Assembly: GCF_000208385.1 (NCBI RefSeq)
Contig: NC_015436.1
Location: forward strand, 682,001-746,000
DNA from: Parasphaerochaeta coccoides DSM 17374
Lineage (GTDB): Bacteria; Spirochaetota; Spirochaetia; Sphaerochaetales; Sphaerochaetaceae
Direction of reading: 5' to 3'
DNA: 64,000 nt
Part shown: in pieces, positions 1 through 64,000 of the stretch
How positions within the stretch are numbered: the stretch's first letter is position 1
Layout of the letters: every line of letters starts with the position of its first letter
Made by a program: the position numbers and the translations under genes
Notes under the pieces: generated by a model
The model's input: the letters and a program-made list of their open reading frames with translations, nothing else
Told to the model about the DNA's origin: nothing
Database searches by the model: none

Positions 1-1
1 A

Positions 2-1129
2 TATACGACTGACGAGCTGATTGCCTGCGAGACACGGATACTTCGTGCCGTAAGCGATGCAGAGAAGCGAGAGCGTCACGTTTATGAAGCGGTGATGGAA
101 GATACGCGCCGTAACATGGAAAAAATCCTTGCCGTCGGTAAGTTTCTTAGTGAACTGGATGTCTATCAGAGCCATGCGACGCTTGCACGGGAACGTTCTT
201 ACATACGCCCGGAGTTTGTCATGACAGATGTCCTTCACATCACGGAAGGTCGGCATCCTGTCGTTGAGAAAACCTTGAGGGCTGGTACTTTTGTTTCCAA
301 TAACCTGGACATGGAAGAAAATTCCGGACGTTTCTGCCTTATCACCGGGCCAAACATGGCAGGGAAGTCCACGTACCTCAGGCAGAACGCGCTGATTGTT
401 CTTCTTGCACAAAGCGGCAGTTTCGTTCCGGCGACTTCGGTCAGGATGGGACTTGTTGACAGACTGTACTGCCGTGTCGGGGCGTCAGACAACCTTGCCC
501 GCGGAGAATCAACCTTTCTTGTCGAAATGCAGGAAGCCGCCCATATCATCCGGACGGCAACTCCGAATAGCTTAGTCATCATGGATGAGATTGGACGGGG
601 GACTAGCACTCAGGATGGCATGTCCATCGCCTGCGCAATCATGCGGAGGCTTCAGGAAATGCGGACTAAGACATTGTTTGCCACCCATTATCATGAACTG
701 ACGATGTTGGATACTTCACAGATACAACTGTTGACGCTTGAGGTCGCGCAAAAGGCTCGGAAAATCATCTTCATGAGGAAGGTGATTCCTGGAGTGGCAA
801 ATTCTTCCTATGGGCTTCATGTTGCCGCTCTCGCGGGGCTTCCCGTTGATGTTGTCAGGAATGCCGCTGATTTCCAAAAGAAACATTTCGCCGATTACAA
901 CATGTCTGCTCCCGAACAGCTCGACCTGTTCATCATGGATGATAGGCAGCGCAGCGGATACAATGACACAGCCGTCTTAGGCGGTGCCGACGATGACGAG
1001 TCTCTTCCAATCAGGGAAATCATGGAGGAACTGGAAGATTTTTCCATTGACGACTCGACTCCACGTGAAGCCCTCGATTTTGTCGCAAGTTTGAAAGAAA
1101 GGCTCCGAAGACTGAAACAGGAGACATAG
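2..1129 (+). CDS. mutS: DNA mismatch repair protein MutS, C-terminal part (5' end outside window)
   Basis: About 375 codons of the C-terminal half of MutS; the reading frame is open to base 2, so the start lies upstream of the window. The fragment holds the end of the core/clamp region and the complete ATPase domain: Walker A GPNMAGKST near fragment residue 116, Walker B with the LVIMDEIGRGTS signature, and the ATHYHEL motif. MutS binds mismatches as a dimer and uses ATP to signal to MutL. The tail after the ATPase carries the helix-turn-helix dimerisation region and ends in a basic stretch. It is followed after 20 bp by a comF-like gene on the same strand. The family assignment is very safe; completeness of the N-terminus cannot be judged. 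Confidence 0.97.
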   Translation, partial: YTTDELIACETRILRAVSDAEKRERHVYEAVMEDTRRNMEKILAVGKFLSELDVYQSHATLARERSYIRPEFVMTDVLHITEGRHPVVEKTLRAGTFVSNNLDMEENSGRFCLITGPNMAGKSTYLRQNALIVLLAQSGSFVPATSVRMGLVDRLYCRVGASDNLARGESTFLVEMQEAAHIIRTATPNSLVIMDEIGRGTSTQDGMSIACAIMRRLQEMRTKTLFATHYHELTMLDTSQIQLLTLEVAQKARKIIFMRKVIPGVANSSYGLHVAALAGLPVDVVRNAADFQKKHFADYNMSAPEQLDLFIMDDRQRSGYNDTAVLGGADDDESLPIREIMEELEDFSIDDSTPREALDFVASLKERLRRLKQET

Positions 1130-1146
1130 AAAGAATATATTCTTTC
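1129..1146. repeat. 18-bp perfect palindrome at the mutS stop codon
   Basis: Bases 1129-1146 read GAAAGAATATATTCTTTC, identical on both strands, with no loop. It begins in the mutS stop codon and ends 3 bp before the start of the comF-like gene. A loopless dyad suits a dimeric DNA-binding protein better than an RNA hairpin. No T-run follows. Its function is unknown. Confidence 0.5.
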
Positions 1147-1149
1147 CTG

Positions 1150-1866
1150 ATGACATATTTTTTTATCAAGCGTTGCATCCTTTGTGGATTACCATGTTCC
1201 GGTATGGATGGAGATACATATTCTGTTCCTGTATGTTCCTCATGTACGGCAGAGTTGGACGAATGGAAAAACTTGTATAGGAACCAGTGTCCAACGTGCG
1301 GAACCTTTCTTTTGTGGCAGAGGCAAGACTGTCCGCGATGTCATGAGTCGGAAGGGGAGTCCCCCTTAGAAACAATCCGATGCGTTGGTCCTTTCCGTGG
1401 CATTGGCAGGAGAATCGTTTTGGCTTATAAAAAATCAGGATATCGCCGACTCTGTGGCCTGTGCGCCGATTTGTTGGAGCCTTCGCTTGCTCAGTCTTCC
1501 CATGACTGTCTGATAGTCCCTGTCCCATCACAACAGAAGAATGTCAGGAAACGCGGGTTTGACCATATGGCGTGCATCTGTCGGGAACTTGCGGCGCGGA
1601 CGAATTGTGGCTATGCTTCCTTGCTCATCCACTTGCAGGAAGAACAGAAAGGGCTTACTCGTCAACAGAGGCTTGACAGCCATGGATATGCTTTGAAGCA
1701 TCTGCTTTTTTTCAGGAGGACTGCGATTTCCCGTATTCCATGGAAAACAATGCTCCTTGTGGACGATGTCAGGACGTCCGGTGGAACACTCCATCATTGC
1801 GCCGGTTTGCTTTCAAATGTTTTCCAAATGCCGATACACGGACTTGTCTTGTGCGATGAACCATGA
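1150..1866 (+). CDS. ComF family phosphoribosyltransferase-like protein
   Basis: 238 aa. The N-terminal third has paired CxxC motifs (CILCG, CSSC, CPTC, CPRC) typical of the ComF double zinc ribbon. The C-terminal part is a type I phosphoribosyltransferase fold with the PRPP-binding motif LLVDDVRTSGGT near residues 200-211 and the ComF motif RKRGFDH near 132-138. ComF proteins take part in DNA uptake and transformation in competent bacteria; in most others the role is unresolved. The ATG at 1150 has no clear ribosome binding site, so translation may be coupled to mutS, which ends 20 bp upstream. Family assignment is firm; a competence role here is not shown. Confidence 0.88.
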   Translation: MTYFFIKRCILCGLPCSGMDGDTYSVPVCSSCTAELDEWKNLYRNQCPTCGTFLLWQRQDCPRCHESEGESPLETIRCVGPFRGIGRRIVLAYKKSGYRRLCGLCADLLEPSLAQSSHDCLIVPVPSQQKNVRKRGFDHMACICRELAARTNCGYASLLIHLQEEQKGLTRQQRLDSHGYALKHLLFFRRTAISRIPWKTMLLVDDVRTSGGTLHHCAGLLSNVFQMPIHGLVLCDEP

Positions 1867-1925
1867 CGTGGGAAAAAAGTGGTGATGTGATGATGAGCTG
1901 TAAGAAAACGATTCCGCACTCCAGG

Positions 1926-1954
1926 TTGACATACTAGGCATAATGCACTACATT
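1926..1954 (+). promoter_or_regulatory. Sigma-70 promoter of the rimP-nusA-infB operon
   Basis: A perfect -35 TTGACA (1926-1931) is separated by 17 bp from TACATT (1949-1954). It lies in the 158-bp gap between the comF-like gene and rimP, upstream of a terminator-like hairpin. Confidence 0.6.
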
Positions 1955-1980
1955 AAATGTAGCTAATGTTTCAAACGTTG

Positions 1981-2007
1981 GGGATCGCGCAAGCCGGTCC
2001 CTTTTTT
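1981..2007 (+). terminator. Leader hairpin with T-run (possible attenuator) before rimP
   Basis: GGGATCG (1981-1987) pairs with CGGTCCC (1995-2001), 7 bp with one G-T, and is followed by six T (2002-2007). It stands between the promoter at 1926-1954 and rimP, with only about 18 bp left before the gene, so it would stop transcription before the operon rather than after one. TCCC of the right arm could alternatively pair with GGGA at 2010-2013, which is also the best ribosome-binding candidate. Confidence 0.55.
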
Positions 2008-2024
2008 ATGGGATTTTGATCGAT

Positions 2025-2525
2025 ATGTTGAAGAATGAACTAGTGAGCAATGAAATTTACAAGGAACTCAATCCGCTTGTCCGCTCTTTAGGACTGGACA
2101 TCGTTTCGGTGTCCCGCAATGTGCGGCAAGGAGCTTCTTCGGTGTTCCTTGTCATCAAGGCGTCCGGCAGGCCGACATCAGTCGATGACTGTGCCAAGGT
2201 TCATAGGCTTGTCGCATCTCGGCTGGAGATGCTGTGGCAGGACAGAGAACTGTCGCTGGAAGTCTCGACGCCAGGGTTGCAGCGAAATTTCTCGGATGTC
2301 CAAGAATTCTCACTTTTTACTGGAGACAGGGTCAGGATATTTGACAGTCAGGAAGAACAGTGGATATCCGGTATCATCGATGAAGTTTCCGACGCTGGAG
2401 TAATTTTGACGCAGGTAGTCGGGGAAACCGCCGAGCCACTGGCCGAGAGAATGAACATCCCGTATGATCGAATCAAAAAAGCTAAACTTGACTACATCTG
2501 GGAGGATGGGGCACATGTCAACTAA
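2025..2525 (+). CDS. rimP: Ribosome maturation factor RimP
   Basis: 166 aa from the ATG at 2025; an in-frame TTG at 2016 is an alternative. RimP (YhbC/DUF150) helps assemble the 30S subunit. The family core is visible: LGLDIVSVSRN near the N-terminus, the VDDCAKVHRL segment, and LEVSTPGLQR, matching the usual EVSSPGL..L motif. The C-terminal small barrel follows. It is the first gene of the classical rimP-nusA-infB cluster, which supports the call independently. Its last codons overlap the nusA start. Ribosome binding is weak (GGGA at 2010-2013). Confidence 0.93.
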   Translation: MLKNELVSNEIYKELNPLVRSLGLDIVSVSRNVRQGASSVFLVIKASGRPTSVDDCAKVHRLVASRLEMLWQDRELSLEVSTPGLQRNFSDVQEFSLFTGDRVRIFDSQEEQWISGIIDEVSDAGVILTQVVGETAEPLAERMNIPYDRIKKAKLDYIWEDGAHVN

Positions 2526-3948
2526 TCTGAGCGAAGCAATAAAAAGTATGGTTGAGGAAAAGGGAATCTCGCAGGATCTCGTCATTTCGACCATTGAGGA
2601 CTTTCTTCGTGCCGCATATAAGAGAAAATTCGGAACCGACGCAAACGCTGTCGTCCAGTTTTCCGACGACCTGAGCAACGTGACCCTGAATGCCCGCCGC
2701 ATCATCGTCGAGGATGAGAATTACTATGATATGACTACTGAGATTTCCTTGGAAGAAGCGGAGGAACTTGTAGGTAAGTGTGAGATTGGAGACGAACTGC
2801 TCGTTCCCATCGACCTGAAGGAGTTCGACCGCATCAGCATCCAGAGTGCCAAACAACGGAGCCGCCAGAGCCTGCGAGACATCCAGAAGGATACGACTTT
2901 CAAGGAATATGAGAACAAAACGGGTCAGTTAATCATAGGTTATGTACAACGGCAGATTGGTGACGACTTCTACGTTGATATCGGCTCGACGGAAGGTATC
3001 CTTCCCCGTCGTAACCAGAGCAGCAGGGAAGTATACCGACAGGGTGACAAGGTCAAATTCTATGTGGAAAAGGTCGAGAAAACCGACCATGGAGTGCGTG
3101 TCGTCCTGTCCCGCACCAGCGCCGAACTCGTCAAACTCCTGTTTGAATTGGAAGTTCCTGAAATCTATGATCACAGCATAGAGATACATGATATTGTACG
3201 CGAAGCAGGCTACCGTACCAAGGTTGCCGTGTATTCGCATCGTGATGACATCGACCCTGTCGGTGCTTGCGTTGGGTTGAAAGGAATGCGCATTCAGACT
3301 ATCATGAAGGAGATAGAAGGGGAGAAAATCGACATATTGAAGTATGATCCCAATCCTGAGGTCTTCATCCGCAACGCTCTTGCGCCTGCCGAGGTGAAAG
3401 ATGTCATCCTATTGAAACAGAATGAACGTCGAGCTCTGGCTATCGTCGATGATACGCAGCTTTCCTTGGCCATAGGTAAGCAAGGGTTGAATGTCCGTCT
3501 TGCGAACCAACTCTCTGACTGGATAATCGAGGTGAAGACTGAAGCTCAATTCGCTGAGCTTGACATTGCATCCACCGCACGCTCCCGTGCCGAGGCGCTG
3601 TTCACCGACGCAGATGAAGTCGAGGATGTTTCCGATTACGAAATGACTGAGGATGTGCCGGCACTTCGTTTTGATGAAGGCGAGGTTGCTGATGAAGACT
3701 ATGTGACCGAGGAAGAAGATGGAGACGAAGGTGACTTAAACCTTTCCGAACTTCCGATTGATGCCGAGTTGATTGCCAAGCTGAATTCCCATGGCATCTA
3801 TACCGTCGGTCAGTATATCAATCTGGACGATGCCGAACTGACTTCCCTGGACGATGTTACTGTCGAGGAAAAACAGAAACTGGATGAAATCTTCAACGAA
3901 TTCGTGTCCATCGAAGAAGAACATATCTACGAAGATGACGACAAATGA
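2515..3948 (+). CDS. nusA: Transcription termination/antitermination protein NusA
   Basis: 477 aa from the ATG at 2515, chosen because GGAGG lies 9 nt upstream; the frame extends further back into rimP without support. Order: N-terminal RNA polymerase-binding domain, S1 domain around residues 138-200, tandem KH domains around 225-350 (including IGKQGLNVRLA), then a very acidic linker and a C-terminal helix-hairpin-helix unit (ELIAKLNSHGI). NusA controls pausing, termination and antitermination. It overlaps rimP by 11 bp and precedes infB by 43 bp. The acidic C-terminal extension is longer than in B. subtilis NusA, which ends after the KH domains. Confidence 0.97.
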   Translation: MSTNLSEAIKSMVEEKGISQDLVISTIEDFLRAAYKRKFGTDANAVVQFSDDLSNVTLNARRIIVEDENYYDMTTEISLEEAEELVGKCEIGDELLVPIDLKEFDRISIQSAKQRSRQSLRDIQKDTTFKEYENKTGQLIIGYVQRQIGDDFYVDIGSTEGILPRRNQSSREVYRQGDKVKFYVEKVEKTDHGVRVVLSRTSAELVKLLFELEVPEIYDHSIEIHDIVREAGYRTKVAVYSHRDDIDPVGACVGLKGMRIQTIMKEIEGEKIDILKYDPNPEVFIRNALAPAEVKDVILLKQNERRALAIVDDTQLSLAIGKQGLNVRLANQLSDWIIEVKTEAQFAELDIASTARSRAEALFTDADEVEDVSDYEMTEDVPALRFDEGEVADEDYVTEEEDGDEGDLNLSELPIDAELIAKLNSHGIYTVGQYINLDDAELTSLDDVTVEEKQKLDEIFNEFVSIEEEHIYEDDDK

Positions 3949-3991
3949 CGATGAAATGAACATCGGATAGAATAAAAAAGAAAAGGATAGC

Positions 3992-6937
3992 ATGAGCGAA
4001 GAGACAAACAAGCCAAAGGCAACATTGATCAAGCATAACAGGATCGCCCCGAAGGCTCCCGTGGCTCCCCAAAGGGAACCCTCCCCAAGCGTTTCAAAGG
4101 AAACGGTTGCGCCAGAGTCCGCCGAGGGCAGGAAGCGTTTGGTCATAAAGAAAAAAATCGTCGTCAACAAACCTGTGGCTCCGCAAGCACCCGTAGTACA
4201 CGAGACATCGACGCCTTCATCCGTCGAAGCGCCTGTACAGGCAACTGGACAGGTGCCTGCACCACCGACGGAGGCTCTGCCTTTACCGGCCAGACAAGCT
4301 ATGGTTGCTTCACGTGCGGGCGTTTCCGCTCCGCGTCCCGCTCAGAATGTCAGGCAGGCTACCGCACAGCCCCCCAAGACTTCCCGGACACCATCTCCGC
4401 GTCTTATAAATCCTCATCTCCATGACGGACCCGTTGTGTCTCGTCCTGCGACGAATCTTCCTCCTGTCCCCGGTCAGGGACAGACGGCTGCCGACCATGC
4501 CGCATGGCAGTCCCGCAGGAATGAAGCACAGGAAAGTTCAGCGACTCCTTCCGGCCGGCGTGCCGCTGGCACGGTAGGAGGCCGTTCAATGGATCCCCGC
4601 CCTGAGAGAACGTATGGTTCCCCATCCCGTTCTTTTGGTGACTCTGCTCCACGTCCTTCCGGTGGCTATCAGGGTGGTGGCGGCAGACCGTCCGGTGGAT
4701 ATGCCCCGCGTCCGTCTTCCGACGGCTATCAGGGTAGTGGAGGTAGACCGTCCGGTGGATACGCCCCACGTCCGTCTTCCGGCGGCTATCAAGGTAGCGG
4801 CGGCAGACCATCTGGTGGATACGCCCCGCGTCCGTCTTCCGGCGGTTATCAAGGTGGCGGCGGCAGACCATCTGGTGGATACGCTCCGCGTCCCAGTGGA
4901 GGCTATCAAGGTGGACGCCCCGGTGGGACAGGGCCACGTCCAAGCGGCGGATACCAGGGTGGCAAACCCGGTGGCTTTGGGCCGCGTCCAGGAGGAGGAC
5001 GGCCTGAAGAAGCTGCGCCCATGGACTCCCATGGACAGAAAGGACCGGCTAAGAAGACCTTCGCAAAGAAGAAGGATGCGACATACAAGAAGCGCGACTC
5101 GGAACAGGAGATGAATTATAAGTTCCAGCAGAAGCGCAAGGCTCAGATCAAGACCAATGTAGTTCCTAAAGTCATTGATATGGCTGAAGTGATTACCGTC
5201 GGCGATCTTGCGAAGAAGATGAATCTCAAGGCCAGCGAACTCATCGCCAAGCTCTTTTCCATGGGCATGATGGTGACGATTAACCAGCAAATAGACAGCG
5301 ACACCGCAAGTCTGCTGGCTGGTGAGTATGGCAGCGAGATACATATTGTTTCTTTGTATGACGAGACACTCATCCCGACAGAAGTGAGCACTCCGGAACA
5401 TGTCCTCCCTCGTGCTCCGATTGTGACGGTGATGGGTCACGTTGACCATGGAAAGACAAAGTTGCTTGATGCAATCCGTTCGACCAATGTCGTTGCGGGT
5501 GAATTTGGAGGCATTACTCAACATATAGGCGCATACAAGATTGACCTTGAAGGAAAAAGAGACATTGTGTTCCTTGATACACCCGGACATGCGGCATTTA
5601 CCATGATGCGTGCGCGTGGCGCACAAGTCACCGATATTGTCGTCCTGGTTGTTGCGGCCAATGACGGCGTCATGCCCCAGACTTTGGAAGCTATTGACCA
5701 TGCAAAGGCTGCAAAGGTACCCATTATCGTCGCCATCAACAAGATTGATCTTGCTGACGCGCATCCTGACCGGGTCATGCAGCAACTTTCCGACCGTGGG
5801 CTAGTTCCTGAGGAATGGGGCGGGCAGACTTTATATTGCAAGATTTCCGCATTGAAAAAGGAAGGCATCGATGAACTTCTCGATGTCATCTTGCTCCAGG
5901 CGGATATGCTTGAGCTGACCGCGGATCCGACCGTAAGGGCGGAAGGAAAGGTCATTGAATCACGCATCGACCAAGGACGTGGCATCGTGGCCTCAGTCCT
6001 TGTTCAGAATGGTACTCTGCACCAAGGCGATCATTATGTAGCAGGTATTTACGCTGGTCGTGTGCGTGCCATGTTTGATGACAAAGGAATAAAGATACCT
6101 GAAGCCGGTCCTTCCACGCCAGTTGAAATCATAGGTCTGTCAGACATTCCCTCCGCAGGAGATCCCTTCCAAGTCACCGAGGATGAAAAGCAGGCTCGTC
6201 AGATTGGTGCGAAACGTCAGGAGCTTGAGCGTCTCGGACAGAGCCGCAATGTAAAGAAAGTCACTCTGGATAATCTCTACAGTGAGTTGCAGCGTGATGA
6301 TGTGAAGGAGTTGAATGTTGTCATCAAGGGTGATGTCCAAGGCTCCGTCGAAGCATTGCAGAATGCTCTGGAAGATTTGTCGAACAACGAGATTCGCCTG
6401 AATATCATTCGGGCCTCCGCTGGCGCAATCATTGAAAGCGACGTGTCGCTGGCAAGTGCTTCCAATGCCCTTATCATCGGCTTCAATGTCAGACCTACGC
6501 CCCGCGCACAGGCTTTGGCTGACCAAGAGAAAATTGATATCCGCAAGTACAACGTCATCTATGATGCAGTGACGGACATCCATGCCGCCATGGAAGGCAT
6601 GCTGACGCCTGACACTAAGGAAGTGGATATCGGTACGGTCGAGATACGTGATATCTTCAAAGTGCCGAAAGTCGGTATCATTGCCGGCTCTTATGTCACC
6701 GAAGGCAAGGTCAAGAGGAATTCCGTCGTGCGCGTTATCCGCGACAGTATCCAAATCAACAAGTCTTTGGTAAAGATTACGTCTCTGAGAAGATTCAAAA
6801 ATGATGCTAGGGAAGTCACCGCTGGGTATGAATGCGGCATCGGTTTGGAGAATTTCCAAGACTTGAAGGTCGGGGATATCCTCGAAGTCGTCGAAACCGT
6901 GGAAGTCGCCAAAAAACTCGATACACTCAACACCTAG
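3992..6937 (+). CDS. infB: Translation initiation factor IF-2 with a repeat-expanded N-terminus
   Basis: 981 aa. IF-2 brings initiator tRNA to the ribosome. The GTPase core is intact: G1 GHVDHGKTK near residue 482, G3 DTPGHAAF near 530, G4 NKID near 584, followed by domains II-IV. The N-terminal ~390 residues are low complexity: a Pro/Ala-rich part, then about residues 220-336 of RPSGGY/GYQG/PRPSS repeats encoded by an exact 60-bp tandem unit (see repeat entry), then a Lys-rich stretch. Family members vary greatly in this region, but the RG/GY composition is unusual. Start ATG has AAGGA upstream. Sits between nusA and rbfA as usual. Confidence 0.97.
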   Translation: MSEETNKPKATLIKHNRIAPKAPVAPQREPSPSVSKETVAPESAEGRKRLVIKKKIVVNKPVAPQAPVVHETSTPSSVEAPVQATGQVPAPPTEALPLPARQAMVASRAGVSAPRPAQNVRQATAQPPKTSRTPSPRLINPHLHDGPVVSRPATNLPPVPGQGQTAADHAAWQSRRNEAQESSATPSGRRAAGTVGGRSMDPRPERTYGSPSRSFGDSAPRPSGGYQGGGGRPSGGYAPRPSSDGYQGSGGRPSGGYAPRPSSGGYQGSGGRPSGGYAPRPSSGGYQGGGGRPSGGYAPRPSGGYQGGRPGGTGPRPSGGYQGGKPGGFGPRPGGGRPEEAAPMDSHGQKGPAKKTFAKKKDATYKKRDSEQEMNYKFQQKRKAQIKTNVVPKVIDMAEVITVGDLAKKMNLKASELIAKLFSMGMMVTINQQIDSDTASLLAGEYGSEIHIVSLYDETLIPTEVSTPEHVLPRAPIVTVMGHVDHGKTKLLDAIRSTNVVAGEFGGITQHIGAYKIDLEGKRDIVFLDTPGHAAFTMMRARGAQVTDIVVLVVAANDGVMPQTLEAIDHAKAAKVPIIVAINKIDLADAHPDRVMQQLSDRGLVPEEWGGQTLYCKISALKKEGIDELLDVILLQADMLELTADPTVRAEGKVIESRIDQGRGIVASVLVQNGTLHQGDHYVAGIYAGRVRAMFDDKGIKIPEAGPSTPVEIIGLSDIPSAGDPFQVTEDEKQARQIGAKRQELERLGQSRNVKKVTLDNLYSELQRDDVKELNVVIKGDVQGSVEALQNALEDLSNNEIRLNIIRASAGAIIESDVSLASASNALIIGFNVRPTPRAQALADQEKIDIRKYNVIYDAVTDIHAAMEGMLTPDTKEVDIGTVEIRDIFKVPKVGIIAGSYVTEGKVKRNSVVRVIRDSIQINKSLVKITSLRRFKNDAREVTAGYECGIGLENFQDLKVGDILEVVETVEVAKKLDTLNT
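4681..4920 (+). repeat. 60-bp tandem repeat inside infB (about four units)
   Basis: Units start at 4681, 4741, 4801 and 4861, each beginning with cggcagacc/aggtagaccg and running through GGTGGATAYGC and CCGTCTTCC. The period is exactly 60 bp (20 codons), so the frame is kept. The fourth unit is already shortened, and degenerate partial units precede (about 4650) and follow (to about 5000). Differences are mostly silent or D/G and S/G swaps. It codes Arg-, Gly- and Tyr-rich protein. Confidence 0.9.
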
Positions 6938-6946
6938 GAGAAGCAT

Positions 6947-7321
6947 ATGAGCGAGCACAGTCAGAAAAGGATAGAAAGCAGGGTACGAGAGGCGGTCGGT
7001 ATGCTTATCGTTTCCGGGGAAATAAAAAATCCTCTTTTGAATACCTTGGTTTCCGTCACACGCGTTGTTGTTTCAAAGGACAATGCCTATGCGACTGTGT
7101 ATCTGTCCGCCCCCATTGATGACCATGACCTGGAATGTTCCATCACTGCTTTGACAAAAGCCGCTGGTTTCATACAGAAAAGGGTTGGGGATTTCCTGGG
7201 TACCCGCAATACGCCACGTCTGACATTCAAGGCGGACGTAGCAGTGAGGGACGGAGATGAAATCAATGCGCTGCTAGACTCCCTGCGCCAGGAACGTGAG
7301 AAAGCGGGAAATGGAGAATAA
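6947..7321 (+). CDS. rbfA: Ribosome-binding factor A
   Basis: 124 aa. RbfA is a small KH-fold protein that binds the 30S subunit and aids 16S rRNA 5'-end maturation and cold adaptation. Sequence features fit: an N-terminal helix with R.E..VREAVG, the VSVTRVVVSKDNAYATVY strand region, and an RVGDFLGTRNTPRLTF segment matching the family's R..L......+..P.L.F pattern. AGGAG lies just before the ATG, 9 bp after infB. The C-terminus overlaps the start of truB. Confidence 0.93.
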   Translation: MSEHSQKRIESRVREAVGMLIVSGEIKNPLLNTLVSVTRVVVSKDNAYATVYLSAPIDDHDLECSITALTKAAGFIQKRVGDFLGTRNTPRLTFKADVAVRDGDEINALLDSLRQEREKAGNGE

Positions 7322-8186
7322 GTCCTCCATACTCCTGTTGCGCAAACCCCCAGGGGTGACGTCGTTTGCTTCTCTTTTTCCTATAAAACATCTTGTCTCC
7401 CCGCATGTTGGTCATGCGGGGACTCTTGATAAGTTCGCTGACGGTCTGATGATAGTCCTGACAGGCAAACTGACGCGGCTTAATCCCGTTTTCAGTGGTC
7501 TTGACAAGAAATATCGTGCTGTTTTCCATTTTGGCAGGGAAACCGATACTCTCGATCCAGAAGGGGATGTTGTCGCTGAAGCTCCTGTACCGGATGAAGC
7601 TATCATACGTGAAGCGATCAACAGTGGTTTTCTTGGTACGGTCATGCAACGACCACCTGCCTTTTCCGCTATACATGTCGGAGGAGAAAGGGCGCACAGG
7701 CTTGTCCGCAGCGGTCGTCCTGTTGATATACCGGAACGTCCTGTCACCATTCATTCCTTCAATGTCGTCTCTTGGGAACCGCCATTTCTCACCGCAGATA
7801 TCCACGTAAGCAAAGGAACATACATCCGATCCATCGCCCGGGATCTGGGTCATGCCTGCGCAAGCCACTGTTTCGTCCAGCACCTTACCAGAACGGCAAT
7901 CGGCCCTTATACTCTTGAGGAAGCTGTCACGGCAGATGATTACGCAGGCATCTGGAATCTTGTCGGGGAAGCGGATAGACTGCTTTTACGCCTGTCTTCA
8001 TGTGGCGTTCTCAGACTGGAAGATGAAGATATGTGGAATCTGACGGCTGCTGGCACAATGCCGCTCGCAACCCTACATGGAAAAAATTACGCCATAGCCT
8101 ATGACCGGAAAGGCATCGCGCAAGCTGTCCTTGCCATTGATTCACAGGGTAGGTGTACGAAAGCTTTGGCCAGATTCGCCGGATGA
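7311..8186 (+). CDS. truB: tRNA pseudouridine-55 synthase TruB
   Basis: 291 aa from the ATG at 7311; a GTG at 7296 in the same frame is an alternative and neither has a strong ribosome binding site. TruB makes pseudouridine 55 in the T-loop of tRNAs. The catalytic motif GHAGTLDKFADG (nucleophile Asp) is present near residue 38, preceded by LLRKPPGVTSF and followed by the KKYRAVF and RPPAFSA motifs. The C-terminal PUA-like region looks short and divergent. Overlaps rbfA by 11 bp, the usual neighbour. Confidence 0.92.
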   Translation: MENKSSILLLRKPPGVTSFASLFPIKHLVSPHVGHAGTLDKFADGLMIVLTGKLTRLNPVFSGLDKKYRAVFHFGRETDTLDPEGDVVAEAPVPDEAIIREAINSGFLGTVMQRPPAFSAIHVGGERAHRLVRSGRPVDIPERPVTIHSFNVVSWEPPFLTADIHVSKGTYIRSIARDLGHACASHCFVQHLTRTAIGPYTLEEAVTADDYAGIWNLVGEADRLLLRLSSCGVLRLEDEDMWNLTAAGTMPLATLHGKNYAIAYDRKGIAQAVLAIDSQGRCTKALARFAG

Positions 8187-8259
8187 GCCTGGTAAACTCA
8201 GACGTACAGGAGGGAAGGAGATGAGGGGAGGAGACATCCCAGGACGGAAGGAGCAGGGC

Positions 8260-9117
8260 ATGCAGATGCATGACTTCATGTCTCTTGTTGCTAATCCCAT
8301 CCTGTGGCAGGTTCCCATGGTTATCGCAATTGGTGTTTTTGACGGCATCCATCTGGGACATCAGTTGATTCTCAAGGAATGTGTTTCCTTAGCTCATGAA
8401 CATACAGCCGATTCGTGGCAGAGCATGGTAATAACCTTCAATCGAAACCCTAAGATGACCCACGGAAGCAAGAATAACCAGCTTCCGTTGATTACGGCAC
8501 GACTGGAACATGAAATGTTTGTTTCATTTGATCTTGACCACCATGTCATCATTGACTTTTCTGATGAAATCAGTAAACTCTCTGGTGAGGAGTTCCTTGG
8601 CCTGGTCTGCGGATTTTGTTCTGTCAGGGCTGTGGTCGTTGGAGAGGATTTCCGCTGCGGTGCCCCGGACAAATCTGCCGGACCTGTTCAGCTGCAGGAA
8701 TATCTTCAAAGGATGTCTCCCGGAGGACAGGTGATTGTGCCTCCGTTCTATAGGACGGAAGATGGTCTGGTCGCCAGCAGCTCCAGGATTCGTGCTTTGC
8801 TGCTCGATGGAAATATCCCGGGAATCAAGCCTTTGCTTGGCAGGGACTATTCCGTGGATCTTGCGCCATACCCTTTCACTACCCAGGCCGGATGCTTGCG
8901 GTATCGTGTCAGTTCTATTGCGCAGCTTTTGCCTCCGGCAGGCATGTATGAGACGGTATTCCGTTGTCTTGACGGAACTGCTCGTCCGGCTCATGTATCG
9001 ATTGACGCTGAATTTATCGATATCAGGCTTCCGGAACAATCAGGCGAAATGGCTCACGGAAAAGCAACCGCGTCATTTATGGCGGATTCACTGGGGTTCG
9101 TGAGGAGTTTCACATAA
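8260..9117 (+). CDS. ribF: RibF-type FAD synthetase with a divergent C-terminal half
   Basis: 285 aa from the ATG at 8260 (AAGGAG 7 nt upstream); an ATG at 8221 with AGGAGG upstream is also possible. The N-terminal FMN adenylyltransferase domain is clear: [22 protein letters not shown] and the SSSRIRALL motif. Bifunctional RibF then has a riboflavin kinase domain with a GRxLGFPTAN signature. Here the matching stretch, after LLGRDYSVD, reads [19 protein letters not shown], so the PTAN nucleotide/metal motif is absent and only the PP.GMY strand remains. I infer that adenylylation is retained and kinase activity is doubtful. Ends in TAATG, overlapping rpsO. Confidence 0.88.
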
Positions 9118-9383
9118 TGATTTCGAAGGAACAGAAAGTAGAACTGGTTGAGAAATTCGGTGGCGATACCGCCAACACAGGAAGCACCGAAGTTCAGGTT
9201 GCCTTGCTGACGGCCAGGATCAATGACCTGCAAGAGCATTTCAAGGCAAACCCAAAGGATTATGCCGGACGTCGTGGACTGCTCAAGATGGTCGGACAAC
9301 GTCGCCGTCTCCTGCGCTACCTGAGCGATAATGATATTGAAAAATACCGCGCTCTGATTCGAGAGCTTGGTTTGAGAAAGTAA
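9117..9383 (+). CDS. rpsO: 30S ribosomal protein S15
   Basis: 88 aa, standard length. S15 is a primary 16S rRNA-binding protein. Typical sequence: the [12 protein letters not shown] segment, the LQEHFK and [12 protein letters not shown] segments, and the RRRLLRYL motif. The ATG overlaps the ribF stop codon, indicating translational coupling. Followed by a strong terminator and then pnp, the same order as in many bacteria. Confidence 0.98.
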
Positions 9384-9424
9384 TTTTGTACGAATATTCA
9401 TGTGTTGACAATGGATGTGGAAAA

Positions 9425-9466
9425 GAAGCTCCTTGCTCCCATGCCACGGGAGTGGAGCTCTTTTTA
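9425..9466 (+). terminator. Intrinsic terminator between rpsO and pnp
   Basis: A two-part stem, AGCTCC...CTCCC / GGGAG...GGAGCT, with loop ATGCCAC, is followed by CTTTTT. It ends the rimP-to-rpsO transcript. As no good promoter is visible between it and pnp, some read-through or processing here is likely. Confidence 0.8.
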
Positions 9467-9521
9467 TATTCATCAGGCACAGGGATGAGAAAGAACAAAA
9501 AAGAACGAAGAAGGAAAAAGA

Positions 9522-11639
9522 ATGTTTGATGTAAAAAAAGTTTCTGTGAAGATTGGTGATGGAGAATTGGTATTCGAGACCGGAAAAATCGCCAAGCAGG
9601 CAAATGGCTCGATTTACGCCTCATATGAGGGAAGTGCCATCATTGCCACAGTGTGTTGTGGGGCCGCGCCATCTGAACCACTGGACTACGTCCCGCTTTC
9701 CGTTGAATACAATGAAAAGTATTATGCGGCAGGTAAGATACCTGGCGGCTTCTTGAAAAGAGAAGCGCGTCCCAAGGACAAGGAAATCCTGGTGAGCCGC
9801 CTCATCGACCGTCCGATGCGCCCCCTGTTTGACAAGGCTTTCGGTCGTGAGATACAGATTGTCCCTACCGTCGTGTCAAGTGACCAGGCCAACCAGCCTG
9901 ATATCATTGCCATCAATGCGGCGTCCGCTGCCGTCATGATCAGTGACATTCCATTCGCAGGACCTATCGGGGCTGTCCGCATTGCCTTGGTAGATGGTGA
10001 CTATATCATTAATCCGACTTTCCAGCAGACCGCCCAAGCCCAGCTTGATATCGTTGTCTCCGGCACCCGTGATGGCATTACCATGGTCGAAGGTGGAGCC
10101 AAGGAAGTTTCCGAGGAAGTCATGCTGAAAGCCATTGCGGCGGCACAGCCAGTCATTACCGCCCTGTGCGATGCTCAGATTGAACTTCAGAAGATTGTGG
10201 GAAAAGAAAAGCTCCCCATCATCCAAATCAATCGTGACCTGTCATGGTTAGGGCCGATTCGTGCCGCGGCATATCCTCTTGTCGCGGAGAAAAGCTTTGT
10301 GAAAGGCAAGTCCAACAGATATGACGCCCTTGATGCGGTGAAATCTGACATTAAGGCACAGTTCGCGGAAGTAATCGGTGAGGATTCCAAGCGTTCAGGT
10401 GAAGTTGATTCCCTGTTCGAGGATTTGGAATATGAGATACTCCGCAAGAGCATCCTTGACAATGGCGTTCGTACCGATGGACGCAAGGTAGACGATATTC
10501 GTCCTATCACCTGTGAGGTGGGACTGCTTCCCATGACCCACGGCAGTGCTTTGTTCACCAGAGGCGAGACACAAAGTCTTGCGGTCACTACGCTGGGTAC
10601 GGCAAGCGATGAACAGATGTTCGATACCATTGACGGAGAAAAATCTTTCAGCTCTTTCATGCTCCATTATAATTTCCCGCCGTATTCGGTCGGTGAGACT
10701 GGCCGTCTTTCTACCGGACGACGCGAGATTGGTCATGGACATCTTGCCCAGCGTGCTTTGCAGGCCATCGTACCTCCAAAGGAAAAATTCCCCTATACGG
10801 TTCGTGTCGTCAGTGAAATCATGGAATCCAACGGTTCTTCTTCCATGGCGTCCGTATGCGGTGGCTGTCTTTCCCTGATGGACGCTGGCGTCCCAATCAA
10901 GAAACCAGTCGCTGGCATTGCCATGGGACTCATCACGGAAGGCGAGGACTATGCTCGCTATGTAGTTCTTTCCGACATCCTTGGAGAAGAAGATCATCTG
11001 GGTGACATGGATTTCAAAGTCGCGGGTACTGAGGATGGCATCACAGCTTTCCAGATGGACATCAAGATTGCGGGAGTTACTCCTGAAATCATGAGCAAGG
11101 CCCTTGACCAAGCAAAACGTGGACGTCTGCATATCCTGGATGTCATGGGCAAGACGCTCAAGACACCGCGTGCCGAAGTTTCCGAATATGCGCCTAAGAT
11201 TCTGACCATAAAAGTTGATGAGGACAAGATTGGCGCCATCATCGGAACCGGTGGTAAGACGATTAAGTCAATCGCATTGCAGTCCGGCGCTGAAATCAAC
11301 ATTGATGACGATGGTACCGTGACAATCTATGGACGCAACAGCAAGAGCGCGCAGACAGCGAAGGAACTGGTGCAGTCAATTGTCGAGGAACCGGAAGTCG
11401 GACGCATTTATCAAGGTACGGTAAAGCGTATCATGGATTTCGGAGCTTTCATCGAGATATTGCCCGGCAAGGAAGGTCTCTGCCACATTTCCAAGCTGGC
11501 AAAGACACGGGTGAATAACGTCGGCGATGTCCTTTCCTTGGGTCAGAGCGTCCCTGTCAAACTTATCGAGGTCGATAGGATGGGGCGTCTCAATTTGAGT
11601 TATATCGATGCCATCGAAGACAAGGATGCGAAGAAATAA
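9522..11639 (+). CDS. pnp: Polyribonucleotide nucleotidyltransferase (PNPase)
   Basis: 705 aa, usual length. PNPase degrades RNA 3' to 5' by phosphorolysis and can add tails. Domains in order: first RNase PH-like core, all-alpha linker, second RNase PH core with the [15 protein letters not shown] segment carrying catalytic acidic residues, KH domain with [12 protein letters not shown] near 570, S1 domain ending about residue 695. AAGGA lies 6-7 nt before the ATG. Its stop codon overlaps the dut start (TAATGA). Confidence 0.98.
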
Positions 11640-12085
11640 TGACTGACGGACCTGTCGTGAAGATTATTCTTGAGGAAGGGGCTTCTGCCCCTTCCTACGA
11701 GACCGCTTACGCCGCGGGGGCGGATGTGCGTGCATGGTTGCCAGATAGTGACCTGCTCATTCCTCCCGGAGCTACGGCATTGGTTCCGACAGGTCTGCGT
11801 ATTGCTTTGCCGCAGGGTTACGAAGCACAGATACGGCCACGGTCGGGTCTGGCGGCAAAATTTGGCGTCACCGTCCTTAATGCTCCCGGAACAATCGATG
11901 CCGATTATCGAGGGGAGATACGCATACTTTTGATTAATCATGGTGACAAAACTTTCACCATAGCGTCAGGTGACCGAATCGCCCAGATGGTGATAGCATC
12001 CCATGTGACGGCCGATTTCCGCCCGGCTCTCAGCCTTGATGGAACTGAAAGAGGTGCTGGAGGATTCGGATCTACAGGAAGGTAG
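11639..12085 (+). CDS. dut: Deoxyuridine 5'-triphosphate nucleotidohydrolase
   Basis: 148 aa. dUTPase hydrolyses dUTP to dUMP, keeping uracil out of DNA. All five trimeric-dUTPase motifs can be followed: [40 protein letters not shown] and the C-terminal [11 protein letters not shown] arm that closes over the active site. The start overlaps the pnp stop. lptF follows 10 bp later. Confidence 0.96.
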
Positions 12086-12095
12086 GAGTTTTCGG

Positions 12096-13379
12096 ATGGA
12101 AGCCAAAGCACAGTACACATTGCTGAGGAAATACATTGTCAAGGAATTCCTTGCGTCTTTTGCCGTCGCTTTCACATTTTTCTTCTTCATCTTCTTTGTC
12201 AACCAGATACTTCTTCTCATCCAGCGGGTCATGGTGAAGAACGTTTCGGTCGCTGACATGCTGACTCTTGTCGTACTCTCCATTCCCCAGTTTCTTATCT
12301 ATACTTTCCCATTCAGCTCCTTGAGTGCCGCGAGCATGGTGATAGGGGAGTTCTCCGCCCATAATGAGATAATTGCAATGCGTTCAAGTGGCATTCCCTA
12401 CCGGAGGATATTTTCTCCAGTGCTGGTGATAGGAATTGTTCTTTCCTTGCTGACTTTCATCGTTGCCGACATGTTGCTTCCTTTCAGTTCAGTGAGATAT
12501 CAGAAGGAATACAGGGAAATCATGCAGAAGATTCCAACATTGGATGTCGCCAGCTACTCATCCGTGACAGTCGGAGATAAAATCATCACAGCTGGGCGCG
12601 TCGAAGATAATATCATACATGACATCATCTTGTTCGACGCAAAAGAAACTGCCGAACCGCGAACCATATCCGCCCGACAAGGAACGATATTCCCAGGCAT
12701 TTCCCAGAACTTGACCTACCGACTGGAATTGGAGAATCCTGTGGTTCTCGAAGTTTCCAGCACTGATCCTTCGTCATGGTCGCTAAGTTCCGCGAGAACC
12801 GCGAGACTTTCCGTTGACTTCATCGACCAGAGCGGAGCTCTTGCCACGCTTACCCCCGCGCAGATGTCATCCCGTGACCTGATTTCGGCAATAGAAGTCA
12901 GGAAACAAAAAATCAATGAACAGAAACAGGAAAATCTCCGGCTTCAGAACTCCCTTGCCGATGAACTCGCTTCAGTCAAGGCTAAAGCCGAAGACACGGA
13001 TAATGGAACTGAGAAGGAAAGACTGAAAACTAATGCCAGACAGCTTGAACAGAAAATCACTTCTCTTAAAAATTATAAAATTGAAGACTTCTATTACACC
13101 TATTACCGAGCGGAACTGCACAAGAAACTTGCACTGTCCGCGGCGTGTTTTTGTCTGATACTCACAGCCTTGCCTATCTCGTTCATCAAGGTCAGGCACG
13201 GCAGGCTCATCGGTTTCGGACTTTCATTGCTTATTGCCTGTGTATATTGGTTTATTCTGTTTTTCATGCAACTGAAGATATTCGACGTTTCATTCTCTCC
13301 CGGATGGCTTATGTGGTTTCCGGATGTCCTGGTCCTTGCCATCGGTCTTGCCTTTCTCTCCCGGCAGGTTCGCACATGA
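12096..13379 (+). CDS. lptF: LptF-type permease (YjgP/YjgQ family), first copy
   Basis: 427 aa from the ATG at 12096, chosen for AGGAG 7 nt upstream; the frame is open further back inside dut. LptF and LptG are the membrane subunits of the LPS export ABC transporter LptB2FG. Seen here: three N-terminal membrane segments (the first rich in Phe, around residues 18-40), a periplasmic beta-rich middle, a charged coiled-coil stretch around residues 265-325 just before the last three membrane segments, and PISFIKVRHGR between them. Its stop overlaps the lptG start (ATGA). Which paralogue is F and which is G is assigned by order only. Confidence 0.82.
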   Translation: MEAKAQYTLLRKYIVKEFLASFAVAFTFFFFIFFVNQILLLIQRVMVKNVSVADMLTLVVLSIPQFLIYTFPFSSLSAASMVIGEFSAHNEIIAMRSSGIPYRRIFSPVLVIGIVLSLLTFIVADMLLPFSSVRYQKEYREIMQKIPTLDVASYSSVTVGDKIITAGRVEDNIIHDIILFDAKETAEPRTISARQGTIFPGISQNLTYRLELENPVVLEVSSTDPSSWSLSSARTARLSVDFIDQSGALATLTPAQMSSRDLISAIEVRKQKINEQKQENLRLQNSLADELASVKAKAEDTDNGTEKERLKTNARQLEQKITSLKNYKIEDFYYTYYRAELHKKLALSAACFCLILTALPISFIKVRHGRLIGFGLSLLIACVYWFILFFMQLKIFDVSFSPGWLMWFPDVLVLAIGLAFLSRQVRT

Positions 13380-14467
13380 AGATTCTTGATCGTTATATAA
13401 TGCGTAGTTTCCTCACCGTATTTCTTTCCGCCCTTGGAATATGTACGCTCCTGCTCGTCGCTGTGGATCTGTTTACCAACCTGGATTCCTATGCAAAGAA
13501 TGAGGTACCTTTCTTTGCCATACTGAGACTCACTGTCCTTTATATTCCCGATGCTGTTTCGTTGGTCATCAGCCCTGCGGTAATTTTTTCCGCTACATTG
13601 ACCTTGGCCTTGATCCATTCTTCCAACGAACTGATTCCTATTTTCTGTGCAGGGATTCCCTATATCCGAGTAATCATACCAATGATGGCGGTGGGAATAT
13701 GCGTCAGCATGACAACCTTGGCTGCTACTGAATATATTGTGATACCTTCACGCGTCAACAGGGTTGAAGTACAGACAGAGTATACTGGGTCGCAGACAAG
13801 CAAGGACAACAGGAACATTACTTTTGTCGATGCCAGCGGTCGGTTCGTCCTGCATGCAAAACGATATGACGCTACACGGCAGAGAATCATGAACATGGTT
13901 CTCATTGAACGAGACGGGCCAGGAGGCCGGATGACCGGCAGAACCTCCGCCGGCATGGCGCAGTGGGATGAGACTGAACGGAGATGGATTCTTTCCGATG
14001 TTTCAATCCAGAACTTCACTGAGGGCGATACCGTTCTTTCCTTCCATGAAGATACGTTAATGTCTGACATCCTGGATATTGAACCTGGTCTTTTTTCGTA
14101 TCTGGGAACAGATATAAAAAACATGGACAGAAAGACGGCTCTCTGGTATCTGGACAATATGAAAGGGCTTGATCCTTATCAATGGGCAACGGCGGCAACG
14201 GATTATTATGAGAGAGCTTACAGCTTCTTGACTCCCTTTATCCTGATGATCATTGCCTGTTCCATGAATTATCAATACAAGAAGAATGTCCTGCTTTTCA
14301 GCATTCTCACGAGTATCGGCATAGCCATCGTGTTCTATGTCACACAATTAGTGACTTTGCTTCTTGCAAAGCAGTATGTCATATCACCACTGACAGGCGT
14401 ATTCCTGCCTCTCGGTCTTATGATTGCTCTTTCATCTGCTTTTTTTCTCCGCGTCAATCGTGTATGA
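13376..14467 (+). CDS. lptG: LptG-type permease (YjgP/YjgQ family), second copy
   Basis: 363 aa from the ATG at 13376, which overlaps the lptF stop. Begins KILDRYIMRSFL, the typical start of this family, followed by six predicted membrane segments arranged three plus three around a periplasmic domain that contains a TSAGMAQWDE and WILSDV segment as in other LptG proteins. It lacks the coiled-coil insert of its neighbour. The pair implies an LptB2FG-like transporter for an outer-membrane glycolipid. Its partners (LptB, LptC, LptA) are not in this window. Confidence 0.82.
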   Translation: MKILDRYIMRSFLTVFLSALGICTLLLVAVDLFTNLDSYAKNEVPFFAILRLTVLYIPDAVSLVISPAVIFSATLTLALIHSSNELIPIFCAGIPYIRVIIPMMAVGICVSMTTLAATEYIVIPSRVNRVEVQTEYTGSQTSKDNRNITFVDASGRFVLHAKRYDATRQRIMNMVLIERDGPGGRMTGRTSAGMAQWDETERRWILSDVSIQNFTEGDTVLSFHEDTLMSDILDIEPGLFSYLGTDIKNMDRKTALWYLDNMKGLDPYQWATAATDYYERAYSFLTPFILMIIACSMNYQYKKNVLLFSILTSIGIAIVFYVTQLVTLLLAKQYVISPLTGVFLPLGLMIALSSAFFLRVNRV

Positions 14468-14486
14468 TGCCTTCAGGGAAGGTACT

Positions 14487-15626
14487 ATGTCACATCCAAT
14501 CCATACTGTCACTCATATTGATGCAGGGTCCCATGCTCGTTGCGGACTTCTTTCTCTCCCTCACGGAACCATCGAGACTCCTGCATTCATGCCGGTCGGT
14601 ACTAACGGGACGGTGAAGGGAATCTATCATGAGAAAGTAGAACAGATGGGGTATCGTTTGATTCTCGGCAATACGTATCATCTGTACTTGCGTCCAGGCT
14701 GCGATGTCCTGGAGAGCTTCGGCGGCTTACATGCGTTTTCTTCATGGAAACATAACATCCTTACCGATAGCGGTGGTTTCCAGGTGTTTTCCCTGTCAAA
14801 ACTCAGGAAGATCAAAGATGCCGGCGTTACGTTCCAGAGTCATATTGATGGAAGCCGACATGCATTTACTCCGGAGAAAGTCGTTGATATCCAGACGATT
14901 ATCGGCAGCGACATTGCAATGGTGTTGGATGTCTGCACACCCCCTGACATTGACTATCGGGCAGCACAGGAAGCGTGGAGGGTCACGAAGCTGTGGGCAG
15001 AACGGTCCTTGATCCGACGTGATGAGAATGGCGAAAAGTTTCGCGGATGTCTGTTTGGTATCGTCCAAGGGAATTTTTTCAAGGAACTCCGTAAAGAAAG
15101 CGCTGAAACAATCAGCGCGATGGATTTTCCCGGCATTGCCATCGGAGGACTTTCCGTAGGTGAGACACCCGACCGGTTTTCTGACTTTCTTGCTTATACC
15201 ACTGAAATGGTGACTCCTGAAAAACCCCGCTACGTAATGGGCATCGGTAGTCCCGACTATATTCTTGATGCTGTTGCCAATGGTATAGATCTTTTCGATT
15301 GTGTCCTTGCCACCCGTACAGCCCGACATGGTCTTCTTTTTTCAGATGATGGTCCTGTGAACATCACCAAGGCCATCCATGAGTTCAGTAGCGAACCAGT
15401 CGAGCCAACGTGTGGATGTACTGCCTGCACACAATATTCCCGTGGATACATACGCCATTTATTCAAGGCGGGGGAGATGCTCGGTCCCATGCTGGCAACT
15501 GAACATAACCTTATGTATCTCCATACGTTGATGGAACGCATCAAGAATGCCATCAAAAATAATTCTTTTTCCGTGTTCCGAAAGGAATACCTTGCCCGTT
15601 ATTACGGGGAAAAGAAAAATGTCTGA
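14487..15626 (+). CDS. tgt: tRNA-guanine transglycosylase
   Basis: 379 aa from the ATG at 14487 (GGGAAGG upstream). Tgt exchanges guanine-34 for preQ1 in GUN-anticodon tRNAs, the committed queuosine step on tRNA. Catalytic and binding motifs are present: LTDSGGFQVFSL, GGLSVGE, the nucleophile region FDCVLATRTARHG, and the zinc site CGCTACTQYSRGYIRH. The tRNA-Tyr(GUA) gene at 35840-35920 is a natural substrate. The stop codon overlaps the murJ start by 8 bp. Confidence 0.97.
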   Translation: MSHPIHTVTHIDAGSHARCGLLSLPHGTIETPAFMPVGTNGTVKGIYHEKVEQMGYRLILGNTYHLYLRPGCDVLESFGGLHAFSSWKHNILTDSGGFQVFSLSKLRKIKDAGVTFQSHIDGSRHAFTPEKVVDIQTIIGSDIAMVLDVCTPPDIDYRAAQEAWRVTKLWAERSLIRRDENGEKFRGCLFGIVQGNFFKELRKESAETISAMDFPGIAIGGLSVGETPDRFSDFLAYTTEMVTPEKPRYVMGIGSPDYILDAVANGIDLFDCVLATRTARHGLLFSDDGPVNITKAIHEFSSEPVEPTCGCTACTQYSRGYIRHLFKAGEMLGPMLATEHNLMYLHTLMERIKNAIKNNSFSVFRKEYLARYYGEKKNV

Positions 15627-17181
15627 CACTGAAGGAAGTGCAGGGGAGAGAAGGAACTCCCTCGTCGTCATGTGCGCCACCTTGTTGAGCCGTCTGCTTG
15701 GCATTGTGAAGGCACGTGTAATCAGTTCTGTTTTTGGTGCCAGTGGAACGGCAGATGTCATCAACTTCACTTTCAACATCCCCAATAATTTCCGCAAGCT
15801 CTTTGCCGAAGGGGCGGTATCAGCTGCTTTTATTCCTGTGATAAGTGATGGCATACAGGCGGATCCTGACCAGCTGGAACGACCTCGGAGATTATTCGGG
15901 ACACTTATTGCTGCGCAGATTATCATTTTTGTTCCGCTGAGCGTGCTGACTGCATTATGGGCGCCAGAGATTATTTCCTTCATTTCGGACTTCCACGAGC
16001 CTGCACAGCGGGAACTATCCGCACAGCTTCTCGTTTGGTTTGTCCTGTTCTTGGCGACGATTAGCATAGCCAACATTTTTGCTGTTGTCCTACAGAGCCA
16101 CGCTCGTTTCGTGGCGCAGGCTTTTGCGCCCCTTTTGATGAGTCTTTGCGTAATTTTCTCCATCCTGTTCCTTTCTTCCCGGCTCGGAGCCTTTTCCATG
16201 GCATTCGGTGTTGTGGCAGGAGGGTTCTTACAAGCTTTTGCAACATACATACCCGTTAGAAAGCTCGGATACAGACTATGGCCGAACCTTCAGTTTAGAA
16301 CTCCTGACTTCTCCCGGCTCATTCGTGCATGGAGTTCCGTGGCCTTCATTTCAATCATCCTTGTGCTTGCTCAGCAGGTTTCTTACTGGTTTGCTTCCGC
16401 TCTGGAGCAAGGGAGCGTCACTGCCTTGTCCAACGCAATCATCTTCTGGCAGACTCCTTATGGCATCTTTTTCACTGCTATCGCGACTGTCCTTTTCCCC
16501 CAGTTGAGTGTTGCTTTTTCCAGCAAAGACGAATCGTCATGGAATAGTGCGGTGTGCAGAGGTTTGGAAAACTTATGCATGTTCATGATTCCTAGTGCCC
16601 TGATTCTTTTTTTTCTCCGTCACGAGGTCATCTCTGCTGTCTTGCAGACAGGGTTGTTCACCGCAGAAAATACTCGTATGACTGCAAAGGTTCTGACATG
16701 GTATCTGGCAGGAATGACCTTTTCAGCCTGTTATGCCTTCCTCCAACGGTGTTGTTATTCTCGCAAAGATTACCGTCTGCCTCTTATTGTATCTTTGGGA
16801 GTCACATGCATGGATATCTTTCTGACGTATCTGTTCATCCGGAGTGGTTTGGGTATCCAGTCGCTTTCCCTTGCCGCCGCTATTTCCCAGTTTCTGGGTT
16901 TTTTGTTCCTATATGGTATTGTCTTGATACCACGACATGGTTTCTCCCATGCGAAACTGGTCAAGAAGTCCGCTCGCATCCTGATTGCCAATGTCCCTCT
17001 GCTCATCTGTGGTCTTCTCTATGTCGCCGGAAATTTCACGTGGTGGGAGAGGGGTTCATCCATGAGCAATTTTTTCGCTGTCGCTGTTCTTGGATGTGCT
17101 GGATTAGGATGTTCCTTCGTGTTCTACAGGATAGCTCGGATAGATTTTGTGGCGGCAATAAAGAAAAACCAGGAAAAGTAA
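15619..17181 (+). CDS. murJ: Lipid II flippase MurJ (MviN)
   Basis: 520 aa from the ATG at 15619; upstream codons in the same frame lie inside tgt. MurJ moves lipid II across the inner membrane for peptidoglycan synthesis. Typical features: the N-terminal LLSRLLGIVKARVIS and FNIPNNFRKLFAEGAVSAAF segments, then about 14 hydrophobic helices to the C-terminus, with a short basic tail. Last gene of the pnp operon. Relevant with murG, ftsI and the LysM protein: this organism makes peptidoglycan. Confidence 0.94.
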   Translation: MSDTEGSAGERRNSLVVMCATLLSRLLGIVKARVISSVFGASGTADVINFTFNIPNNFRKLFAEGAVSAAFIPVISDGIQADPDQLERPRRLFGTLIAAQIIIFVPLSVLTALWAPEIISFISDFHEPAQRELSAQLLVWFVLFLATISIANIFAVVLQSHARFVAQAFAPLLMSLCVIFSILFLSSRLGAFSMAFGVVAGGFLQAFATYIPVRKLGYRLWPNLQFRTPDFSRLIRAWSSVAFISIILVLAQQVSYWFASALEQGSVTALSNAIIFWQTPYGIFFTAIATVLFPQLSVAFSSKDESSWNSAVCRGLENLCMFMIPSALILFFLRHEVISAVLQTGLFTAENTRMTAKVLTWYLAGMTFSACYAFLQRCCYSRKDYRLPLIVSLGVTCMDIFLTYLFIRSGLGIQSLSLAAAISQFLGFLFLYGIVLIPRHGFSHAKLVKKSARILIANVPLLICGLLYVAGNFTWWERGSSMSNFFAVAVLGCAGLGCSFVFYRIARIDFVAAIKKNQEK

Positions 17182-17205
17182 GCGCACTCTTGTATCCAGA
17201 AATAA

Positions 17206-17236
17206 AACAATCCACCAACTGAGTCAGCGGATTGTT
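17206..17236 (-). terminator. Terminator for the minus-strand greA gene
   Basis: AACAATCC (17206-17213) and GGATTGTT (17229-17236) form an 8-bp stem. Read on the minus strand the stem is followed by TTTTATTT; on the plus strand the following sequence is not T-rich, so it mainly serves greA. It sits between convergent murJ and greA. Confidence 0.65.
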
Positions 17237-17270
17237 ATTGGAAAATCATGTATGGGATTGAAACCTTGTT

Positions 17271-19964
17271 TTAGAATTCGTGCCGTTCAATCTTCAAGAC
17301 CGTGAAATCATATTTCTTGTCGTTGATTTCAAAACTGAAGTTCTGTCCGACAGTCTTGTTCATCAGTTGGGTTCCCAGCGGAGCCTGAAAACTCAAGATG
17401 TTTTTTGATGGTTCAGACTCCCAAGGACCCATCAAAGTATAAACGACATCCTTGTCCTCAATGTTGTCATGCAAGCTAATCCGTGTGCCGAAACCAGTCT
17501 TTGAAGTGTCTACCGCTCCAGGCTGGATTACTTGGGCACGGTCAATCTCCTCCAGGAGCTTCTTTATCTGGGCATTGAGGAGAGTCTGTTTCTCCTTGCC
17601 GTACTTGTACTCCGAATTTTCCCGTAGGTCGCCAAGCTCCCTGGCCTCACCGATTTCCTTGGCTACTTCGGGAATATCGATATTCATGATCTTGTCCAGT
17701 TCCGCACGCTTCGCATCCAAGGATGCCTGGGTACATAAGAGTCCAGTCGGAATCAGATTGGCTGTGTCGGCCCGTGAATCCGCATCACCCCATGCATAAT
17801 CAGAGAAGGTTTCACCAATCACATGCTTGAATTCGATTTTCTTTCCCATCATTTCCATGCTGTTGATGTCTTGGAGAAGACTGTAAACGCGGCGAGCGGT
17901 ATCTGCATCATGCTTTTTGATGAAATCCATCAAAGTCCCGTCCTCGAACAGGAGTCCATGCAACTGCTTGTTATATTTCCTGTTTTCCGTGACATCCTTC
18001 TTATTTTCAATGCAAAGATACGTATAATCCAGAAGCTGAAGCTCCGCAATCAAGAGCTTTTCGTGGGAAATTCCTGCAAGTTCCCACTGCGCTGGAGCAT
18101 ACGTCCGGGCAAGATAGAGAAACTGCTCCGGGAATTCCTTGTACGCATCCACGCTGTCCCTGAGTATCTTGTAAACCAGCTCCTTATGGTTGTTGATTTT
18201 CATTTTGTCAAGGATGAAGGTCGTCAGATAATAGGGGAACAGAGAGACAAGAACCTGAGGCCAGTCCTCGACATTGCGCATCACTTGCGTGATGAAAGAC
18301 TTGTTCAGCTCGCTGTCCTTAATCTCCTTGAAAAGCGATACGATGTTGTCCGCGCCAAGGTACAATTCCTCGAAGGTATAATCTTTGGAGGGACGGATGA
18401 AAGACAGGTGATACCTTCCGTTCCGCAATTCGTCAAGGAGAAGGAATGAAGACATCTTCTTGTCATCCGTTTCGTCCGTGTTGGCCAGGATGTCATTGAA
18501 ATAAGAAATCATTTCCATGAAAGAATCACTTTCAACTTCTCCCTTACTCTCAATGAACTCACGGACAAGACGAACCTTGTCATAAAAATTACGCTCGCTC
18601 TTGAAAATGTTGTACTGTTTTTCCTCGAAGCTTATCGGCGTATTTCTGAGCGTGAAGGTATCGGAGTCAGTCGCGCTGATTCCGAACAGAGGATTGTTCA
18701 TCAGCTCCTTGCGGGCAAGAGGCATCCATTTCGACCATTCCGCAGCAGTAAGGATGGAAGGAACCAGTTCCTCCTTCATTTCCTTGAAGGACGCCTGTCC
18801 GGCATGGGATGAGAGGAGGGTGTTCAAGCTCCAGACGATATCTGTCTTGAAACGTGCCGCCAGCTTTTCCGTGGGAATGACACTTTTCAAGACCCACAGA
18901 TGGGTCTTGGGCAGCACAAGCAGAGATGAAAAAGCCATGGATATCGACATTTCGTGATTTCGCTTATGTGAGAAGTCAATGATAACCCTATCGTTATCGA
19001 TGCTCCTGATGCGACCGATATTCCACGTCTTGTGGAAAACGAAAGTACCGGTATCGAAAGATATGTTCTTCTCAAAATCTTCAATTGCTGTATGTACATC
19101 CCTGTAGTTTTGGAGGATGCCGCTTGTTTCCATGCAGGCGGCAAGACGCCCATGTTCGGTGTACTTCGTCTTGTAAGCATCGACCAGTAAAGTACGGGCC
19201 CAATGAGCCAGAGGTTCAAGCTCCAGTATCCTTTTTAGGACAATGATACGCTTGTCCACATCTCCCGAAACCTTCTCGTTGAGGTCCTTAAGCAGGAAAA
19301 TTGTGCGATCCAAGGTATCAAAATGACTTCTTACCCGTTCAGTGAGACCAAGCAGATAGCCGAAATCATCGCCCATGATAGTCAGGAATTTCGTCCACAG
19401 TTCCTTGACCGCCGGGAAATTCTCGGCGTTGATATACCTATTGATTGCACGCTTGTAGTAGAAGCACGCAGCCTCAAGGTCGTTCTTAGCTTCATGATGG
19501 CGGGCAATTTTCTCGACTATTTCAATTTCATCATAGTCAACCTTGACTAATCTTTCCCAGACAGAAAATTTTTCATCTTCGCGGTTGGTCGCTTCATAGC
19601 ATGTAGCCAAGGCGCGCAGGGCATAGCGGTTCTCACCGGAAGCCTTGAGGATTTTCTCACACAGGAATTCGACGATATTCCACTTCTTGCTTTCCTGGAA
19701 CATCTCTGCAAGTTGAAGGATAATCGTATCGTCAAGAGGATTCTGTTCTATGGAAATAGTTCCCGCGATATACATGGCGATGACGCTGTTCTTGTTTTTG
19801 GCAAGATATTCCTTGCAGGCATCTTTGACTTCTGTCAATTCTTCAGGTTCATATGACGACAATACATCGTCCAATTCATGAAAATTGGAAATGGTATAGT
19901 TGGCGAGAGTCGTTCTCGTCCATTTTTCGGCTGTGAGCATGGCCATGATTTTATGTTCCGCCAT
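17271..19964 (-). CDS. greA: Transcription elongation factor GreA with a ~730-residue N-terminal extension
   Basis: 897 aa from the ATG at 19964 (AGGAGG 6 nt upstream); ordinary GreA is about 158 aa. The C-terminal ~160 residues are a complete GreA: coiled coil with EARELGDLRENSEYKYGKE, whose Asp and Glu at the tip coordinate the catalytic Mg in the polymerase, then the FKBP-like domain. The long N-terminal part is helical and rich in charged residues, looks TPR-like (ALRALATCYEATNREDEKFSVW), and also has a segment resembling a small beta-barrel (TWNIGRIRSIDNDRVIIDF). Large GreA proteins of about 900 aa are known in Borrelia, so this is a lineage trait. Single-gene unit with its own promoter and terminator. 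Confidence 0.93.
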   Translation of the reverse strand: MAEHKIMAMLTAEKWTRTTLANYTISNFHELDDVLSSYEPEELTEVKDACKEYLAKNKNSVIAMYIAGTISIEQNPLDDTIILQLAEMFQESKKWNIVEFLCEKILKASGENRYALRALATCYEATNREDEKFSVWERLVKVDYDEIEIVEKIARHHEAKNDLEAACFYYKRAINRYINAENFPAVKELWTKFLTIMGDDFGYLLGLTERVRSHFDTLDRTIFLLKDLNEKVSGDVDKRIIVLKRILELEPLAHWARTLLVDAYKTKYTEHGRLAACMETSGILQNYRDVHTAIEDFEKNISFDTGTFVFHKTWNIGRIRSIDNDRVIIDFSHKRNHEMSISMAFSSLLVLPKTHLWVLKSVIPTEKLAARFKTDIVWSLNTLLSSHAGQASFKEMKEELVPSILTAAEWSKWMPLARKELMNNPLFGISATDSDTFTLRNTPISFEEKQYNIFKSERNFYDKVRLVREFIESKGEVESDSFMEMISYFNDILANTDETDDKKMSSFLLLDELRNGRYHLSFIRPSKDYTFEELYLGADNIVSLFKEIKDSELNKSFITQVMRNVEDWPQVLVSLFPYYLTTFILDKMKINNHKELVYKILRDSVDAYKEFPEQFLYLARTYAPAQWELAGISHEKLLIAELQLLDYTYLCIENKKDVTENRKYNKQLHGLLFEDGTLMDFIKKHDADTARRVYSLLQDINSMEMMGKKIEFKHVIGETFSDYAWGDADSRADTANLIPTGLLCTQASLDAKRAELDKIMNIDIPEVAKEIGEARELGDLRENSEYKYGKEKQTLLNAQIKKLLEEIDRAQVIQPGAVDTSKTGFGTRISLHDNIEDKDVVYTLMGPWESEPSKNILSFQAPLGTQLMNKTVGQNFSFEINDKKYDFTVLKIERHEF

Positions 19965-20134
19965 AACGCCCTCCTGTACATCCACGATGCGTATACTCCA
20001 AATCACATGAAAAAGGCGTATTCGCCAATGCAAAAGAAAACCGCGCAGATTGACTCTCTTTGTCGTGAATCAGTCAGTTCTGCTCGGAATTAACTTTGCT
20101 GATTGAAGTATGCTTTCCTAAAACTTACTTGCTC

Positions 20135-20163
20135 ATCATATCACATTTCATTGGCTTTAGCAA
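20135..20163 (-). promoter_or_regulatory. Promoter of greA
   Basis: On the minus strand TTGCTA (20163-20158), 17-bp spacer, TATGAT (20140-20135). It lies about 170 bp upstream of the greA ATG, leaving a long leader. It belongs to the 334-bp divergent region 19965-20298, which otherwise holds the rpe promoter and a short ORF. Confidence 0.5.
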
Positions 20164-20196
20164 TGTGAAAGAAGATTGGAGAAACCAGATGGCGGA

Positions 20197-20295
20197 ATGA
20201 TGGCGGAATGGTCAAAGAGCTGGTTGATACCCCCGGAATGCCCTGGAATACCACTTTATGATTTGCATGAGAACAATCAATCTGATACTATGTAA
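20197..20295 (+). CDS. Possible 32-codon leader ORF before rpe
   Basis: ATG ATG at 20197 and 20200 opens a 32-codon frame that stops at 20293-20295, only 3 bp before the rpe ATG. The product begins MMAEWSKSWLIPPECPG and ends HENNQSDTM; it is rich in Trp and Pro early on. There is no strong ribosome binding site (GGAG about 18 nt upstream), and a duplicated ATGGCGGAATG element precedes it. I do not recognise it. It may be translated and coupled to rpe, or be chance; the rpe promoter lies inside it, which argues against. Confidence 0.25.
   Translation: MMAEWSKSWLIPPECPGIPLYDLHENNQSDTM
20263..20291 (+). promoter_or_regulatory. Extended -10 promoter directly at the rpe start
   Basis: TTGCAT (20263-20268), 17-bp spacer, TACTAT (20286-20291), with an extended -10 TG at 20283-20284. 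A start point 7-8 nt after the -10 falls on or next to the rpe ATG (20299), so the mRNA would be leaderless. No Shine-Dalgarno sequence is present before rpe, which fits. Confidence 0.5.
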
Positions 20296-20298
20296 TGC

Positions 20299-20973
20299 AT
20301 GACAAAGAATGAAGACCTGATTATCGCGCCATCCATCTTGGGAGCAGATTTCTCACATCTGGAAGAAGATTTGGTGTCTATTGCCGATTCAGGCGCCCAA
20401 TGGGTGCATCTCGATGTCATGGACGGGCATTTTGTGCCGAATATTTCATTTGGTTGGGATCTTATCCGGACTTTACGTCCATTCAGCCCCCTTACATTTG
20501 ACACACATCTTATGGTTTCACAACCGGAACGATTCATCGAGCAGTTCGCCTCGGCCGGTTCGAACGCCATAACCGTTCACCATGAAGCGACGGTTCATCT
20601 GTACCGTGTCCTTCAGCAGATACGTTCCTTGGGATGCAAAAGTGGCGTTTCCGTTGTTCCGTCCACTCCCGTCAGTGCCATAGAACATGTGCTTGAGATC
20701 AGCGACATCGTTCTGGTCATGTCAGTGAATCCAGGATTCGGTGGACAGCAGATGATTCCTTCCATGTTGCAAAAAATCGCCCGGCTCGCCGAATTGCGCG
20801 AGACGGAAGGGTATGATTTCCTCATCAGTGTTGATGGCGGCATCAATGCGAAGACTGCGGGAGACGCCGTCGATAGTGGTGCTGATGTCCTGGTCACCGG
20901 AAGCAGTTTCTTTTCCGCTCCTGATAAGATTTCTTATGTAGCTGACCTTCTGTCGCTGGGACGGGCACGGTGA
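20299..20973 (+). CDS. rpe: Ribulose-phosphate 3-epimerase
   Basis: 224 aa, usual length. Interconverts ribulose-5-P and xylulose-5-P in the pentose phosphate pathway. TIM-barrel motifs are present: SILGADFSHLEED, HLDVMDGHFVPNISFG with metal-binding His and Asp, DTHLMV, VMSVNPGFGGQ, and SVDGGINAKT near the C-terminal phosphate site. No ribosome binding site is visible in front of the ATG. The stop codon overlaps the dtd start (GTGAAATG region), so rpe and dtd are coupled. Confidence 0.96.
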   Translation: MTKNEDLIIAPSILGADFSHLEEDLVSIADSGAQWVHLDVMDGHFVPNISFGWDLIRTLRPFSPLTFDTHLMVSQPERFIEQFASAGSNAITVHHEATVHLYRVLQQIRSLGCKSGVSVVPSTPVSAIEHVLEISDIVLVMSVNPGFGGQQMIPSMLQKIARLAELRETEGYDFLISVDGGINAKTAGDAVDSGADVLVTGSSFFSAPDKISYVADLLSLGRAR

Positions 20974-21443
20974 AATGTGTCATCCAGAGGGTGAAGGATG
21001 CACGAGTGGTGGTCGATGGAGAGACCATCGGCACCATTGGCATGGGATTGCTTGTCTATGTCGGCTTTGATGTCCATGACGATGGGACAGATATTCCGCG
21101 CATGGCAGGCAAGCTGACTCGGCTCAGGATTTTTGAAGATATCGAAGGGAAAATGAACTTATCCGTGAAGGATGTCGGTGGAGCTATCCTCGTAGTCAGT
21201 CAGTTCACCCTTGTCGCTGATTTGAGCAAAGGAAATCGTCCTTCGTGGGATTTTGCTGCGTCCCCCGATATCGCCCGCGATTTCTATGAACGGTTTCTCG
21301 TGGCCTGTAGAGGCGAAGGAGTCATTGTACAGGAAGGACGTTTCGGCGCACATATGCGTGTCATCTATGAAAATGACGGTCCTGCGACCTTTCTGATGGA
21401 GTCTGCCCGGTCGACTGGACGACCAACGGCGAAAATCACATGA
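20970..21443 (+). CDS. dtd: D-aminoacyl-tRNA deacylase
   Basis: 157 aa from a GTG at 20970. Dtd removes D-amino acids, and glycine mischarged on tRNA-Ala, from tRNAs. Family motifs: [13 protein letters not shown] at the start, the SQFTLVAD strand, KGNRPSWD, and NDGPATF carrying the Gly-cisPro-type active-site motif (NxGPxT). Length is slightly above the usual 145-150 because of a short basic tail. Overlaps rpe by 4 bp and precedes recA. Confidence 0.94.
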
Positions 21444-21498
21444 AACGGCGGTGATGCCGGAATGTATTATTACTACAGAATCTTTCAGGAGCACACGA

Positions 21499-22560
21499 AT
21501 GGCAAAAGTCAAGAATATCATGGAAAACGGCGAGACACCGAATCAGAAACAGAAGTTCGACGCTATAGAATCTGCCCGTCAGCAGATTGACAAGCAGTTT
21601 GGCAAGGGATCATTGATGAAGCTGGGCGACAACCCGACAAACTTGAATATAGCAACCATTCCTTCCGGGTCCCTGCTTCTTGACGAAGCACTGGGCGTCG
21701 GTGGTTATCCACGGGGACGAATCGTTGAGATATATGGCCCTGAATCCTCCGGAAAAACGACACTTGCCTTGCATGCCATCGCTGAAGCACAGAAGGCGGG
21801 TGGCATAGCAGCATTCATTGACGCGGAACATGCCTTGGATCCTGGGTACGCGAAAAAACTTGGGGTTGACACCGACGGGCTGTGGATCAGCCAGCCTGAT
21901 ACTGGAGAGCAGGCTCTTGAGATTGTCGAATCCCTTGTGCGTTCTGGAGCAATGGACATCATCGTAGTGGATTCCGTGGCGGCATTGACACCACAGGCGG
22001 AGATTGAAGGGGATATGGGTGACAGCCACATGGGACTTCAGGCACGCCTCATGAGCCAGGCTCTCCGCAAGTTGACCGGAATCCTTGCCAAAAGCCGGAC
22101 GACTATAATTTTTATCAACCAGATACGTATGAAGATTGGCGTCATGTTCGGCAATCCGGAAACTACGACCGGTGGGAATGCGTTGAAATTCTATGCGTCC
22201 GTTCGTCTTGATGTGAGAAAAATCGAAACATTGAGCAAGGGAGCCGATGATGTCTATGGGAGCAGGGTGCGTGTCAAGGTCGTAAAAAACAAAGTGGCTC
22301 CGCCGTTCAGGAAGGTCGAGTTCGACATGCTTTTCGGGGAAGGCATCAGCTATTATGGGGGTATCATGGATGCTGCCTTGAAATATGAAATGATAGAGAA
22401 AAGCGGATCATGGTATTCATATCAAGGTGAGAAGATAGGGCAAGGCAAGGATAATGCTGTTTCTTTCCTTGTCGCCAATCCAGAGGTCAGCAGTGAACTG
22501 GAAGCTCGTTTGAGGCAGAAGATGTTTGTTCCTGCCAGCGAAGAGCCTGCGGCGACCTGA
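21499..22560 (+). CDS. recA: Recombinase RecA
   Basis: 353 aa from the ATG at 21499, chosen for AGGAG 7 nt upstream; the frame extends 16 codons back without support. RecA forms filaments on single-stranded DNA for strand exchange and SOS signalling. Walker [10 protein letters not shown], Walker [11 protein letters not shown], the L1 loop region [13 protein letters not shown] and L2 region around [15 protein letters not shown] are all present. I see no recognisable LexA box in the 55 bp upstream. Confidence 0.98.
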
Positions 22561-22582
22561 TGCAGGGAGCGGACGCCTGACA

Positions 22583-22612
22583 TTGTATTGCGCGGTGGAT
22601 GTACGCTATAAT
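22583..22612 (+). promoter_or_regulatory. Promoter of scpA operon
   Basis: TTGTAT (22583-22588), 18-bp spacer, perfect TATAAT (22607-22612), 25 bp before scpA with its AAGGAG site. Confidence 0.5.
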
Positions 22613-22636
22613 GTTTCGATGTAAGGAGCCACGTGC

Positions 22637-23545
22637 ATGTCAACCGGCATCGAACAGCAAATCACTGAAACACAGACAGGACAAGGGGCCCTCGTCAAGG
22701 TCGCGGACTTTGAAGGCCCCTTGGGTCTTTTGTTGTATCTGATTCAGAAAGCCGAGATAAACATATACAATATTCCCATTGCATTGATAACCGAGCAGTT
22801 CCTCGAATATCTGAGGAATGCCGAGGAGATGGAACTGGGAGACTTGACGGATTTTTACAAGATGGCGGCTGACCTCCTGTACATCAAGAGCCGTATGCTC
22901 CTTCCGGTCGATGACATCGGCTTTGACGAAGAATACGCCGATCCTCGGCAGGAACTTGTCGAGAGACTCCTTGAATATCAGAAGTTCAAGAAGTATACTG
23001 ACATCCTTTCCGGAACGAACACGGGTGGGGAGTTCTACATCGCCCGCAGACAGACAGAATTCATGCTTCCTTTTCCTGATCAGGCATTGTGGGCAAATGT
23101 CACTGCGGACGATCTGCTCATTGCTTTTACTACGTTGCTAGGAAAGATTGCGCCGACGCAGATTTTCAACGTATATGAAGAAGTAACAGTCAAGGAAAAG
23201 ATAGCCCTGATGTCAGAGTTGTTTGAGTTTCGTGCGGAAATCATGCTGACCGACCTTATCCTTCATCCCGAGCAGCCGTTGCATGTCATCTGTTCCTTTC
23301 TTGCAGTTCTTGAAGCGGCAAAGGCGAACTTGATTACGCTTCGGCAGGACGAGCCTTACGGCAACATCCATATCTTCAAAAAAGCACAGGATTTCGATGC
23401 GAATCTTGCGACGGAGTATGATGAGGAATATGACAATTTGGTGGATCAGGGCTTGGACGGTACGGGGGATGAAGATGATTTCTCCATTCGGCACGACGAT
23501 GGTGATGTCTCAAAGGAATTGCCGAATGATGAAAATGAAGAATAA
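22637..23545 (+). CDS. scpA: Segregation and condensation protein A
   Basis: 302 aa. ScpA is the kleisin that links SMC heads and works with ScpB in chromosome organisation. The N-terminal motif FEGPLGLLLYLIQKAEINIYN and the KMAADLLYIKSRMLLP segment are diagnostic; the winged-helix C-terminal part follows around residues 185-245. The last 40 residues are an acidic tail. AAGGAG precedes the ATG. scpB starts 12 bp after its stop. No smc gene lies in the window. Confidence 0.95.
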   Translation: MSTGIEQQITETQTGQGALVKVADFEGPLGLLLYLIQKAEINIYNIPIALITEQFLEYLRNAEEMELGDLTDFYKMAADLLYIKSRMLLPVDDIGFDEEYADPRQELVERLLEYQKFKKYTDILSGTNTGGEFYIARRQTEFMLPFPDQALWANVTADDLLIAFTTLLGKIAPTQIFNVYEEVTVKEKIALMSELFEFRAEIMLTDLILHPEQPLHVICSFLAVLEAAKANLITLRQDEPYGNIHIFKKAQDFDANLATEYDEEYDNLVDQGLDGTGDEDDFSIRHDDGDVSKELPNDENEE

Positions 23546-23556
23546 GGTGACTGTTC

Positions 23557-24261
23557 ATGGCTGAATCCATAAAGAAAAGCAAGGAAAAAAACCAGGAAAG
23601 CAATGCCCCGGATGAGAAGCCCAGGAAAGAATCGCGGGATGTCTTGCTTTCACCTAAAGCCCGGTTCATTGAAGTGATTCTGTTCCTTGAGAACGAACCG
23701 GTATCCCTTGACAAGTTGCAGAGGATGACTGGTTTTTCTTTGGATGCCATCCGAAAAGCCCTTGAGGAATTGTCGGAACATTTCCAGACATACATGCATG
23801 GTCTTGTCCTGTCGGAAAGTACCGGAGCATGGGCATTCAGACCGGCGACTGACCTGCATGAAACGTTGCAGAGTTGCTATGGGAAAAAAGTTGACAGACG
23901 GCTTTCCCGCGCTGCTCTTGAAACTCTCTCCATCGTGGCGTACAGCCAGCCTATAACAAAGAGGGAGATTGACAATATCAGGGGCGTATCTTCAGATTCC
24001 ATAGTCCGTCTCCTGCGTGAAAGGGAATACATCAAGGCCGTCGGCCGAAAGAATGTGCCTGGTCATCCCATACTCTATGGAACTTCCCGCAAATTCCTTT
24101 ATGAGTTCAACCTGCCCAGCATCAGCGCACTGCCGAAGCTTTCTGAAATCGACAGGGAGCGTTTTGCGACATCGCAGGTTTTGGATGAACAGGAGCTTGA
24201 ACAACAAGACCCTGTGGAAGTGGCAGAGGCGACGGTAACGGAGGAAACATATGAAGACTGA
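23557..24261 (+). CDS. scpB: Segregation and condensation protein B
   Basis: 234 aa. ScpB dimers bind ScpA; two winged helices. Seen: a charged, Lys/Glu-rich N-terminus of about 25 residues, then ARFIEVILFLENEPVSLDKL, LETLSIVAYSQPITKREIDNIRG (the most conserved stretch), and VPGHPILYGTSRKFLYEF. A Glu-rich tail follows. Overlaps rluB by 11 bp, a common neighbourhood (scpA-scpB-rluB). Confidence 0.95.
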   Translation: MAESIKKSKEKNQESNAPDEKPRKESRDVLLSPKARFIEVILFLENEPVSLDKLQRMTGFSLDAIRKALEELSEHFQTYMHGLVLSESTGAWAFRPATDLHETLQSCYGKKVDRRLSRAALETLSIVAYSQPITKREIDNIRGVSSDSIVRLLREREYIKAVGRKNVPGHPILYGTSRKFLYEFNLPSISALPKLSEIDRERFATSQVLDEQELEQQDPVEVAEATVTEETYED

Positions 24262-24997
24262 ATATCCTATCCGACTCCAGAGTTTTCTGGCAAAAAGCGG
24301 ATGGGGAAGCAGAAGATCCTGCGAGCAATTAATCATTGACGGAAGGGTGAAGGTAAACAGCCAGGTCGTCCGTGAGTTGGGAACTAAAGTTGATAAAGAT
24401 GATGCCGTTTATGTCGATGGTGTTCTTGCCGAACCTAATGAGAGGACATATTACTATGCACTTCACAAGCCGGCGGGATATGTTTGTTCGAATGCTGACC
24501 CGAATGAAAGCTACTTTGCCCGCGACCTCATCGATGTCCCGGAACGTAATCTTCTGTTCAACATCGGTCGTCTGGACAAGGAATCGACAGGCTTGGTTCT
24601 TTTCACCAACGACGGGGAAATCTCCCAGCTCATCACGCATCCTTCCTATGAGATTGAGAAAGAATATCTGGTGAATACTGACAGAACCATCATGATAGAG
24701 GATCTTCAGGAAGCCCGGCATGGCATACGCATCGATGATGGTCGACCTTACCGTATATCACGTTACAAGCTTGAAACAAAAAGATGGGTGCGCATCATCC
24801 TGACAGAAGGGCGGAATCGTGAAATTCGAAAGATTTTCACATACCTCGGCTACGATGTAAAGAAGCTGATTCGAATTCGGATTGGCACTCTTGAACTTGG
24901 AGATCTTGCCCCGGCTCAGTTCCGGAGAGTTACGAAAGATGAAATCATGAGCATCGTAAGCAATGCCCGGAATAAAGGACAGGGAGGAGCGCGTTGA
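24251..24997 (+). CDS. rluB: 23S rRNA pseudouridine synthase, RluB/RsuA family
   Basis: 248 aa. N-terminal S4 RNA-binding domain (RLQSFLAKSGWGSRRSCEQL, then DGRVKVN) and the catalytic domain with GRLDKESTGLVLFTNDG, whose Asp is the nucleophile, plus EGRNREIRKIF. By family and context (between scpB and cmk) it most likely modifies 23S rRNA like RluB; RsuA or RluF specificity cannot be excluded. Overlaps scpB and cmk at both ends. Confidence 0.9.
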   Translation: MKTEYPIRLQSFLAKSGWGSRRSCEQLIIDGRVKVNSQVVRELGTKVDKDDAVYVDGVLAEPNERTYYYALHKPAGYVCSNADPNESYFARDLIDVPERNLLFNIGRLDKESTGLVLFTNDGEISQLITHPSYEIEKEYLVNTDRTIMIEDLQEARHGIRIDDGRPYRISRYKLETKRWVRIILTEGRNREIRKIFTYLGYDVKKLIRIRIGTLELGDLAPAQFRRVTKDEIMSIVSNARNKGQGGAR

Positions 24998-25650
24998 TGA
25001 TCATAGCGATCGATGGTCCCGCAGGAGTTGGGAAAAGCACCATAGCCCATATGGTGGCACAGAGATGCGGATTTTATTTCCTGAATTCCGGAAACTTCTA
25101 TCGCGCGGTCGCATGGAGCCATCTCAAAAGAAATAAAGATCCTTTTGATGCTGACTCAGTCCTTGATACTGCCCGCTCTACTGATATCACAGTCAGGAAT
25201 GGGCGTATACATGTCGATGGTCAAGATGTCGAGGATATGCTCCATGTCCATGGAATAGACCAGTGCGTCGCGCAGGTTTCCGTGGATCCGCGGCTGCGCG
25301 TTTATGTCAACAGCCTGCTCCGGAAAGTCGCTGAAGGTCAGGACATCGTGACAGAAGGCAGGGATGTCACTACGGTGGTTTTTCCTGATGCCGACCTCAA
25401 GTTTTATTTTGACGCACAACCGGAAATCAGAGCACGGCGAAGATTCGGGCAGCATCCGGATGAAGCTTCTTATGCCCAAGTACTGGAAACATTGAAGAAA
25501 CGTGATGAAATAGATAAAGGTAAGGCTTTTGGGGGTTTGAAAGTCTCAGAAGATGCAATTGTGCTGGATACCTCGCACTTGACCATCGAGGAAGTTTGTG
25601 AGAGAGTACTAGCTGCAATATTTGTAAGAAAAAACGCTTTTAAACAATAG
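24994..25650 (+). CDS. cmk: Cytidylate kinase
   Basis: 218 aa; ATG ATG at 24994/24997 with GGAGGAG upstream inside rluB. Phosphorylates CMP and dCMP. P-loop GPAGVGKST at residues 8-16, then YFLNSGNFYRAV where most family members have LDTGAMYR (Asp to Asn here), TEGRDVTTVVFPDADLKFYFDA, and the lid region R.RR. The Asp-to-Asn change is in the NMP-binding loop and might affect nucleotide preference; I cannot say more. rpsA follows, as in many bacteria. Confidence 0.93.
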   Translation: MMIIAIDGPAGVGKSTIAHMVAQRCGFYFLNSGNFYRAVAWSHLKRNKDPFDADSVLDTARSTDITVRNGRIHVDGQDVEDMLHVHGIDQCVAQVSVDPRLRVYVNSLLRKVAEGQDIVTEGRDVTTVVFPDADLKFYFDAQPEIRARRRFGQHPDEASYAQVLETLKKRDEIDKGKAFGGLKVSEDAIVLDTSHLTIEEVCERVLAAIFVRKNAFKQ

Positions 25651-25677
25651 GGTAATTCCTGGATCAGGAGAGAAGAA

Positions 25678-27393
25678 GTGGCTGAAGAGAAACAAACAGA
25701 TGAAAAAACATCAATGTCCTTGATGGAAAGCCTGCTAGAGCACGATGTTTTTAAATCTCTTGATGAAATTGAAGACGGTACGCTCGTAACCGGTACTGTT
25801 ATACAGGTGAATAACGAGTATGTGTTCGTTGATGTCGGTTATAAGTCCGAGGGACGTATTCCCCTGGACGAATTTGATGTCATTCCTGAAGATGGTGAGA
25901 AGGTCAAGGTCTTCATCATCACGAAAGACGGGAAGGGCGGGCAGATTCAGATTTCCAAGCGTCGCGCCGTGACATTGGAAAAAACCGAAGACTTGCGGAA
26001 AGCAGCGGAAGACAGGTCTCCTGTGCTGGGCAAGTTCGTCAAAGTCATCAAGGGTGGTTATGAGATTGATCTCGGCGGTGAATACCGTGGGTTCTGCCCG
26101 ATGTCCAAGGCGGACGTTTCCCGCGTCGAGGATCCAGAGTCCTTGATAGGTCTTTCGGATTATTTCATCATTGACAAGTTCCATGCCGGGACAAAGCTGA
26201 AAAGCGTTGTGTCTCGCCGTGAATACCTTGAGAAGCGAATCAAGGAGAATAAGGAAACCTTTTTCTCCTCAGTCCATATCGGCGATGTGGTCCAGGGCGT
26301 AGTGAAGTCATTCACGTCCTTTGGTGCTTTCATTGACCTTGGCGGTTTTGATGGTCTTCTCCATATCAACGACATGAGCTGGGGTCATGTGACACGCCCC
26401 AAGGATTTCGTGAAAAAAGGGCAGACGATTGAATTACGCCTGATTAACATTGATCCCGAAACGCAGAAGGTGAACCTTTCCCTCAAGCACATGCACGAGG
26501 ATCCATGGTCTTCTTTTGAAAAGAATTTCAATGTGGGCGATGTCGTCAAGGCTCCGGTAACAAAACTGACCACTTTTGGTGCTTTCATAGAGATTGCTCC
26601 TGGAATCGAAGGCCTTGCGCATATTTCTGAACTGTCCTGGACAAAACGGGTCAACAATCCCAAGGATGTCCTGGATGTCGGTGATGTGGTTGAGGCAAAG
26701 ATACTTGGGTATGACTTGGACAAGAAACGTGTTTCACTTGGACTGAAGCAACTTGAGGAAAATCCTTGGGATAGCATTGATGACCGCTACCCGGTTGGTA
26801 AGACACTGACCCGTCCCGTGGTCAAGATAACCAATAGTGGAGCATTCATCGGACTTGAGGATGGGATAGATGGTTTCCTCCATATCGATGATATTTCTTG
26901 GACGGAGAAAGTGCGCAACATGTCTTCCTTTGCCAAGGAAGGGGATATGGTCGATGTTGTCGTAACCCGTGTTGAGCCTGAGAACCGTCGCATACGGCTG
27001 AGTGTCAAGCAGCTTGAGGACAATCCTTGGAATACTCTCAAGAAGGATTATCCCAAATATTCCTCCATTTCCGGCGAAGTGACCAATGTCACTGATTTTG
27101 GTGTGTTCGTAAAGGTTCTGGGAGGAATCGAAGGTTTGATCAGCAAGTTTCATCTTGTCGGTCCCGATGAAGAATATAATGACAGCGTCTTGAAGAACTT
27201 CAAAGTCGGAGATGTCGTCACGGCAGCCGTCATGGACGTGAATCCTTCTACACAGAAGCTTTCCCTTTCCATCAAGGAGTTGATTAGGAATGCTCAACGC
27301 TCTGAGATTTCCAAATACATGGATGACGAAGATGAAGGGGATACCTTCACCTTTGGTGACATGCTTCGCTCCAAGGATGAAGAAGACAACTAA
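25678..27393 (+). CDS. rpsA: 30S ribosomal protein S1
   Basis: 571 aa from a GTG with AGGAG 7 nt upstream. Six S1 (OB-fold) domains can be counted, the last four with the typical SFGAFIDLG..GLLHI pattern; the first two are divergent, as in other S1 proteins where they bind the ribosome. Between domains run the conserved NPW segments. Short acidic C-terminal tail. Gene order cmk-rpsA is widespread. Confidence 0.96.
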   Translation: MAEEKQTDEKTSMSLMESLLEHDVFKSLDEIEDGTLVTGTVIQVNNEYVFVDVGYKSEGRIPLDEFDVIPEDGEKVKVFIITKDGKGGQIQISKRRAVTLEKTEDLRKAAEDRSPVLGKFVKVIKGGYEIDLGGEYRGFCPMSKADVSRVEDPESLIGLSDYFIIDKFHAGTKLKSVVSRREYLEKRIKENKETFFSSVHIGDVVQGVVKSFTSFGAFIDLGGFDGLLHINDMSWGHVTRPKDFVKKGQTIELRLINIDPETQKVNLSLKHMHEDPWSSFEKNFNVGDVVKAPVTKLTTFGAFIEIAPGIEGLAHISELSWTKRVNNPKDVLDVGDVVEAKILGYDLDKKRVSLGLKQLEENPWDSIDDRYPVGKTLTRPVVKITNSGAFIGLEDGIDGFLHIDDISWTEKVRNMSSFAKEGDMVDVVVTRVEPENRRIRLSVKQLEDNPWNTLKKDYPKYSSISGEVTNVTDFGVFVKVLGGIEGLISKFHLVGPDEEYNDSVLKNFKVGDVVTAAVMDVNPSTQKLSLSIKELIRNAQRSEISKYMDDEDEGDTFTFGDMLRSKDEEDN

Positions 27394-27407
27394 GGTGGTG
27401 ATCCGCA

Positions 27408-28097
27408 ATGGCGAATAATAAAACTAAAGAAGCTGCGGTTCCCGCTTATGAGAAGTTTCTTTATTCAGTGGCATCTTTCTTCAAGGCCCAATGGAAAAAG
27501 ATAGCCATTGGTGCAGGAGTTCTTATCCTGAGCCTGTTAATCGTGGTGATTGTCTCACTTGTCAATTCATCACGATTTGAGAAGGATTTCATGCGACTGG
27601 ATGTTTTGCAGGAAACCTATGCTTCTCTTGATACTCTTGATGAGACTTCTACAGAGTACGCTTCAACGCTATCTGAACTTGAAGGTTCGCTTCAGGAGCT
27701 TGCTTCATCTTCTAAAGCCTATCCTGGATTAAAGGCTGAATATCTTCTTGGCCAGCTTGCATGGAACCAGAAGGATTTTGCCACCGCGCGAGAGCATTAT
27801 CTTGCTGTCCATGAGAATGGTCGTGGTATCTATCTAGGTGCTGTCGCCCTTGTCAATGCCGCTGCTGCTTCCGAAGAATTGGGAGAAGATGCTGCTGCGC
27901 TTGGACAGTATCAGATGGTCGCTGATTCCTATGGACAGGATATTGCTGTTGCTCCCCGTGCTCTTTTTGGAGAAGCCCGGATTTATGAAAAGACTGGTGA
28001 TATCGACCTTGCACGAGCCGTATTCCAAGAATTGGCTGACGCTTATCCCAGTTCCGAGTTTGCCCGTATTGCCCAGAACCGTCTTCTGGTTTTGTAA
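27408..28097 (+). CDS. Membrane-anchored tetratricopeptide repeat protein
   Basis: 229 aa. One membrane helix near residues 34-53 (IAIGAGVLILSLLIVVIVSL) after a basic N-terminus, then an extracytoplasmic helical part with about three TPR-like repeats (AEYLLGQLAWNQKDFATAREHY, then ALGQYQMVADSYGQD and RALFGEARIYEKTGDIDLAR). Overall shape resembles YfgM, which associates with the Sec translocon and periplasmic chaperones, or CpoB-type proteins, but the sequence alone does not decide. GGTGGTGA precedes the ATG, 14 bp after rpsA. Confidence 0.7.
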   Translation: MANNKTKEAAVPAYEKFLYSVASFFKAQWKKIAIGAGVLILSLLIVVIVSLVNSSRFEKDFMRLDVLQETYASLDTLDETSTEYASTLSELEGSLQELASSSKAYPGLKAEYLLGQLAWNQKDFATAREHYLAVHENGRGIYLGAVALVNAAAASEELGEDAAALGQYQMVADSYGQDIAVAPRALFGEARIYEKTGDIDLARAVFQELADAYPSSEFARIAQNRLLVL

Positions 28098-28116
28098 TGT
28101 AGCTGAGTTGTAAAAC

Positions 28117-28968
28117 ATGAAAAGCAGATGCAAGGAGAAGTCGAGAACAGTCTCACTCTCACGAGTATCTGCTTTTTTGTGTTTTCTTATGGTCGCTTTG
28201 TTGGTTTCCTGTGGAATGCCACGGCCTTTGTTTGTAGAAAGCAGCACTTTGGTTCCGCAAGCTTCTACTGGAGAGGTAAGATTACCCTATACAGGAAACG
28301 CAACAATAGTTCTTTCGTCCGATATCATCATTTCGCCTACTGAAAGCCGTAACGGAATCATGTTGTTCTATACCATTACGGACGATGTCACGACCGTCAC
28401 GTCATCCATGCAGAACATTTTTACGACAGAAACGACACTTGGCAGTTCTGGATCTTCTCTTGGAGGAAGAAAACCCTTTACCTTGGATATTGGTAACAGG
28501 TATGGGAATTCAACAGGGACCCAATTCCTCTATCCATTCACCTTTGTGGAAGTACCAGGAGCGGCTCCTGACAGTTTCAGAAACAGATCAGGATATGCAG
28601 TTCCGTTTGATGCTAGTTCACTACCTACGAGGCTCTCCAGTACTTTTGATATTAAAATAGGGGAGGGTGGGGTATTTGAATTGTCCCATAACGGCAATCC
28701 TCCAATCGAACTCTATAATTACTCAGGCCGGCCGTTCATTGAAAAACCTGAGACAGATGACGTTACAGAAAACGGATACTTTGATTATCTGAAATATAAA
28801 ATTGATGATACCAGTAAACAGGTGGTATCGGAACCTTTACAAAGTCCGACTATCCACATCTATGCGGTATTTTTTCTTAATGACCGCCAAGGTGGAAACT
28901 ATTACACTAATAATTACTGGAGCAATCTCTATAGGATTGCAGCATTTCCTCTGGAAGATTCTTTGTGA
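28117..28968 (+). CDS. Putative lipoprotein of unknown function
   Basis: 283 aa. A basic N-terminus, a hydrophobic stretch near residues 19-30 and LLVSCG form a signal peptide with lipobox, Cys at residue 32, so export and lipidation are likely. The mature part is rich in Ser, Thr and Pro, with several VTTVTSS-like stretches, and looks beta-rich; I do not recognise a family. Base composition is more AT-rich than the neighbouring genes and there is no convincing ribosome binding site. A long terminator-like hairpin covers its first 20 codons. It could be a lineage-specific surface or periplasmic protein. Confidence 0.7.
   Translation: MKSRCKEKSRTVSLSRVSAFLCFLMVALLVSCGMPRPLFVESSTLVPQASTGEVRLPYTGNATIVLSSDIIISPTESRNGIMLFYTITDDVTTVTSSMQNIFTTETTLGSSGSSLGGRKPFTLDIGNRYGNSTGTQFLYPFTFVEVPGAAPDSFRNRSGYAVPFDASSLPTRLSSTFDIKIGEGGVFELSHNGNPPIELYNYSGRPFIEKPETDDVTENGYFDYLKYKIDDTSKQVVSEPLQSPTIHIYAVFFLNDRQGGNYYTNNYWSNLYRIAAFPLEDSL
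28120..28178 (+). terminator. Terminator-like hairpin in the first codons of the lipoprotein gene
   Basis: AAAAGCAGAT (28120-28129) pairs perfectly with ATCTGCTTTT (28167-28176), and six T (28173-28178) end the element. Inside the 37-nt loop, GAGA-ACAG-TCTC can form a second small stem. It lies 22-80 bp after the TPR gene stop, so it can end the rpsA transcript, yet it overlaps the next start codon region. Confidence 0.6.
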
Positions 28969-29094
28969 ATAATTATTAGGGAAGAAAATGTAAAGTGATT
29001 TATGTTGTGACTATTTGATTAACAGAATGTACATTATTTATGAATATCAAATATTTATTATAAATCCCACTAATTATCCCAGTTTTATGCCCGA

Positions 29095-29122
29095 TGACTT
29101 ACTTTACCAAAGGCGTTATACT
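29095..29122 (+). promoter_or_regulatory. Possible promoter of mazG
   Basis: TGACTT (29095-29100), 16-bp spacer, TATACT (29117-29122) in an AT-rich 204-bp intergenic region. About 40 bp before the mazG translation signals. Confidence 0.4.
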
Positions 29123-29172
29123 ACCTACCATATCATATAACTTCTGAACAAAAGAAAGGAAATGACTATTCC

Positions 29173-30012
29173 ATGATTGAATATGTATATCATCCGGCAG
29201 AGGATTTTCCTTCTGCCATGGAACAACTCCATCGCATCATTGGTCTTCTTCGGTCTCCAGAAGGCTGTCCATGGGATCGTGAACTTACTGCTCCTCGAAC
29301 GGCACAGTCAATCATTGATGAAACATACGAGTATATTGATGAATTGAAAAATCACAGGATTTCCGGTCAACGGGAAGAAATTGGAGATATCTTGATCAAT
29401 GTTGTCACGTTGTTGCACATGCATGAAGATAATGCATCATTTCCCGCAACCGACGCTATAAACGAAGTCTGTGAAAAATTGATTCGGAGACATCCACATG
29501 TTTTTACAGATACTGTATCAGCACATGACAGCACGGAAGTCCTTTCTGTCTGGAATAACGTCAAGGAAGAAATTGAAGGAAAAAAAGCGGAAAAGGAAAA
29601 TCCTTTCAGCAGAATTCCCAAAAGTCTTCCACCACTTGAACGTGCGTATGAAATTCAGAAGAAAATGAAAAAAGTCGGTTTTGAATGGCCTGACGTACAG
29701 GGAGTACTTAACAAAGTCTGTGAAGAACTCGATGAACTTGTCGATGCCACGAACACATTGGAACCGAATCAGGAACGGATTGAAGAGGAAGCCGGAGATT
29801 TGCTTTTTGCTGTCGTCAATCTAGTACGATTCCTTGGTTTCAATCCTGCACAGACCCTGCATGGAGCAAACCAGAAACTGGCAGGAAGGTTTGAGGCCGT
29901 AGCTCGACTTGCTGTTGAAAGAAATATTCCGCTTGACAAGGAACATATGAGTGAAATGGATGAACTGTGGGAGGAAGTAAAAGTGTCGTCTTCTCACCAT
30001 CATCCATCGTGA
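29173..30012 (+). CDS. mazG: Nucleoside triphosphate pyrophosphohydrolase MazG
   Basis: 279 aa, usual length for the two-domain enzyme. Hydrolyses (d)NTPs to monophosphates, limiting aberrant nucleotides and affecting (p)ppGpp levels. The first domain starts LLRSPEGCPWDRE and has the Mg-binding EYIDEL...EEIGDIL pattern; the second has GFEWPD, EELDELVDA and EEEAGDLLFAVVN. The ribosome binding site AAAGGA is 11 nt from this ATG but only 1-2 nt from a 4-codon mini-ORF at 29162 whose stop overlaps the mazG ATG. Convergent with rnpB. Confidence 0.93.
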   Translation: MIEYVYHPAEDFPSAMEQLHRIIGLLRSPEGCPWDRELTAPRTAQSIIDETYEYIDELKNHRISGQREEIGDILINVVTLLHMHEDNASFPATDAINEVCEKLIRRHPHVFTDTVSAHDSTEVLSVWNNVKEEIEGKKAEKENPFSRIPKSLPPLERAYEIQKKMKKVGFEWPDVQGVLNKVCEELDELVDATNTLEPNQERIEEEAGDLLFAVVNLVRFLGFNPAQTLHGANQKLAGRFEAVARLAVERNIPLDKEHMSEMDELWEEVKVSSSHHHPS

Positions 30013-30068
30013 ACTCTATTCCCTACTCCTGTAGAGGAACAGGAAACCGTGAAAAAAAGGGAAAAAAA

Positions 30069-30405
30069 GAGGACGGTCATAAGCCGGGTTCTGTTTATGG
30101 TAATCATCTATCTACCGACTTTGTTACCAAAGCCTTCAAGCAATCTACCCGTAGGCATGAGCGGACCACTCGCCTACTGTTTGACTTTGCTCCGGACGAG
30201 GCTTGCACTGCCAGTATCATTGCTGATACCGCGGTAGGCTCTTACCCTACCTTTTCACCCTTACCATTGCTGGCGGTATGTTTTCTGTTGCGCTATCTAT
30301 AGCGTCACCGCTTCCGGGCGTTACCCGGCGTCCTGTCCTATGGAGCCCGGACTTTCCTCGTACATTCCTGTTTGCACAGGACATACGCGATTACCTGACC
30401 GCCTC
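30069..30405 (-). ncRNA. rnpB: RNase P RNA
   Basis: Minus strand. The universally conserved GAGGAAAGTCCGGGCTCC of the 5' part lies at about 30357-30340, and the 3' conserved AGAACCCGGCTTAT at about 30094-30081. The ends GAGGCGGTC and GACCGTCCTC pair to form helix P1, which sets the borders; seven T (30068-30062) follow as terminator. It is the catalytic RNA that matures tRNA 5' ends. The 5' end is only about 12 bp after the upstream zinc-ribbon gene. Confidence 0.93.
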
Positions 30406-30416
30406 ACATCACCTAT

Positions 30417-31235
30417 TCAATTGAATTCTTCGAAACCCTCATCAGAAGCAAAATCCGCAAGTCCGCCTTCCTCAATGACCAAGGTATCAGGACGCTTAAG
30501 ATATTTGTCTTTCATATCGCTGTATGCCTCATCATAGTACAGGATGCGACTACAATACGGACAGAATTCAATTTCTTCATTCTTGCGGACAGTGTTCACG
30601 AACTGCACCGGCAAGGTCATGTGGCATCCTTGGCAAACAAGCCCATGGATTGGAACAATACCCTTTCCATCTTTGTTACGGATAATGCGCTCAAATTTAA
30701 AGACGAGGTCATTGTCCAAAGTCGTGATAAGCTCATTGCGTTGGGCATTGAGTCCATCAAGGATAGAAACTTTCTCACTCATGCGAGAATCCCTGTCTTG
30801 GGTTGCCAACGCGACTGTTTCTTGCTGAGCCTTCATCAGGCTTTCCTTGTCTTCCAAGTCACGGGAATGCTCTGCCATATCCTTTTCCTTGGCAATAAGC
30901 TTTTTCCTGAGGAATTGCTCATTGGCTTCGGTATCCTTGCGTTCTTTCTCCGTTGCTTCATATTCACGCAAGGTAGACGTGACGCTCAATTGTTTTTCAA
31001 GGTTTTCCCGTTGCGTAATTGTCTGCTGAAGGCGTTCATTCAGTTCCTTCAAGGCTTCTGCGGCTTCTTCGCTGTTATTATACAGCTCTAAGTATTTCTT
31101 GTTTATGGAGTTCAAAACTTCCTGTTGTGCCTCCAGAAGCTGGGGAATCTCCTTAATTTCATCCTCTATGGTAAACTTCTGGGCGAGAATTCCTTCCAAA
31201 CTTCGAAGAATCTCAATCTTTTCCTGCATATTCAC
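30417..31235 (-). CDS. Coiled-coil protein with C-terminal C4 zinc ribbon (CT398/YbeD-like family)
   Basis: 272 aa from the GTG at 31235 (AGGAG 4 nt upstream) or 266 residues later from the ATG at 31229. About 190 residues are a long coiled coil rich in Glu, Lys and Gln; then HGLVCQGCHMTLP and EFCPYCSRILYYD form a four-Cys zinc ribbon. This matches the widespread family of coiled-coil zinc-ribbon proteins (COG1579), structurally studied in Chlamydia and linked there to RNA polymerase sigma-54 or secretion partners; the general function is unsettled. Lies in the dnaG-rpoD transcription unit, upstream of rnpB. Confidence 0.75.
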   Translation of the reverse strand: MNMQEKIEILRSLEGILAQKFTIEDEIKEIPQLLEAQQEVLNSINKKYLELYNNSEEAAEALKELNERLQQTITQRENLEKQLSVTSTLREYEATEKERKDTEANEQFLRKKLIAKEKDMAEHSRDLEDKESLMKAQQETVALATQDRDSRMSEKVSILDGLNAQRNELITTLDNDLVFKFERIIRNKDGKGIVPIHGLVCQGCHMTLPVQFVNTVRKNEEIEFCPYCSRILYYDEAYSDMKDKYLKRPDTLVIEEGGLADFASDEGFEEFN

Positions 31236-31358
31236 TAATCTCCTGAAACTATTTGTTCAACCGTGAAAAACCAACATGATACAATACAACCCTCGCATAA
31301 GAAAAGTCAATGGAGTACTTCCCTTGACGCGCAACCAAATCAGTACATGGCACGGAAA

Positions 31359-33416
31359 TTACAGGAAATCCCGCAATTTCCGACTGCGTTTAGGATGCCG
31401 CATCCGACGGAGTGATTTTGCCTCAATCTGTCGTATACGTTCGCGAGTGACCTTAAAGGACAACCCGACTTCCTCAAGGGTCAATGCAAATCCATCATCA
31501 AGCCCAAAACGCATTTTCAGTACATCTTTCTCACGAGGAGGAAGCGTAGCAAGCTCTTTCTGAAGCTGCTCCTGCAACAACATATAAGATGTCTGGCTGG
31601 CGGGATTTTCCGCATCCTTGTCTTCAATGAAATCGCTGAGCAAGGAATCTTCTTCCTCTCCGACCGGTGTTTCTAAAGAAATAGGTTCACGCGCGACATT
31701 TTTTACGCCCTTCACTTTTTCCTCCGGCCAGCCGAGTTTCTTGGCAATCTCCTCATCCGTCGGATTTCGACCGAGACTCTGTATCAGGGCGTTTTCTTCC
31801 TTCTTCACCTTGTTGATTTGTTCAATCATGTGGACGGGTACCCTGATTGTCCTGCCTTGGTCGCTGATGGCACGAGTAATTGCCTGACGTATCCACCATG
31901 TGGCATACGTCGAGAATTTGAAGTTCTTGCGGAATTCAAACTTTTCGACAGCCTTGATTAATCCAATGTTCCCCTCTTGAACGAGATCGTTGAAAGGAAG
32001 CCCACGGTTGGTATATTTCTTGGCAATCGATACGACAAGCCTCAAGTTGGCTTGGGTCAAGCGATCCTTGGCGGCAGTCATCATGATTCTGCCACGTTTG
32101 ATTTCCTTGGCATGCTCAAGGATGACTTGAGTATTTTCTTCAAAATCCGATTCAATCTCATGGAGCTTCTTTTCTGTCAGCTGGATATCGCGAATCTTTT
32201 CCTTGATGACATCCGCGGACATTGCGAATTTTTCTTCAAGCAAAACACGTTTTGCCGGTGTGACCAAGTCACGGCCCATCTGACGAAGCTCACGGGTCGA
32301 GGAAACACCAAGCTGTGCCTCAAGGGAGCTTTTTTTTGCCTGAAGTGAGGATATCTTACGTTCAGCATCCATGAATTTCTCGGTGAAAGCAGTGATTTCT
32401 TCCGGTTGCAACTCAATCAAGGAAAGCTTTTTCATCAGGGCATGTCTTTTCTTAACGAGATTTTCGTCTGTGAAGATACTGTCGCCCGATGTATCAATCT
32501 TTTCTTTTTTCAATGCCAGGTATGCTTTCATTGCTCCCTGGATATCTTTCAAACCGTCTTTATAGAACTGCGCATAGCGTTTCTGTTCACTAATAAGATC
32601 CTTCAAATCCTTGGATGTCATCAGCGGTAAACTTTCGGGATCGGCTTCATCAATTTTCAAAGTCATTTTCTGAAAAATATCACCGAAACATGTTACCATC
32701 ATACCACTCTTGAGGATGACATCGCGCATGATACCGGAGCCTTCTTCCATTTTCTGAGCAAGCTCTCTTTCTTGTTCGGCCGTAAGCAGGCTTTCCTTAC
32801 CGATATCACGAAGATAAAGCCGGATGGGGTCATCAATCGTTGAGTCGCTTTTCTCACTGCCAAGGATTGCTCCACCATGCCGCCGGGAATCACCATCACT
32901 GTTTTCAGAATCCAAAGACGAAAAATCAACGAATCCACGTCCGCTGGACGGTCCTTCATACTCGCTTTGATCGACGAAGTCCGAAGTCAGACTGGGTTTT
33001 TCTTGTTCTTCATCGAGTTCCTCATCGGAATCGTCAAGGTCATCAGCGTCTTCATCTTCCTCGCTATGCGTATCCGCTTCAACTGCCGGATGCTCAATGC
33101 TGATTAGGATATCCGAATCTTCGTCTTCGACCACCAAGTCATCATCAATGTCGTCATCAAGATCGGAATCTTCAAGATCATCTGGTGAAGGGCCTTCTAC
33201 AAGCTCCACTGGTTCGTCTTCTCCCAGGATACCATCGTCTTCGCAAACGACCGTGACATCCCTTTCCATCAAAAATTGAATGACTTCCCCCATCAAGGAT
33301 TCCGGAGAGTCCACGGGAAGGAGTTCTTTCAATCGTTCCTGTCCGATATGTTTTTCGGAATCGGCTTCAACCAGGATCTTTTCAAAAAAAACTTGTTTTT
33401 CTATATCAACTGCCAT
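31359..33416 (-). CDS. rpoD: Primary RNA polymerase sigma factor RpoD
   Basis: 685 aa from the ATG at 33416; a GTG at 33437 would add seven residues and neither start has an ideal ribosome binding site. Region 1.1 at the N-terminus is followed by a strikingly acidic insert (about residues 60-150, many runs of Asp/Glu), then regions 1.2, a non-conserved stretch, 2.1-2.4 ([33 protein letters not shown]), 3 and 4.2 ([20 protein letters not shown]). It recognises the housekeeping -35/-10 promoters seen in the window. Same order as the classical dnaG-rpoD operon. Confidence 0.96.
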
Positions 33417-33491
33417 CTGTTTCTTACGTTCTCCCACACATCGATCGGTAACACTATTTCCATCGCCGTCATCCTGTGCATGTCCGCAGCC

Positions 33492-35300
33492 TCATTCTTC
33501 CACACCGGCGCCCAAGCGTCCGCGGAGACGAATGATTTCCTGATTCACCTCTTGGATATCCAGAACAAGCCGTCTGATTTCTGAAGAATTCTCATCAGGA
33601 GTTTCATTCTCGGCAAAACCAAGAATATCCTCCATGGCTTTCTTCTTCTTTTCAAACTTTCTCAAGGTGATGCGATCGAGAGAACTGTCAATTCCCTTCT
33701 GGAGGTTGTGCCCGAATGCTCCACTCTGGAAGCTAATGGCAACAAGTTGTTTCAGTCTCTCATCATCTATCATCTGTAAAAATACTTCGTCCGTTTTTCC
33801 CAAGTCGTTTCGGGTCGCATCCTCCAACAAGGTAAAAAGATCGACCGCCAAAGAATCTTCCAAGTCAGCTACATTGATCCGATTCCGTATAACGGGAAAT
33901 TCCTCGCGTTTGGTTGCAAGGCATAACATCAGGAACATATCAGAAGAAACCCGCGCAAGATTTGGAATGGACACCGGAGATGTTTCCGGAGCCTTCTTTC
34001 TTGTTTCCTGCGCAGACGACCGGTGATGCAGATCTTCAACTATGCTTGCATCATCTACATGAAGTATTTCAGCAAGCCGATGAATGTATGTCTGCCTCTC
34101 AATTTCCGAATCCGTCGCTTCAAGATACGATCGGACATGTGAAAAAACAGCGGACTTCCCTTTAGGCGTTTTGACATCATACATATTTATTGCGGATAAG
34201 ACAAGATATTCAAATCCCGGAGTCTTATTTTCCAACATTTTTCCCAATGCTTCCGAACCATTTTTCTCCAATACATCGGCTGCGTCCTTAGCGTGGTCAA
34301 GGAGCATGACATTGTTCTCAATTCCCATGTCTTGGCAAATTACAAGGGCTTTTCCTGTCGCGTTCTGACCAGCGGCATCCGAATCAAATAGCGTTGATAT
34401 GCTGTCACAGTACCGATGAAGTTGTTTGCACTGCTCCGTGGTGAAAGCTGTCCCCAGAGGAGCGACGGCTGTGGTGAATCCGCTCTGATGCATGGCCATG
34501 ACGTCGAAATAACCTTCACAGAGAATAGCGTGCTTGCGCGATTTCAGTTCTGACAACGCTTCATACAAGCCATAGACTACTGATCTTTTACTATAAATGG
34601 CTGTTTCAGGTGTGTTGATGTACTTTGCCGTACTTTCTCCCGTCAAGTCGCGACCGCCAAAGCCTACTGTCTTTCCCTGCCATGTCCTGATGGGGAACAT
34701 GAGGCGATCCCTAAAAATAGATACTCGTTCATTCCGTTTGGAAAAAAGTCCGCTCGCTTCAAGTAAAGAAGCGCTATAGTGCTTGTCTGTTAGGAAATCA
34801 TACAACCATTGAGAAGGAGCCGGAGCATAACCTAAACCGAATTTCTCCTGAATTTCCAGACTGATTCCCCTATTTTCAAGATAGCGCCGGGCATGTGCTG
34901 CACGGTCGGAGTTTTGAAGGATATAGCGGAAAGAATTGGTCAAACGGTCATACAGTTCTTGAAGGGCCTCCGACTCCGTGCGTTTTCTCTTGTCTTCCGG
35001 TGTTTCCTCTCGAAGTTCAACCCCTGCTTTCCGTGCAAGGACGCTGACTGATTCCCCGAATGTCAGATGATCCATCTCCATCACGAAATCGAACATGGAA
35101 CCGCTCTTGCCACAACCAAAACAATGGAAAAGTCCTTTTTCGTTCAGAACAGAGAAGCTGGCCGTTTTTTCATGATGGAACGGACAAAGCCCCCAATGTC
35201 GTCCGCCGCGGTACGTAAGGTTCACATACGCGGATACTACCTCGGATATGGTGAGACGTGACTTAATCTGTTCGATTACCGATTCAGAAATTTTTGCCAC
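33492..35300 (-). CDS. dnaG: DNA primase
   Basis: 602 aa. Makes RNA primers for replication. The N-terminal CHC2 zinc site is intact (CPFHHEKTASF ... FHCFGCGKSG), followed by the TOPRIM domain with EGYFDVMAM and the DSDAAG motif near residue 310, and a helical C-terminal domain that would contact DnaB. Downstream on the same strand is rpoD, 75 bp after the stop. An YkgJ-like gene lies 25 bp upstream. Confidence 0.97.
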   Translation of the reverse strand: MAKISESVIEQIKSRLTISEVVSAYVNLTYRGGRHWGLCPFHHEKTASFSVLNEKGLFHCFGCGKSGSMFDFVMEMDHLTFGESVSVLARKAGVELREETPEDKRKRTESEALQELYDRLTNSFRYILQNSDRAAHARRYLENRGISLEIQEKFGLGYAPAPSQWLYDFLTDKHYSASLLEASGLFSKRNERVSIFRDRLMFPIRTWQGKTVGFGGRDLTGESTAKYINTPETAIYSKRSVVYGLYEALSELKSRKHAILCEGYFDVMAMHQSGFTTAVAPLGTAFTTEQCKQLHRYCDSISTLFDSDAAGQNATGKALVICQDMGIENNVMLLDHAKDAADVLEKNGSEALGKMLENKTPGFEYLVLSAINMYDVKTPKGKSAVFSHVRSYLEATDSEIERQTYIHRLAEILHVDDASIVEDLHHRSSAQETRKKAPETSPVSIPNLARVSSDMFLMLCLATKREEFPVIRNRINVADLEDSLAVDLFTLLEDATRNDLGKTDEVFLQMIDDERLKQLVAISFQSGAFGHNLQKGIDSSLDRITLRKFEKKKKAMEDILGFAENETPDENSSEIRRLVLDIQEVNQEIIRLRGRLGAGVEE

Positions 35301-35325
35301 GGCTTTCTCCTGCCTTTGGTACGCT

Positions 35326-35772
35326 TCATCTCTTAAGTACGATTAAGCTATCTCCCCGGCGCAATGCCACGGATTCCTCTATTTTCTCCATAGTATGGAA
35401 AATTCCTGTATTTATTCCAGGGCATTCCCTTCCCTCTTGTTTCCACGTATCTACAGTCGCTACGATGGAATCCCAGAAAGGATACGTCCTGCATTGTACC
35501 GGACGAACTGGATATACGGAACAGCCATTTTCCATAAGAAAAATACAATCAAAGTTTTTCTTTTCCCGAAGGCTCACCCTGTAATATGTACCCGTATCGA
35601 CTTTTCGGCAATAGTCGGAGAGAAAAGTTTCTTTGGAAACGCCAAGGAAGGAAGATATGTCGCTTACATCGTCATCAGAAAGGAAAACATATCCCGGACT
35701 GCCTCCGCCACAGCAATGGCCGCATCCTATGCAGGAAAAATGGAGTCCCGAAGAATAGAAAGATTCCGCCAT
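35326..35772 (-). CDS. YkgJ family Cys-cluster protein
   Basis: 148 aa. Begins with a CIGCGHCCGGG cluster (CxxCxxCC), the hallmark of the YkgJ/UPF0153 family thought to bind zinc or an iron-sulfur centre, followed by the family pattern C.FL..NGC.VY..RP.QCRTYPFW. The function of the family is not established. AGGA lies upstream of the ATG. Downstream of tRNA-Tyr and upstream of dnaG on the same strand. Confidence 0.85.
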   Translation of the reverse strand: MAESFYSSGLHFSCIGCGHCCGGGSPGYVFLSDDDVSDISSFLGVSKETFLSDYCRKVDTGTYYRVSLREKKNFDCIFLMENGCSVYPVRPVQCRTYPFWDSIVATVDTWKQEGRECPGINTGIFHTMEKIEESVALRRGDSLIVLKR

Positions 35773-35839
35773 GCTGGCTCCTCGGTAACAATACTTAAGA
35801 GAAAAAAAGCCTTCCTCTTATGAAGAAGGCTGTCCGGTT

Positions 35840-35920
35840 GGAGAGAGAAGGATTCGAACCTTCGAAGGCGGAGCCAACAGATTTACAGTCTGCCCCCTTT
35901 GACCGCTCGGGAACCTCTCC
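35840..35920 (-). tRNA. tRNA-Tyr (anticodon GUA)
   Basis: Minus-strand cloverleaf: acceptor GGAGAGG/TCTCTCC, anticodon arm CAGA-CTGTAAA-TCTG, a long variable arm typical of class II tRNA-Tyr, and T arm GAAGG-TTCGAAT-CCTTC. No CCA is encoded. Preceded by its own promoter. Confidence 0.95.
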
Positions 35921-35966
35921 GTTCACGTAAGACTTGCAAAGCTAACAAATCTTGTAAAGCATAGTG

Positions 35967-35995
35967 ACTGTACCTGTTTTGTTTTTTTCTGTCAA
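35967..35995 (-). promoter_or_regulatory. Promoter of tRNA-Tyr
   Basis: Minus strand: perfect TTGACA (35995-35990), 17-bp A-rich spacer, TACAGT (35972-35967), placed about 45 bp before the mature tRNA 5' end. Confidence 0.6.
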
Positions 35996-36150
35996 CACCG
36001 AAAAAATGCGAATCCATTATAATCTACCAAACCATCCAAAATGATTCTTTTTGTTTCCCGCTGACATTTCCTGCCAATGTCTTCTAGTGGGAAAGACTAT
36101 CCTTGTCGGAGCGGTCGGCAAAGGTGTATCATCTCTAATACGGAGAAACA

Positions 36151-37386
36151 ATGTCCACTACAATACAGACAGCATACGCACGGTTGGTCACCGATGGGCT
36201 CCTATCGCTCCAGCCAGGAGAAATCCTATCAATCAATTCACCGGAGAGTGGGTTGTATCTTGCCCGGCTCATCGCCCGTCTTGCAACGCAGAAAACCGGA
36301 CAGAAAGCATACATAGTCATGACAAGTTCAGGTAGGCATATGGAGACCTTGACGATTCTTCCTGAAGGCAGTGTCGAAGCATTCCTTCCTCCGGAAACAG
36401 GAATGGCGATGCTCACATTGTTCGATGCAGGAGAATTGATCGGAGAAGCCATGGATTTGCGGAAAGTAAAGGATGCCGATGTTGTTTTTCTCCAGAGAAC
36501 AGGCATGCTTTCAGATCCTCCATTCTTTGACAGAAAGATTGGCGTACCTTGGTCGGTCATCCCCTATCCCAGTCAGGACTGGGCATCACGATTGTGGCAG
36601 GATGAAAAAGATACTGATGCCCTGTGGCTCATGCTCTCATCACTCTGCTCGCTTGATTCAGATAACTTCATTTCGGATTTTTCCAGCATAGTTGGTCTTG
36701 CACGCCACAGAAGCAAATATTTGTCCAACTTGGGGCCGCTTTCCTTGAGCATCGAGGGAGAAGGTACTTCACTGCGTGTCAGGACAGCCCTTGAAAGCCA
36801 TTGGGAAGGCGGTTATCAACTCTTGGAAAATGGACGCCAGTTTGTCAGCGGAATCATGGAAAACAGGAGTACCACCGCCTTGGATAAATTTTCCGCAGAC
36901 GGCGTAATGAGAGCAAGCAAGCCATTCTCCTTGTTCGGGGGTACCGTCTCAGGAGCCGTCTTCTCATTCAAAAACGGTACGCTTTCCACATGGGCCGCCG
37001 ATGAAGGTGAAGACCTGCTTGGAGCATTCCTTGAACTGGATGCCGATGCTCCGCTTGTCGGTTCCTTCTCCTTGGTCGATGCTGGCTCCCGGAATGATGT
37101 CGTCCAGCAAACATACGCCCTGCCCCTTCTTGAGCGTCTGAGGACGACAACCCTTGGATTTGGCGGTTGTCCGGTTGACTGTGTGGACGGTGGTAAGAAA
37201 GAAGGTGATGCGATTACCACAGGGCATGTCCAGTATAACATGTCGGTCGCACGGGCTGATTGCCCCATCGGTACCAGAAAAATGACCATCACGGCAACAG
37301 CAGAAGATGGAAAAAAGTTTGTCATAATGAAAGAGGGACAGTTTAATGATCTTCTTCTGGAAGAAAAGAAACGTCCTGGGAGGTAA
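36151..37386 (+). CDS. M29 aminopeptidase-like protein lacking most metal ligands
   Basis: 411 aa; GGAGA 4 nt before the ATG. It matches the next gene over its whole length: SLQPGEILSIN, LGPLSLSIEG, FSFKNG, SLVDAGS and a final TAEDGKKFVIMKEGQF corresponding to TRAGKEVPVIKKGHF. At the positions of the two-metal site the ligands differ: the first Glu is Asp (D250), the second Glu is Ser (S305), the ENASCH His segment is replaced by RTTTLG, and the HTDFMIG motif reads RADCPIG. I infer a catalytically altered or inactive paralogue, possibly a partner of its neighbour, since M29 enzymes are dimers. The two genes are 2 bp apart. Confidence 0.75.
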   Translation: MSTTIQTAYARLVTDGLLSLQPGEILSINSPESGLYLARLIARLATQKTGQKAYIVMTSSGRHMETLTILPEGSVEAFLPPETGMAMLTLFDAGELIGEAMDLRKVKDADVVFLQRTGMLSDPPFFDRKIGVPWSVIPYPSQDWASRLWQDEKDTDALWLMLSSLCSLDSDNFISDFSSIVGLARHRSKYLSNLGPLSLSIEGEGTSLRVRTALESHWEGGYQLLENGRQFVSGIMENRSTTALDKFSADGVMRASKPFSLFGGTVSGAVFSFKNGTLSTWAADEGEDLLGAFLELDADAPLVGSFSLVDAGSRNDVVQQTYALPLLERLRTTTLGFGGCPVDCVDGGKKEGDAITTGHVQYNMSVARADCPIGTRKMTITATAEDGKKFVIMKEGQFNDLLLEEKKRPGR

Positions 37387-37388
37387 AC

Positions 37389-38615
37389 GTGTACGAAGGA
37401 AAAATCGACCGCTATGCCAGGCTTGTACTGCGCAAAGGCATCAACCTGAAGAAAGGACAGAACCTGTTCATCAAGACAGGGCCGGGGACATACTATTTTG
37501 CCCGTTCCCTTGCAAAGTGCGCATATGAACTTGGCGCCGGACTTGTAGAATTTCTCCTTGAGGATTTGGACATCCTTTCCTCCAGACTTTCCGCGCAGGA
37601 TGACGCCGAGGTTCAGAAGTATCTTCCGTGGCAGTCCGGTATCAATGAAAGCGTAATAAAAGATGAGTGGGCGTACATTGCCATCAAGACGACCGAGGAT
37701 AGTCTTGACCACGGGCCTCTCGACCCGGACAAGTATGCTTTATTTTCCAAGGCAACACGCAGGGTCAATACTGACGTCCAGAGACTCCGTATGACGCATC
37801 AACTACCATGGTGTGTCGTATGCGTGCCAGGCCCTCGATGGGCAAAGCAGATATTCGGTTCGGATGATCCGACCATCGACCATCTGTGGCAGGTCATTGC
37901 GCCGATAGTCATGATCGACAAGTCCGATCCAGAAGACGCATGGGATCAAAAGGACATCTTTCTGAAAAAACGCATCGCCATTCTCAATGAGATGGAAGTA
38001 GACAGTCTCCATTTTTCCAGTCCTGTCACGGACTTGGTCATTGGATTCAATGAAAAACATCGCTGGCTGGGAGGAAGCAGCATGCTGTCCGACGGCCGTC
38101 CCTTCTTCCCCAACATACCGACCGAGGAAATCTTCACTGTCCCCGACATGACACGGGCAGAAGGGTATGTGACCAGCACGCGACCGGTCACGGTAATGGA
38201 TACTCCTACCGAGGAAGTCCGTTTTGTCTTCAAGAATGGGCGCGTAGTTGATTTTAACGCTCGCAAGGGAGCAGAAGTCATCAGAAAGCATTTGGAAGTG
38301 GATGAGGGATCCAGTCGGTTAGGCGAATGCGCTCTTGTCGATGAATCCAACCCTATTGCTGCCAGCGGACTTATATTTCATTCAATTCTCTATGATGAAA
38401 ACGCTTCATGTCATATTGCATTGGGAGCTGGTTATCCTGACTGCCTTGAAGGTGGCAGAAGCCTTGTCACGGACAAGGAGCTTCATGAGCATGGTTGCAA
38501 CACCAGTCTGATGCATACGGATTTCATGATTGGATCAAAAGAAACTGATGTCACGGCCATAACCAGGGCAGGAAAAGAAGTACCTGTAATAAAAAAAGGA
38601 CATTTCGTTATCTAG
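37389..38615 (+). CDS. M29 family (thermophilic-type) aminopeptidase
   Basis: 408 aa from a GTG with GGAGG 5 nt upstream. Broad-specificity metallo-aminopeptidase of the AmpS/PepS/AmpII type that works on peptides in the cytosol. The expected metal ligands are all visible: Glu in RAEGYV (E258), Glu in LGECAL (E313), His in ENASCHIALG (H342), and His and Asp in MHTDFMIGS (H376, D378). Directly follows the degenerate paralogue and is certainly co-transcribed with it; coaX lies convergent downstream. Confidence 0.9.
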   Translation: MYEGKIDRYARLVLRKGINLKKGQNLFIKTGPGTYYFARSLAKCAYELGAGLVEFLLEDLDILSSRLSAQDDAEVQKYLPWQSGINESVIKDEWAYIAIKTTEDSLDHGPLDPDKYALFSKATRRVNTDVQRLRMTHQLPWCVVCVPGPRWAKQIFGSDDPTIDHLWQVIAPIVMIDKSDPEDAWDQKDIFLKKRIAILNEMEVDSLHFSSPVTDLVIGFNEKHRWLGGSSMLSDGRPFFPNIPTEEIFTVPDMTRAEGYVTSTRPVTVMDTPTEEVRFVFKNGRVVDFNARKGAEVIRKHLEVDEGSSRLGECALVDESNPIAASGLIFHSILYDENASCHIALGAGYPDCLEGGRSLVTDKELHEHGCNTSLMHTDFMIGSKETDVTAITRAGKEVPVIKKGHFVI

Positions 38616-38634
38616 GGTACCAGACTCCAGGACA

Positions 38635-39408
38635 TCAGGTGGTTTCCCGGTTCATCTCACTGATGAGCCGGAGACCATCTAAAGTGTGATTCGGAGCAAG
38701 GACATCAATGCGGGGTATTTCTGAAGCAATCGTTGACGAAAGTCCACCCGTTGCAATGACTGCAATTTTTTTTCCTAGCTCTTTTTCTGTTCGCTCAATC
38801 ATGCCGTCAATCATTTCAATGTAACCCAGCATGATGCCTGCGCGGATGGAATCAACCGTATTGCGTCCAAGGACGCTTGTCGGAATCTTAAGCTCTACTT
38901 GTGGCAGCTGTGCTGTATTGCCGAACAATGCGTTGACCGCCGTGACAAGACCAGGCAGGATGGCGACTCCCAGTACTCTCCCCTTTTCATCGACCGTGGA
39001 AAAGGTCATGGCCGTTCCGCAGTCAAGGGTCATCGCTACGCGATCAGGAAACATCTGATGCGCGGCGGCCAGATTGCACATGATGTCCTGTCCTATTTCC
39101 GACGGTACGGTGGACATGTCAAGGCCGGTCTTCACCTGCATTGAAAGCATCAACGGAGAAATGGAAAAAATCCTTTGGATATCCTTCTGTATCGCACGGG
39201 TCAGGTTGGGGACGACCGAACTGATTGCCGCATGTCTTACGGCAGTCCTGTCGAATCCTGAATTTTCCCAGAGGGTTTCCATGATGACAAGGTATTCATC
39301 CGAAGTCTTCTTCGTATCAGTATGGATGCGCCATGTCCTGCCCCATTGCTTTCCATCATGGAAGGACATGACTATGTTTGTGTTTCCTATATCCACGGCA
39401 AGGAACAT
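38635..39408 (-). CDS. coaX: Type III pantothenate kinase
   Basis: 257 aa. First step of coenzyme A synthesis, the acetyl-CoA-insensitive and K+-dependent form. Motifs: N-terminal VDIGNTNIVMSF phosphate loop, LTLDCGTAMTFSTVD, and GGLSSTIA near the C-terminus. AGGAGG precedes the ATG and lies immediately after the ABC-F stop codon, so the two form an operon. Confidence 0.95.
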   Translation of the reverse strand: MFLAVDIGNTNIVMSFHDGKQWGRTWRIHTDTKKTSDEYLVIMETLWENSGFDRTAVRHAAISSVVPNLTRAIQKDIQRIFSISPLMLSMQVKTGLDMSTVPSEIGQDIMCNLAAAHQMFPDRVAMTLDCGTAMTFSTVDEKGRVLGVAILPGLVTAVNALFGNTAQLPQVELKIPTSVLGRNTVDSIRAGIMLGYIEMIDGMIERTEKELGKKIAVIATGGLSSTIASEIPRIDVLAPNHTLDGLRLISEMNRETT

Positions 39409-39418
39409 ATGTGCCCTC

Positions 39419-41056
39419 CTAGAGCGAAAGCTCAGGCTTCATTCCCCCATACATTTTTTCCCGCAAAGCACGGATGGAGGCATCACGCATATAATCATCA
39501 AATCCCATCCTCCGGTCAATGATACCGTTGGGAGTGAACTCGATGAGGCGGTTTGCAATTGAATCGACGAACTGATGGTCGTGACTATTGAAAAGCAAGA
39601 CTCCAGGGAAATCAATCAAACCATTATTCAATGCCGTGATTGCCTCCAGGTCAAGATGGCTTGTCGGTTCATCAAGGATGATTGCATTGCCTTGTTCAAG
39701 CATAATCTTTGACAAGACGCAGCGGACTTTTTCTCCTCCTGACAGAACGAGACAACTTTTCAGAGCTTCATCTCCGGAGAACAACATGCGACCAAGGAAT
39801 GAACGAATGTACGTTTCATCTTTGTCCTCAGAATACTGAGACAGCCAGTCAGTTATGTTCATGTCATCCTGGAAAAGATGCGTGTTATCTTTCGGGAAAT
39901 AAGAAACAGATGTCGTCACGCCCCAGTTATATTCGCCGGAATCAGGCTTCATCTCTCCCGTAAGTATCTGAAACAATGTGGTCTTGGCATAATGATTCGG
40001 ACCGACAAAAGCTATCTTGTCTCCATTATTGAGAGAAAGCGTGAAATGGGAAAGAATTTCCTCTCCATCCACTGATTTCGTGAGATCCTTGATTTCCAGA
40101 ACCGTGCGGCCTATTTCACGTAAAGGCTTGAAACCGACATACGGGAACCTTCGGGAGGAGGGACGGATATCATCGACCGTCAACTTGTCAATGAGTTTCT
40201 TGCGGCTGGTCGCCTGTCGAGCCTTTGCGACATTACTGGAAAAGCGTTGGATGAATTCCTTGAGTTCGGAAATCTTCTCCTCCCTACGTTTCTTGTCATC
40301 CTTTTGCTGTTTTGCCGCAATCTGGCTGGCCATGTACCAGAAGTCATAGTTGCCGACGCTAAGCTGTATCTTGCCAAAATCAATGTCCGCGATATGTGTA
40401 CAGACTGAATTGAGGAAGTGTCTGTCATGTGATACGACAATGACGGTATTGTTGAAATTCTCCAGGAAGTTCTCCAGCCAATGGACGGAATCGAGGTCCA
40501 GATGGTTCGTCGGTTCGTCCAGCAACAGGATGTCAGGCGTACCGAACAAAGCCTGGGCAAGCAGGACGCGGACTTTCAAGTTGTCTTCCACTTCGGACAT
40601 CTTCCGTTCATGCAGCTTGACATCAATACCGAGACCAGACAGCAGTTGTCCGGCTTCAGCCTCTGCTTCCCAACCACCCAGCTCGGCAAAGTCACCTTCC
40701 AAAGTAGCGGCTCGCAGCCCATCTTCCTCAGAAAAGTTTTCCTTCGCATAGATTTCATCACGTTCCTTCATGATGCTATATAATTGTTTATGCCCCATGA
40801 TGACTGTCTCGATGACAGAAAAATCATTGAAGGCAAAATGATCCTGACGAAGGACGGCAAGCCTTTCCCCTGGCGTAATGATGATTTCTCCCGTATCCGG
40901 TTCAATTTCTCCAGACATGATTTTCAAGAAAGTCGATTTCCCCGCGCCGTTGGCTCCGATGACTCCGTAACAATTTCCAGGTGTGAACTTAATGTTCACA
41001 TCCTTGAACAAGACTTGGGTTCCATATGAGAGGGATATGTTGGAAGCAGTAATCAC
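39419..41056 (-). CDS. ABC-F family ATPase (YbiT/EttA-like)
   Basis: 545 aa from a GTG with GAGGAG 7 nt upstream. Two ABC domains in one chain without membrane segments, joined by a charged linker (about residues 240-300), as in ABC-F proteins that act on the ribosome. First P-loop GANGAGKST, signatures LSGG-like and VLSGGEKVR, Walker B LLLDEPTNHLDLD and IILDEPTSHLDLE. The second P-loop reads GPNHYAKTT, with Ala where Gly normally precedes Lys; this variation is known in the YbiT-like subgroup as I remember it. Exact role not assignable. Downstream: coaX. Confidence 0.88.
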   Translation of the reverse strand: MITASNISLSYGTQVLFKDVNIKFTPGNCYGVIGANGAGKSTFLKIMSGEIEPDTGEIIITPGERLAVLRQDHFAFNDFSVIETVIMGHKQLYSIMKERDEIYAKENFSEEDGLRAATLEGDFAELGGWEAEAEAGQLLSGLGIDVKLHERKMSEVEDNLKVRVLLAQALFGTPDILLLDEPTNHLDLDSVHWLENFLENFNNTVIVVSHDRHFLNSVCTHIADIDFGKIQLSVGNYDFWYMASQIAAKQQKDDKKRREEKISELKEFIQRFSSNVAKARQATSRKKLIDKLTVDDIRPSSRRFPYVGFKPLREIGRTVLEIKDLTKSVDGEEILSHFTLSLNNGDKIAFVGPNHYAKTTLFQILTGEMKPDSGEYNWGVTTSVSYFPKDNTHLFQDDMNITDWLSQYSEDKDETYIRSFLGRMLFSGDEALKSCLVLSGGEKVRCVLSKIMLEQGNAIILDEPTSHLDLEAITALNNGLIDFPGVLLFNSHDHQFVDSIANRLIEFTPNGIIDRRMGFDDYMRDASIRALREKMYGGMKPELSL

Positions 41057-41084
41057 AGAATTTCTCCTCGTGCGCTAGTATCGC

Positions 41085-41112
41085 AAAAAAAAGGCAGCCC
41101 CTGCAAGGCTGC
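41085..41112 (-). terminator. Terminator after the tRNA-Gln/tRNA-Glu unit
   Basis: Minus strand: GCAGCC (41112-41107), short loop, GGCTGC (41099-41094), then eight T (41092-41085). It separates the tRNAs from the ABC-F gene. Confidence 0.85.
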
Positions 41113-41123
41113 GCTTCGGTTTT

Positions 41124-41195
41124 TAGTCCCTAGGGGAATCGAACCCCTATTTAGAGACTGAGAATCTCCCGTCCTAACCGTTAGACGAAGGGACC
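41124..41195 (-). tRNA. tRNA-Glu (anticodon CUC)
   Basis: Minus strand: acceptor GGTCCCT/AGGGACT, anticodon arm GGAGA-TTCTCAG-TCTCT with anticodon CTC, T arm GGGG-TTCGATT-CCCC. No CCA encoded. Anticodon CUC is the minor glutamate isoacceptor reading GAG. Confidence 0.93.
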
Positions 41196-41205
41196 ACGAC
41201 AGCGA

Positions 41206-41276
41206 CTGGGATGGAGGGACTCGAACCCCCAAAGGCAGAACCAGAATCTGCAGTGTTACCATTACACTACATCCCA
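41206..41276 (-). tRNA. tRNA-Gln (anticodon CUG)
   Basis: Minus strand: acceptor TGGGATG/CATCCCA, anticodon arm GCAGA-TTCTGGT-TCTGC giving CTG, T arm GGGGG-TTCGAGT-CCCTC with one mismatch. Ten bp upstream of tRNA-Glu, same transcript. Confidence 0.93.
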
Positions 41277-41293
41277 ATGCAAAATCCTGCTTG

Positions 41294-41322
41294 AGGATAA
41301 CGAAAGCATGCGGATTTGTCAA
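41294..41322 (-). promoter_or_regulatory. Promoter of the tRNA-Gln/tRNA-Glu unit
   Basis: Minus strand: perfect TTGACA (41322-41317), 17-bp spacer, TATCCT (41299-41294), about 18 bp before the tRNA-Gln 5' end. Confidence 0.65.
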
Positions 41323-41380
41323 GTGTGTCAAAAAACGCCAAAGAAACGCCAGAAGAACGCCACAGGAGAATGCATCCCCT

Positions 41381-41911
41381 TCACTCGTTATAGTATTCTT
41401 GAAGGACTGTGATGGAATAGCCTTTCAGTACATCATGGTAGTTAAGGAACGGCAGGCCGATTACACCGAAGATGTCTGCGACCGATGCCCCTGCTTCCTC
41501 GATAAGTTCTACAGCCGCTTTGAGGGTTCCCCCTGTCGCAATCAAATCGTCCAGCACCAGGACCTTCTGCCCCGGCAGGATATCGGATGCCTGTATTTCA
41601 ATGGTTGCCCTGCCGTATTCAAGTGAATATTCCTTTTTCATGATTCTGCCGGGCAATTTCCCAGCTTTCCGTACCAGAACAAGAGGTATGCCCATCCTGT
41701 ATGCAAAAGGCGCGGCGAACACGAACCCCCTGGCCTCTATGCAGGCTATTGAATCTATATTCCTGTCTGCGTAAATCTCACACATGCGGTCGATGCACCA
41801 GGCAAAGGCTTCGGGATTAGTCAGGATTCCGGTTATGTCATAGAACAGGATGCCCTTATGGGGGAAATCAGGAATTTTCCTGATAGCAGAATCTAAATCA
41901 AAAGATTTCAT
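41381..41911 (-). CDS. apt: Adenine phosphoribosyltransferase
   Basis: 176 aa. Salvages adenine to AMP using PRPP. PRPP motif VLVLDDLIATGGTL near residues 120-133, N-terminal KIPDFPHKGILFYDI segment and EARGFVFAAPFAY are all typical. GGAGG is 10 nt before the ATG. Follows tsaD on the same strand after 26 bp. Confidence 0.96.
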   Translation of the reverse strand: MKSFDLDSAIRKIPDFPHKGILFYDITGILTNPEAFAWCIDRMCEIYADRNIDSIACIEARGFVFAAPFAYRMGIPLVLVRKAGKLPGRIMKKEYSLEYGRATIEIQASDILPGQKVLVLDDLIATGGTLKAAVELIEEAGASVADIFGVIGLPFLNYHDVLKGYSITVLQEYYNE

Positions 41912-41937
41912 TTTTCGTGTACCTCCGCAAGTGTCCG

Positions 41938-42951
41938 TCAGTTTTTCTTGAATGCCGTTACCCTGGGAGAAGCACCGATGTCAAATCCGGAGGCTCTACC
42001 GTCTCTAAGATATTCATATGCGAGTCCTGCTACCATGGCGGCGTTATCTGTACAGAGTTTCATTGAAGGAAATGCGACGGTCAAGCCATTTTTTTCCAAA
42101 GCGGACAGTTCGCTCCTCAACAAAGAATTGGCAGCCACGCCGCCACCTGCGGCCAGACGGGTGAGTCCGGTATCTTCCAAGGCTTTCATCACACGTTTCA
42201 TCAATATCCCTACCGCAGAGCGTTGGAAGCTAGCAGCCAGGTTTTCCGGTGTTTGTACGCTTGTTCCGTTCCAGAATTTTTCCTTCTGGTTGATTACTGC
42301 TGTCTTTAGACCGCTATAGCTTACATCATACGGATGTTCTGTACGATCCAAGGAAGGGCCAGGGAAAAGATATGCATGGGAATCGCCGTTCTTGGCAAGC
42401 CTATCGATGATAACGCCTCCGGGATATCCTAAGTCATAGTGTTTAGCAACCTTGTCGAAGGCTTCGCCGATGGCATCATCAATTGTTGTGCCAAGCACTT
42501 CTATCTCATCATATCCCAGCACCTTACAGATGACCGTGTGTCCACCTGATACAAGGATGCCCATGTACGGATATTCCAAAGGATGCTCCATCTGGGATGC
42601 ATAGAGATGGGCGCGGATATGGTCAATTCCAATGAACGGAATACCACGTGACGCGGCTAATCCTTTTGCAAAATTCAATCCGACCAGGAGTGCTCCGAGC
42701 AATCCTGGCCTATTAGTCACTGCAATTGCATCAATATCATCGACCTTCATATCTGCACCGGCAATGGCTGCTGAAACGACCTGCCCTATCCATTCTGTAT
42801 GAAGACGGCTTGCCAATTCCGGAACGACACCGAGATAGGGTTTGTGCAGTTCAATTTGTGTCGCAATAATATTGCTCAATATTTCTGTCCCATCACGCAC
42901 TACTGCGGCGGAACATTCATCACATGAGGTTTCAATTCCCAGTATTGTCAT
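41938..42951 (-). CDS. tsaD: tRNA N6-adenosine threonylcarbamoyltransferase TsaD
   Basis: 337 aa. Transfers the threonylcarbamoyl group to A37 of ANN-decoding tRNAs. Begins ILGIETSCDECSAAVV; metal-binding His pair in GIDHIRAHLYA; SGGHT and GYPGG motifs; RLAAGGGVAANS near the C-terminus and CTDNAAMVAGL. The tRNA-Thr at 43463-43533 would be a substrate. Ribosome binding is weak (GAAAGAG). A small unknown gene lies 22 bp upstream. Confidence 0.96.
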   Translation of the reverse strand: MTILGIETSCDECSAAVVRDGTEILSNIIATQIELHKPYLGVVPELASRLHTEWIGQVVSAAIAGADMKVDDIDAIAVTNRPGLLGALLVGLNFAKGLAASRGIPFIGIDHIRAHLYASQMEHPLEYPYMGILVSGGHTVICKVLGYDEIEVLGTTIDDAIGEAFDKVAKHYDLGYPGGVIIDRLAKNGDSHAYLFPGPSLDRTEHPYDVSYSGLKTAVINQKEKFWNGTSVQTPENLAASFQRSAVGILMKRVMKALEDTGLTRLAAGGGVAANSLLRSELSALEKNGLTVAFPSMKLCTDNAAMVAGLAYEYLRDGRASGFDIGASPRVTAFKKN

Positions 42952-42973
42952 TCTCTTTCATCTGGTACTGGAA

Positions 42974-43225
42974 TCAGTCTTCCAGTTCGTCTCCTTCGTC
43001 CATAACGCTGGAATCATCGGAAAAAAACATGAAGTTAATCCATTCGTCGTTCTGTGCAGCATGTGAAAGGACATACGGAAACGCATCTATCATGAATTGG
43101 GCGACTTCCGGTGCCCAGCATACTCCGGCCTTGGGAGACTGTTTGTTGGGGCGTATCCGTATTTCGACCATGCACTCATTGGAAATCATCCGTGAGGTTT
43201 GTAATGAAGCGGGTTTCTTGTCCAT
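42974..43225 (-). CDS. Small hypothetical protein upstream of tsaD
   Basis: 83 aa with a very good ribosome binding site (GGAGGTG 6-7 nt before the ATG). Composition is mixed, with an acidic C-terminus (SSVMDEGDELED), no signal peptide and no membrane segment; a short VEIRIRPNKQSPKAG stretch may be a beta-strand/loop. I do not recognise it. Position directly before tsaD suggests co-transcription with tsaD and apt. Confidence 0.6.
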   Translation of the reverse strand: MDKKPASLQTSRMISNECMVEIRIRPNKQSPKAGVCWAPEVAQFMIDAFPYVLSHAAQNDEWINFMFFSDDSSVMDEGDELED

Positions 43226-43418
43226 GCCGGCACCTCCAATCAGGTTCTTTCCTGGATGATTCTCGTCCTGACTGTTAGGTTATCCGGTTAAGGGTGCTTG
43301 GTCAAGGCAACTTATCAAACTCCCAAAGAAGTCCCAGAGAGCTCTTACATTCACGGACAACATTCCCAAAAAGATAGTTTTGGATACCTTTTTGGCTGCC
43401 TATAGTCTAAAATGAAAA

Positions 43419-43449
43419 ATGCAACCCTATATATTATATAAAGTTGCAT
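43419..43449 (-). terminator. Terminator after tRNA-Thr
   Basis: ATGCAAC (43449-43443 on the minus strand) pairs with GTTGCAT (43425-43419), followed by TTTTCATTTT. It lies 13 bp beyond the tRNA-Thr 3' end. Confidence 0.7.
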
Positions 43450-43462
43450 CTTAAAAAATAAA

Positions 43463-43533
43463 GCCAAAACTGGGATTCGAACCCAGGACCTGCTCATTAC
43501 GAGTGAGCTGCTCTACCCCTGAGCCATTTTGGC
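43463..43533 (-). tRNA. tRNA-Thr (anticodon CGU)
   Basis: Minus strand: acceptor GCCAAAA/TTTTGGC, D arm GCTC/GAGC, anticodon arm GCTCA-CTCGTAA-TGAGC giving CGT, T arm CTGGG-TTCGAAT-CCCAG. No CCA encoded; no discriminator oddity seen. Confidence 0.95.
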
Positions 43534-43555
43534 AGACTTCATGTATCGCGTGGGT

Positions 43556-43584
43556 AAAATAACCGTTTTACCCAAAAAAGACAA
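43556..43584 (-). promoter_or_regulatory. Promoter of tRNA-Thr overlapped by an inverted repeat
   Basis: Minus strand: TTGTCT (43584-43579), 17-bp spacer, TATTTT (43561-43556). A perfect dyad GGGTAAAA-N6-TTTTACCC (43552-43573) covers the spacer and -10, and could be an operator or a second terminator for ppdK. Confidence 0.45.
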
Positions 43585-43617
43585 GGACTTGATATCATAT
43601 TCCGGAGGATATGGGAA

Positions 43618-43640
43618 GACCGCCGGAATTTCCGGCGGTC
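43618..43640 (-). terminator. Strong hairpin after ppdK
   Basis: A 23-nt element, GACCGCCGGAA-T-TTCCGGCGGTC on the plus strand, with 11-bp perfect GC-rich arms, 18 bp after the ppdK stop. No T-run follows, so it may act as a 3' mRNA end stabiliser or a non-canonical terminator. Confidence 0.55.
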
Positions 43641-43657
43641 CGTATCATTGGCAGGAC

Positions 43658-46366
43658 TCAGGAACGCTTGCTCAATTTTGCCTGTGCTGACGCAAGACGT
43701 GCAATGGGCACGCGGAATGGAGAACAGGACACATAATTAAGTCCGAGACTCTCGCAGAAAGCAATGGTCTTAGGATCTCCACCATGTTCACCACAGATTC
43801 CCAACTTGATATCCTTTCTCACTGAACGACCAAGGTCAACAGCAATCTTGAGAAGCTTTCCTACTCCATCGATATCAATTGTTGTGAACGGATCGTAATC
43901 ATAGAACTGCTTGTCCGTATCATTGACATAAGGTCCGAGGAAACTTGCGGCATCATCACGGGAGAAGCCACAAGCCATCTGGGTCAAGTCGTTGGTACCA
44001 AAGCTGAAGAACTCGGCGGAACGAGCAATCTCATCTGCGGTCAAAGCAGCGCGCGGAACTTCAATCATGGTTCCAACCTTGTAACTGACGCTGGTTCCTT
44101 TTTCCGCGAATACCTTTGAAATCTCATCTTCCGCATGCTTTTTGCAATAATCAAATTCTTTATAGATACCGACCAGAGGAATCATGATTTCAGGATGTAC
44201 GGCAATACCGGCTTTCTTGACTTCCAAGGCGGCTTCGATGATTGCACGTACCTGCATCCTCAGAATTTCCGGATAGATGATTGCAAGCCGACAACCGCGG
44301 AATCCAAGCATGGGATTGAATTCATGGAGCTCTGCGCTCTTTTGTTCAACAACCGCAATACTGACACCAAGCTGTTCAGCCATTTCCTTCTTAGATGCAT
44401 CGTCGTTCGGCAGGAATTCGTGAAGCGGAGGATCAAGCAGGCGGATTGTCGTCGGCAGACCACCCATCGCCTTGAAGATGCCAATGAAATCTTCCTTCTG
44501 CATAGGAAGAAGTTCGGCGAGAGCTTTCTCACGAGCTTCCGTCGAGGAAGCAAGAATCATTTTTCGGATGCTGATGATGCGGCGTCCGCCAAAGAACATA
44601 TGTTCGGTACGGCACAGACCGATTCCTTCAGCCCCAAGCCTGACGGCCATGGTGGCATCCTCTGGAGTGTCGGCATTGGTGCGAACCGCCATATCCTTGA
44701 TTTCATCCACATAGCTCATGAAAGCCTTGTAATCCTGATAGAGACGTGAATCTTCTTCCTTGAGGTTTCCACCGAGCACTTGGACTATTTCAGAAGGCTT
44801 CACGGCGATTTTCTCGGCGTAGACATCACCGGTAAAACCATCCATGGCCATGAAATCACCTTCCTTCAGGACACGTCCGGCAACCTCCAGCGTACTCTTG
44901 GCATAATTGATATGCAATGCAGATACACCGGATACACACGGACAACCCATGCCGCGCGCAACGACTGCTGCGTGGCTGGTCATACCGCCGCGGCAGGTGA
45001 TGATACCCTTGGAAGCAGCCATGCCGCCTATGTCCTCAGGACTGGTCTCAGTACGAACCAGAATGACAGCCTTTCCTTGTGCGGCAGCTTTCTCTGCCTT
45101 GTCAGCGGTGAAGTATATCTGCCCGCACGCTCCTCCCGGAGAAGCATTCAACCCTTTTGCAATAGCTGAGATGCCTTTCTTCTTGATATCGCTACCATCA
45201 AGTACAGGAGCAAAGAGCTTGCCAAATTCTCCCGCAGGAATGCGACTGACGGCCGTTTCCTTGGATATCAAGCCTTCATTGACCATTTCAACTTGGCTTC
45301 TCAGCCAACTGAAGATTGTGCGCTTGCCACTTCTAGTTTGCAAAATGTAAAGCTTGCCTTCTTGAATTGTGAACTCAAGATCCTGCATATCCTTATAGTG
45401 TGTCTCAAGGATATGGCGTATATCGACAAGTTGGTTAAACACTTCTGGATTTATCTTGCGTAACGTTTCAATGGGCGCGGGAGTCCTGATGCCTGCCACG
45501 ACATCTTCACCTTGGGCATTCATCAGGTATTCACCGTAAAATATGTTTTCTCCGGTCGAAGGATCCCTGGTGAAAGCGACTCCGGTTCCGCTGGTATCTC
45601 CCATGTTGCCGAACACCATGCTCTGTACGTTGACCGCAGTCCCCAGGAGGCCACGGATGTCATTCATCTGACGATATTTGATAGCACGGTCATTGTTCCA
45701 TGAACGGAAGACTGCGTTGATTGAGGCAAAAAGCTGTTCTTCCGGATTCGTGGGGAATTCCTTGCCTGTCACTTTCTTATAGAGAGCAAGGTAGCGGGAA
45801 ATGACTTCCTTCAAATCATCAACATCCAACTGTGTATCCAACGTGACGCCTTTTTCATTCTTGACGGATTGAAGGATTTCTTCAAAATCATGATGGGGAA
45901 CACCCATTACGACATCCCCGAACATCTGGATGAAACGACGGTAGCTATCCCATGCAAAACGCTGGTTTCCTGTCTTTTCAATCAGACCATTCACGGAATC
46001 AGGATTGATGCCGAGATTCAGGATGGTGTCCATCATGCCGGGCATTGATTGGGCAGCACCGGAACGAACGGAAACCAGCAGTGGGTTTTTCGGATCGCCG
46101 AGCTTTGCGCCCATAAGTTTTTCTAATTTCCTCAGGTTGGTAAGGACTTCGTCCCTCAAACCTTCCGGATAGGCACCATCATGCTCAGAATAGAACGCAC
46201 AAGCTTCCGTACTGATGGTGAATCCAGGAGGCACCGGCAGACCAATCAAAGTCATATCGGCCAGGTTCGCCCCTTTTCCTCCAAGATAAGCCTTCATTGA
46301 AGCCGTTCCATCCGCCTTCCCATCTCCAAAGAAATATACAAGTTTGCTTTTATCTGCAACTGCCAT
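43658..46366 (-). CDS. ppdK: Pyruvate, phosphate dikinase
   Basis: 902 aa from the ATG at 46366, chosen for GGAGG 6 nt upstream; 11 more codons are open further back. Interconverts pyruvate + ATP + Pi and PEP + AMP + PPi; in anaerobes it often runs toward pyruvate in glycolysis. N-terminal ATP-grasp domain with GGKGANLADM and the Pro-rich SGAAQSMPGMMDT loop, central swivelling domain with the phosphohistidine motif GGMTSHAAVVARGMG, and C-terminal PEP/pyruvate barrel ending FGTNDLTQM and CGEHGG. Length normal. Monocistronic with promoter and 3' hairpin. Confidence 0.97.
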   Translation of the reverse strand: MAVADKSKLVYFFGDGKADGTASMKAYLGGKGANLADMTLIGLPVPPGFTISTEACAFYSEHDGAYPEGLRDEVLTNLRKLEKLMGAKLGDPKNPLLVSVRSGAAQSMPGMMDTILNLGINPDSVNGLIEKTGNQRFAWDSYRRFIQMFGDVVMGVPHHDFEEILQSVKNEKGVTLDTQLDVDDLKEVISRYLALYKKVTGKEFPTNPEEQLFASINAVFRSWNNDRAIKYRQMNDIRGLLGTAVNVQSMVFGNMGDTSGTGVAFTRDPSTGENIFYGEYLMNAQGEDVVAGIRTPAPIETLRKINPEVFNQLVDIRHILETHYKDMQDLEFTIQEGKLYILQTRSGKRTIFSWLRSQVEMVNEGLISKETAVSRIPAGEFGKLFAPVLDGSDIKKKGISAIAKGLNASPGGACGQIYFTADKAEKAAAQGKAVILVRTETSPEDIGGMAASKGIITCRGGMTSHAAVVARGMGCPCVSGVSALHINYAKSTLEVAGRVLKEGDFMAMDGFTGDVYAEKIAVKPSEIVQVLGGNLKEEDSRLYQDYKAFMSYVDEIKDMAVRTNADTPEDATMAVRLGAEGIGLCRTEHMFFGGRRIISIRKMILASSTEAREKALAELLPMQKEDFIGIFKAMGGLPTTIRLLDPPLHEFLPNDDASKKEMAEQLGVSIAVVEQKSAELHEFNPMLGFRGCRLAIIYPEILRMQVRAIIEAALEVKKAGIAVHPEIMIPLVGIYKEFDYCKKHAEDEISKVFAEKGTSVSYKVGTMIEVPRAALTADEIARSAEFFSFGTNDLTQMACGFSRDDAASFLGPYVNDTDKQFYDYDPFTTIDIDGVGKLLKIAVDLGRSVRKDIKLGICGEHGGDPKTIAFCESLGLNYVSCSPFRVPIARLASAQAKLSKRS

Positions 46367-46400
46367 TCCATTCCTCCATTCTTCATATATACCGCTCAAG

Positions 46401-46430
46401 ATGGTAGAGGGAAAACCAAGCTCCTGTCAA
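46401..46430 (-). promoter_or_regulatory. Promoter of ppdK
   Basis: Minus strand: perfect TTGACA (46430-46425), 18-bp spacer, TACCAT (46406-46401), about 35 bp before the ppdK ATG. Confidence 0.5.
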
Positions 46431-46553
46431 TAAACCATCAAGTCTCATCATGCCAAAACACAGGAATGGAAGAAACTTTTTTTAGCCAACCAATACTTCA
46501 TGTTTTAAAAGAACGGACAGTCAGCAGGAATGAACAAAAAGTTCCCGGACATG

Positions 46554-46578
46554 AAAAACTCCCCTTTTTTCGGGGGAG
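46554..46578 (-). terminator. Terminator of the group 2 sigma gene
   Basis: Minus strand: CTCCCC (46578-46573) pairs with GGGGAG (46564-46559), followed by TTTTT. It lies about 80 bp after the sigma gene stop, in the 293-bp gap before ppdK; nothing else is recognisable in that gap except the ppdK promoter. Confidence 0.75.
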
Positions 46579-46659
46579 CTTTCAGATACACTTCGTTGGG
46601 AAGCCAGCCATGCCGCGTATATGCTTCGTTGTCATATCCCTGAAATTACAAATACACCA

Positions 46660-47541
46660 TCAAGCCGAGTAACCAACCAACATCTTTATACGACTTGGTT
46701 GCTGTAAGCGTTCTATGGCTTTTTTCTCGATTTGCCGGATTCTCTCCTTTGTCAGGTTATACAGTTCGCCGATTTCCTTCAGTGACATCGGATGTTGTCC
46801 GTTGAGTCCGAACCGAAATTCCAAGATTTCCATTTCCTTTTCACTCAAGGTCGCAAGGACTTTATTGATATCCTCCTTGAGTGCAGAATCAATGATGACA
46901 TCATCAGGAGAATCAGCTCCATCTTGAATGAAATCTCCGACACTGCTGTTTCCTGAATCAGTGAACACAGGAGCATCAAGACTCACCATTTCCTTGCTAA
47001 TGGCTATCAGGTCCGCGACATGCGATGGATCGAGCTGGGTCAATCGTCCGATTTCCTCCATGGTTGGTTCCGCGCCCGACTCGTTCATAAGGGATTTCTG
47101 GGCTTTCTGAATTTGCATCAACTCGTTGGCACGATTAAGCGGTAGGCGAACTGTGCGGCTTTTTTCACTGATTGCCTTGAGAATTGCCTGCCTAATCCAC
47201 CAGACAGCATATGAAATGAAGTGGTAACCCTTATCAACGTCAAACTTTTCAATGGCATTCATCAGACCAATGTTGCCTTCATTGATGAGATCGCCCAAAG
47301 GAAGTCCTTGGTTTTGATATTTTTTGGCGATATTAACCACGAAACGGAGATTTGATTCGACCAGTCGGTTGCGCGCTTTCTGATTCCCCTCTGCCGCAAG
47401 TTTCGCGACCTTGTATTCTTCCTCGTGCGTGAGCATAGGAATGCGGTTGATTTCTTTCAGATATATGGACAGGATGTTTACATCCTCATGCATGTCACTT
47501 TGATTTCCGTTGCCATTCAGCATTGTCTTGGTCGCATTCAT
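46660..47541 (-). CDS. Group 2 sigma-70 family factor (RpoS/SigA-like, lacking region 1.1)
   Basis: 293 aa from the ATG at 47541, chosen for GGAGG 7 nt upstream; the frame also contains an ATG further back, but that lies inside the promoter. Region 1.2 (LSIYLKEINRIPMLTHEEEY), 2.1-2.4 (ESNLRFVVNIAKKYQNQGLPLGD, YHFISYAVWWIRQAI), region 3 and 4.2 (LTKERIRQIEKKAIERLQ) are complete; region 1.1 and the acidic insert of RpoD are missing. It should recognise -10/-35 promoters close to those of RpoD. A sigma-54 type promoter stands directly upstream, as for rpoS in Borrelia. Treponema pallidum has, from memory, a similar sigma gene beside groES. Confidence 0.88.
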   Translation of the reverse strand: MNATKTMLNGNGNQSDMHEDVNILSIYLKEINRIPMLTHEEEYKVAKLAAEGNQKARNRLVESNLRFVVNIAKKYQNQGLPLGDLINEGNIGLMNAIEKFDVDKGYHFISYAVWWIRQAILKAISEKSRTVRLPLNRANELMQIQKAQKSLMNESGAEPTMEEIGRLTQLDPSHVADLIAISKEMVSLDAPVFTDSGNSSVGDFIQDGADSPDDVIIDSALKEDINKVLATLSEKEMEILEFRFGLNGQHPMSLKEIGELYNLTKERIRQIEKKAIERLQQPSRIKMLVGYSA

Positions 47542-47568
47542 TGTGATACCTCCGTTCATATATTTAGA

Positions 47569-47585
47569 TGCAAGATGCATGCCAG
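47569..47585 (-). promoter_or_regulatory. Sigma-54 (RpoN) promoter of the group 2 sigma gene
   Basis: Minus strand reads CTGGCATGCATCTTGCA. Against the consensus YTGGCACG-N4-TTGCW it matches every defined position but one (C to T), with the obligatory GG-N10-GC spacing. The expected start, 12 nt after the -12 GC, falls about 17 nt before the ATG, leaving just room for the GGAGG site. Inverted repeats GTTC-GAAA-GAAC (47611-47622) and TGGC-N10-GCCA (47691-47708) lie upstream and could be activator sites. Confidence 0.72.
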
Positions 47586-47817
47586 AAACAGGAGGAGAAT
47601 GTTCGAAAGAACCAAAAAATATTCAGAATTGATTGCAAGAAACAAAAAAGTCGGTTTAGTAAAAAAATTTCATCTTTATAGAGAAAAAAATGGCCGATAT
47701 TTTAGCCATATAACGTGAAACTATGCCAGCAAGCAAAGCTCAACAAACAAAAAATGAGTTATTATGACACATCCACTTTTTTTGGGGATATTATTGGGTC
47801 ATAGTGATACAATTCTG

Positions 47818-48360
47818 CTAAGAAAAAAGTCGCAACGTAGATTCCTTGGAACACAACGACACACATTCCTGATCTTCCGAACCCTTTGAAGGCGTCGTGG
47901 AGCATGGTGTTTGCCAAGGGAAATCAATGATTATAGTGCTGTACCACGCTTTTTTATCGGTGCAAAGAAAAGGAAATTCTGAACACTGGTTCTCTTCTTG
48001 AAGAAGGTTCCACCTCTGTTCAATCAAATCATGAACCATGTCTCCTTCCGGAAGGCTTATCATCATATTCTTTCTACCCATGAGATACATGGAAAACTGA
48101 ACATCATGGAAAAGCTTCCAGTCGGAAATTGTCCCGGACAGGCATCTCCTTCCCCGAAGGAAAAAAGCATCAGAAAGAAACCGTGCAGCATTGACAATAT
48201 CTCCCATACGGGCAAAGGATTTTCCAATCTTGTACAGCCAAGTAACCGCCTCATCTATGTGTGTGTACAGAATTGTATTACAGTTCACATCCTTGCTCTT
48301 GTCATGTGGTTGAATACAAGGGATGTCTGACTGCCGCTCGTTCTTTATGACGTTTTCCAT
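47818..48360 (-). CDS. Hypothetical protein between sigma factor and groES
   Basis: 180 aa from the ATG at 48360. The frame is open for 52 more codons upstream, but those cover the groES promoter and read as low-complexity sequence, so the shorter form is preferred; the ribosome binding site is weak either way. The centre (THIDEAVTWLYKIGKSFARMGD, then ARFLSDAFFLRG) looks like amphipathic helices of a TPR-like or helical-bundle protein, with LFHDVQFSMYLMGRK after it. No signal peptide in this form. I do not recognise it. Divergent from groES, upstream of the sigma gene. Confidence 0.55.
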   Translation of the reverse strand: MENVIKNERQSDIPCIQPHDKSKDVNCNTILYTHIDEAVTWLYKIGKSFARMGDIVNAARFLSDAFFLRGRRCLSGTISDWKLFHDVQFSMYLMGRKNMMISLPEGDMVHDLIEQRWNLLQEENQCSEFPFLCTDKKAWYSTIIIDFPWQTPCSTTPSKGSEDQECVSLCSKESTLRLFS

Positions 48361-48439
48361 GTCACCAATATACACATAGAAAACACAAACGACAAATATC
48401 TTTCTGTCTCCATTTTCGTCTCTATTTTTTTCGTTCTTC

Positions 48440-48468
48440 TTGTCAGATGAATTGCTTTTCACTATATT
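48440..48468 (+). promoter_or_regulatory. Promoter of groES
   Basis: TTGTCA (48440-48445), 17-bp spacer, TATATT (48463-48468), about 58 bp before the groES ATG. No CIRCE inverted repeat (TTAGCACTC-N9-GAGTGCTAA) is present, so HrcA control is not evident. Confidence 0.55.
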
Positions 48469-48533
48469 ACCATGTGGAGCGCAAAACATCAGGTTTTTGC
48501 CCATATTCAGAATCATTGATCAAGGAGAGACAT

Positions 48534-48800
48534 ATGAAAATCAGGCCTTTGTCAGACAGAGTACTTGTGAAGGTTGAGGAATTGCAGGAGAAAACTGCCA
48601 GTGGTATATTTATCCCTCAGACTGCACAAGAAAAGACTCAGATAGCAACCGTCGTGGCAGTCGGAGATGACAAGGACGCCATCAAGGTCAAGGTCGGTGA
48701 TCGTGTGTTACATGACAAGTATGCCGGGACGAGCGTCAAGGCCGATGCCATTGAGTATCTCATTCTCAATGCGTCTGATGTGCTGGCTGTCATTGACTGA
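48534..48800 (+). CDS. groES: Co-chaperonin GroES
   Basis: 88 aa from the ATG at 48534 (GGAGA 5 nt upstream). Forms the heptameric lid of GroEL. Typical: KIRPLSDRVLVKVEE start, mobile loop region TASGIFIPQTAQEK, and GDRVLHDKYAGTSVK. groEL does not follow: the next gene is dinG on the other strand, behind a terminator. Separate groES and groEL loci are known in other spirochaetes. Confidence 0.96.
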   Translation: MKIRPLSDRVLVKVEELQEKTASGIFIPQTAQEKTQIATVVAVGDDKDAIKVKVGDRVLHDKYAGTSVKADAIEYLILNASDVLAVID

Positions 48801-48825
48801 AGCACAATCCTGACACATGTTGAAG

Positions 48826-48849
48826 AAAAGCCGCCGCAGGGTGGCTTTT
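48826..48849 (+). terminator. Terminator after groES (probably bidirectional)
   Basis: AAAAGCC (48826-48832) and GGCTTTT (48843-48849) form a stem with GC-rich loop; T-rich on both strands. Between convergent groES and dinG. Confidence 0.75.
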
Positions 48850-48913
48850 CTCATTTTCACCAGCCTTGATCTTCCCTCTCCTATTGAAACCTTTTGCACA
48901 TCAATCAGTCTGA

Positions 48914-51019
48914 TTATCCAAAAAGGAAGGTTTCTATTTTTCCTGGTATATTTTCCGCCAGAGTTTCCGGATGATGGCTCTCTGGCAGCGCATTGAGCAT
49001 CCACGAGCCATAGCTTTTCCGGACGATGCGACTATCCAGTATTAAGACAATACCCCGATCCTCAGTGGTACGAAGAAGCCTGCCAAATCCCTGTTTCAAT
49101 TTCATCGCCGCTTCAGGCAGGGCAAGCTGGAAGAAACCGCTTCCTCCGTCTTCATCAATTCTTTCATGTCGGGCACAGTAGACCGGCTCTGTCGGTACTT
49201 TGAACGGCAGTTTGACAATGATGACCAGCCGCAACGTATCACCTGGAGCATCGACGCCTTCCCAGAAACTGTCCGTGGCAAAAAGGCAACTGTCCGCATC
49301 CTCCTTGAATTCCTGGAGCAAAGTATATCTGTCTGCGTCACCTTGGCAGGCGACATGCAGGTCGTTCTTTGCAAAAACCGGAACCAGCCTGCTGTAAATA
49401 TCCTGGAGCATGACATATGAAGTGAATAGAACCAACGCGCCACCTCCCGCGGCAAGGATAGCTTCTCCGACAGTTTTCGTGACATAATCCAGATACTCCT
49501 CACTGTTTTTCCCGGAAAATTCGGGAGAATCCATCGGCGTAAGAAGCATGAGATTATGCTTATAATCGAAAGGGCTATCGAACTTGGTACGGAGATATGG
49601 CTTGCCTGGTACTGGCAGCCCCGCACGGGAAGACCAGAAAGTAAAATCATCCTGCAAATCGAGGGTTGCGGAGGTACATACCACTGTGGAAAGTTTTTCG
49701 TAAAGTGCTTCCCTGAGTATTTCCGAGACATTCAGCGGAGTTATCTTCACATGTACTCCTCCTGCCTGGTTCTTCCGTGCATCATATTCCATCTCAAGCC
49801 AATGGATATCATCTCCCCACCCCGACAATTCCGCAAAGCGTCCAAGAACATCTGTCTGCGATACAAGGCGGCGCATGTATACCTCGAACTTGGTAAGGAA
49901 ATGCTGGAATTCCTGCGGCGCAGTATTCTGTTCCATCACTTTCTTGCATGCACCGTCCAAACGGGAACCGCATGCCGCTATTTCCTTTGCCAGTGTAAAG
50001 AAGGGTTCAAGGATATCCTGATGAGTCTTTTTCAATAGTATGGAAGATGTATCCCTTGCCCGCATGAAAGCCATCAGAAAATCATCCGCAGCGTCAATTT
50101 TTTCCCTGAGCATGGCAATCTGGTCAAGGATCTTGTCCGGCAGGTCTTTCTCCGGCATGTAAGGAGCCAAGGTTTCAATCAAGTTGGTTTTTCGTGCCCC
50201 GGCGCTTTGTCGTGAGAGCCGGGTAATGAGGCGGATGACAGTCGAACGTGAATAGTCATCAGTGAAAAAATCAGTTGCATTTCTCTCAATGTTGTGCGCC
50301 TCATCTATGACCAGACGATGAAAAGGGGGCAAAAGAGCTTCCTCATCATAAGATTCATCTCCATCAAGCCGTATGCGTGAGTCAGTGAAAAGGATGTGAT
50401 GATTGACAATGAGCAACTGGGAATCAAAGGCATGCTTGCGTGCCTTGAGAAAATGACATTCCTGGGAATGTGGGCATTTGTAGCCCAGGCACAAGTCTCC
50501 GTCCGCGCAGACATCGCTCCACAACTCCCCGTCAAGACGTCCCGGATAATCCGACCTGAGTCCTGTCTCGGTATCACGCGCCCACGCTTTCATCTTTCCT
50601 ATGTCCGTCAACGGATCGAGGGCGAGCAGTGGTGTCTCTGAAATTCTTTCGGCAAGACGGTAGAGGCAGACATACTGGGATATACCCACTACCAAGGCAA
50701 CTGATTTCTTCATTCCCATAGCTGAAAAAAGCGCGGGAATATCTTTTTCAAGAAGCTGTCGCTGGAGATTGATGGTCGCCGTCGCTATCACCGTCCTGTC
50801 TTCCGGGACATCGTCCAAGTTGAGCAACACCGGGACAAGATATGCGAAGGACTTCCCGATGCCGGTACCAGCTTCCGCGGCTGCGATAGCATCATGTTCA
50901 ATGGCTTCCCTGACCAGGTCGCTCATCATGAGTTGTGCTTCCCTGTATTCGTATCCGGGAAACTGAGAATTGAGAACGCCTCCTACATCAAAGACGTCAT
51001 ATATATCACTCTTTTTCAA
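48914..51019 (-). CDS. dinG: DinG/XPD-type superfamily 2 helicase
   Basis: 701 aa from a TTG at 51019 with AGGA about 8 nt upstream; the open frame extends to 51100 but deep inside ntrC. Order: EAGTGIGKSFAYLVP Walker A, a Cys cluster (CADGDLC, CPHSQEC) that in this family binds a 4Fe-4S centre, VIDEAHNIE Walker B, helicase domain 2 with LFATDSFWEGVDAPG and GFGRLLRTTEDRG. DinG unwinds D-loops, R-loops and forked DNA. Overlaps ntrC by 14 bp, last gene of the murG operon. Confidence 0.9.
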   Translation of the reverse strand: MKKSDIYDVFDVGGVLNSQFPGYEYREAQLMMSDLVREAIEHDAIAAAEAGTGIGKSFAYLVPVLLNLDDVPEDRTVIATATINLQRQLLEKDIPALFSAMGMKKSVALVVGISQYVCLYRLAERISETPLLALDPLTDIGKMKAWARDTETGLRSDYPGRLDGELWSDVCADGDLCLGYKCPHSQECHFLKARKHAFDSQLLIVNHHILFTDSRIRLDGDESYDEEALLPPFHRLVIDEAHNIERNATDFFTDDYSRSTVIRLITRLSRQSAGARKTNLIETLAPYMPEKDLPDKILDQIAMLREKIDAADDFLMAFMRARDTSSILLKKTHQDILEPFFTLAKEIAACGSRLDGACKKVMEQNTAPQEFQHFLTKFEVYMRRLVSQTDVLGRFAELSGWGDDIHWLEMEYDARKNQAGGVHVKITPLNVSEILREALYEKLSTVVCTSATLDLQDDFTFWSSRAGLPVPGKPYLRTKFDSPFDYKHNLMLLTPMDSPEFSGKNSEEYLDYVTKTVGEAILAAGGGALVLFTSYVMLQDIYSRLVPVFAKNDLHVACQGDADRYTLLQEFKEDADSCLFATDSFWEGVDAPGDTLRLVIIVKLPFKVPTEPVYCARHERIDEDGGSGFFQLALPEAAMKLKQGFGRLLRTTEDRGIVLILDSRIVRKSYGSWMLNALPESHHPETLAENIPGKIETFLFG

Positions 51020-52367
51020 TCTGGTATTCCTGGAGCTTCCTGTGCAATGTCTTTCTTCCAATCCCAAGGACTTCCGCTGCTTTCGACTTATTCCCGCCAT
51101 TGCGGGCGATTGTGTTCACTATCAGTTCTTTCTCGGCTTCCGCCAGGGTTATCCCTACCGGCAGGGTAATCCGCACGTCAGTTTCCGCATTAGCTACAAT
51201 AGGTGGCAGGTCTTCTACTTCTATGACCGTACCACGTGACATGACGACGGCACTCTCCACACAGTTACGCAGCTCCCGTATGTTTCCCGGCCAGTCATAG
51301 GTGAACAGTGCGTTCCTCGCTCTGTTGCTGAAGCCTACGATAGGCTTGTTGTTCTCCTTGGCGAAGTGTTCCAGGAAGGATGTACTAAGAAGCATGATAT
51401 CGTCTTTTCTTTCCCTGAGAGGCGGAACATCAATATGGACAACATTCAGACGGTAGTACAAGTCTTCCCTGAAATTACCTTTCGCTATTTCTTCCTGGAG
51501 ATTCCTGTTCGTAGCGCTGATTACACGGACATCGACACTCAGGGTCTTCTCTCCTCCAACCCGTTCAAACGTTTTTTCCTGGAGAACGCGAAGTATCTTG
51601 ATTTGAGTAGCCTGGCTTATCTCGCCGATTTCATCCAAAAAGATAGTACCGCCGTCAGCAAGTTCAAAACGACCCTTCTGCTGGCTTACAGCTCCGGTGA
51701 AGGCTCCTTTTTCATGACCGAATAACTCACTTTCCAGCAGGCTTGAACTTAACGCGGCGCAGTGGACTTTGATGAAAGGACCGGATGAACGAGTCGAAAA
51801 ATCATGGATGGCATCTGAGACGAGCTCTTTGCCTACTCCGCTTTCCCCCGTTATCAAGACGGAAGCCTTGGTCGGAGCAATCTGTTGGATCATATCCATC
51901 ATGCGCACCAGCTTGGAACTTTTTCCGATAATTTTATCATATTTCGTGCGCGCACGGAGCTGCTTGACCTCCTCCTGTAGTTGCTGATGCTGGTCATACA
52001 GGTCACGATTATCCAAGGAACGTTTTACAAGCAAGGTGAGACGGTCAAGGTTCACTGGTTTTGTGATGAAGTCAACCGCGCCATCACGCATGGCCGTCAC
52101 GGCGCTTTCAATCGTGCCGTGTCCGGTCAGGATGACTACGGGCAGACGGGGATATGCGCCTGAGATTTTTTTGAGAAGCTCCTCTCCTGAGAGGCCAGGC
52201 ATCCGCAAGTCGGAAATGACAAGATCGACAGTCTGAGAGTTGATGAGATTCCATGCCTCGGTACCATCAGCGGCGAGCAGGACGGCATACCCTTCCAGTT
52301 CCATGGCCATGCCAAGACCTTCTCGAATGTTCTTTTCGTCATCAGCTATCAAGATTGTGCGCTTCAC
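51006..52367 (-). CDS. NtrC-family sigma-54-dependent response regulator
   Basis: 453 aa from a GTG at 52367 (GGAGG 6 nt upstream). Receiver domain with phospho-acceptor Asp at residue 53 (VISDLRMPG), AAA+ domain with Walker A GESGVGKE at 174-181, GAFTGA sigma-54 contact loop at 221-226, DEIGE Walker B, and a Fis-type helix-turn-helix at the C-terminus (NKSKAAEVLGIGRKTLHRKL). All parts needed to activate sigma-54 RNA polymerase are intact. Overlaps ntrB by 26 bp; they are a cognate pair. The closest sigma-54 promoter seen is the one at 47569-47585. Target specificity unknown; it resembles Borrelia Rrp2 in architecture. Confidence 0.93.
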   Translation of the reverse strand: MKRTILIADDEKNIREGLGMAMELEGYAVLLAADGTEAWNLINSQTVDLVISDLRMPGLSGEELLKKISGAYPRLPVVILTGHGTIESAVTAMRDGAVDFITKPVNLDRLTLLVKRSLDNRDLYDQHQQLQEEVKQLRARTKYDKIIGKSSKLVRMMDMIQQIAPTKASVLITGESGVGKELVSDAIHDFSTRSSGPFIKVHCAALSSSLLESELFGHEKGAFTGAVSQQKGRFELADGGTIFLDEIGEISQATQIKILRVLQEKTFERVGGEKTLSVDVRVISATNRNLQEEIAKGNFREDLYYRLNVVHIDVPPLRERKDDIMLLSTSFLEHFAKENNKPIVGFSNRARNALFTYDWPGNIRELRNCVESAVVMSRGTVIEVEDLPPIVANAETDVRITLPVGITLAEAEKELIVNTIARNGGNKSKAAEVLGIGRKTLHRKLQEYQIEKE

Positions 52368-53598
52368 AGCTAACCTCCTCCACATTGATCATTTCCTCCA
52401 AGAAATTCGCATCTTTGAGGCTGTCAGGCAATGTCATCCATTCGCTGCGGGGAACAGGGAAAATCATGGTGAATGTAGTACCCCGTCCGGGTTCACTGGA
52501 AACTGAAATATCACCACCATGCTCCTTGATGATTTTGAAGACAACAGTAAGTCCTAATCCGGTACCAGAAGATTTTGTCGTAAAATAGGGTTCGAATATC
52601 TTTGACAAATGTTCTGGCTTGATACCGGTTCCCGTATCACTGACTTTAAGATGCACCACGTTGCCCACCAACTTGGTAGAAACAGTGAGGATTCCACCCT
52701 GTGGTTCCATTGCATTCATCGCATTCTTAATCAGATTCAACAGAACCTGCTTCATCAGGTTCTCATCAAGAGAGAGTCGCGGCAGATAGTCTTGAAGCTC
52801 AAGTCGAAGCGCGACATGTTGTTCATCAAGTTCCGGCATGACGAAGGATGTCAGATCCGAGATAAGACGGTTCAAGTCCTGTATACGGAGGTGGACATCC
52901 ATAGGACGCACGGCAAAAAGAAAATCCACGACAATACGGTTCAGCCGATCGATTTCTTCTTCAAGGACATGGATGTAACGTTCCGCCTCATCTTCTGTGA
53001 GTTCGCCTTTCCTTTCAAAAGCCTTGCTCAACAACTGGAGATGGATTCCCATTGATGCCAATGGATTCTTGATTTCATGAGCGACACTTGCCGCCATGGT
53101 CGTCATCTGCGCCAGACTTTCGCTACGACGCAGACGGGTATCATTCCTCTTACGTTCCGTGATGTCGGTCGCTACAAGCATTTCATAGACTTCTGTGCCT
53201 GTCAGTTCATCATCCTGTCCTCTGAAAGTTGAAAGGGTCATGAGGATTGTCTTGACCGTATCTCCTTTCTGGTAGTTGAATTCATTGTTCTGGTCAGCAT
53301 GAATCTTTCCTGCCCAATATTCTTTCAGGAAACCGAGGATATCCTTGTCTGCAAGCGCATCATCCAACCGGATGCCATGGTAGCTTGAAAAGCGTTTCAG
53401 AGGAATCAAGGTAGTGACTACCCTATTCAGATAAACAATCTTGTGGGAAGAATCATACAGGATGATGCCATCTGACAAGGAGTCAAGGACACTTTCAAGC
53501 AGTTCTGTTTCAGCCACCAGATGTTTGAAAAGACGAACGACATCCTGAGGGTCCATCTGTCCAATCTTGCTTATTGCCCTTTTTGCAAATTTATTCAT
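52342..53598 (-). CDS. NtrB-like cytosolic PAS-domain histidine kinase
   Basis: 418 aa from the ATG at 53598 (AGGAG upstream). No membrane segment, so a cytoplasmic sensor. A PAS domain covers about residues 35-148 (ESVLDSLSDGIILYD ... MLVATDITERKR), then HisKA with phospho-acceptor His 174 in VAHEIKNPLASMG, and the HATPase domain with N box LLNLIKNAMNAM, DTGTGI and GTGLGL. Short acidic tail. It should phosphorylate the NtrC-type regulator encoded directly downstream. The signal is unknown. Overlaps holB by 8 bp. Confidence 0.93.
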   Translation of the reverse strand: MNKFAKRAISKIGQMDPQDVVRLFKHLVAETELLESVLDSLSDGIILYDSSHKIVYLNRVVTTLIPLKRFSSYHGIRLDDALADKDILGFLKEYWAGKIHADQNNEFNYQKGDTVKTILMTLSTFRGQDDELTGTEVYEMLVATDITERKRNDTRLRRSESLAQMTTMAASVAHEIKNPLASMGIHLQLLSKAFERKGELTEDEAERYIHVLEEEIDRLNRIVVDFLFAVRPMDVHLRIQDLNRLISDLTSFVMPELDEQHVALRLELQDYLPRLSLDENLMKQVLLNLIKNAMNAMEPQGGILTVSTKLVGNVVHLKVSDTGTGIKPEHLSKIFEPYFTTKSSGTGLGLTVVFKIIKEHGGDISVSSEPGRGTTFTMIFPVPRSEWMTLPDSLKDANFLEEMINVEEVSCEAHNLDS

Positions 53599-54778
53599 GA
53601 GTCCGTCTCCTGTCAAAGCACAAGGACTCCAGGAGGCTCCTCAATGGCAGATTGTATACAATGTACTGTTGGTATCCTTGTGAAACGGCGGCAAGACATG
53701 AGTGAAGGAAAGGGGCTGGTAACGAATCTTGTCTGTGCAAAGTCCGTAATTCTTCTGCCATGCGCTCGAAAAAATAAGGAATCACATCCGAATCTTCTAC
53801 CGTGGTAATGATACTGGAAAGATTCACGGAATCTTCCGTCTCTGTTTCCGACATCATTATGGCAAAAGCATGGGCAGCTTCCTGTACCAGACTGATTTTT
53901 TTTGCATCATCCTCTCCACCCGCTGTCAGGATGAAATCTTTCAGCTCCTGATTTTTGTCAACCTCGCATCCATAGCGTGATATGATGATTTCCTTGGCAA
54001 CCTTTGGTGAGAGTGAAGCAAAACGATACTGCCTGACACGGGAAAGGATGGTTGCCATCATCCTTTCAGGATGAGATGTGACAAGGATGAACCTTGAATT
54101 TTCAGGAGGTTCCTCTAAAAGTTTCAACAGGCTGTTCCGAGCTCCTTCCGTCGCTTGTTCCAGGGCTTCAATGATGATAATACGGGGACGCCGATCCAAA
54201 GCCGTCAATCTGCACCACCCCTGGATTTCCCGACATTGGGCAATAGTCAGTGTGCGGGAAGAAGATGATAAAGCGAAAAATGGTTTGAGCAGGGATGCCA
54301 AGGCATCACACGCTGTCTTGAACATCTTCCCATTCATGTCGAGGGAAGAAAATTCATCAAGCCGGTCATGAAGCTCCGCGGCTTCTTCAAACAGTTTCTT
54401 CATGCCTGCTGTCGCCGCATCCGCCAAGGCACCATGGAATTGCGCAAGCATGAGGGAGACAGACTCAATGACCTGTCCTCTTGCCGCTTCAAGCTTGTGG
54501 GTGCTGACAGCTTGCAAAGCGGCGCATATGCGTGGCTTGTGATTGCGGGGAGAAATGACAATGACATTATTTTCAGGAACAAGAGCCCCCCCAGTCCTGT
54601 CAGTCCCATCAGCGTTATTATTCAAGGAAAGAGAACGGGCAAGCTGCAATGACATACTCATGCGGCCGGAAAATTCCGGACCTGAAAAAAGTATCGCACG
54701 GGGTAGAATCCCCTGCCGAAGTTCACTTTCCAGCAAAGAGGCGATCCGTGGTTGCATTCGCATGAAGTCTTCAAACAT
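53591..54778 (-). CDS. holB: DNA polymerase III subunit delta' (clamp-loader)
   Basis: 395 aa. AAA+ clamp-loader subunit. N-terminal ILFSGPEFSGRMSMS is a P-loop in which Lys is Arg and Thr is Met, so ATP hydrolysis is unlikely, as is usual for delta'. The ARNSLLKLLEEPPENSRFILVTS motif and SRVRQYRF sensor region are clear; the Cys of the SRC motif is Val here. No zinc Cys cluster is seen. GAGG is 8 nt before the ATG. Sits between the 52-aa ORF and ntrB. Confidence 0.85.
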   Translation of the reverse strand: MFEDFMRMQPRIASLLESELRQGILPRAILFSGPEFSGRMSMSLQLARSLSLNNNADGTDRTGGALVPENNVIVISPRNHKPRICAALQAVSTHKLEAARGQVIESVSLMLAQFHGALADAATAGMKKLFEEAAELHDRLDEFSSLDMNGKMFKTACDALASLLKPFFALSSSSRTLTIAQCREIQGWCRLTALDRRPRIIIIEALEQATEGARNSLLKLLEEPPENSRFILVTSHPERMMATILSRVRQYRFASLSPKVAKEIIISRYGCEVDKNQELKDFILTAGGEDDAKKISLVQEAAHAFAIMMSETETEDSVNLSSIITTVEDSDVIPYFFERMAEELRTLHRQDSLPAPFLHSCLAAVSQGYQQYIVYNLPLRSLLESLCFDRRRTHE

Positions 54779-54801
54779 GACGCATCCTCAATTGTTCGTT
54801 G

Positions 54802-54960
54802 TCATGGCAAAATCTTAGCCATCATTCTTTTTTTTGCTTTATTGAGTTTCACGATTTCTTTAACAGCACGGTCAAAATCACTTTCACGCTTGTCAAGTTC
54901 AAAAATAGCGCCCAGAAGGTTGATAAAGCGGTTGAGTTTTTCACTTGTGTACTGATTCAT
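54802..54960 (-). CDS. 52-aa small protein between cvpA and holB
   Basis: A frame too short for usual ORF cut-offs. ATG at 54960 with AAGGAA 6-7 nt upstream, 9 bp after the cvpA stop; TGA at 54804-54802, 23 bp before the holB ATG. The product is highly charged and probably helical: it begins MNQYTSEKLNRF, has an IFELDKRESDF middle and a Lys-rich end KAKKRMMAKILP. No membrane segment. Tight fit in the operon and a good ribosome binding site support a real gene; function unknown. Confidence 0.65.
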   Translation of the reverse strand: MNQYTSEKLNRFINLLGAIFELDKRESDFDRAVKEIVKLNKAKKRMMAKILP

Positions 54961-54969
54961 TACTTTTCC

Positions 54970-55461
54970 TTAAAAAAGCTGGACGATCATTGGCTCCGTA
55001 ATCCGTCTGTAAAATATGCTGGGGTGGATATAGTCCTGCAAAGGGATGAGACGTTGGATTTCAAGCAAATGAAGGACAAGGACGCAAATTATGATGGCTT
55101 CAAGGAAACCGACGACGAAACCAAGAAGTCTGTCCAACGGATCCAATCCGACCGACTCCAGGATGTTTCCCAAGACGGTTCCCAAAACTGAAACGGTGAT
55201 ATACGTGACCGTGAACAAAACACAGTATGACACAAGGACGGATACAAACGTCCCCAAGGAAAACGCCTGCATGACATAAACAGACAATGACCGCGAAAAC
55301 ATAAAGGCAAAAAGGATGCCGATTAGCGCACCCGCCCTTTTTCCCAGGATACGGGAAAAGGAGTTTATTCCTCCCGACACTCCGCCAAGGATACAAAAAA
55401 TCAGGACGATTAAATCAACACCGGCCACCCATGTTCCTGCAACTGAAAAACCCCATTCCAT
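54970..55461 (-). CDS. cvpA: CvpA family membrane protein
   Basis: 163 aa with four hydrophobic segments (around residues 12-28, 42-58, 68-90 and 108-128). The GVDLIVLIFCILGGVSGGINSF start, with Asp in the first helix and a Gly-rich turn, and the LDRLLGFVVGFLEAIIIC stretch match the CvpA/colicin V production family, whose role is linked to envelope integrity and septation. Begins 2 bp after murG; ribosome binding site GGAAGGGG lies within murG. Confidence 0.85.
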   Translation of the reverse strand: MEWGFSVAGTWVAGVDLIVLIFCILGGVSGGINSFSRILGKRAGALIGILFAFMFSRSLSVYVMQAFSLGTFVSVLVSYCVLFTVTYITVSVLGTVLGNILESVGLDPLDRLLGFVVGFLEAIIICVLVLHLLEIQRLIPLQDYIHPSIFYRRITEPMIVQLF

Positions 55462-55463
55462 CT

Positions 55464-56576
55464 TCAGTCCCCTTCCCTATCAGAGATATCTGGCCGGACA
55501 CATGAAAGAATCAGGTCTGCCAGCCTTCCGCATGCATCAGGAACATTCATCGAGACGCTTGCGGCTTCCATATGCCTTATTGTTTCCTTATCAGAAGAAA
55601 AAAGCAACTGTATGGTATCCATCAGATGAATGCTATTTGCCCTGTCCTCGGATAGTACCACGGCGGCCCCCGCTTTTTCCATCCTTCTTGCATTCAGAAG
55701 TTGGTCGCCGCGTGAAGCATTTTCTTCCAGAGGAACCAAGATCATTGCTTTTCCCATGGCGGTGAACTCACTCAATGCTCCTGCTCCTGCCCGTGATATG
55801 ACCACATCCGCGGCAGCCAGCACATGAGCCAGCTCGGCGCCAGCGAATTCAAGCTGCATATATCGCTCATGGTTGAACCCTGAACGCACGTTGCCTTTAC
55901 CTCTTTGATGGAAGACAAAGCCATATTCAGTGAGCAACGGCAGACATGCATCAATCATATTATTGATCTGACGCGCCCCTTGGCTTCCTCCCATGATGAC
56001 AATGAGTGGCTCACCTTCCTGCAAACCCAACAATGCCCTGCCCTTGGAAGCATCGGCAGTAAGGAAAATCCTACGTACCGGATTGCCTGTCACTCGTATC
56101 TTTTCGGAATATTTTTCCTTCAATGCACACGCCGCTCTTTCATAAGGAAAACAGATATATGTCGCCGCCTTGGCGTTCAGACGTGTTGCCAGTCCAGGAC
56201 TTGCGTCTGATTCATGCGTAATTGTCGGGATTCCCAACAGATGGGCGGCCCAGAGCGGCGGGACGGAAACGAATCCTCCCTTGGAAAAAACTACGGATGG
56301 CCTTTCCCGGCGGAGAACGTACAAAGATTGGAAGAATCCGGCGAGAACCTGGAATACGTCAAAGAAATTGCGGAGTGAAGCATAGCGTCGCCATTTCCCT
56401 GCGCAAATGCCGTACCATCTGCAACCGGCTTCCTCGACCAGCTTTCTCTCCTGCGGAGAATACCTTCCAATCCACAGGAAATCGCATGCGGGATTCCTAC
56501 TCCGTATTTCTTCCATGACAGCGAGGGCCGGCATGATATGTCCGGCAGTTCCTCCACCGGTAAAACAAATTTTCAC
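55464..56576 (-). CDS. murG: UDP-GlcNAc--undecaprenyl-PP-MurNAc-pentapeptide transferase MurG
   Basis: 370 aa from a GTG at 56576 with AGGAG 6 nt upstream; longer in-frame starts overlap the divergent secA leader. Makes lipid II at the cytoplasmic face. GT-B fold: FTGGGTAGHIMPALAV at the N-terminus, SKGGFVSVPPLWAA, GGSQGARQIN at the hinge, and SRAGAGALSEFTAMGKAMILVPL for UDP-GlcNAc binding. First gene of the operon murG-cvpA-small ORF-holB-ntrB-ntrC-dinG. Confidence 0.95.
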   Translation of the reverse strand: MKICFTGGGTAGHIMPALAVMEEIRSRNPACDFLWIGRYSPQERKLVEEAGCRWYGICAGKWRRYASLRNFFDVFQVLAGFFQSLYVLRRERPSVVFSKGGFVSVPPLWAAHLLGIPTITHESDASPGLATRLNAKAATYICFPYERAACALKEKYSEKIRVTGNPVRRIFLTADASKGRALLGLQEGEPLIVIMGGSQGARQINNMIDACLPLLTEYGFVFHQRGKGNVRSGFNHERYMQLEFAGAELAHVLAAADVVISRAGAGALSEFTAMGKAMILVPLEENASRGDQLLNARRMEKAGAAVVLSEDRANSIHLMDTIQLLFSSDKETIRHMEAASVSMNVPDACGRLADLILSCVRPDISDREGD

Positions 56577-56747
56577 GGCATGCTCCTTCCCAGAGAGAAT
56601 AACACACCAGTCTGCTGACATGAAAGACATGAATGATGGCGATAACCTGTTCATGTGAGTTGTTTTTGATTATACTTCACTGTGGCATCATGGTCAGTTC
56701 AGCCGTATCACTTGATACCGGACACCCTGTCATCATAGAGGAAAAAA

Positions 56748-59516
56748 ATGGCAAAAGGCTTATTTCAGATGATTTTCGGAACAAAGCAGGATAAAGATCT
56801 GCGACATCTCCGCCCTATCGTGGAACACATTAACGCTCAGGAAGATTGGGCGAAATCCTTTAAAGATGAAGACTTTCCGGCCCAGACGGAAATACTCCGG
56901 CAGAAACTGGCACAAAATACTTCTTCCATGGAAGAAATCCTTCCGCAGGCATTCGCTTTGGCAAGGGAAGCCGCCCGCCGCGTGCTTGGCGAGCGTCATT
57001 ACGATGTTCAGATGATGGGAGCCGTCGTGCTTCATGAAGGCAATATCCTTGAAATGAAAACCGGTGAAGGAAAAACCTTGACCTGCGTGCCGTCAGCATA
57101 TCTGAACGCGTTGGAAGGAAAAGGCGTGCATATCATCACGGTAAATGACTATCTGGCCGAACGTGACAGCCAATGGATGGGACCGGTATTCAAATTTCTT
57201 GGCTTGAGCGTCGGCGTCATTCTTTCCAACATGGACAACGAACAGCGGCGTCTGGCATACAGTCGCGACATTACCTATGGGACAAATAATGAGTTTGGCT
57301 TCGATTATCTCCGTGACAACATGAAATGGTCAGCGGCTGAGAAAATCCAACCACAGCATCATTATTGCATCATTGATGAAATCGACTCCATCCTGATTGA
57401 TGAAGCAAGAACTCCGCTGATCATCAGCGGCCAAGCGGAGGACGATAGCCGACAGGTGAACGCGGCAGACAGGATTACTTCCCTCTTGAAGGAATGTGAG
57501 AAAAACCCCGAAACTGATGATTACTATGAAGAAGATCCTCTTGCCCGCTTCGACAAAAATGCTCAGGCGTTTGATCCGAAGGGTGATTACAAGATAGACG
57601 AGAAGCAGAAACGTATCACCTTCACTACTCCGGGAATCAAACATATCGAGGAATTGCTTCTGAAGAACAAAGTGATTACCGGCTCATTGTATGAAGATGA
57701 TAATTTTGAGTTCGTCCACTACGTGACCCAGGCGGTCAAAGCTCATACGCTGTTCAAGAAGGACGTTGACTACGTGGTCGCTGACGGACAAGTCCAGATT
57801 GTAGACGAGTTCACCGGACGCATACTCCATGGCCGACGTTACAGTGACGGATTGCACCAGGCAATCGAAGCAAAGGAACATATCAAGGTCCTTGGCCAGA
57901 ACAAGACTCTTGCCACCATCACCTTCCAGAATTTCTTCCGCATGTATGACAAGATAAGCGGCATGACGGGAACCGCTGATACAGAAGCCGCCGAATTCAA
58001 TTCAATTTATGGCATGGATGTCGTTGTCATTCCAACGAACCGACCCGTTGTCCGACAGGATTTCCACGATCTTGTGTTCTACAATGAACCATTCAAGCTG
58101 GCCGCTATCTGTAAGGAAATCGCCGAGGTTCATGCTAAAGGTCAGCCCATCTTGGTAGGAACCGTATCCATCGAGAAATCCGAGTTGATTTCCGCCATGC
58201 TTAGGAAGATGAACATTCCTCATGAAGTACTTAACGCCAAAAACCATGCGCGTGAAGCTCACATCATTGAAGAAGCTGGTGCCAAAGGCTCGGTGACCAT
58301 TGCCACCAACATGGCCGGCCGTGGTACGGACATCAAGTTGGGCGGCTCCCTTGAGGCTCGGGCGCGGAAGATCTGTGGTACGGATGCTTCTCCTGCGGAA
58401 TTCCAGGAGGCGCTTGAAAAAGTCCGTCCGGCATGGAAAGCCGCGTATGAAGAAGTAAAATCATTAGGTGGTTTGTATGTCTTGGGAACGGAACGGCATG
58501 AATCCCGGCGTATCGACAACCAGTTACGAGGCAGAAGCGGGCGACAGGGAGATCCTGGCACAAGCAGGTTCTATGTTTCCCTTGATGACACTCTGATGAG
58601 ACTTTTTGCCAATGACAATCTTAAGAATCTTCTGGGTCGTGCCGGTATGGGCGACGGGGAGCCAATTGAGCACAGGATGCTGAGCAATGCGATTGAAAAA
58701 GCACAGAAGCGTGTCGAGGAAAGAAACTTTGAAATCCGCAAGCATCTCCTTGATTTCGATGATGTGCTGAATGAGCAAAGAAACATCATCTATGTCCAAC
58801 GCGATGATATTTTGATGGATGGCAACCTGATTGGAAGGGCCCTCATGTCTTGCGCCGACATTGTTTTCGGTATTGTACGTTCCTCCATGGATGATCCGCA
58901 ATGGAAAGACAAGGCGATTTCCCTTCTCATGGACGCTTTCCTGGAAAGACTGAACTACAAGCCATCCTTTATCACTGAGGAGATGATTGGAACCGATGTT
59001 GTTGCCCTTACCCAGGAAATCCAGACCTATATTGCGGACGAAGTCACTGAAAAAGTTGCTTTGGCTGGTGAACAGCAGTTCAATGATTTCCTTCGTTTCC
59101 ATTACCTGCGACAAATCGACATGCGTTGGCAGGATCATCTTGATAACCTGGAAGCCCTACGCGACGCTGTGTACCTGCGCACCTATGCCCAAAAGAATCC
59201 ACTGGTCGAATATAAAGTCGAAGGGTTTGAAATCTTCGATGCCATGCTGGAAGCAATCAAGTTGGCGATTGCCAGGACGATAGTGAATGTCCAAGTCCGC
59301 ACCGGAGCCTCATCTGAAAGAAGAAGGCCGGTAGGAGCCATGGAAGCGAAACATTCCGGTTCAACCCAATTCATGGGAGCTCCGCAACAGGGAGGGTCAT
59401 CCGGTGAAACGTCTCCGGTAACAGTGAAACGGATATATCCCAAGGTCGGTCGCAATGATCCTTGTCCTTGTGGCAGTGGAAAGAAATACAAGAACTGTCA
59501 TGGCAGAACGTACTGA
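56748..59516 (+). CDS. secA: Preprotein translocase ATPase SecA
   Basis: 922 aa. Motor of the Sec translocon. MKTGEGKTL Walker A near residue 104, [19 protein letters not shown] Walker B, the preprotein-binding insert, NBD2 with [15 protein letters not shown] and [11 protein letters not shown], helical scaffold and wing, a short linker, and the C-terminal zinc motif [20 protein letters not shown] that binds SecB or the ribosome. GAGG is 7-8 nt before the ATG. Divergent from murG. Convergent with the LysM gene; I see nothing definite in the 150-bp gap between them. Confidence 0.98.
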
Positions 59517-59666
59517 TTGTCTGCCATCAACCGAAGTCGTTTTGGTCAATTAATCTGAAAATCCTGCGAGGAGAAATTACTGTAATTCCGTATGCCTTCT
59601 CTTTCCCACGGAGACAGCATTGCTTTTGTGTTGGGGAAATCCGTTGATATCTACCGAGCTGGCTAA

Positions 59667-60803
59667 TCAGAAGAAATCGGCAGGGTTCAGTGCAATGTCA
59701 TTCTGTTCAATCGCAAAATACAGTGTCGGATTCTTATAGTCCGTGCCGGTAGTACCCATGCTTCCGATAGATTCCCCCTTGGCAAGGGTAGTCTCTATCT
59801 GCACTTCCACATCTTCCAAATGGCCATAGGTAGTCTTGTATTCACCGGCATGAGTCATGATGACGAACTTACCCAGCCCTTTCCGCTCAAAGCCCATGTC
59901 TACGACTACGCCGTCAGCCGAAGCCACGACAGGACTACCCGCCTTTCCGGTAATGAGAATGCCGTCAAGCGGCTCCTGCCTGTCTGTGGCGGGATTAGTG
60001 AACATCTGTCCAAAAAATCCAGAAACAGTCCCTGTGGCAGGGGAGGTGAAGGAAGTAGCGGCAATCATGGTGATCGGGGATACGGTCGTGGAGATGTCAG
60101 GAATGAAAAGCTGCTGGTTCTGGTATATCTTGTCGTCCTTCAACCCGTTGACAGCTTGCAGCCTCTCCCACCCCAGTTCAGGATTATAGCGTCGCGCTAT
60201 GGTGCTGAGCATGTCTCCGCTCTGGACGGTATAGAGCTGGCCATCTCTGTCAGGGATGCGGAGCGTGATTCCCGGACGCACCGCCAGAATGTTCGTTATC
60301 TGATTCACGCTTCTCAAAGTCTGGACACGTAAGCCGTATTGAGTAGCGATGGAATTCAAGTCCTCGCCTTCGGCAACGACATGGCTGCTATATTGGACTG
60401 GCGTTGTTCCTGAAGAAGTCGGACGCGCTGCATCCAACGCCCGCGCCGTCGTACCGCCGGACGTATTTTGATTTGGAGGAGTTTGGGTTGTTGTGGTCTC
60501 TGAAACTTGATTTGAAGCCGTTGGCGCAGAGATAGTCTGATTCAAAACAGCTGAAACAGGTGACAAGACGGAAGTTCCTGCCGTTTCTTCAGAAATGACA
60601 GGGGCAGTTGAGGCGGACGGGAGACCAGAAGATTGGTAAGCATCTGCGACAGGGGGTGAATTTCTAATCCAGAAGAATACGGCAAGAACGCAGGCAAAAA
60701 TACATGTCAGGATAATGCCGATGGTCACGCCATTTACCCGACGACCGCTATGGGAACGCCCATTGTGATAGTGATTGGAATCATCATAATCATCTCTGTT
60801 CAT
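59667..60803 (-). CDS. LysM-LysM-LytM (M23) envelope protein, probably non-catalytic
   Basis: 378 aa. Basic, His-rich cytoplasmic N-terminus, one membrane helix (about 26-46), a Ser/Thr/Pro-rich linker to about 135, two LysM domains (VVAEGEDLNSIATQYG and YTVQSGDMLSTIARRY), and a C-terminal LytM fold (about 255-375: SADGVVVDMGFERKG, ITHAGEYKTTYGHL-like). The zinc ligands of active M23 enzymes are missing: the HxGxD position reads PLDGILI and the HLHFE position reads TLYFAIE. This matches NlpD/EnvC-type proteins that activate amidases instead of cutting the wall. Divergent, 45 bp from an FtsI-type gene. Confidence 0.82.
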   Translation of the reverse strand: MNRDDYDDSNHYHNGRSHSGRRVNGVTIGIILTCIFACVLAVFFWIRNSPPVADAYQSSGLPSASTAPVISEETAGTSVLSPVSAVLNQTISAPTASNQVSETTTTQTPPNQNTSGGTTARALDAARPTSSGTTPVQYSSHVVAEGEDLNSIATQYGLRVQTLRSVNQITNILAVRPGITLRIPDRDGQLYTVQSGDMLSTIARRYNPELGWERLQAVNGLKDDKIYQNQQLFIPDISTTVSPITMIAATSFTSPATGTVSGFFGQMFTNPATDRQEPLDGILITGKAGSPVVASADGVVVDMGFERKGLGKFVIMTHAGEYKTTYGHLEDVEVQIETTLAKGESIGSMGTTGTDYKNPTLYFAIEQNDIALNPADFF

Positions 60804-60848
60804 AAGCTCTCGACATCACCTTTGCATACATAATAATATAAGACAGTC

Positions 60849-62528
60849 ATGTCACATACGAAAAAGAACCGCCTTGTCAGGGTTTTTCTCTTCATCACTA
60901 TTATGACGTGTCTCCTATTGCTTGTCCACATAGGAAACATCATAGTGGACGGGGAGACAGGAACCGATTCATCCTACAAGAATCCGAATGTCGCAAAACA
61001 AGTTGTCAGAGGAAGCATCTATGACCGGAAAGGCCGTCTGCTTGCCATTGAAGTCCCGTATTGGTCCTGCGCTTTTCTCCATGCATACATACCGGACATG
61101 CGGATAGCCGCAGAAATCGTAGCACCGTATCTTTTCCTGACTGTTGATGAGATACTCGCCATGACTGCCCGTAACACGACATATACGCTGCTGCAAAGAA
61201 AGGTACAGGATGCGGTCATGGAAGACCTGCGTACAGCCGTGGCAAAATCAGGTTTGGGCAGGGGTATCCTATTGGAAAAAAAATATGGCAGGGAGTATCC
61301 TGCCACTTTCCACGCTGTACAAACCACCGGTTTCACAAATACAGAGAACCGAGGACTTGAAGGCATGGAACTTTTCCTGGATGATTTCCTTTCTCCTTAT
61401 CCAGAACTTTCGCAGGAAATCACCTATGGCGGAGACGTGTATCTCTCCCTTGACATGGATATCCAGTATCTGCTTGATGTGAACATCCAGGATATTGTCG
61501 ATGAACACATGCCGGATTATGTCATGGGCATTGTCATGGATGCGCGGACAGGAGAGATACTTGCCTCAGCCTCATCCCCTTGGTATGACGCAAACCACTA
61601 TAATCTATCACGTGAAGATGAACGCAATAATCGGGTCATTTCATATATGTATGAACCTGGTTCAGTCTTCAAAATCTTTTCACTCGCCGCAATCATGGAA
61701 ATCGGACAGGCCGACCTTGAGACTCCATTTAATGAAACAGGAACATATACCTTCACTATGCCGAATGGTGAGACGGCAACAATCAAAAGCACATCTTCCC
61801 GTGGTCTGATTGGTCCGGCGGAATTTATCAAGTATTCCACTAACGGAGCCATTGCCCATTGGTCGCTCCAGACTGACTCGGACTTATTCCGACAGAAGTT
61901 GCTTGATTTTGGTTTCGGACAGTCATGGAATACCGGACAAGGTGGTGTAATACCTGGTCTCCTCACTCCTGTTTCTGCCTGGTCAGGACGAAGCAAACCA
62001 ACAATTTCATTCGGACAGGAAATAGGTGTCACCGTATTGCAGATGGCTACGGCGGCGACAGCATTGGCCAATGACGGCATTCTGCTTGCTCCACATATCA
62101 TCATGAAGAAGATTGATTCAGACGGACTGACAGTGTATCAAGCCGAAAGGGATGAAATCAGAACTGTCCTGTCACCGGGGGTAGCAGGCAAGATACTTTC
62201 CTATATGGTCGGCGCAACAGAACCGGGAGGAACCGCGATGCTTGCCGCCGTCGAAGGCATCGAGGTCGCCGCGAAAACCGGTACTGCCCAAATCATCAAT
62301 CCAGAGACAAATTCCTATTCTGAAGATTCAGTACTTGCCTCAACGCTTGCGCTTGTCCCTGCTGATGCACCGAAATACATCCTCTACATCGCCGCCGCCA
62401 ATCCCACAGGAAGGACAATCTGGGGCAGCGATATCGCGGCTCCAGCCCTCGCAAGCATCATATCCGGCCTGATTTCCCAAGGAAAACTGTTAACTGACTC
62501 CACACAAGTCATTCCCGTCTCACAATGA
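60849..62528 (+). CDS. FtsI/PBP2-type peptidoglycan transpeptidase
   Basis: 559 aa, class B penicillin-binding protein. Single N-terminal membrane helix (about 10-28), pedestal domain with RGSIYDRKGRLLA and the ENRGLEGMELFLDD motif, then the transpeptidase domain with all three catalytic motifs: SVFK (S272, K275), STN (330-332) and KTG (476-478). No PASTA domains. The ENRGLEG pedestal motif and neighbourhood favour the FtsI (division) side over PBP2. No ribosome binding site is obvious. Ends 9 bp inside the convergent flhF gene. Confidence 0.9.
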   Translation: MSHTKKNRLVRVFLFITIMTCLLLLVHIGNIIVDGETGTDSSYKNPNVAKQVVRGSIYDRKGRLLAIEVPYWSCAFLHAYIPDMRIAAEIVAPYLFLTVDEILAMTARNTTYTLLQRKVQDAVMEDLRTAVAKSGLGRGILLEKKYGREYPATFHAVQTTGFTNTENRGLEGMELFLDDFLSPYPELSQEITYGGDVYLSLDMDIQYLLDVNIQDIVDEHMPDYVMGIVMDARTGEILASASSPWYDANHYNLSREDERNNRVISYMYEPGSVFKIFSLAAIMEIGQADLETPFNETGTYTFTMPNGETATIKSTSSRGLIGPAEFIKYSTNGAIAHWSLQTDSDLFRQKLLDFGFGQSWNTGQGGVIPGLLTPVSAWSGRSKPTISFGQEIGVTVLQMATAATALANDGILLAPHIIMKKIDSDGLTVYQAERDEIRTVLSPGVAGKILSYMVGATEPGGTAMLAAVEGIEVAAKTGTAQIINPETNSYSEDSVLASTLALVPADAPKYILYIAAANPTGRTIWGSDIAAPALASIISGLISQGKLLTDSTQVIPVSQ

Positions 62529-63710
62529 GGGTACGGCTTTCAGCTGGGACAGTCCCGCAGTATCCAGAGGAATGGAAAACCCTTGAAGTCGCTGTAAAAG
62601 CAGGGAGTGGGACATAGGATGGATGTCGGAGATTTTCTGCCCATCGGTCACAAAGGTCAGAGGAAGGCTTTTTTCTGCGGCCAAGCTGATGAAGTTTCCG
62701 ACCGTCCTGGTTTCATCCAACTTTGTGATGATCAAGCCACGCAAGGAGAATGGAGCCGTTTGCCGCACAGCATCTTCAATGTCAGCCTTTTTCATGGAAG
62801 CTCCGATGCAGAGATAAAATGCGGTCGATTCCGAGGTAGGAATAGATAACAAAGACGTCAGTTTTATGGAAAGCTCATTGTCACGCGGACTTCTGCCAAT
62901 CGTATCAATAAGTACAAGATCGGTTCCTTCCAGTGAATCCAAAACTGAGAACAGCTCGTTTTCATCATGAGCCTGATGAGCGGGCAGGTTCAGGGCATCG
63001 GCAAAAGCAAATATCTGTTCTCGTGCACCGACACGGTAAGAATCGAGGGTGATGATTGCTACACTTCTCCGTTCCTCCGGAGGTGGAATGACTCCGAAAA
63101 TTGCGGCAAGTTTAGCGATGGTCGTGGTCTTGCCCACGCCAGTCGGACCAAGAAGTACGTAGTTGTGGGCAGGATGCGTCTGTCCGACCCGGTCGATTGC
63201 CATGGTTGCCATAATCTGATTGACCAAAGCAGATTCCGCTGCTGGCTTGTCCATCTCCAAGACGGAACCGCCATCGCTATCTCGACCAAGATAGTCAAGC
63301 ATCTTCTGAATATACGTATCGGAAAAATCATTGAGGATGAGTAGCCTGCGGATATGATCCGTCAATTCTTGAGTTCGACCGGCCTTCTCCGCGACAGGAG
63401 GCACTGACGGTTTCCTTTCCGCAGAATGTGAGTCTTCTGTCTGTTTCTTTCCGAGAGTGCGCGGATCGGGAGTCTGTGCTTCCTCCTCAAATTCCTTCAG
63501 CAGTGCATCACTATTCCCTGCTTCCACCTTAGATGAAGTTCCGACAAGGTAACAAATGATTTCAACCCGTTTCTTTTTTCCTAGCCAGAGAAAGCCTCCA
63601 CGTACAGATATATCTCTACGGGAATGGATGCGCATGGCAGAACCATAAAGCTTGCGGCCTTTCTTGACAGCATCTTCATAGGTTCTGCCTATGATTGTCA
63701 CATATTCCAC
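62520..63710 (-). CDS. flhF: FlhF-type SRP GTPase
   Basis: 396 aa from a GTG with GGGGGAG 6 nt upstream. N-terminal basic domain (EYVTIIGRTYEDAVKKG, then GGFLWLGKKKRVEII) as in FlhF, a variable linker (about 60-110), the N domain, then the SRP-type G domain: LLGPTGVGKTTTIAKL, TLDSYRVGAREQ, LIDTIGRSPRD, TKLDET. FlhF normally sets flagellar site and number. No flagellar gene is near; it follows hslU by about 30 bp. If the organism is non-motile, its job must differ. Confidence 0.87.
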   Translation of the reverse strand: MEYVTIIGRTYEDAVKKGRKLYGSAMRIHSRRDISVRGGFLWLGKKKRVEIICYLVGTSSKVEAGNSDALLKEFEEEAQTPDPRTLGKKQTEDSHSAERKPSVPPVAEKAGRTQELTDHIRRLLILNDFSDTYIQKMLDYLGRDSDGGSVLEMDKPAAESALVNQIMATMAIDRVGQTHPAHNYVLLGPTGVGKTTTIAKLAAIFGVIPPPEERRSVAIITLDSYRVGAREQIFAFADALNLPAHQAHDENELFSVLDSLEGTDLVLIDTIGRSPRDNELSIKLTSLLSIPTSESTAFYLCIGASMKKADIEDAVRQTAPFSLRGLIITKLDETRTVGNFISLAAEKSLPLTFVTDGQKISDIHPMSHSLLLQRLQGFSIPLDTAGLSQLKAVPSL

Positions 63711-63741
63711 AGTTCACTCCCCCGTCCATTGACGGTCTTGT

Positions 63742-64000
63742 TCACAGAATATATCTGGACAGGTCAGGGTTCTGTATGATCTTACCCAACCTTTCATCAA
63801 CATATGCCGGTGTGATGGGTATAGTCTGACCTGATAGATCCGATGCAGTGAAAGACACTTCTTCAAGCAACTTCTCCATGACAGTATACAAACGACGCGC
63901 CCCGATATTCTCACTTGTAGAGTTGACTTCGTAGGCAAGGACGCTTATCCTGCGTAACGCATCATCTGAGAATACCACCTTGACTCCTTCGGTTTCAAGC
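63742..64000 (-). CDS. hslU: HslU ATPase, C-terminal end (5' part outside window)
   Basis: 85 codons plus stop; the frame is open to the window edge. The sequence [39 protein letters not shown] and the final LSRYIL are the characteristic C-terminal domain of HslU (ClpY), including the last residues that insert between HslV subunits to activate the protease. The hslV gene would be expected further along, outside the window. Co-oriented with flhF. Confidence 0.93.

Follow-up and report, generated by a model that had tools for sequence, protein, structure and literature searches.

A metal-less M29 paralogue, widespread in the Sphaerochaetaceae, with a predicted role independent of the intact aminopeptidase beside it

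The genome of Parasphaerochaeta coccoides DSM 17374, a single contig of 2,227,296 bases, carries two genes of the M29 aminopeptidase family in tandem, the first of which lacks most of the residues that form the catalytic centre in the second. Tandem pairs of a dead and a live enzyme are usually read as regulatory partners. Is the metal-less protein a partner of this kind, a gene in decay, or a protein with a task of its own? We examined the pair in the window (the whole stretch of 64,000 nucleotides that was analysed) and in related genomes.

Concerning the locus itself, a sequence-only reading had described two M29 genes 2 bp apart, the first of them preceded by GGAGA and open over its full length. 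This description holds in every part: both open reading frames were recovered on the same strand, and only two bases (37387-37388) separate the stop codon of the metal-less gene from the start codon of the live gene. The features are collected in Table 1. The position of GGGAGG inside the metal-less gene suggests that translation of the live gene may be coupled to it. Both proteins exceed the curated Pfam cut-off of 27 for Peptidase_M29 (PF02073) over nearly the whole profile, at 164.9 bits for the metal-less and 433.3 bits for the live protein, and they are 22% identical over 400 aligned residues. Compared with the sequences of solved structures, the live protein matched AmpT, PepS and AmpS with E values of 1e-73 to 1e-62, and the metal-less protein matched the same three at 2e-17 to 8e-13.

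Table 1. Positions of the M29 pair, its sequence signals and its conserved neighbours in the window.
Feature	Position	Strand	Basis
Metal-less M29 paralogue, P0001, 411 aa, ATG start	36151..37386	+	ORF, Pfam, model, column reading
Intact M29 aminopeptidase, P0002, 408 aa, GTG start	37389..38615	+	ORF, Pfam, column reading
GGAGA, ribosome-binding-like, before the ATG of the metal-less gene	36142..36146	+	sequence read
GGGAGG, ribosome-binding-like for the live gene, within the 3' end of the metal-less gene	37378..37383	+	sequence read
coaX, type III pantothenate kinase, convergent neighbour	38635..39408	-	cluster c2; Pfam Pan_kinase on cluster member
ABC-F type ATPase gene, conserved neighbour	39419..41056	-	cluster c1; Pfam ABC_tran x2 on cluster member
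Presumed TsaD-like gene, conserved neighbour	41938..42951	-	cluster c3

The cluster c3 neighbour is one that we take, from its sequence, to be TsaD-like. A third, distant M29 gene (L002; G000:C1:922080-923123) keeps all five metal ligands, so that the organism has two intact M29 genes plus the metal-less one. The only Rfam matches in the window were RNase P RNA and tRNAs; the class A RNase P RNA gene (30064-30406, minus strand, 292 bits) is overlapped on the opposite strand by a probably spurious ORF (29967-30302).

The catalytic set of M29 enzymes is described as Glu, Glu, His, Tyr, His and Asp (PMC7023490, PMC4661694, excerpts). We anchored these six columns on AmpT (2AYI: E250, E316, H345, Y352, H376 and D378). 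The live window protein has all six residues (E247, E313, H342, Y349, H376 and D378). At the same columns the metal-less protein has R239, S305, T334, P341, R368 and D370; only the Asp is kept, and no His stands at any M29 ligand column. The ligands of the live protein had earlier been given as E258, E313, H342, H376 and D378, with D250 as the first counterpart in the metal-less protein. The last four of these stand. The first does not: E258 sits in RAEGYV, eleven residues past the true ligand E247, and its counterpart D250 lies in SADGVM, so that E258 and D250 are a column pair of a different motif. With R239 at the true column, the loss of the metal site is larger than had been claimed and the conclusion drawn from it stronger. 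We also considered a metal site that had shifted to nearby residues, which would have undermined the claim. This was ruled out: profile against profile, the two clades align collinearly over 393 columns, and the metal-less model superposes on AmpS along its whole length. In Lmo1603, mutation of any one of the six residues is reported to have abolished activity (PMC4661694, excerpts). Taking this mutagenesis of a relative into account, peptidase activity of the metal-less protein by the M29 mechanism is very unlikely, and the activity and the metals have presumably both been lost.

The M29 fold, on the other hand, appears to have been kept. An AlphaFold2 monomer model of the metal-less protein (19 sequences) had a mean pLDDT of 84.6 and a pTM of 0.83, with low confidence at residues 124-127, 314-323 and 348-358 and at the last residues. 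M29 structures came first in a Foldseek search with this model. The VIA-align Z scores were 38.2 for AmpS (1zjc, 369 residues), 37.4 for AmpT (2ayi) and 37.3 for PepS (4icq, 4ics). Residues 1 to 402 of the model align with residues 3-415 of AmpS over those 369 residues, and the N-terminal part is full, which places the predicted model within the AmpS/AmpT fold. The next VIA-align matches were 2,5-dihydroxypyridine dioxygenase (Z 19.6) and the crocagin proteins CgnB and CgnE (Z about 10). In both Foldseek and VIA-align, phosphoribosyltransferases also matched the N-terminal part weakly (Z about 5), a likeness that we take as a common arrangement.

We then turned to the relatives. The sample of the order comprised 139 genomes, all of one family and from 22 genera, and was searched with a profile of the metal-less type and a profile of the live type. 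The two profiles separate two classes; contig-end fragments aside, the live-profile scores leave a gap between 323 and 252 bits. The metal-less gene was found by profile search in at least 100 of the 139 genomes. Among 131 distinct rows, the live copies keep 5-6 of the six catalytic residues (59/59) and the metal-less copies 0-3 (72/72), with no row at 4. Rows were counted as metal-less when they lacked His at column 345 or 376, so the counts at these two columns are circular in part; neither the tree nor the empty range between 0-3 and 5-6 depends on this definition. One truncated live copy (L018) is included in the 72 metal-less rows and was removed for the counts over 71 rows. In a quick tree of 72 rows, the metal-less rows formed one clade (33 rows, SH-aLRT 100) inside the Spirochaetia M29 group, on a stem of 1.06 changes per column. 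The clade has conserved residues that are absent from the live copies, including N29, T49, G61, P71, P123, F259 and P372. As judged from these alignments, the loss of the metal site is a pattern common to the whole clade, which speaks against chance or misalignment. The window copy lies on an end branch of 1.51, and its nearest relative is 35% identical at best.

Within the clade, the six catalytic columns vary widely between subclades. Column 316 corresponds to the Glu that in AmpS bridges the two metals; this Glu is kept in 53 of the 71 metal-less rows and lost in the window protein. Four metal-less copies (L052, L064, L065 and L066) have H250, E316 and H345 together with Arg at column 376; perhaps one metal site could survive in them, the other being replaced by Arg, as an intermediate state. 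Given the kept E316 and these four rows, some members of the clade may still carry metal or be active. Arg or Lys occupies column 376 in 48/71 rows and column 352 in 15/71, both columns in none and neither in 8. Placed on the tree, this exchange amounts to 3-4 independent contrasts, and the second trait differs in at most one of them; as a compensation it would represent about one independent event and is suggestive only. Any Arg or Lys among the six columns was present in 66/71 rows, a level reached in 3.7% and 1.7% of draws in a random-column control that is inflated by related rows. Three shortened metal-less copies of ~348 aa (L112, L118 and L119) have Tyr at the E316 column, and their genomes carry an intact M29 gene elsewhere. 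Even the metal-less copy that has diverged most, L111:3732-4724 with 331 aa and an end branch of 2.41, has an intact live gene in tandem.

The metal-less type was not found beyond the family in a class sample of 148 genomes. There, each of the outside places compared by eye had the better score with the live profile. We read 19 genes from other families, and as far as their fragments reach, all 19 retain the five metal ligands. When 149 genomes sampled from the phylum were searched with the metal-less profile only, no match beyond the window genome came up to 250 bits, and a contig search with the window metal-less protein as query found no relative. In the open-licence part of PubMed Central, we found no description of a metal-less M29 clade and no paper that treats M29 together with Sphaerochaeta.

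The arrangement of the two genes was examined across the family. Tandem loci were present in 37 genomes, including the window, one in each; the metal-less gene precedes the live gene in all 37, with gaps of -8 to 44 bases, and one further tandem locus (L182) has the same order. In relatives, the locus runs smc, rnhB, sometimes DUF3276, the M29 gene or genes, convergent coaX, the ABC-F gene and the TsaD-like gene. The window locus keeps the downstream side of this order. Where relatives have the smc-rnhB side, its upstream part (35326-36150) holds tRNA-Tyr and the gene for a CxxCxxCC (zinc- or iron-chelating) protein, with other genes beyond.

The live partner is frequently missing. Among the matches listed, 45 of the 100 genomes with a metal-less gene had no live copy, and 28 of these 45 are at least 90% complete. 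A direct search of the 28 with the live window protein recovered the metal-less gene in 28/28 and a distant third-type M29 gene in 3. We read the metal-less gene in all 28; both His were present in none and Glu at column 316 in all. Assembly gaps as a general cause of the missing live gene were rejected, since these 28 genomes, from three genera, all lack it at a completeness of at least 90%. Many of the lone copies adjoin coaX at the same place, with no room for a remnant of the live gene, and in several genomes the live copy lies elsewhere and the metal-less copy is still beside coaX. Mapping the tandem state on a tree of 68 metal-less rows, with L056, L066 and L074 excluded from the counts of states, takes 8 changes, and starred branches force at least 6 of these. 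Tandem copies occur on both sides of the root, which suggests that the tandem state is ancestral and has been lost repeatedly. Among the surveyed loci there was no clear case of a live gene without the metal-less one at the locus (in G032 the contig ends between them), and among the matches listed, 17 genomes have a live M29 gene and no metal-less one. In G037 (L066:4513-5720) the live gene breaks into two frames next to an open metal-less gene, through decay or sequencing error.

The sequence-only reading had held that the first gene is retained rather than simply decaying, and had proposed looking for the same pair in relatives and estimating dN/dS there. The pair proved common, as described above, and the metal-less gene is under purifying selection. 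Over 36 pairs from 16 genomes of one genus with the tandem arrangement, the median dN/dS was 0.086 for the metal-less and 0.065 for the live copies (Nei-Gojobori; 36/120 pairs kept at dS < 1.5, pairs non-independent). For lone metal-less copies (dS < 2), the closest pairs gave 0.078 (G004-G023), 0.082 (G056-G072) and 0.086 (G028-G060), more diverged pairs within a genus up to 0.26, and comparisons across distant clades up to 0.66 at saturation. The ratio rises with divergence in both sets, to 0.23-0.25 at dN near 0.35 for tandem copies and to 0.20-0.26 at dN 0.36-0.38 for lone copies, so that lone copies show no looser constraint than tandem copies of equal divergence. Sorted by ABC-F identity, the 0.8-0.9 bin gave a mean identity of 0.296 for lone against 0.451 for tandem metal-less copies, with coaX likewise lower (0.619 against 0.711), and in the 0.7-0.75 bin the two were alike (0.268 and 0.280). 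Relaxed constraint after loss of the partner is not shown by these comparisons. The clade as a whole evolves fast, with a distance ratio to ABC-F of about 4-10. Selection was measured in relatives, as none is close enough to the window copy to give it a separate dN/dS value. Set against its nearest relative, the window copy has the fewest differences at second codon positions (0.44, compared with 0.53 at the first and 0.66 at the third). In a neutral simulation of comparable divergence, 8.2 stops arose on average, and at least 1 of 200 runs had none. Frameshifts in the orthologues would have spoken for decay, but the metal-less genes read are open frames, and the sole frameshift seen is in the live copy of G037. 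The metal-less gene is thus kept under selection in spite of the loss of its catalytic residues, as a pseudopeptidase would be, its inactivity being predicted.

What, then, is the gene kept for? The metal-less protein might be the dead subunit of a heterodimer, pairing with the neighbouring live enzyme and tuning its activity, stability or substrate choice. M29 enzymes are described as dimers (PMC7023490, excerpts), the model keeps the full N-terminal part, and the constant order and short gaps of the tandem loci are what such a pairing would predict. Nevertheless, the live copy is missing from 45 of the 100 genomes among the matches listed (28 of them confirmed by direct search), it lies elsewhere in several genomes whose metal-less gene has stayed beside coaX, and constraint on lone copies is no looser at matched divergence. 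The earlier suggestion that a heterodimer or a regulator of the active copy accounts for retention is weakened on both counts, by the 28 genomes of at least 90% completeness and by the selection on lone copies, and we regard this explanation as unlikely, though in genomes with the tandem pair, P. coccoides included, a heterodimer may form. The same survival without the second gene, together with purifying selection at the protein level, leaves very little room for the idea that translating the first gene serves mainly to set expression of the second, in spite of the gaps of -8 to 44 bases and of a ribosome-binding-like stretch for the second gene that lies within the first.

Slow decay, in which the gene would be a pseudogene in the making that is still open by chance, would fit the long end branch of the window copy and the fast evolution of the clade. 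It is hardly credible beside dN/dS values far below 1 in relatives, second codon positions that changed least (0.44 against 0.66 at the third), frames that are open wherever metal-less genes were read, and the 8.2 stops expected on average, although at least one simulated run stayed free of them. The site could instead have been remodelled around the kept Glu316 and the new Arg or Lys to catalyse a different reaction, using a single metal or none at all. Glu316 in 53/71 rows, a basic residue at column 376 (48/71) or 352 (15/71) but never at both, and a known dioxygenase of M29 fold in which one metal site is lost (7cn3, Z 19.6; PMC7356986, excerpts) all point in this direction. However, the tree leaves roughly one independent case of the 376/352 exchange, E316 is lost in the window protein, and the six columns vary between subclades in a way unlike a catalytic site; a new enzyme seems to us rather improbable.

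The explanation that we favour, and consider probable, is that the first gene encodes an M29 pseudopeptidase with a role of its own, independent of the partner and probably in ligand binding. A tandem duplication in an ancestor of the family, very probably the Sphaerochaetaceae, would have produced the live aminopeptidase and an upstream copy. The two-metal centre of the upstream copy would have been dismantled, and this copy would have kept the two-domain M29 fold, gained its own conserved signature and come under purifying selection for a job independent of its live neighbour. Most likely the protein has given up peptide cleavage and serves to bind a peptide, an amino acid or another small ligand in the former substrate cavity. 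The earlier suggestion that it could bind peptides comes close to this view. Structurally, positive charge seems to have taken the place of the metals, contributed by a basic residue, Arg at the H376 column or else Arg or Lys at the Y352 column. The fold is kept and the clade is under selection, and the catalytic residues and often the partner are gone, which favours a binding role in the old cavity. Counted against this explanation are the Glu316 retained in most metal-less rows and the four rows that could still hold one metal, the long end branch of the window copy (1.51) in a fast clade, and the fixed order and tight spacing, which point to a connection between the two copies in genomes that have both. 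A bolder version, to which we would give only a minor chance, makes the clade a new functional class on the M29 fold: a metal-free site (in some members perhaps a one-metal site), with the kept Glu316 and the new Arg/Lys, would sense or process a ligand, kept after the parent peptidase had been discarded.

Among known proteins, AmpS, AmpT and PepS agree in family (PF02073) and in the predicted two-domain fold (Z 36-38). The live window gene looks like an ordinary member of this group, and the metal-less copy differs from it in that 5/6 catalytic residues are replaced. The nearest precedent for a duplicated M29-like pair with one disrupted metal site is CgnB/CgnE of crocagin biosynthesis. In excerpts of its description, CgnE has lost metal ligands, a peptide-binding function is given, no aminopeptidase activity was observed, and duplication with a second copy that lost its metal site is inferred by the authors to have happened independently at least three times (PMC10070186). 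The window pair is alike in that one copy has lost metal ligands. According to the same excerpts, CgnB and CgnE lack most of the N-terminal dimer part and are monomers in crystals, whereas the window metal-less model keeps that part; they belong to natural-product (RiPP) clusters, whereas the neighbours of the metal-less locus in relatives are housekeeping genes (smc, rnhB, coaX, ABC-F, TsaD-like); and single copies there always keep the metal site, the reverse of the many metal-less single copies seen here. The NicX-type 2,5-dihydroxypyridine dioxygenase (7cn3, 7cup; Z 19.6) also combines an M29-like fold with a changed metal site, and is described as an iron enzyme that holds a single metal in each subunit (PMC7356986, excerpts). 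At the M29 ligand columns, the ones compared here, the window metal-less protein has no His. Ebp1 and Tma108 likewise use an aminopeptidase fold for binding, and Ebp1 has lost most of its metal-binding residues, but they belong to other families, M24 and M1 (PMC11266112, excerpts); a term search of the text of this review of metallopeptidase pseudoenzymes gave no occurrence of M29.

Together with CgnB/CgnE and NicX, our results suggest that the M29 fold has repeatedly been turned to other uses. Family-wide, the protein matches an aminopeptidase family, yet it is probably not an aminopeptidase. The many relatives in which the live enzyme is gone and the metal-less protein survives provide a natural control, so that a partner-independent role can be tested in cultured relatives. 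The feature is also more general than the window alone could show, a predicted pseudopeptidase on the M29 fold that is carried by much of the family.
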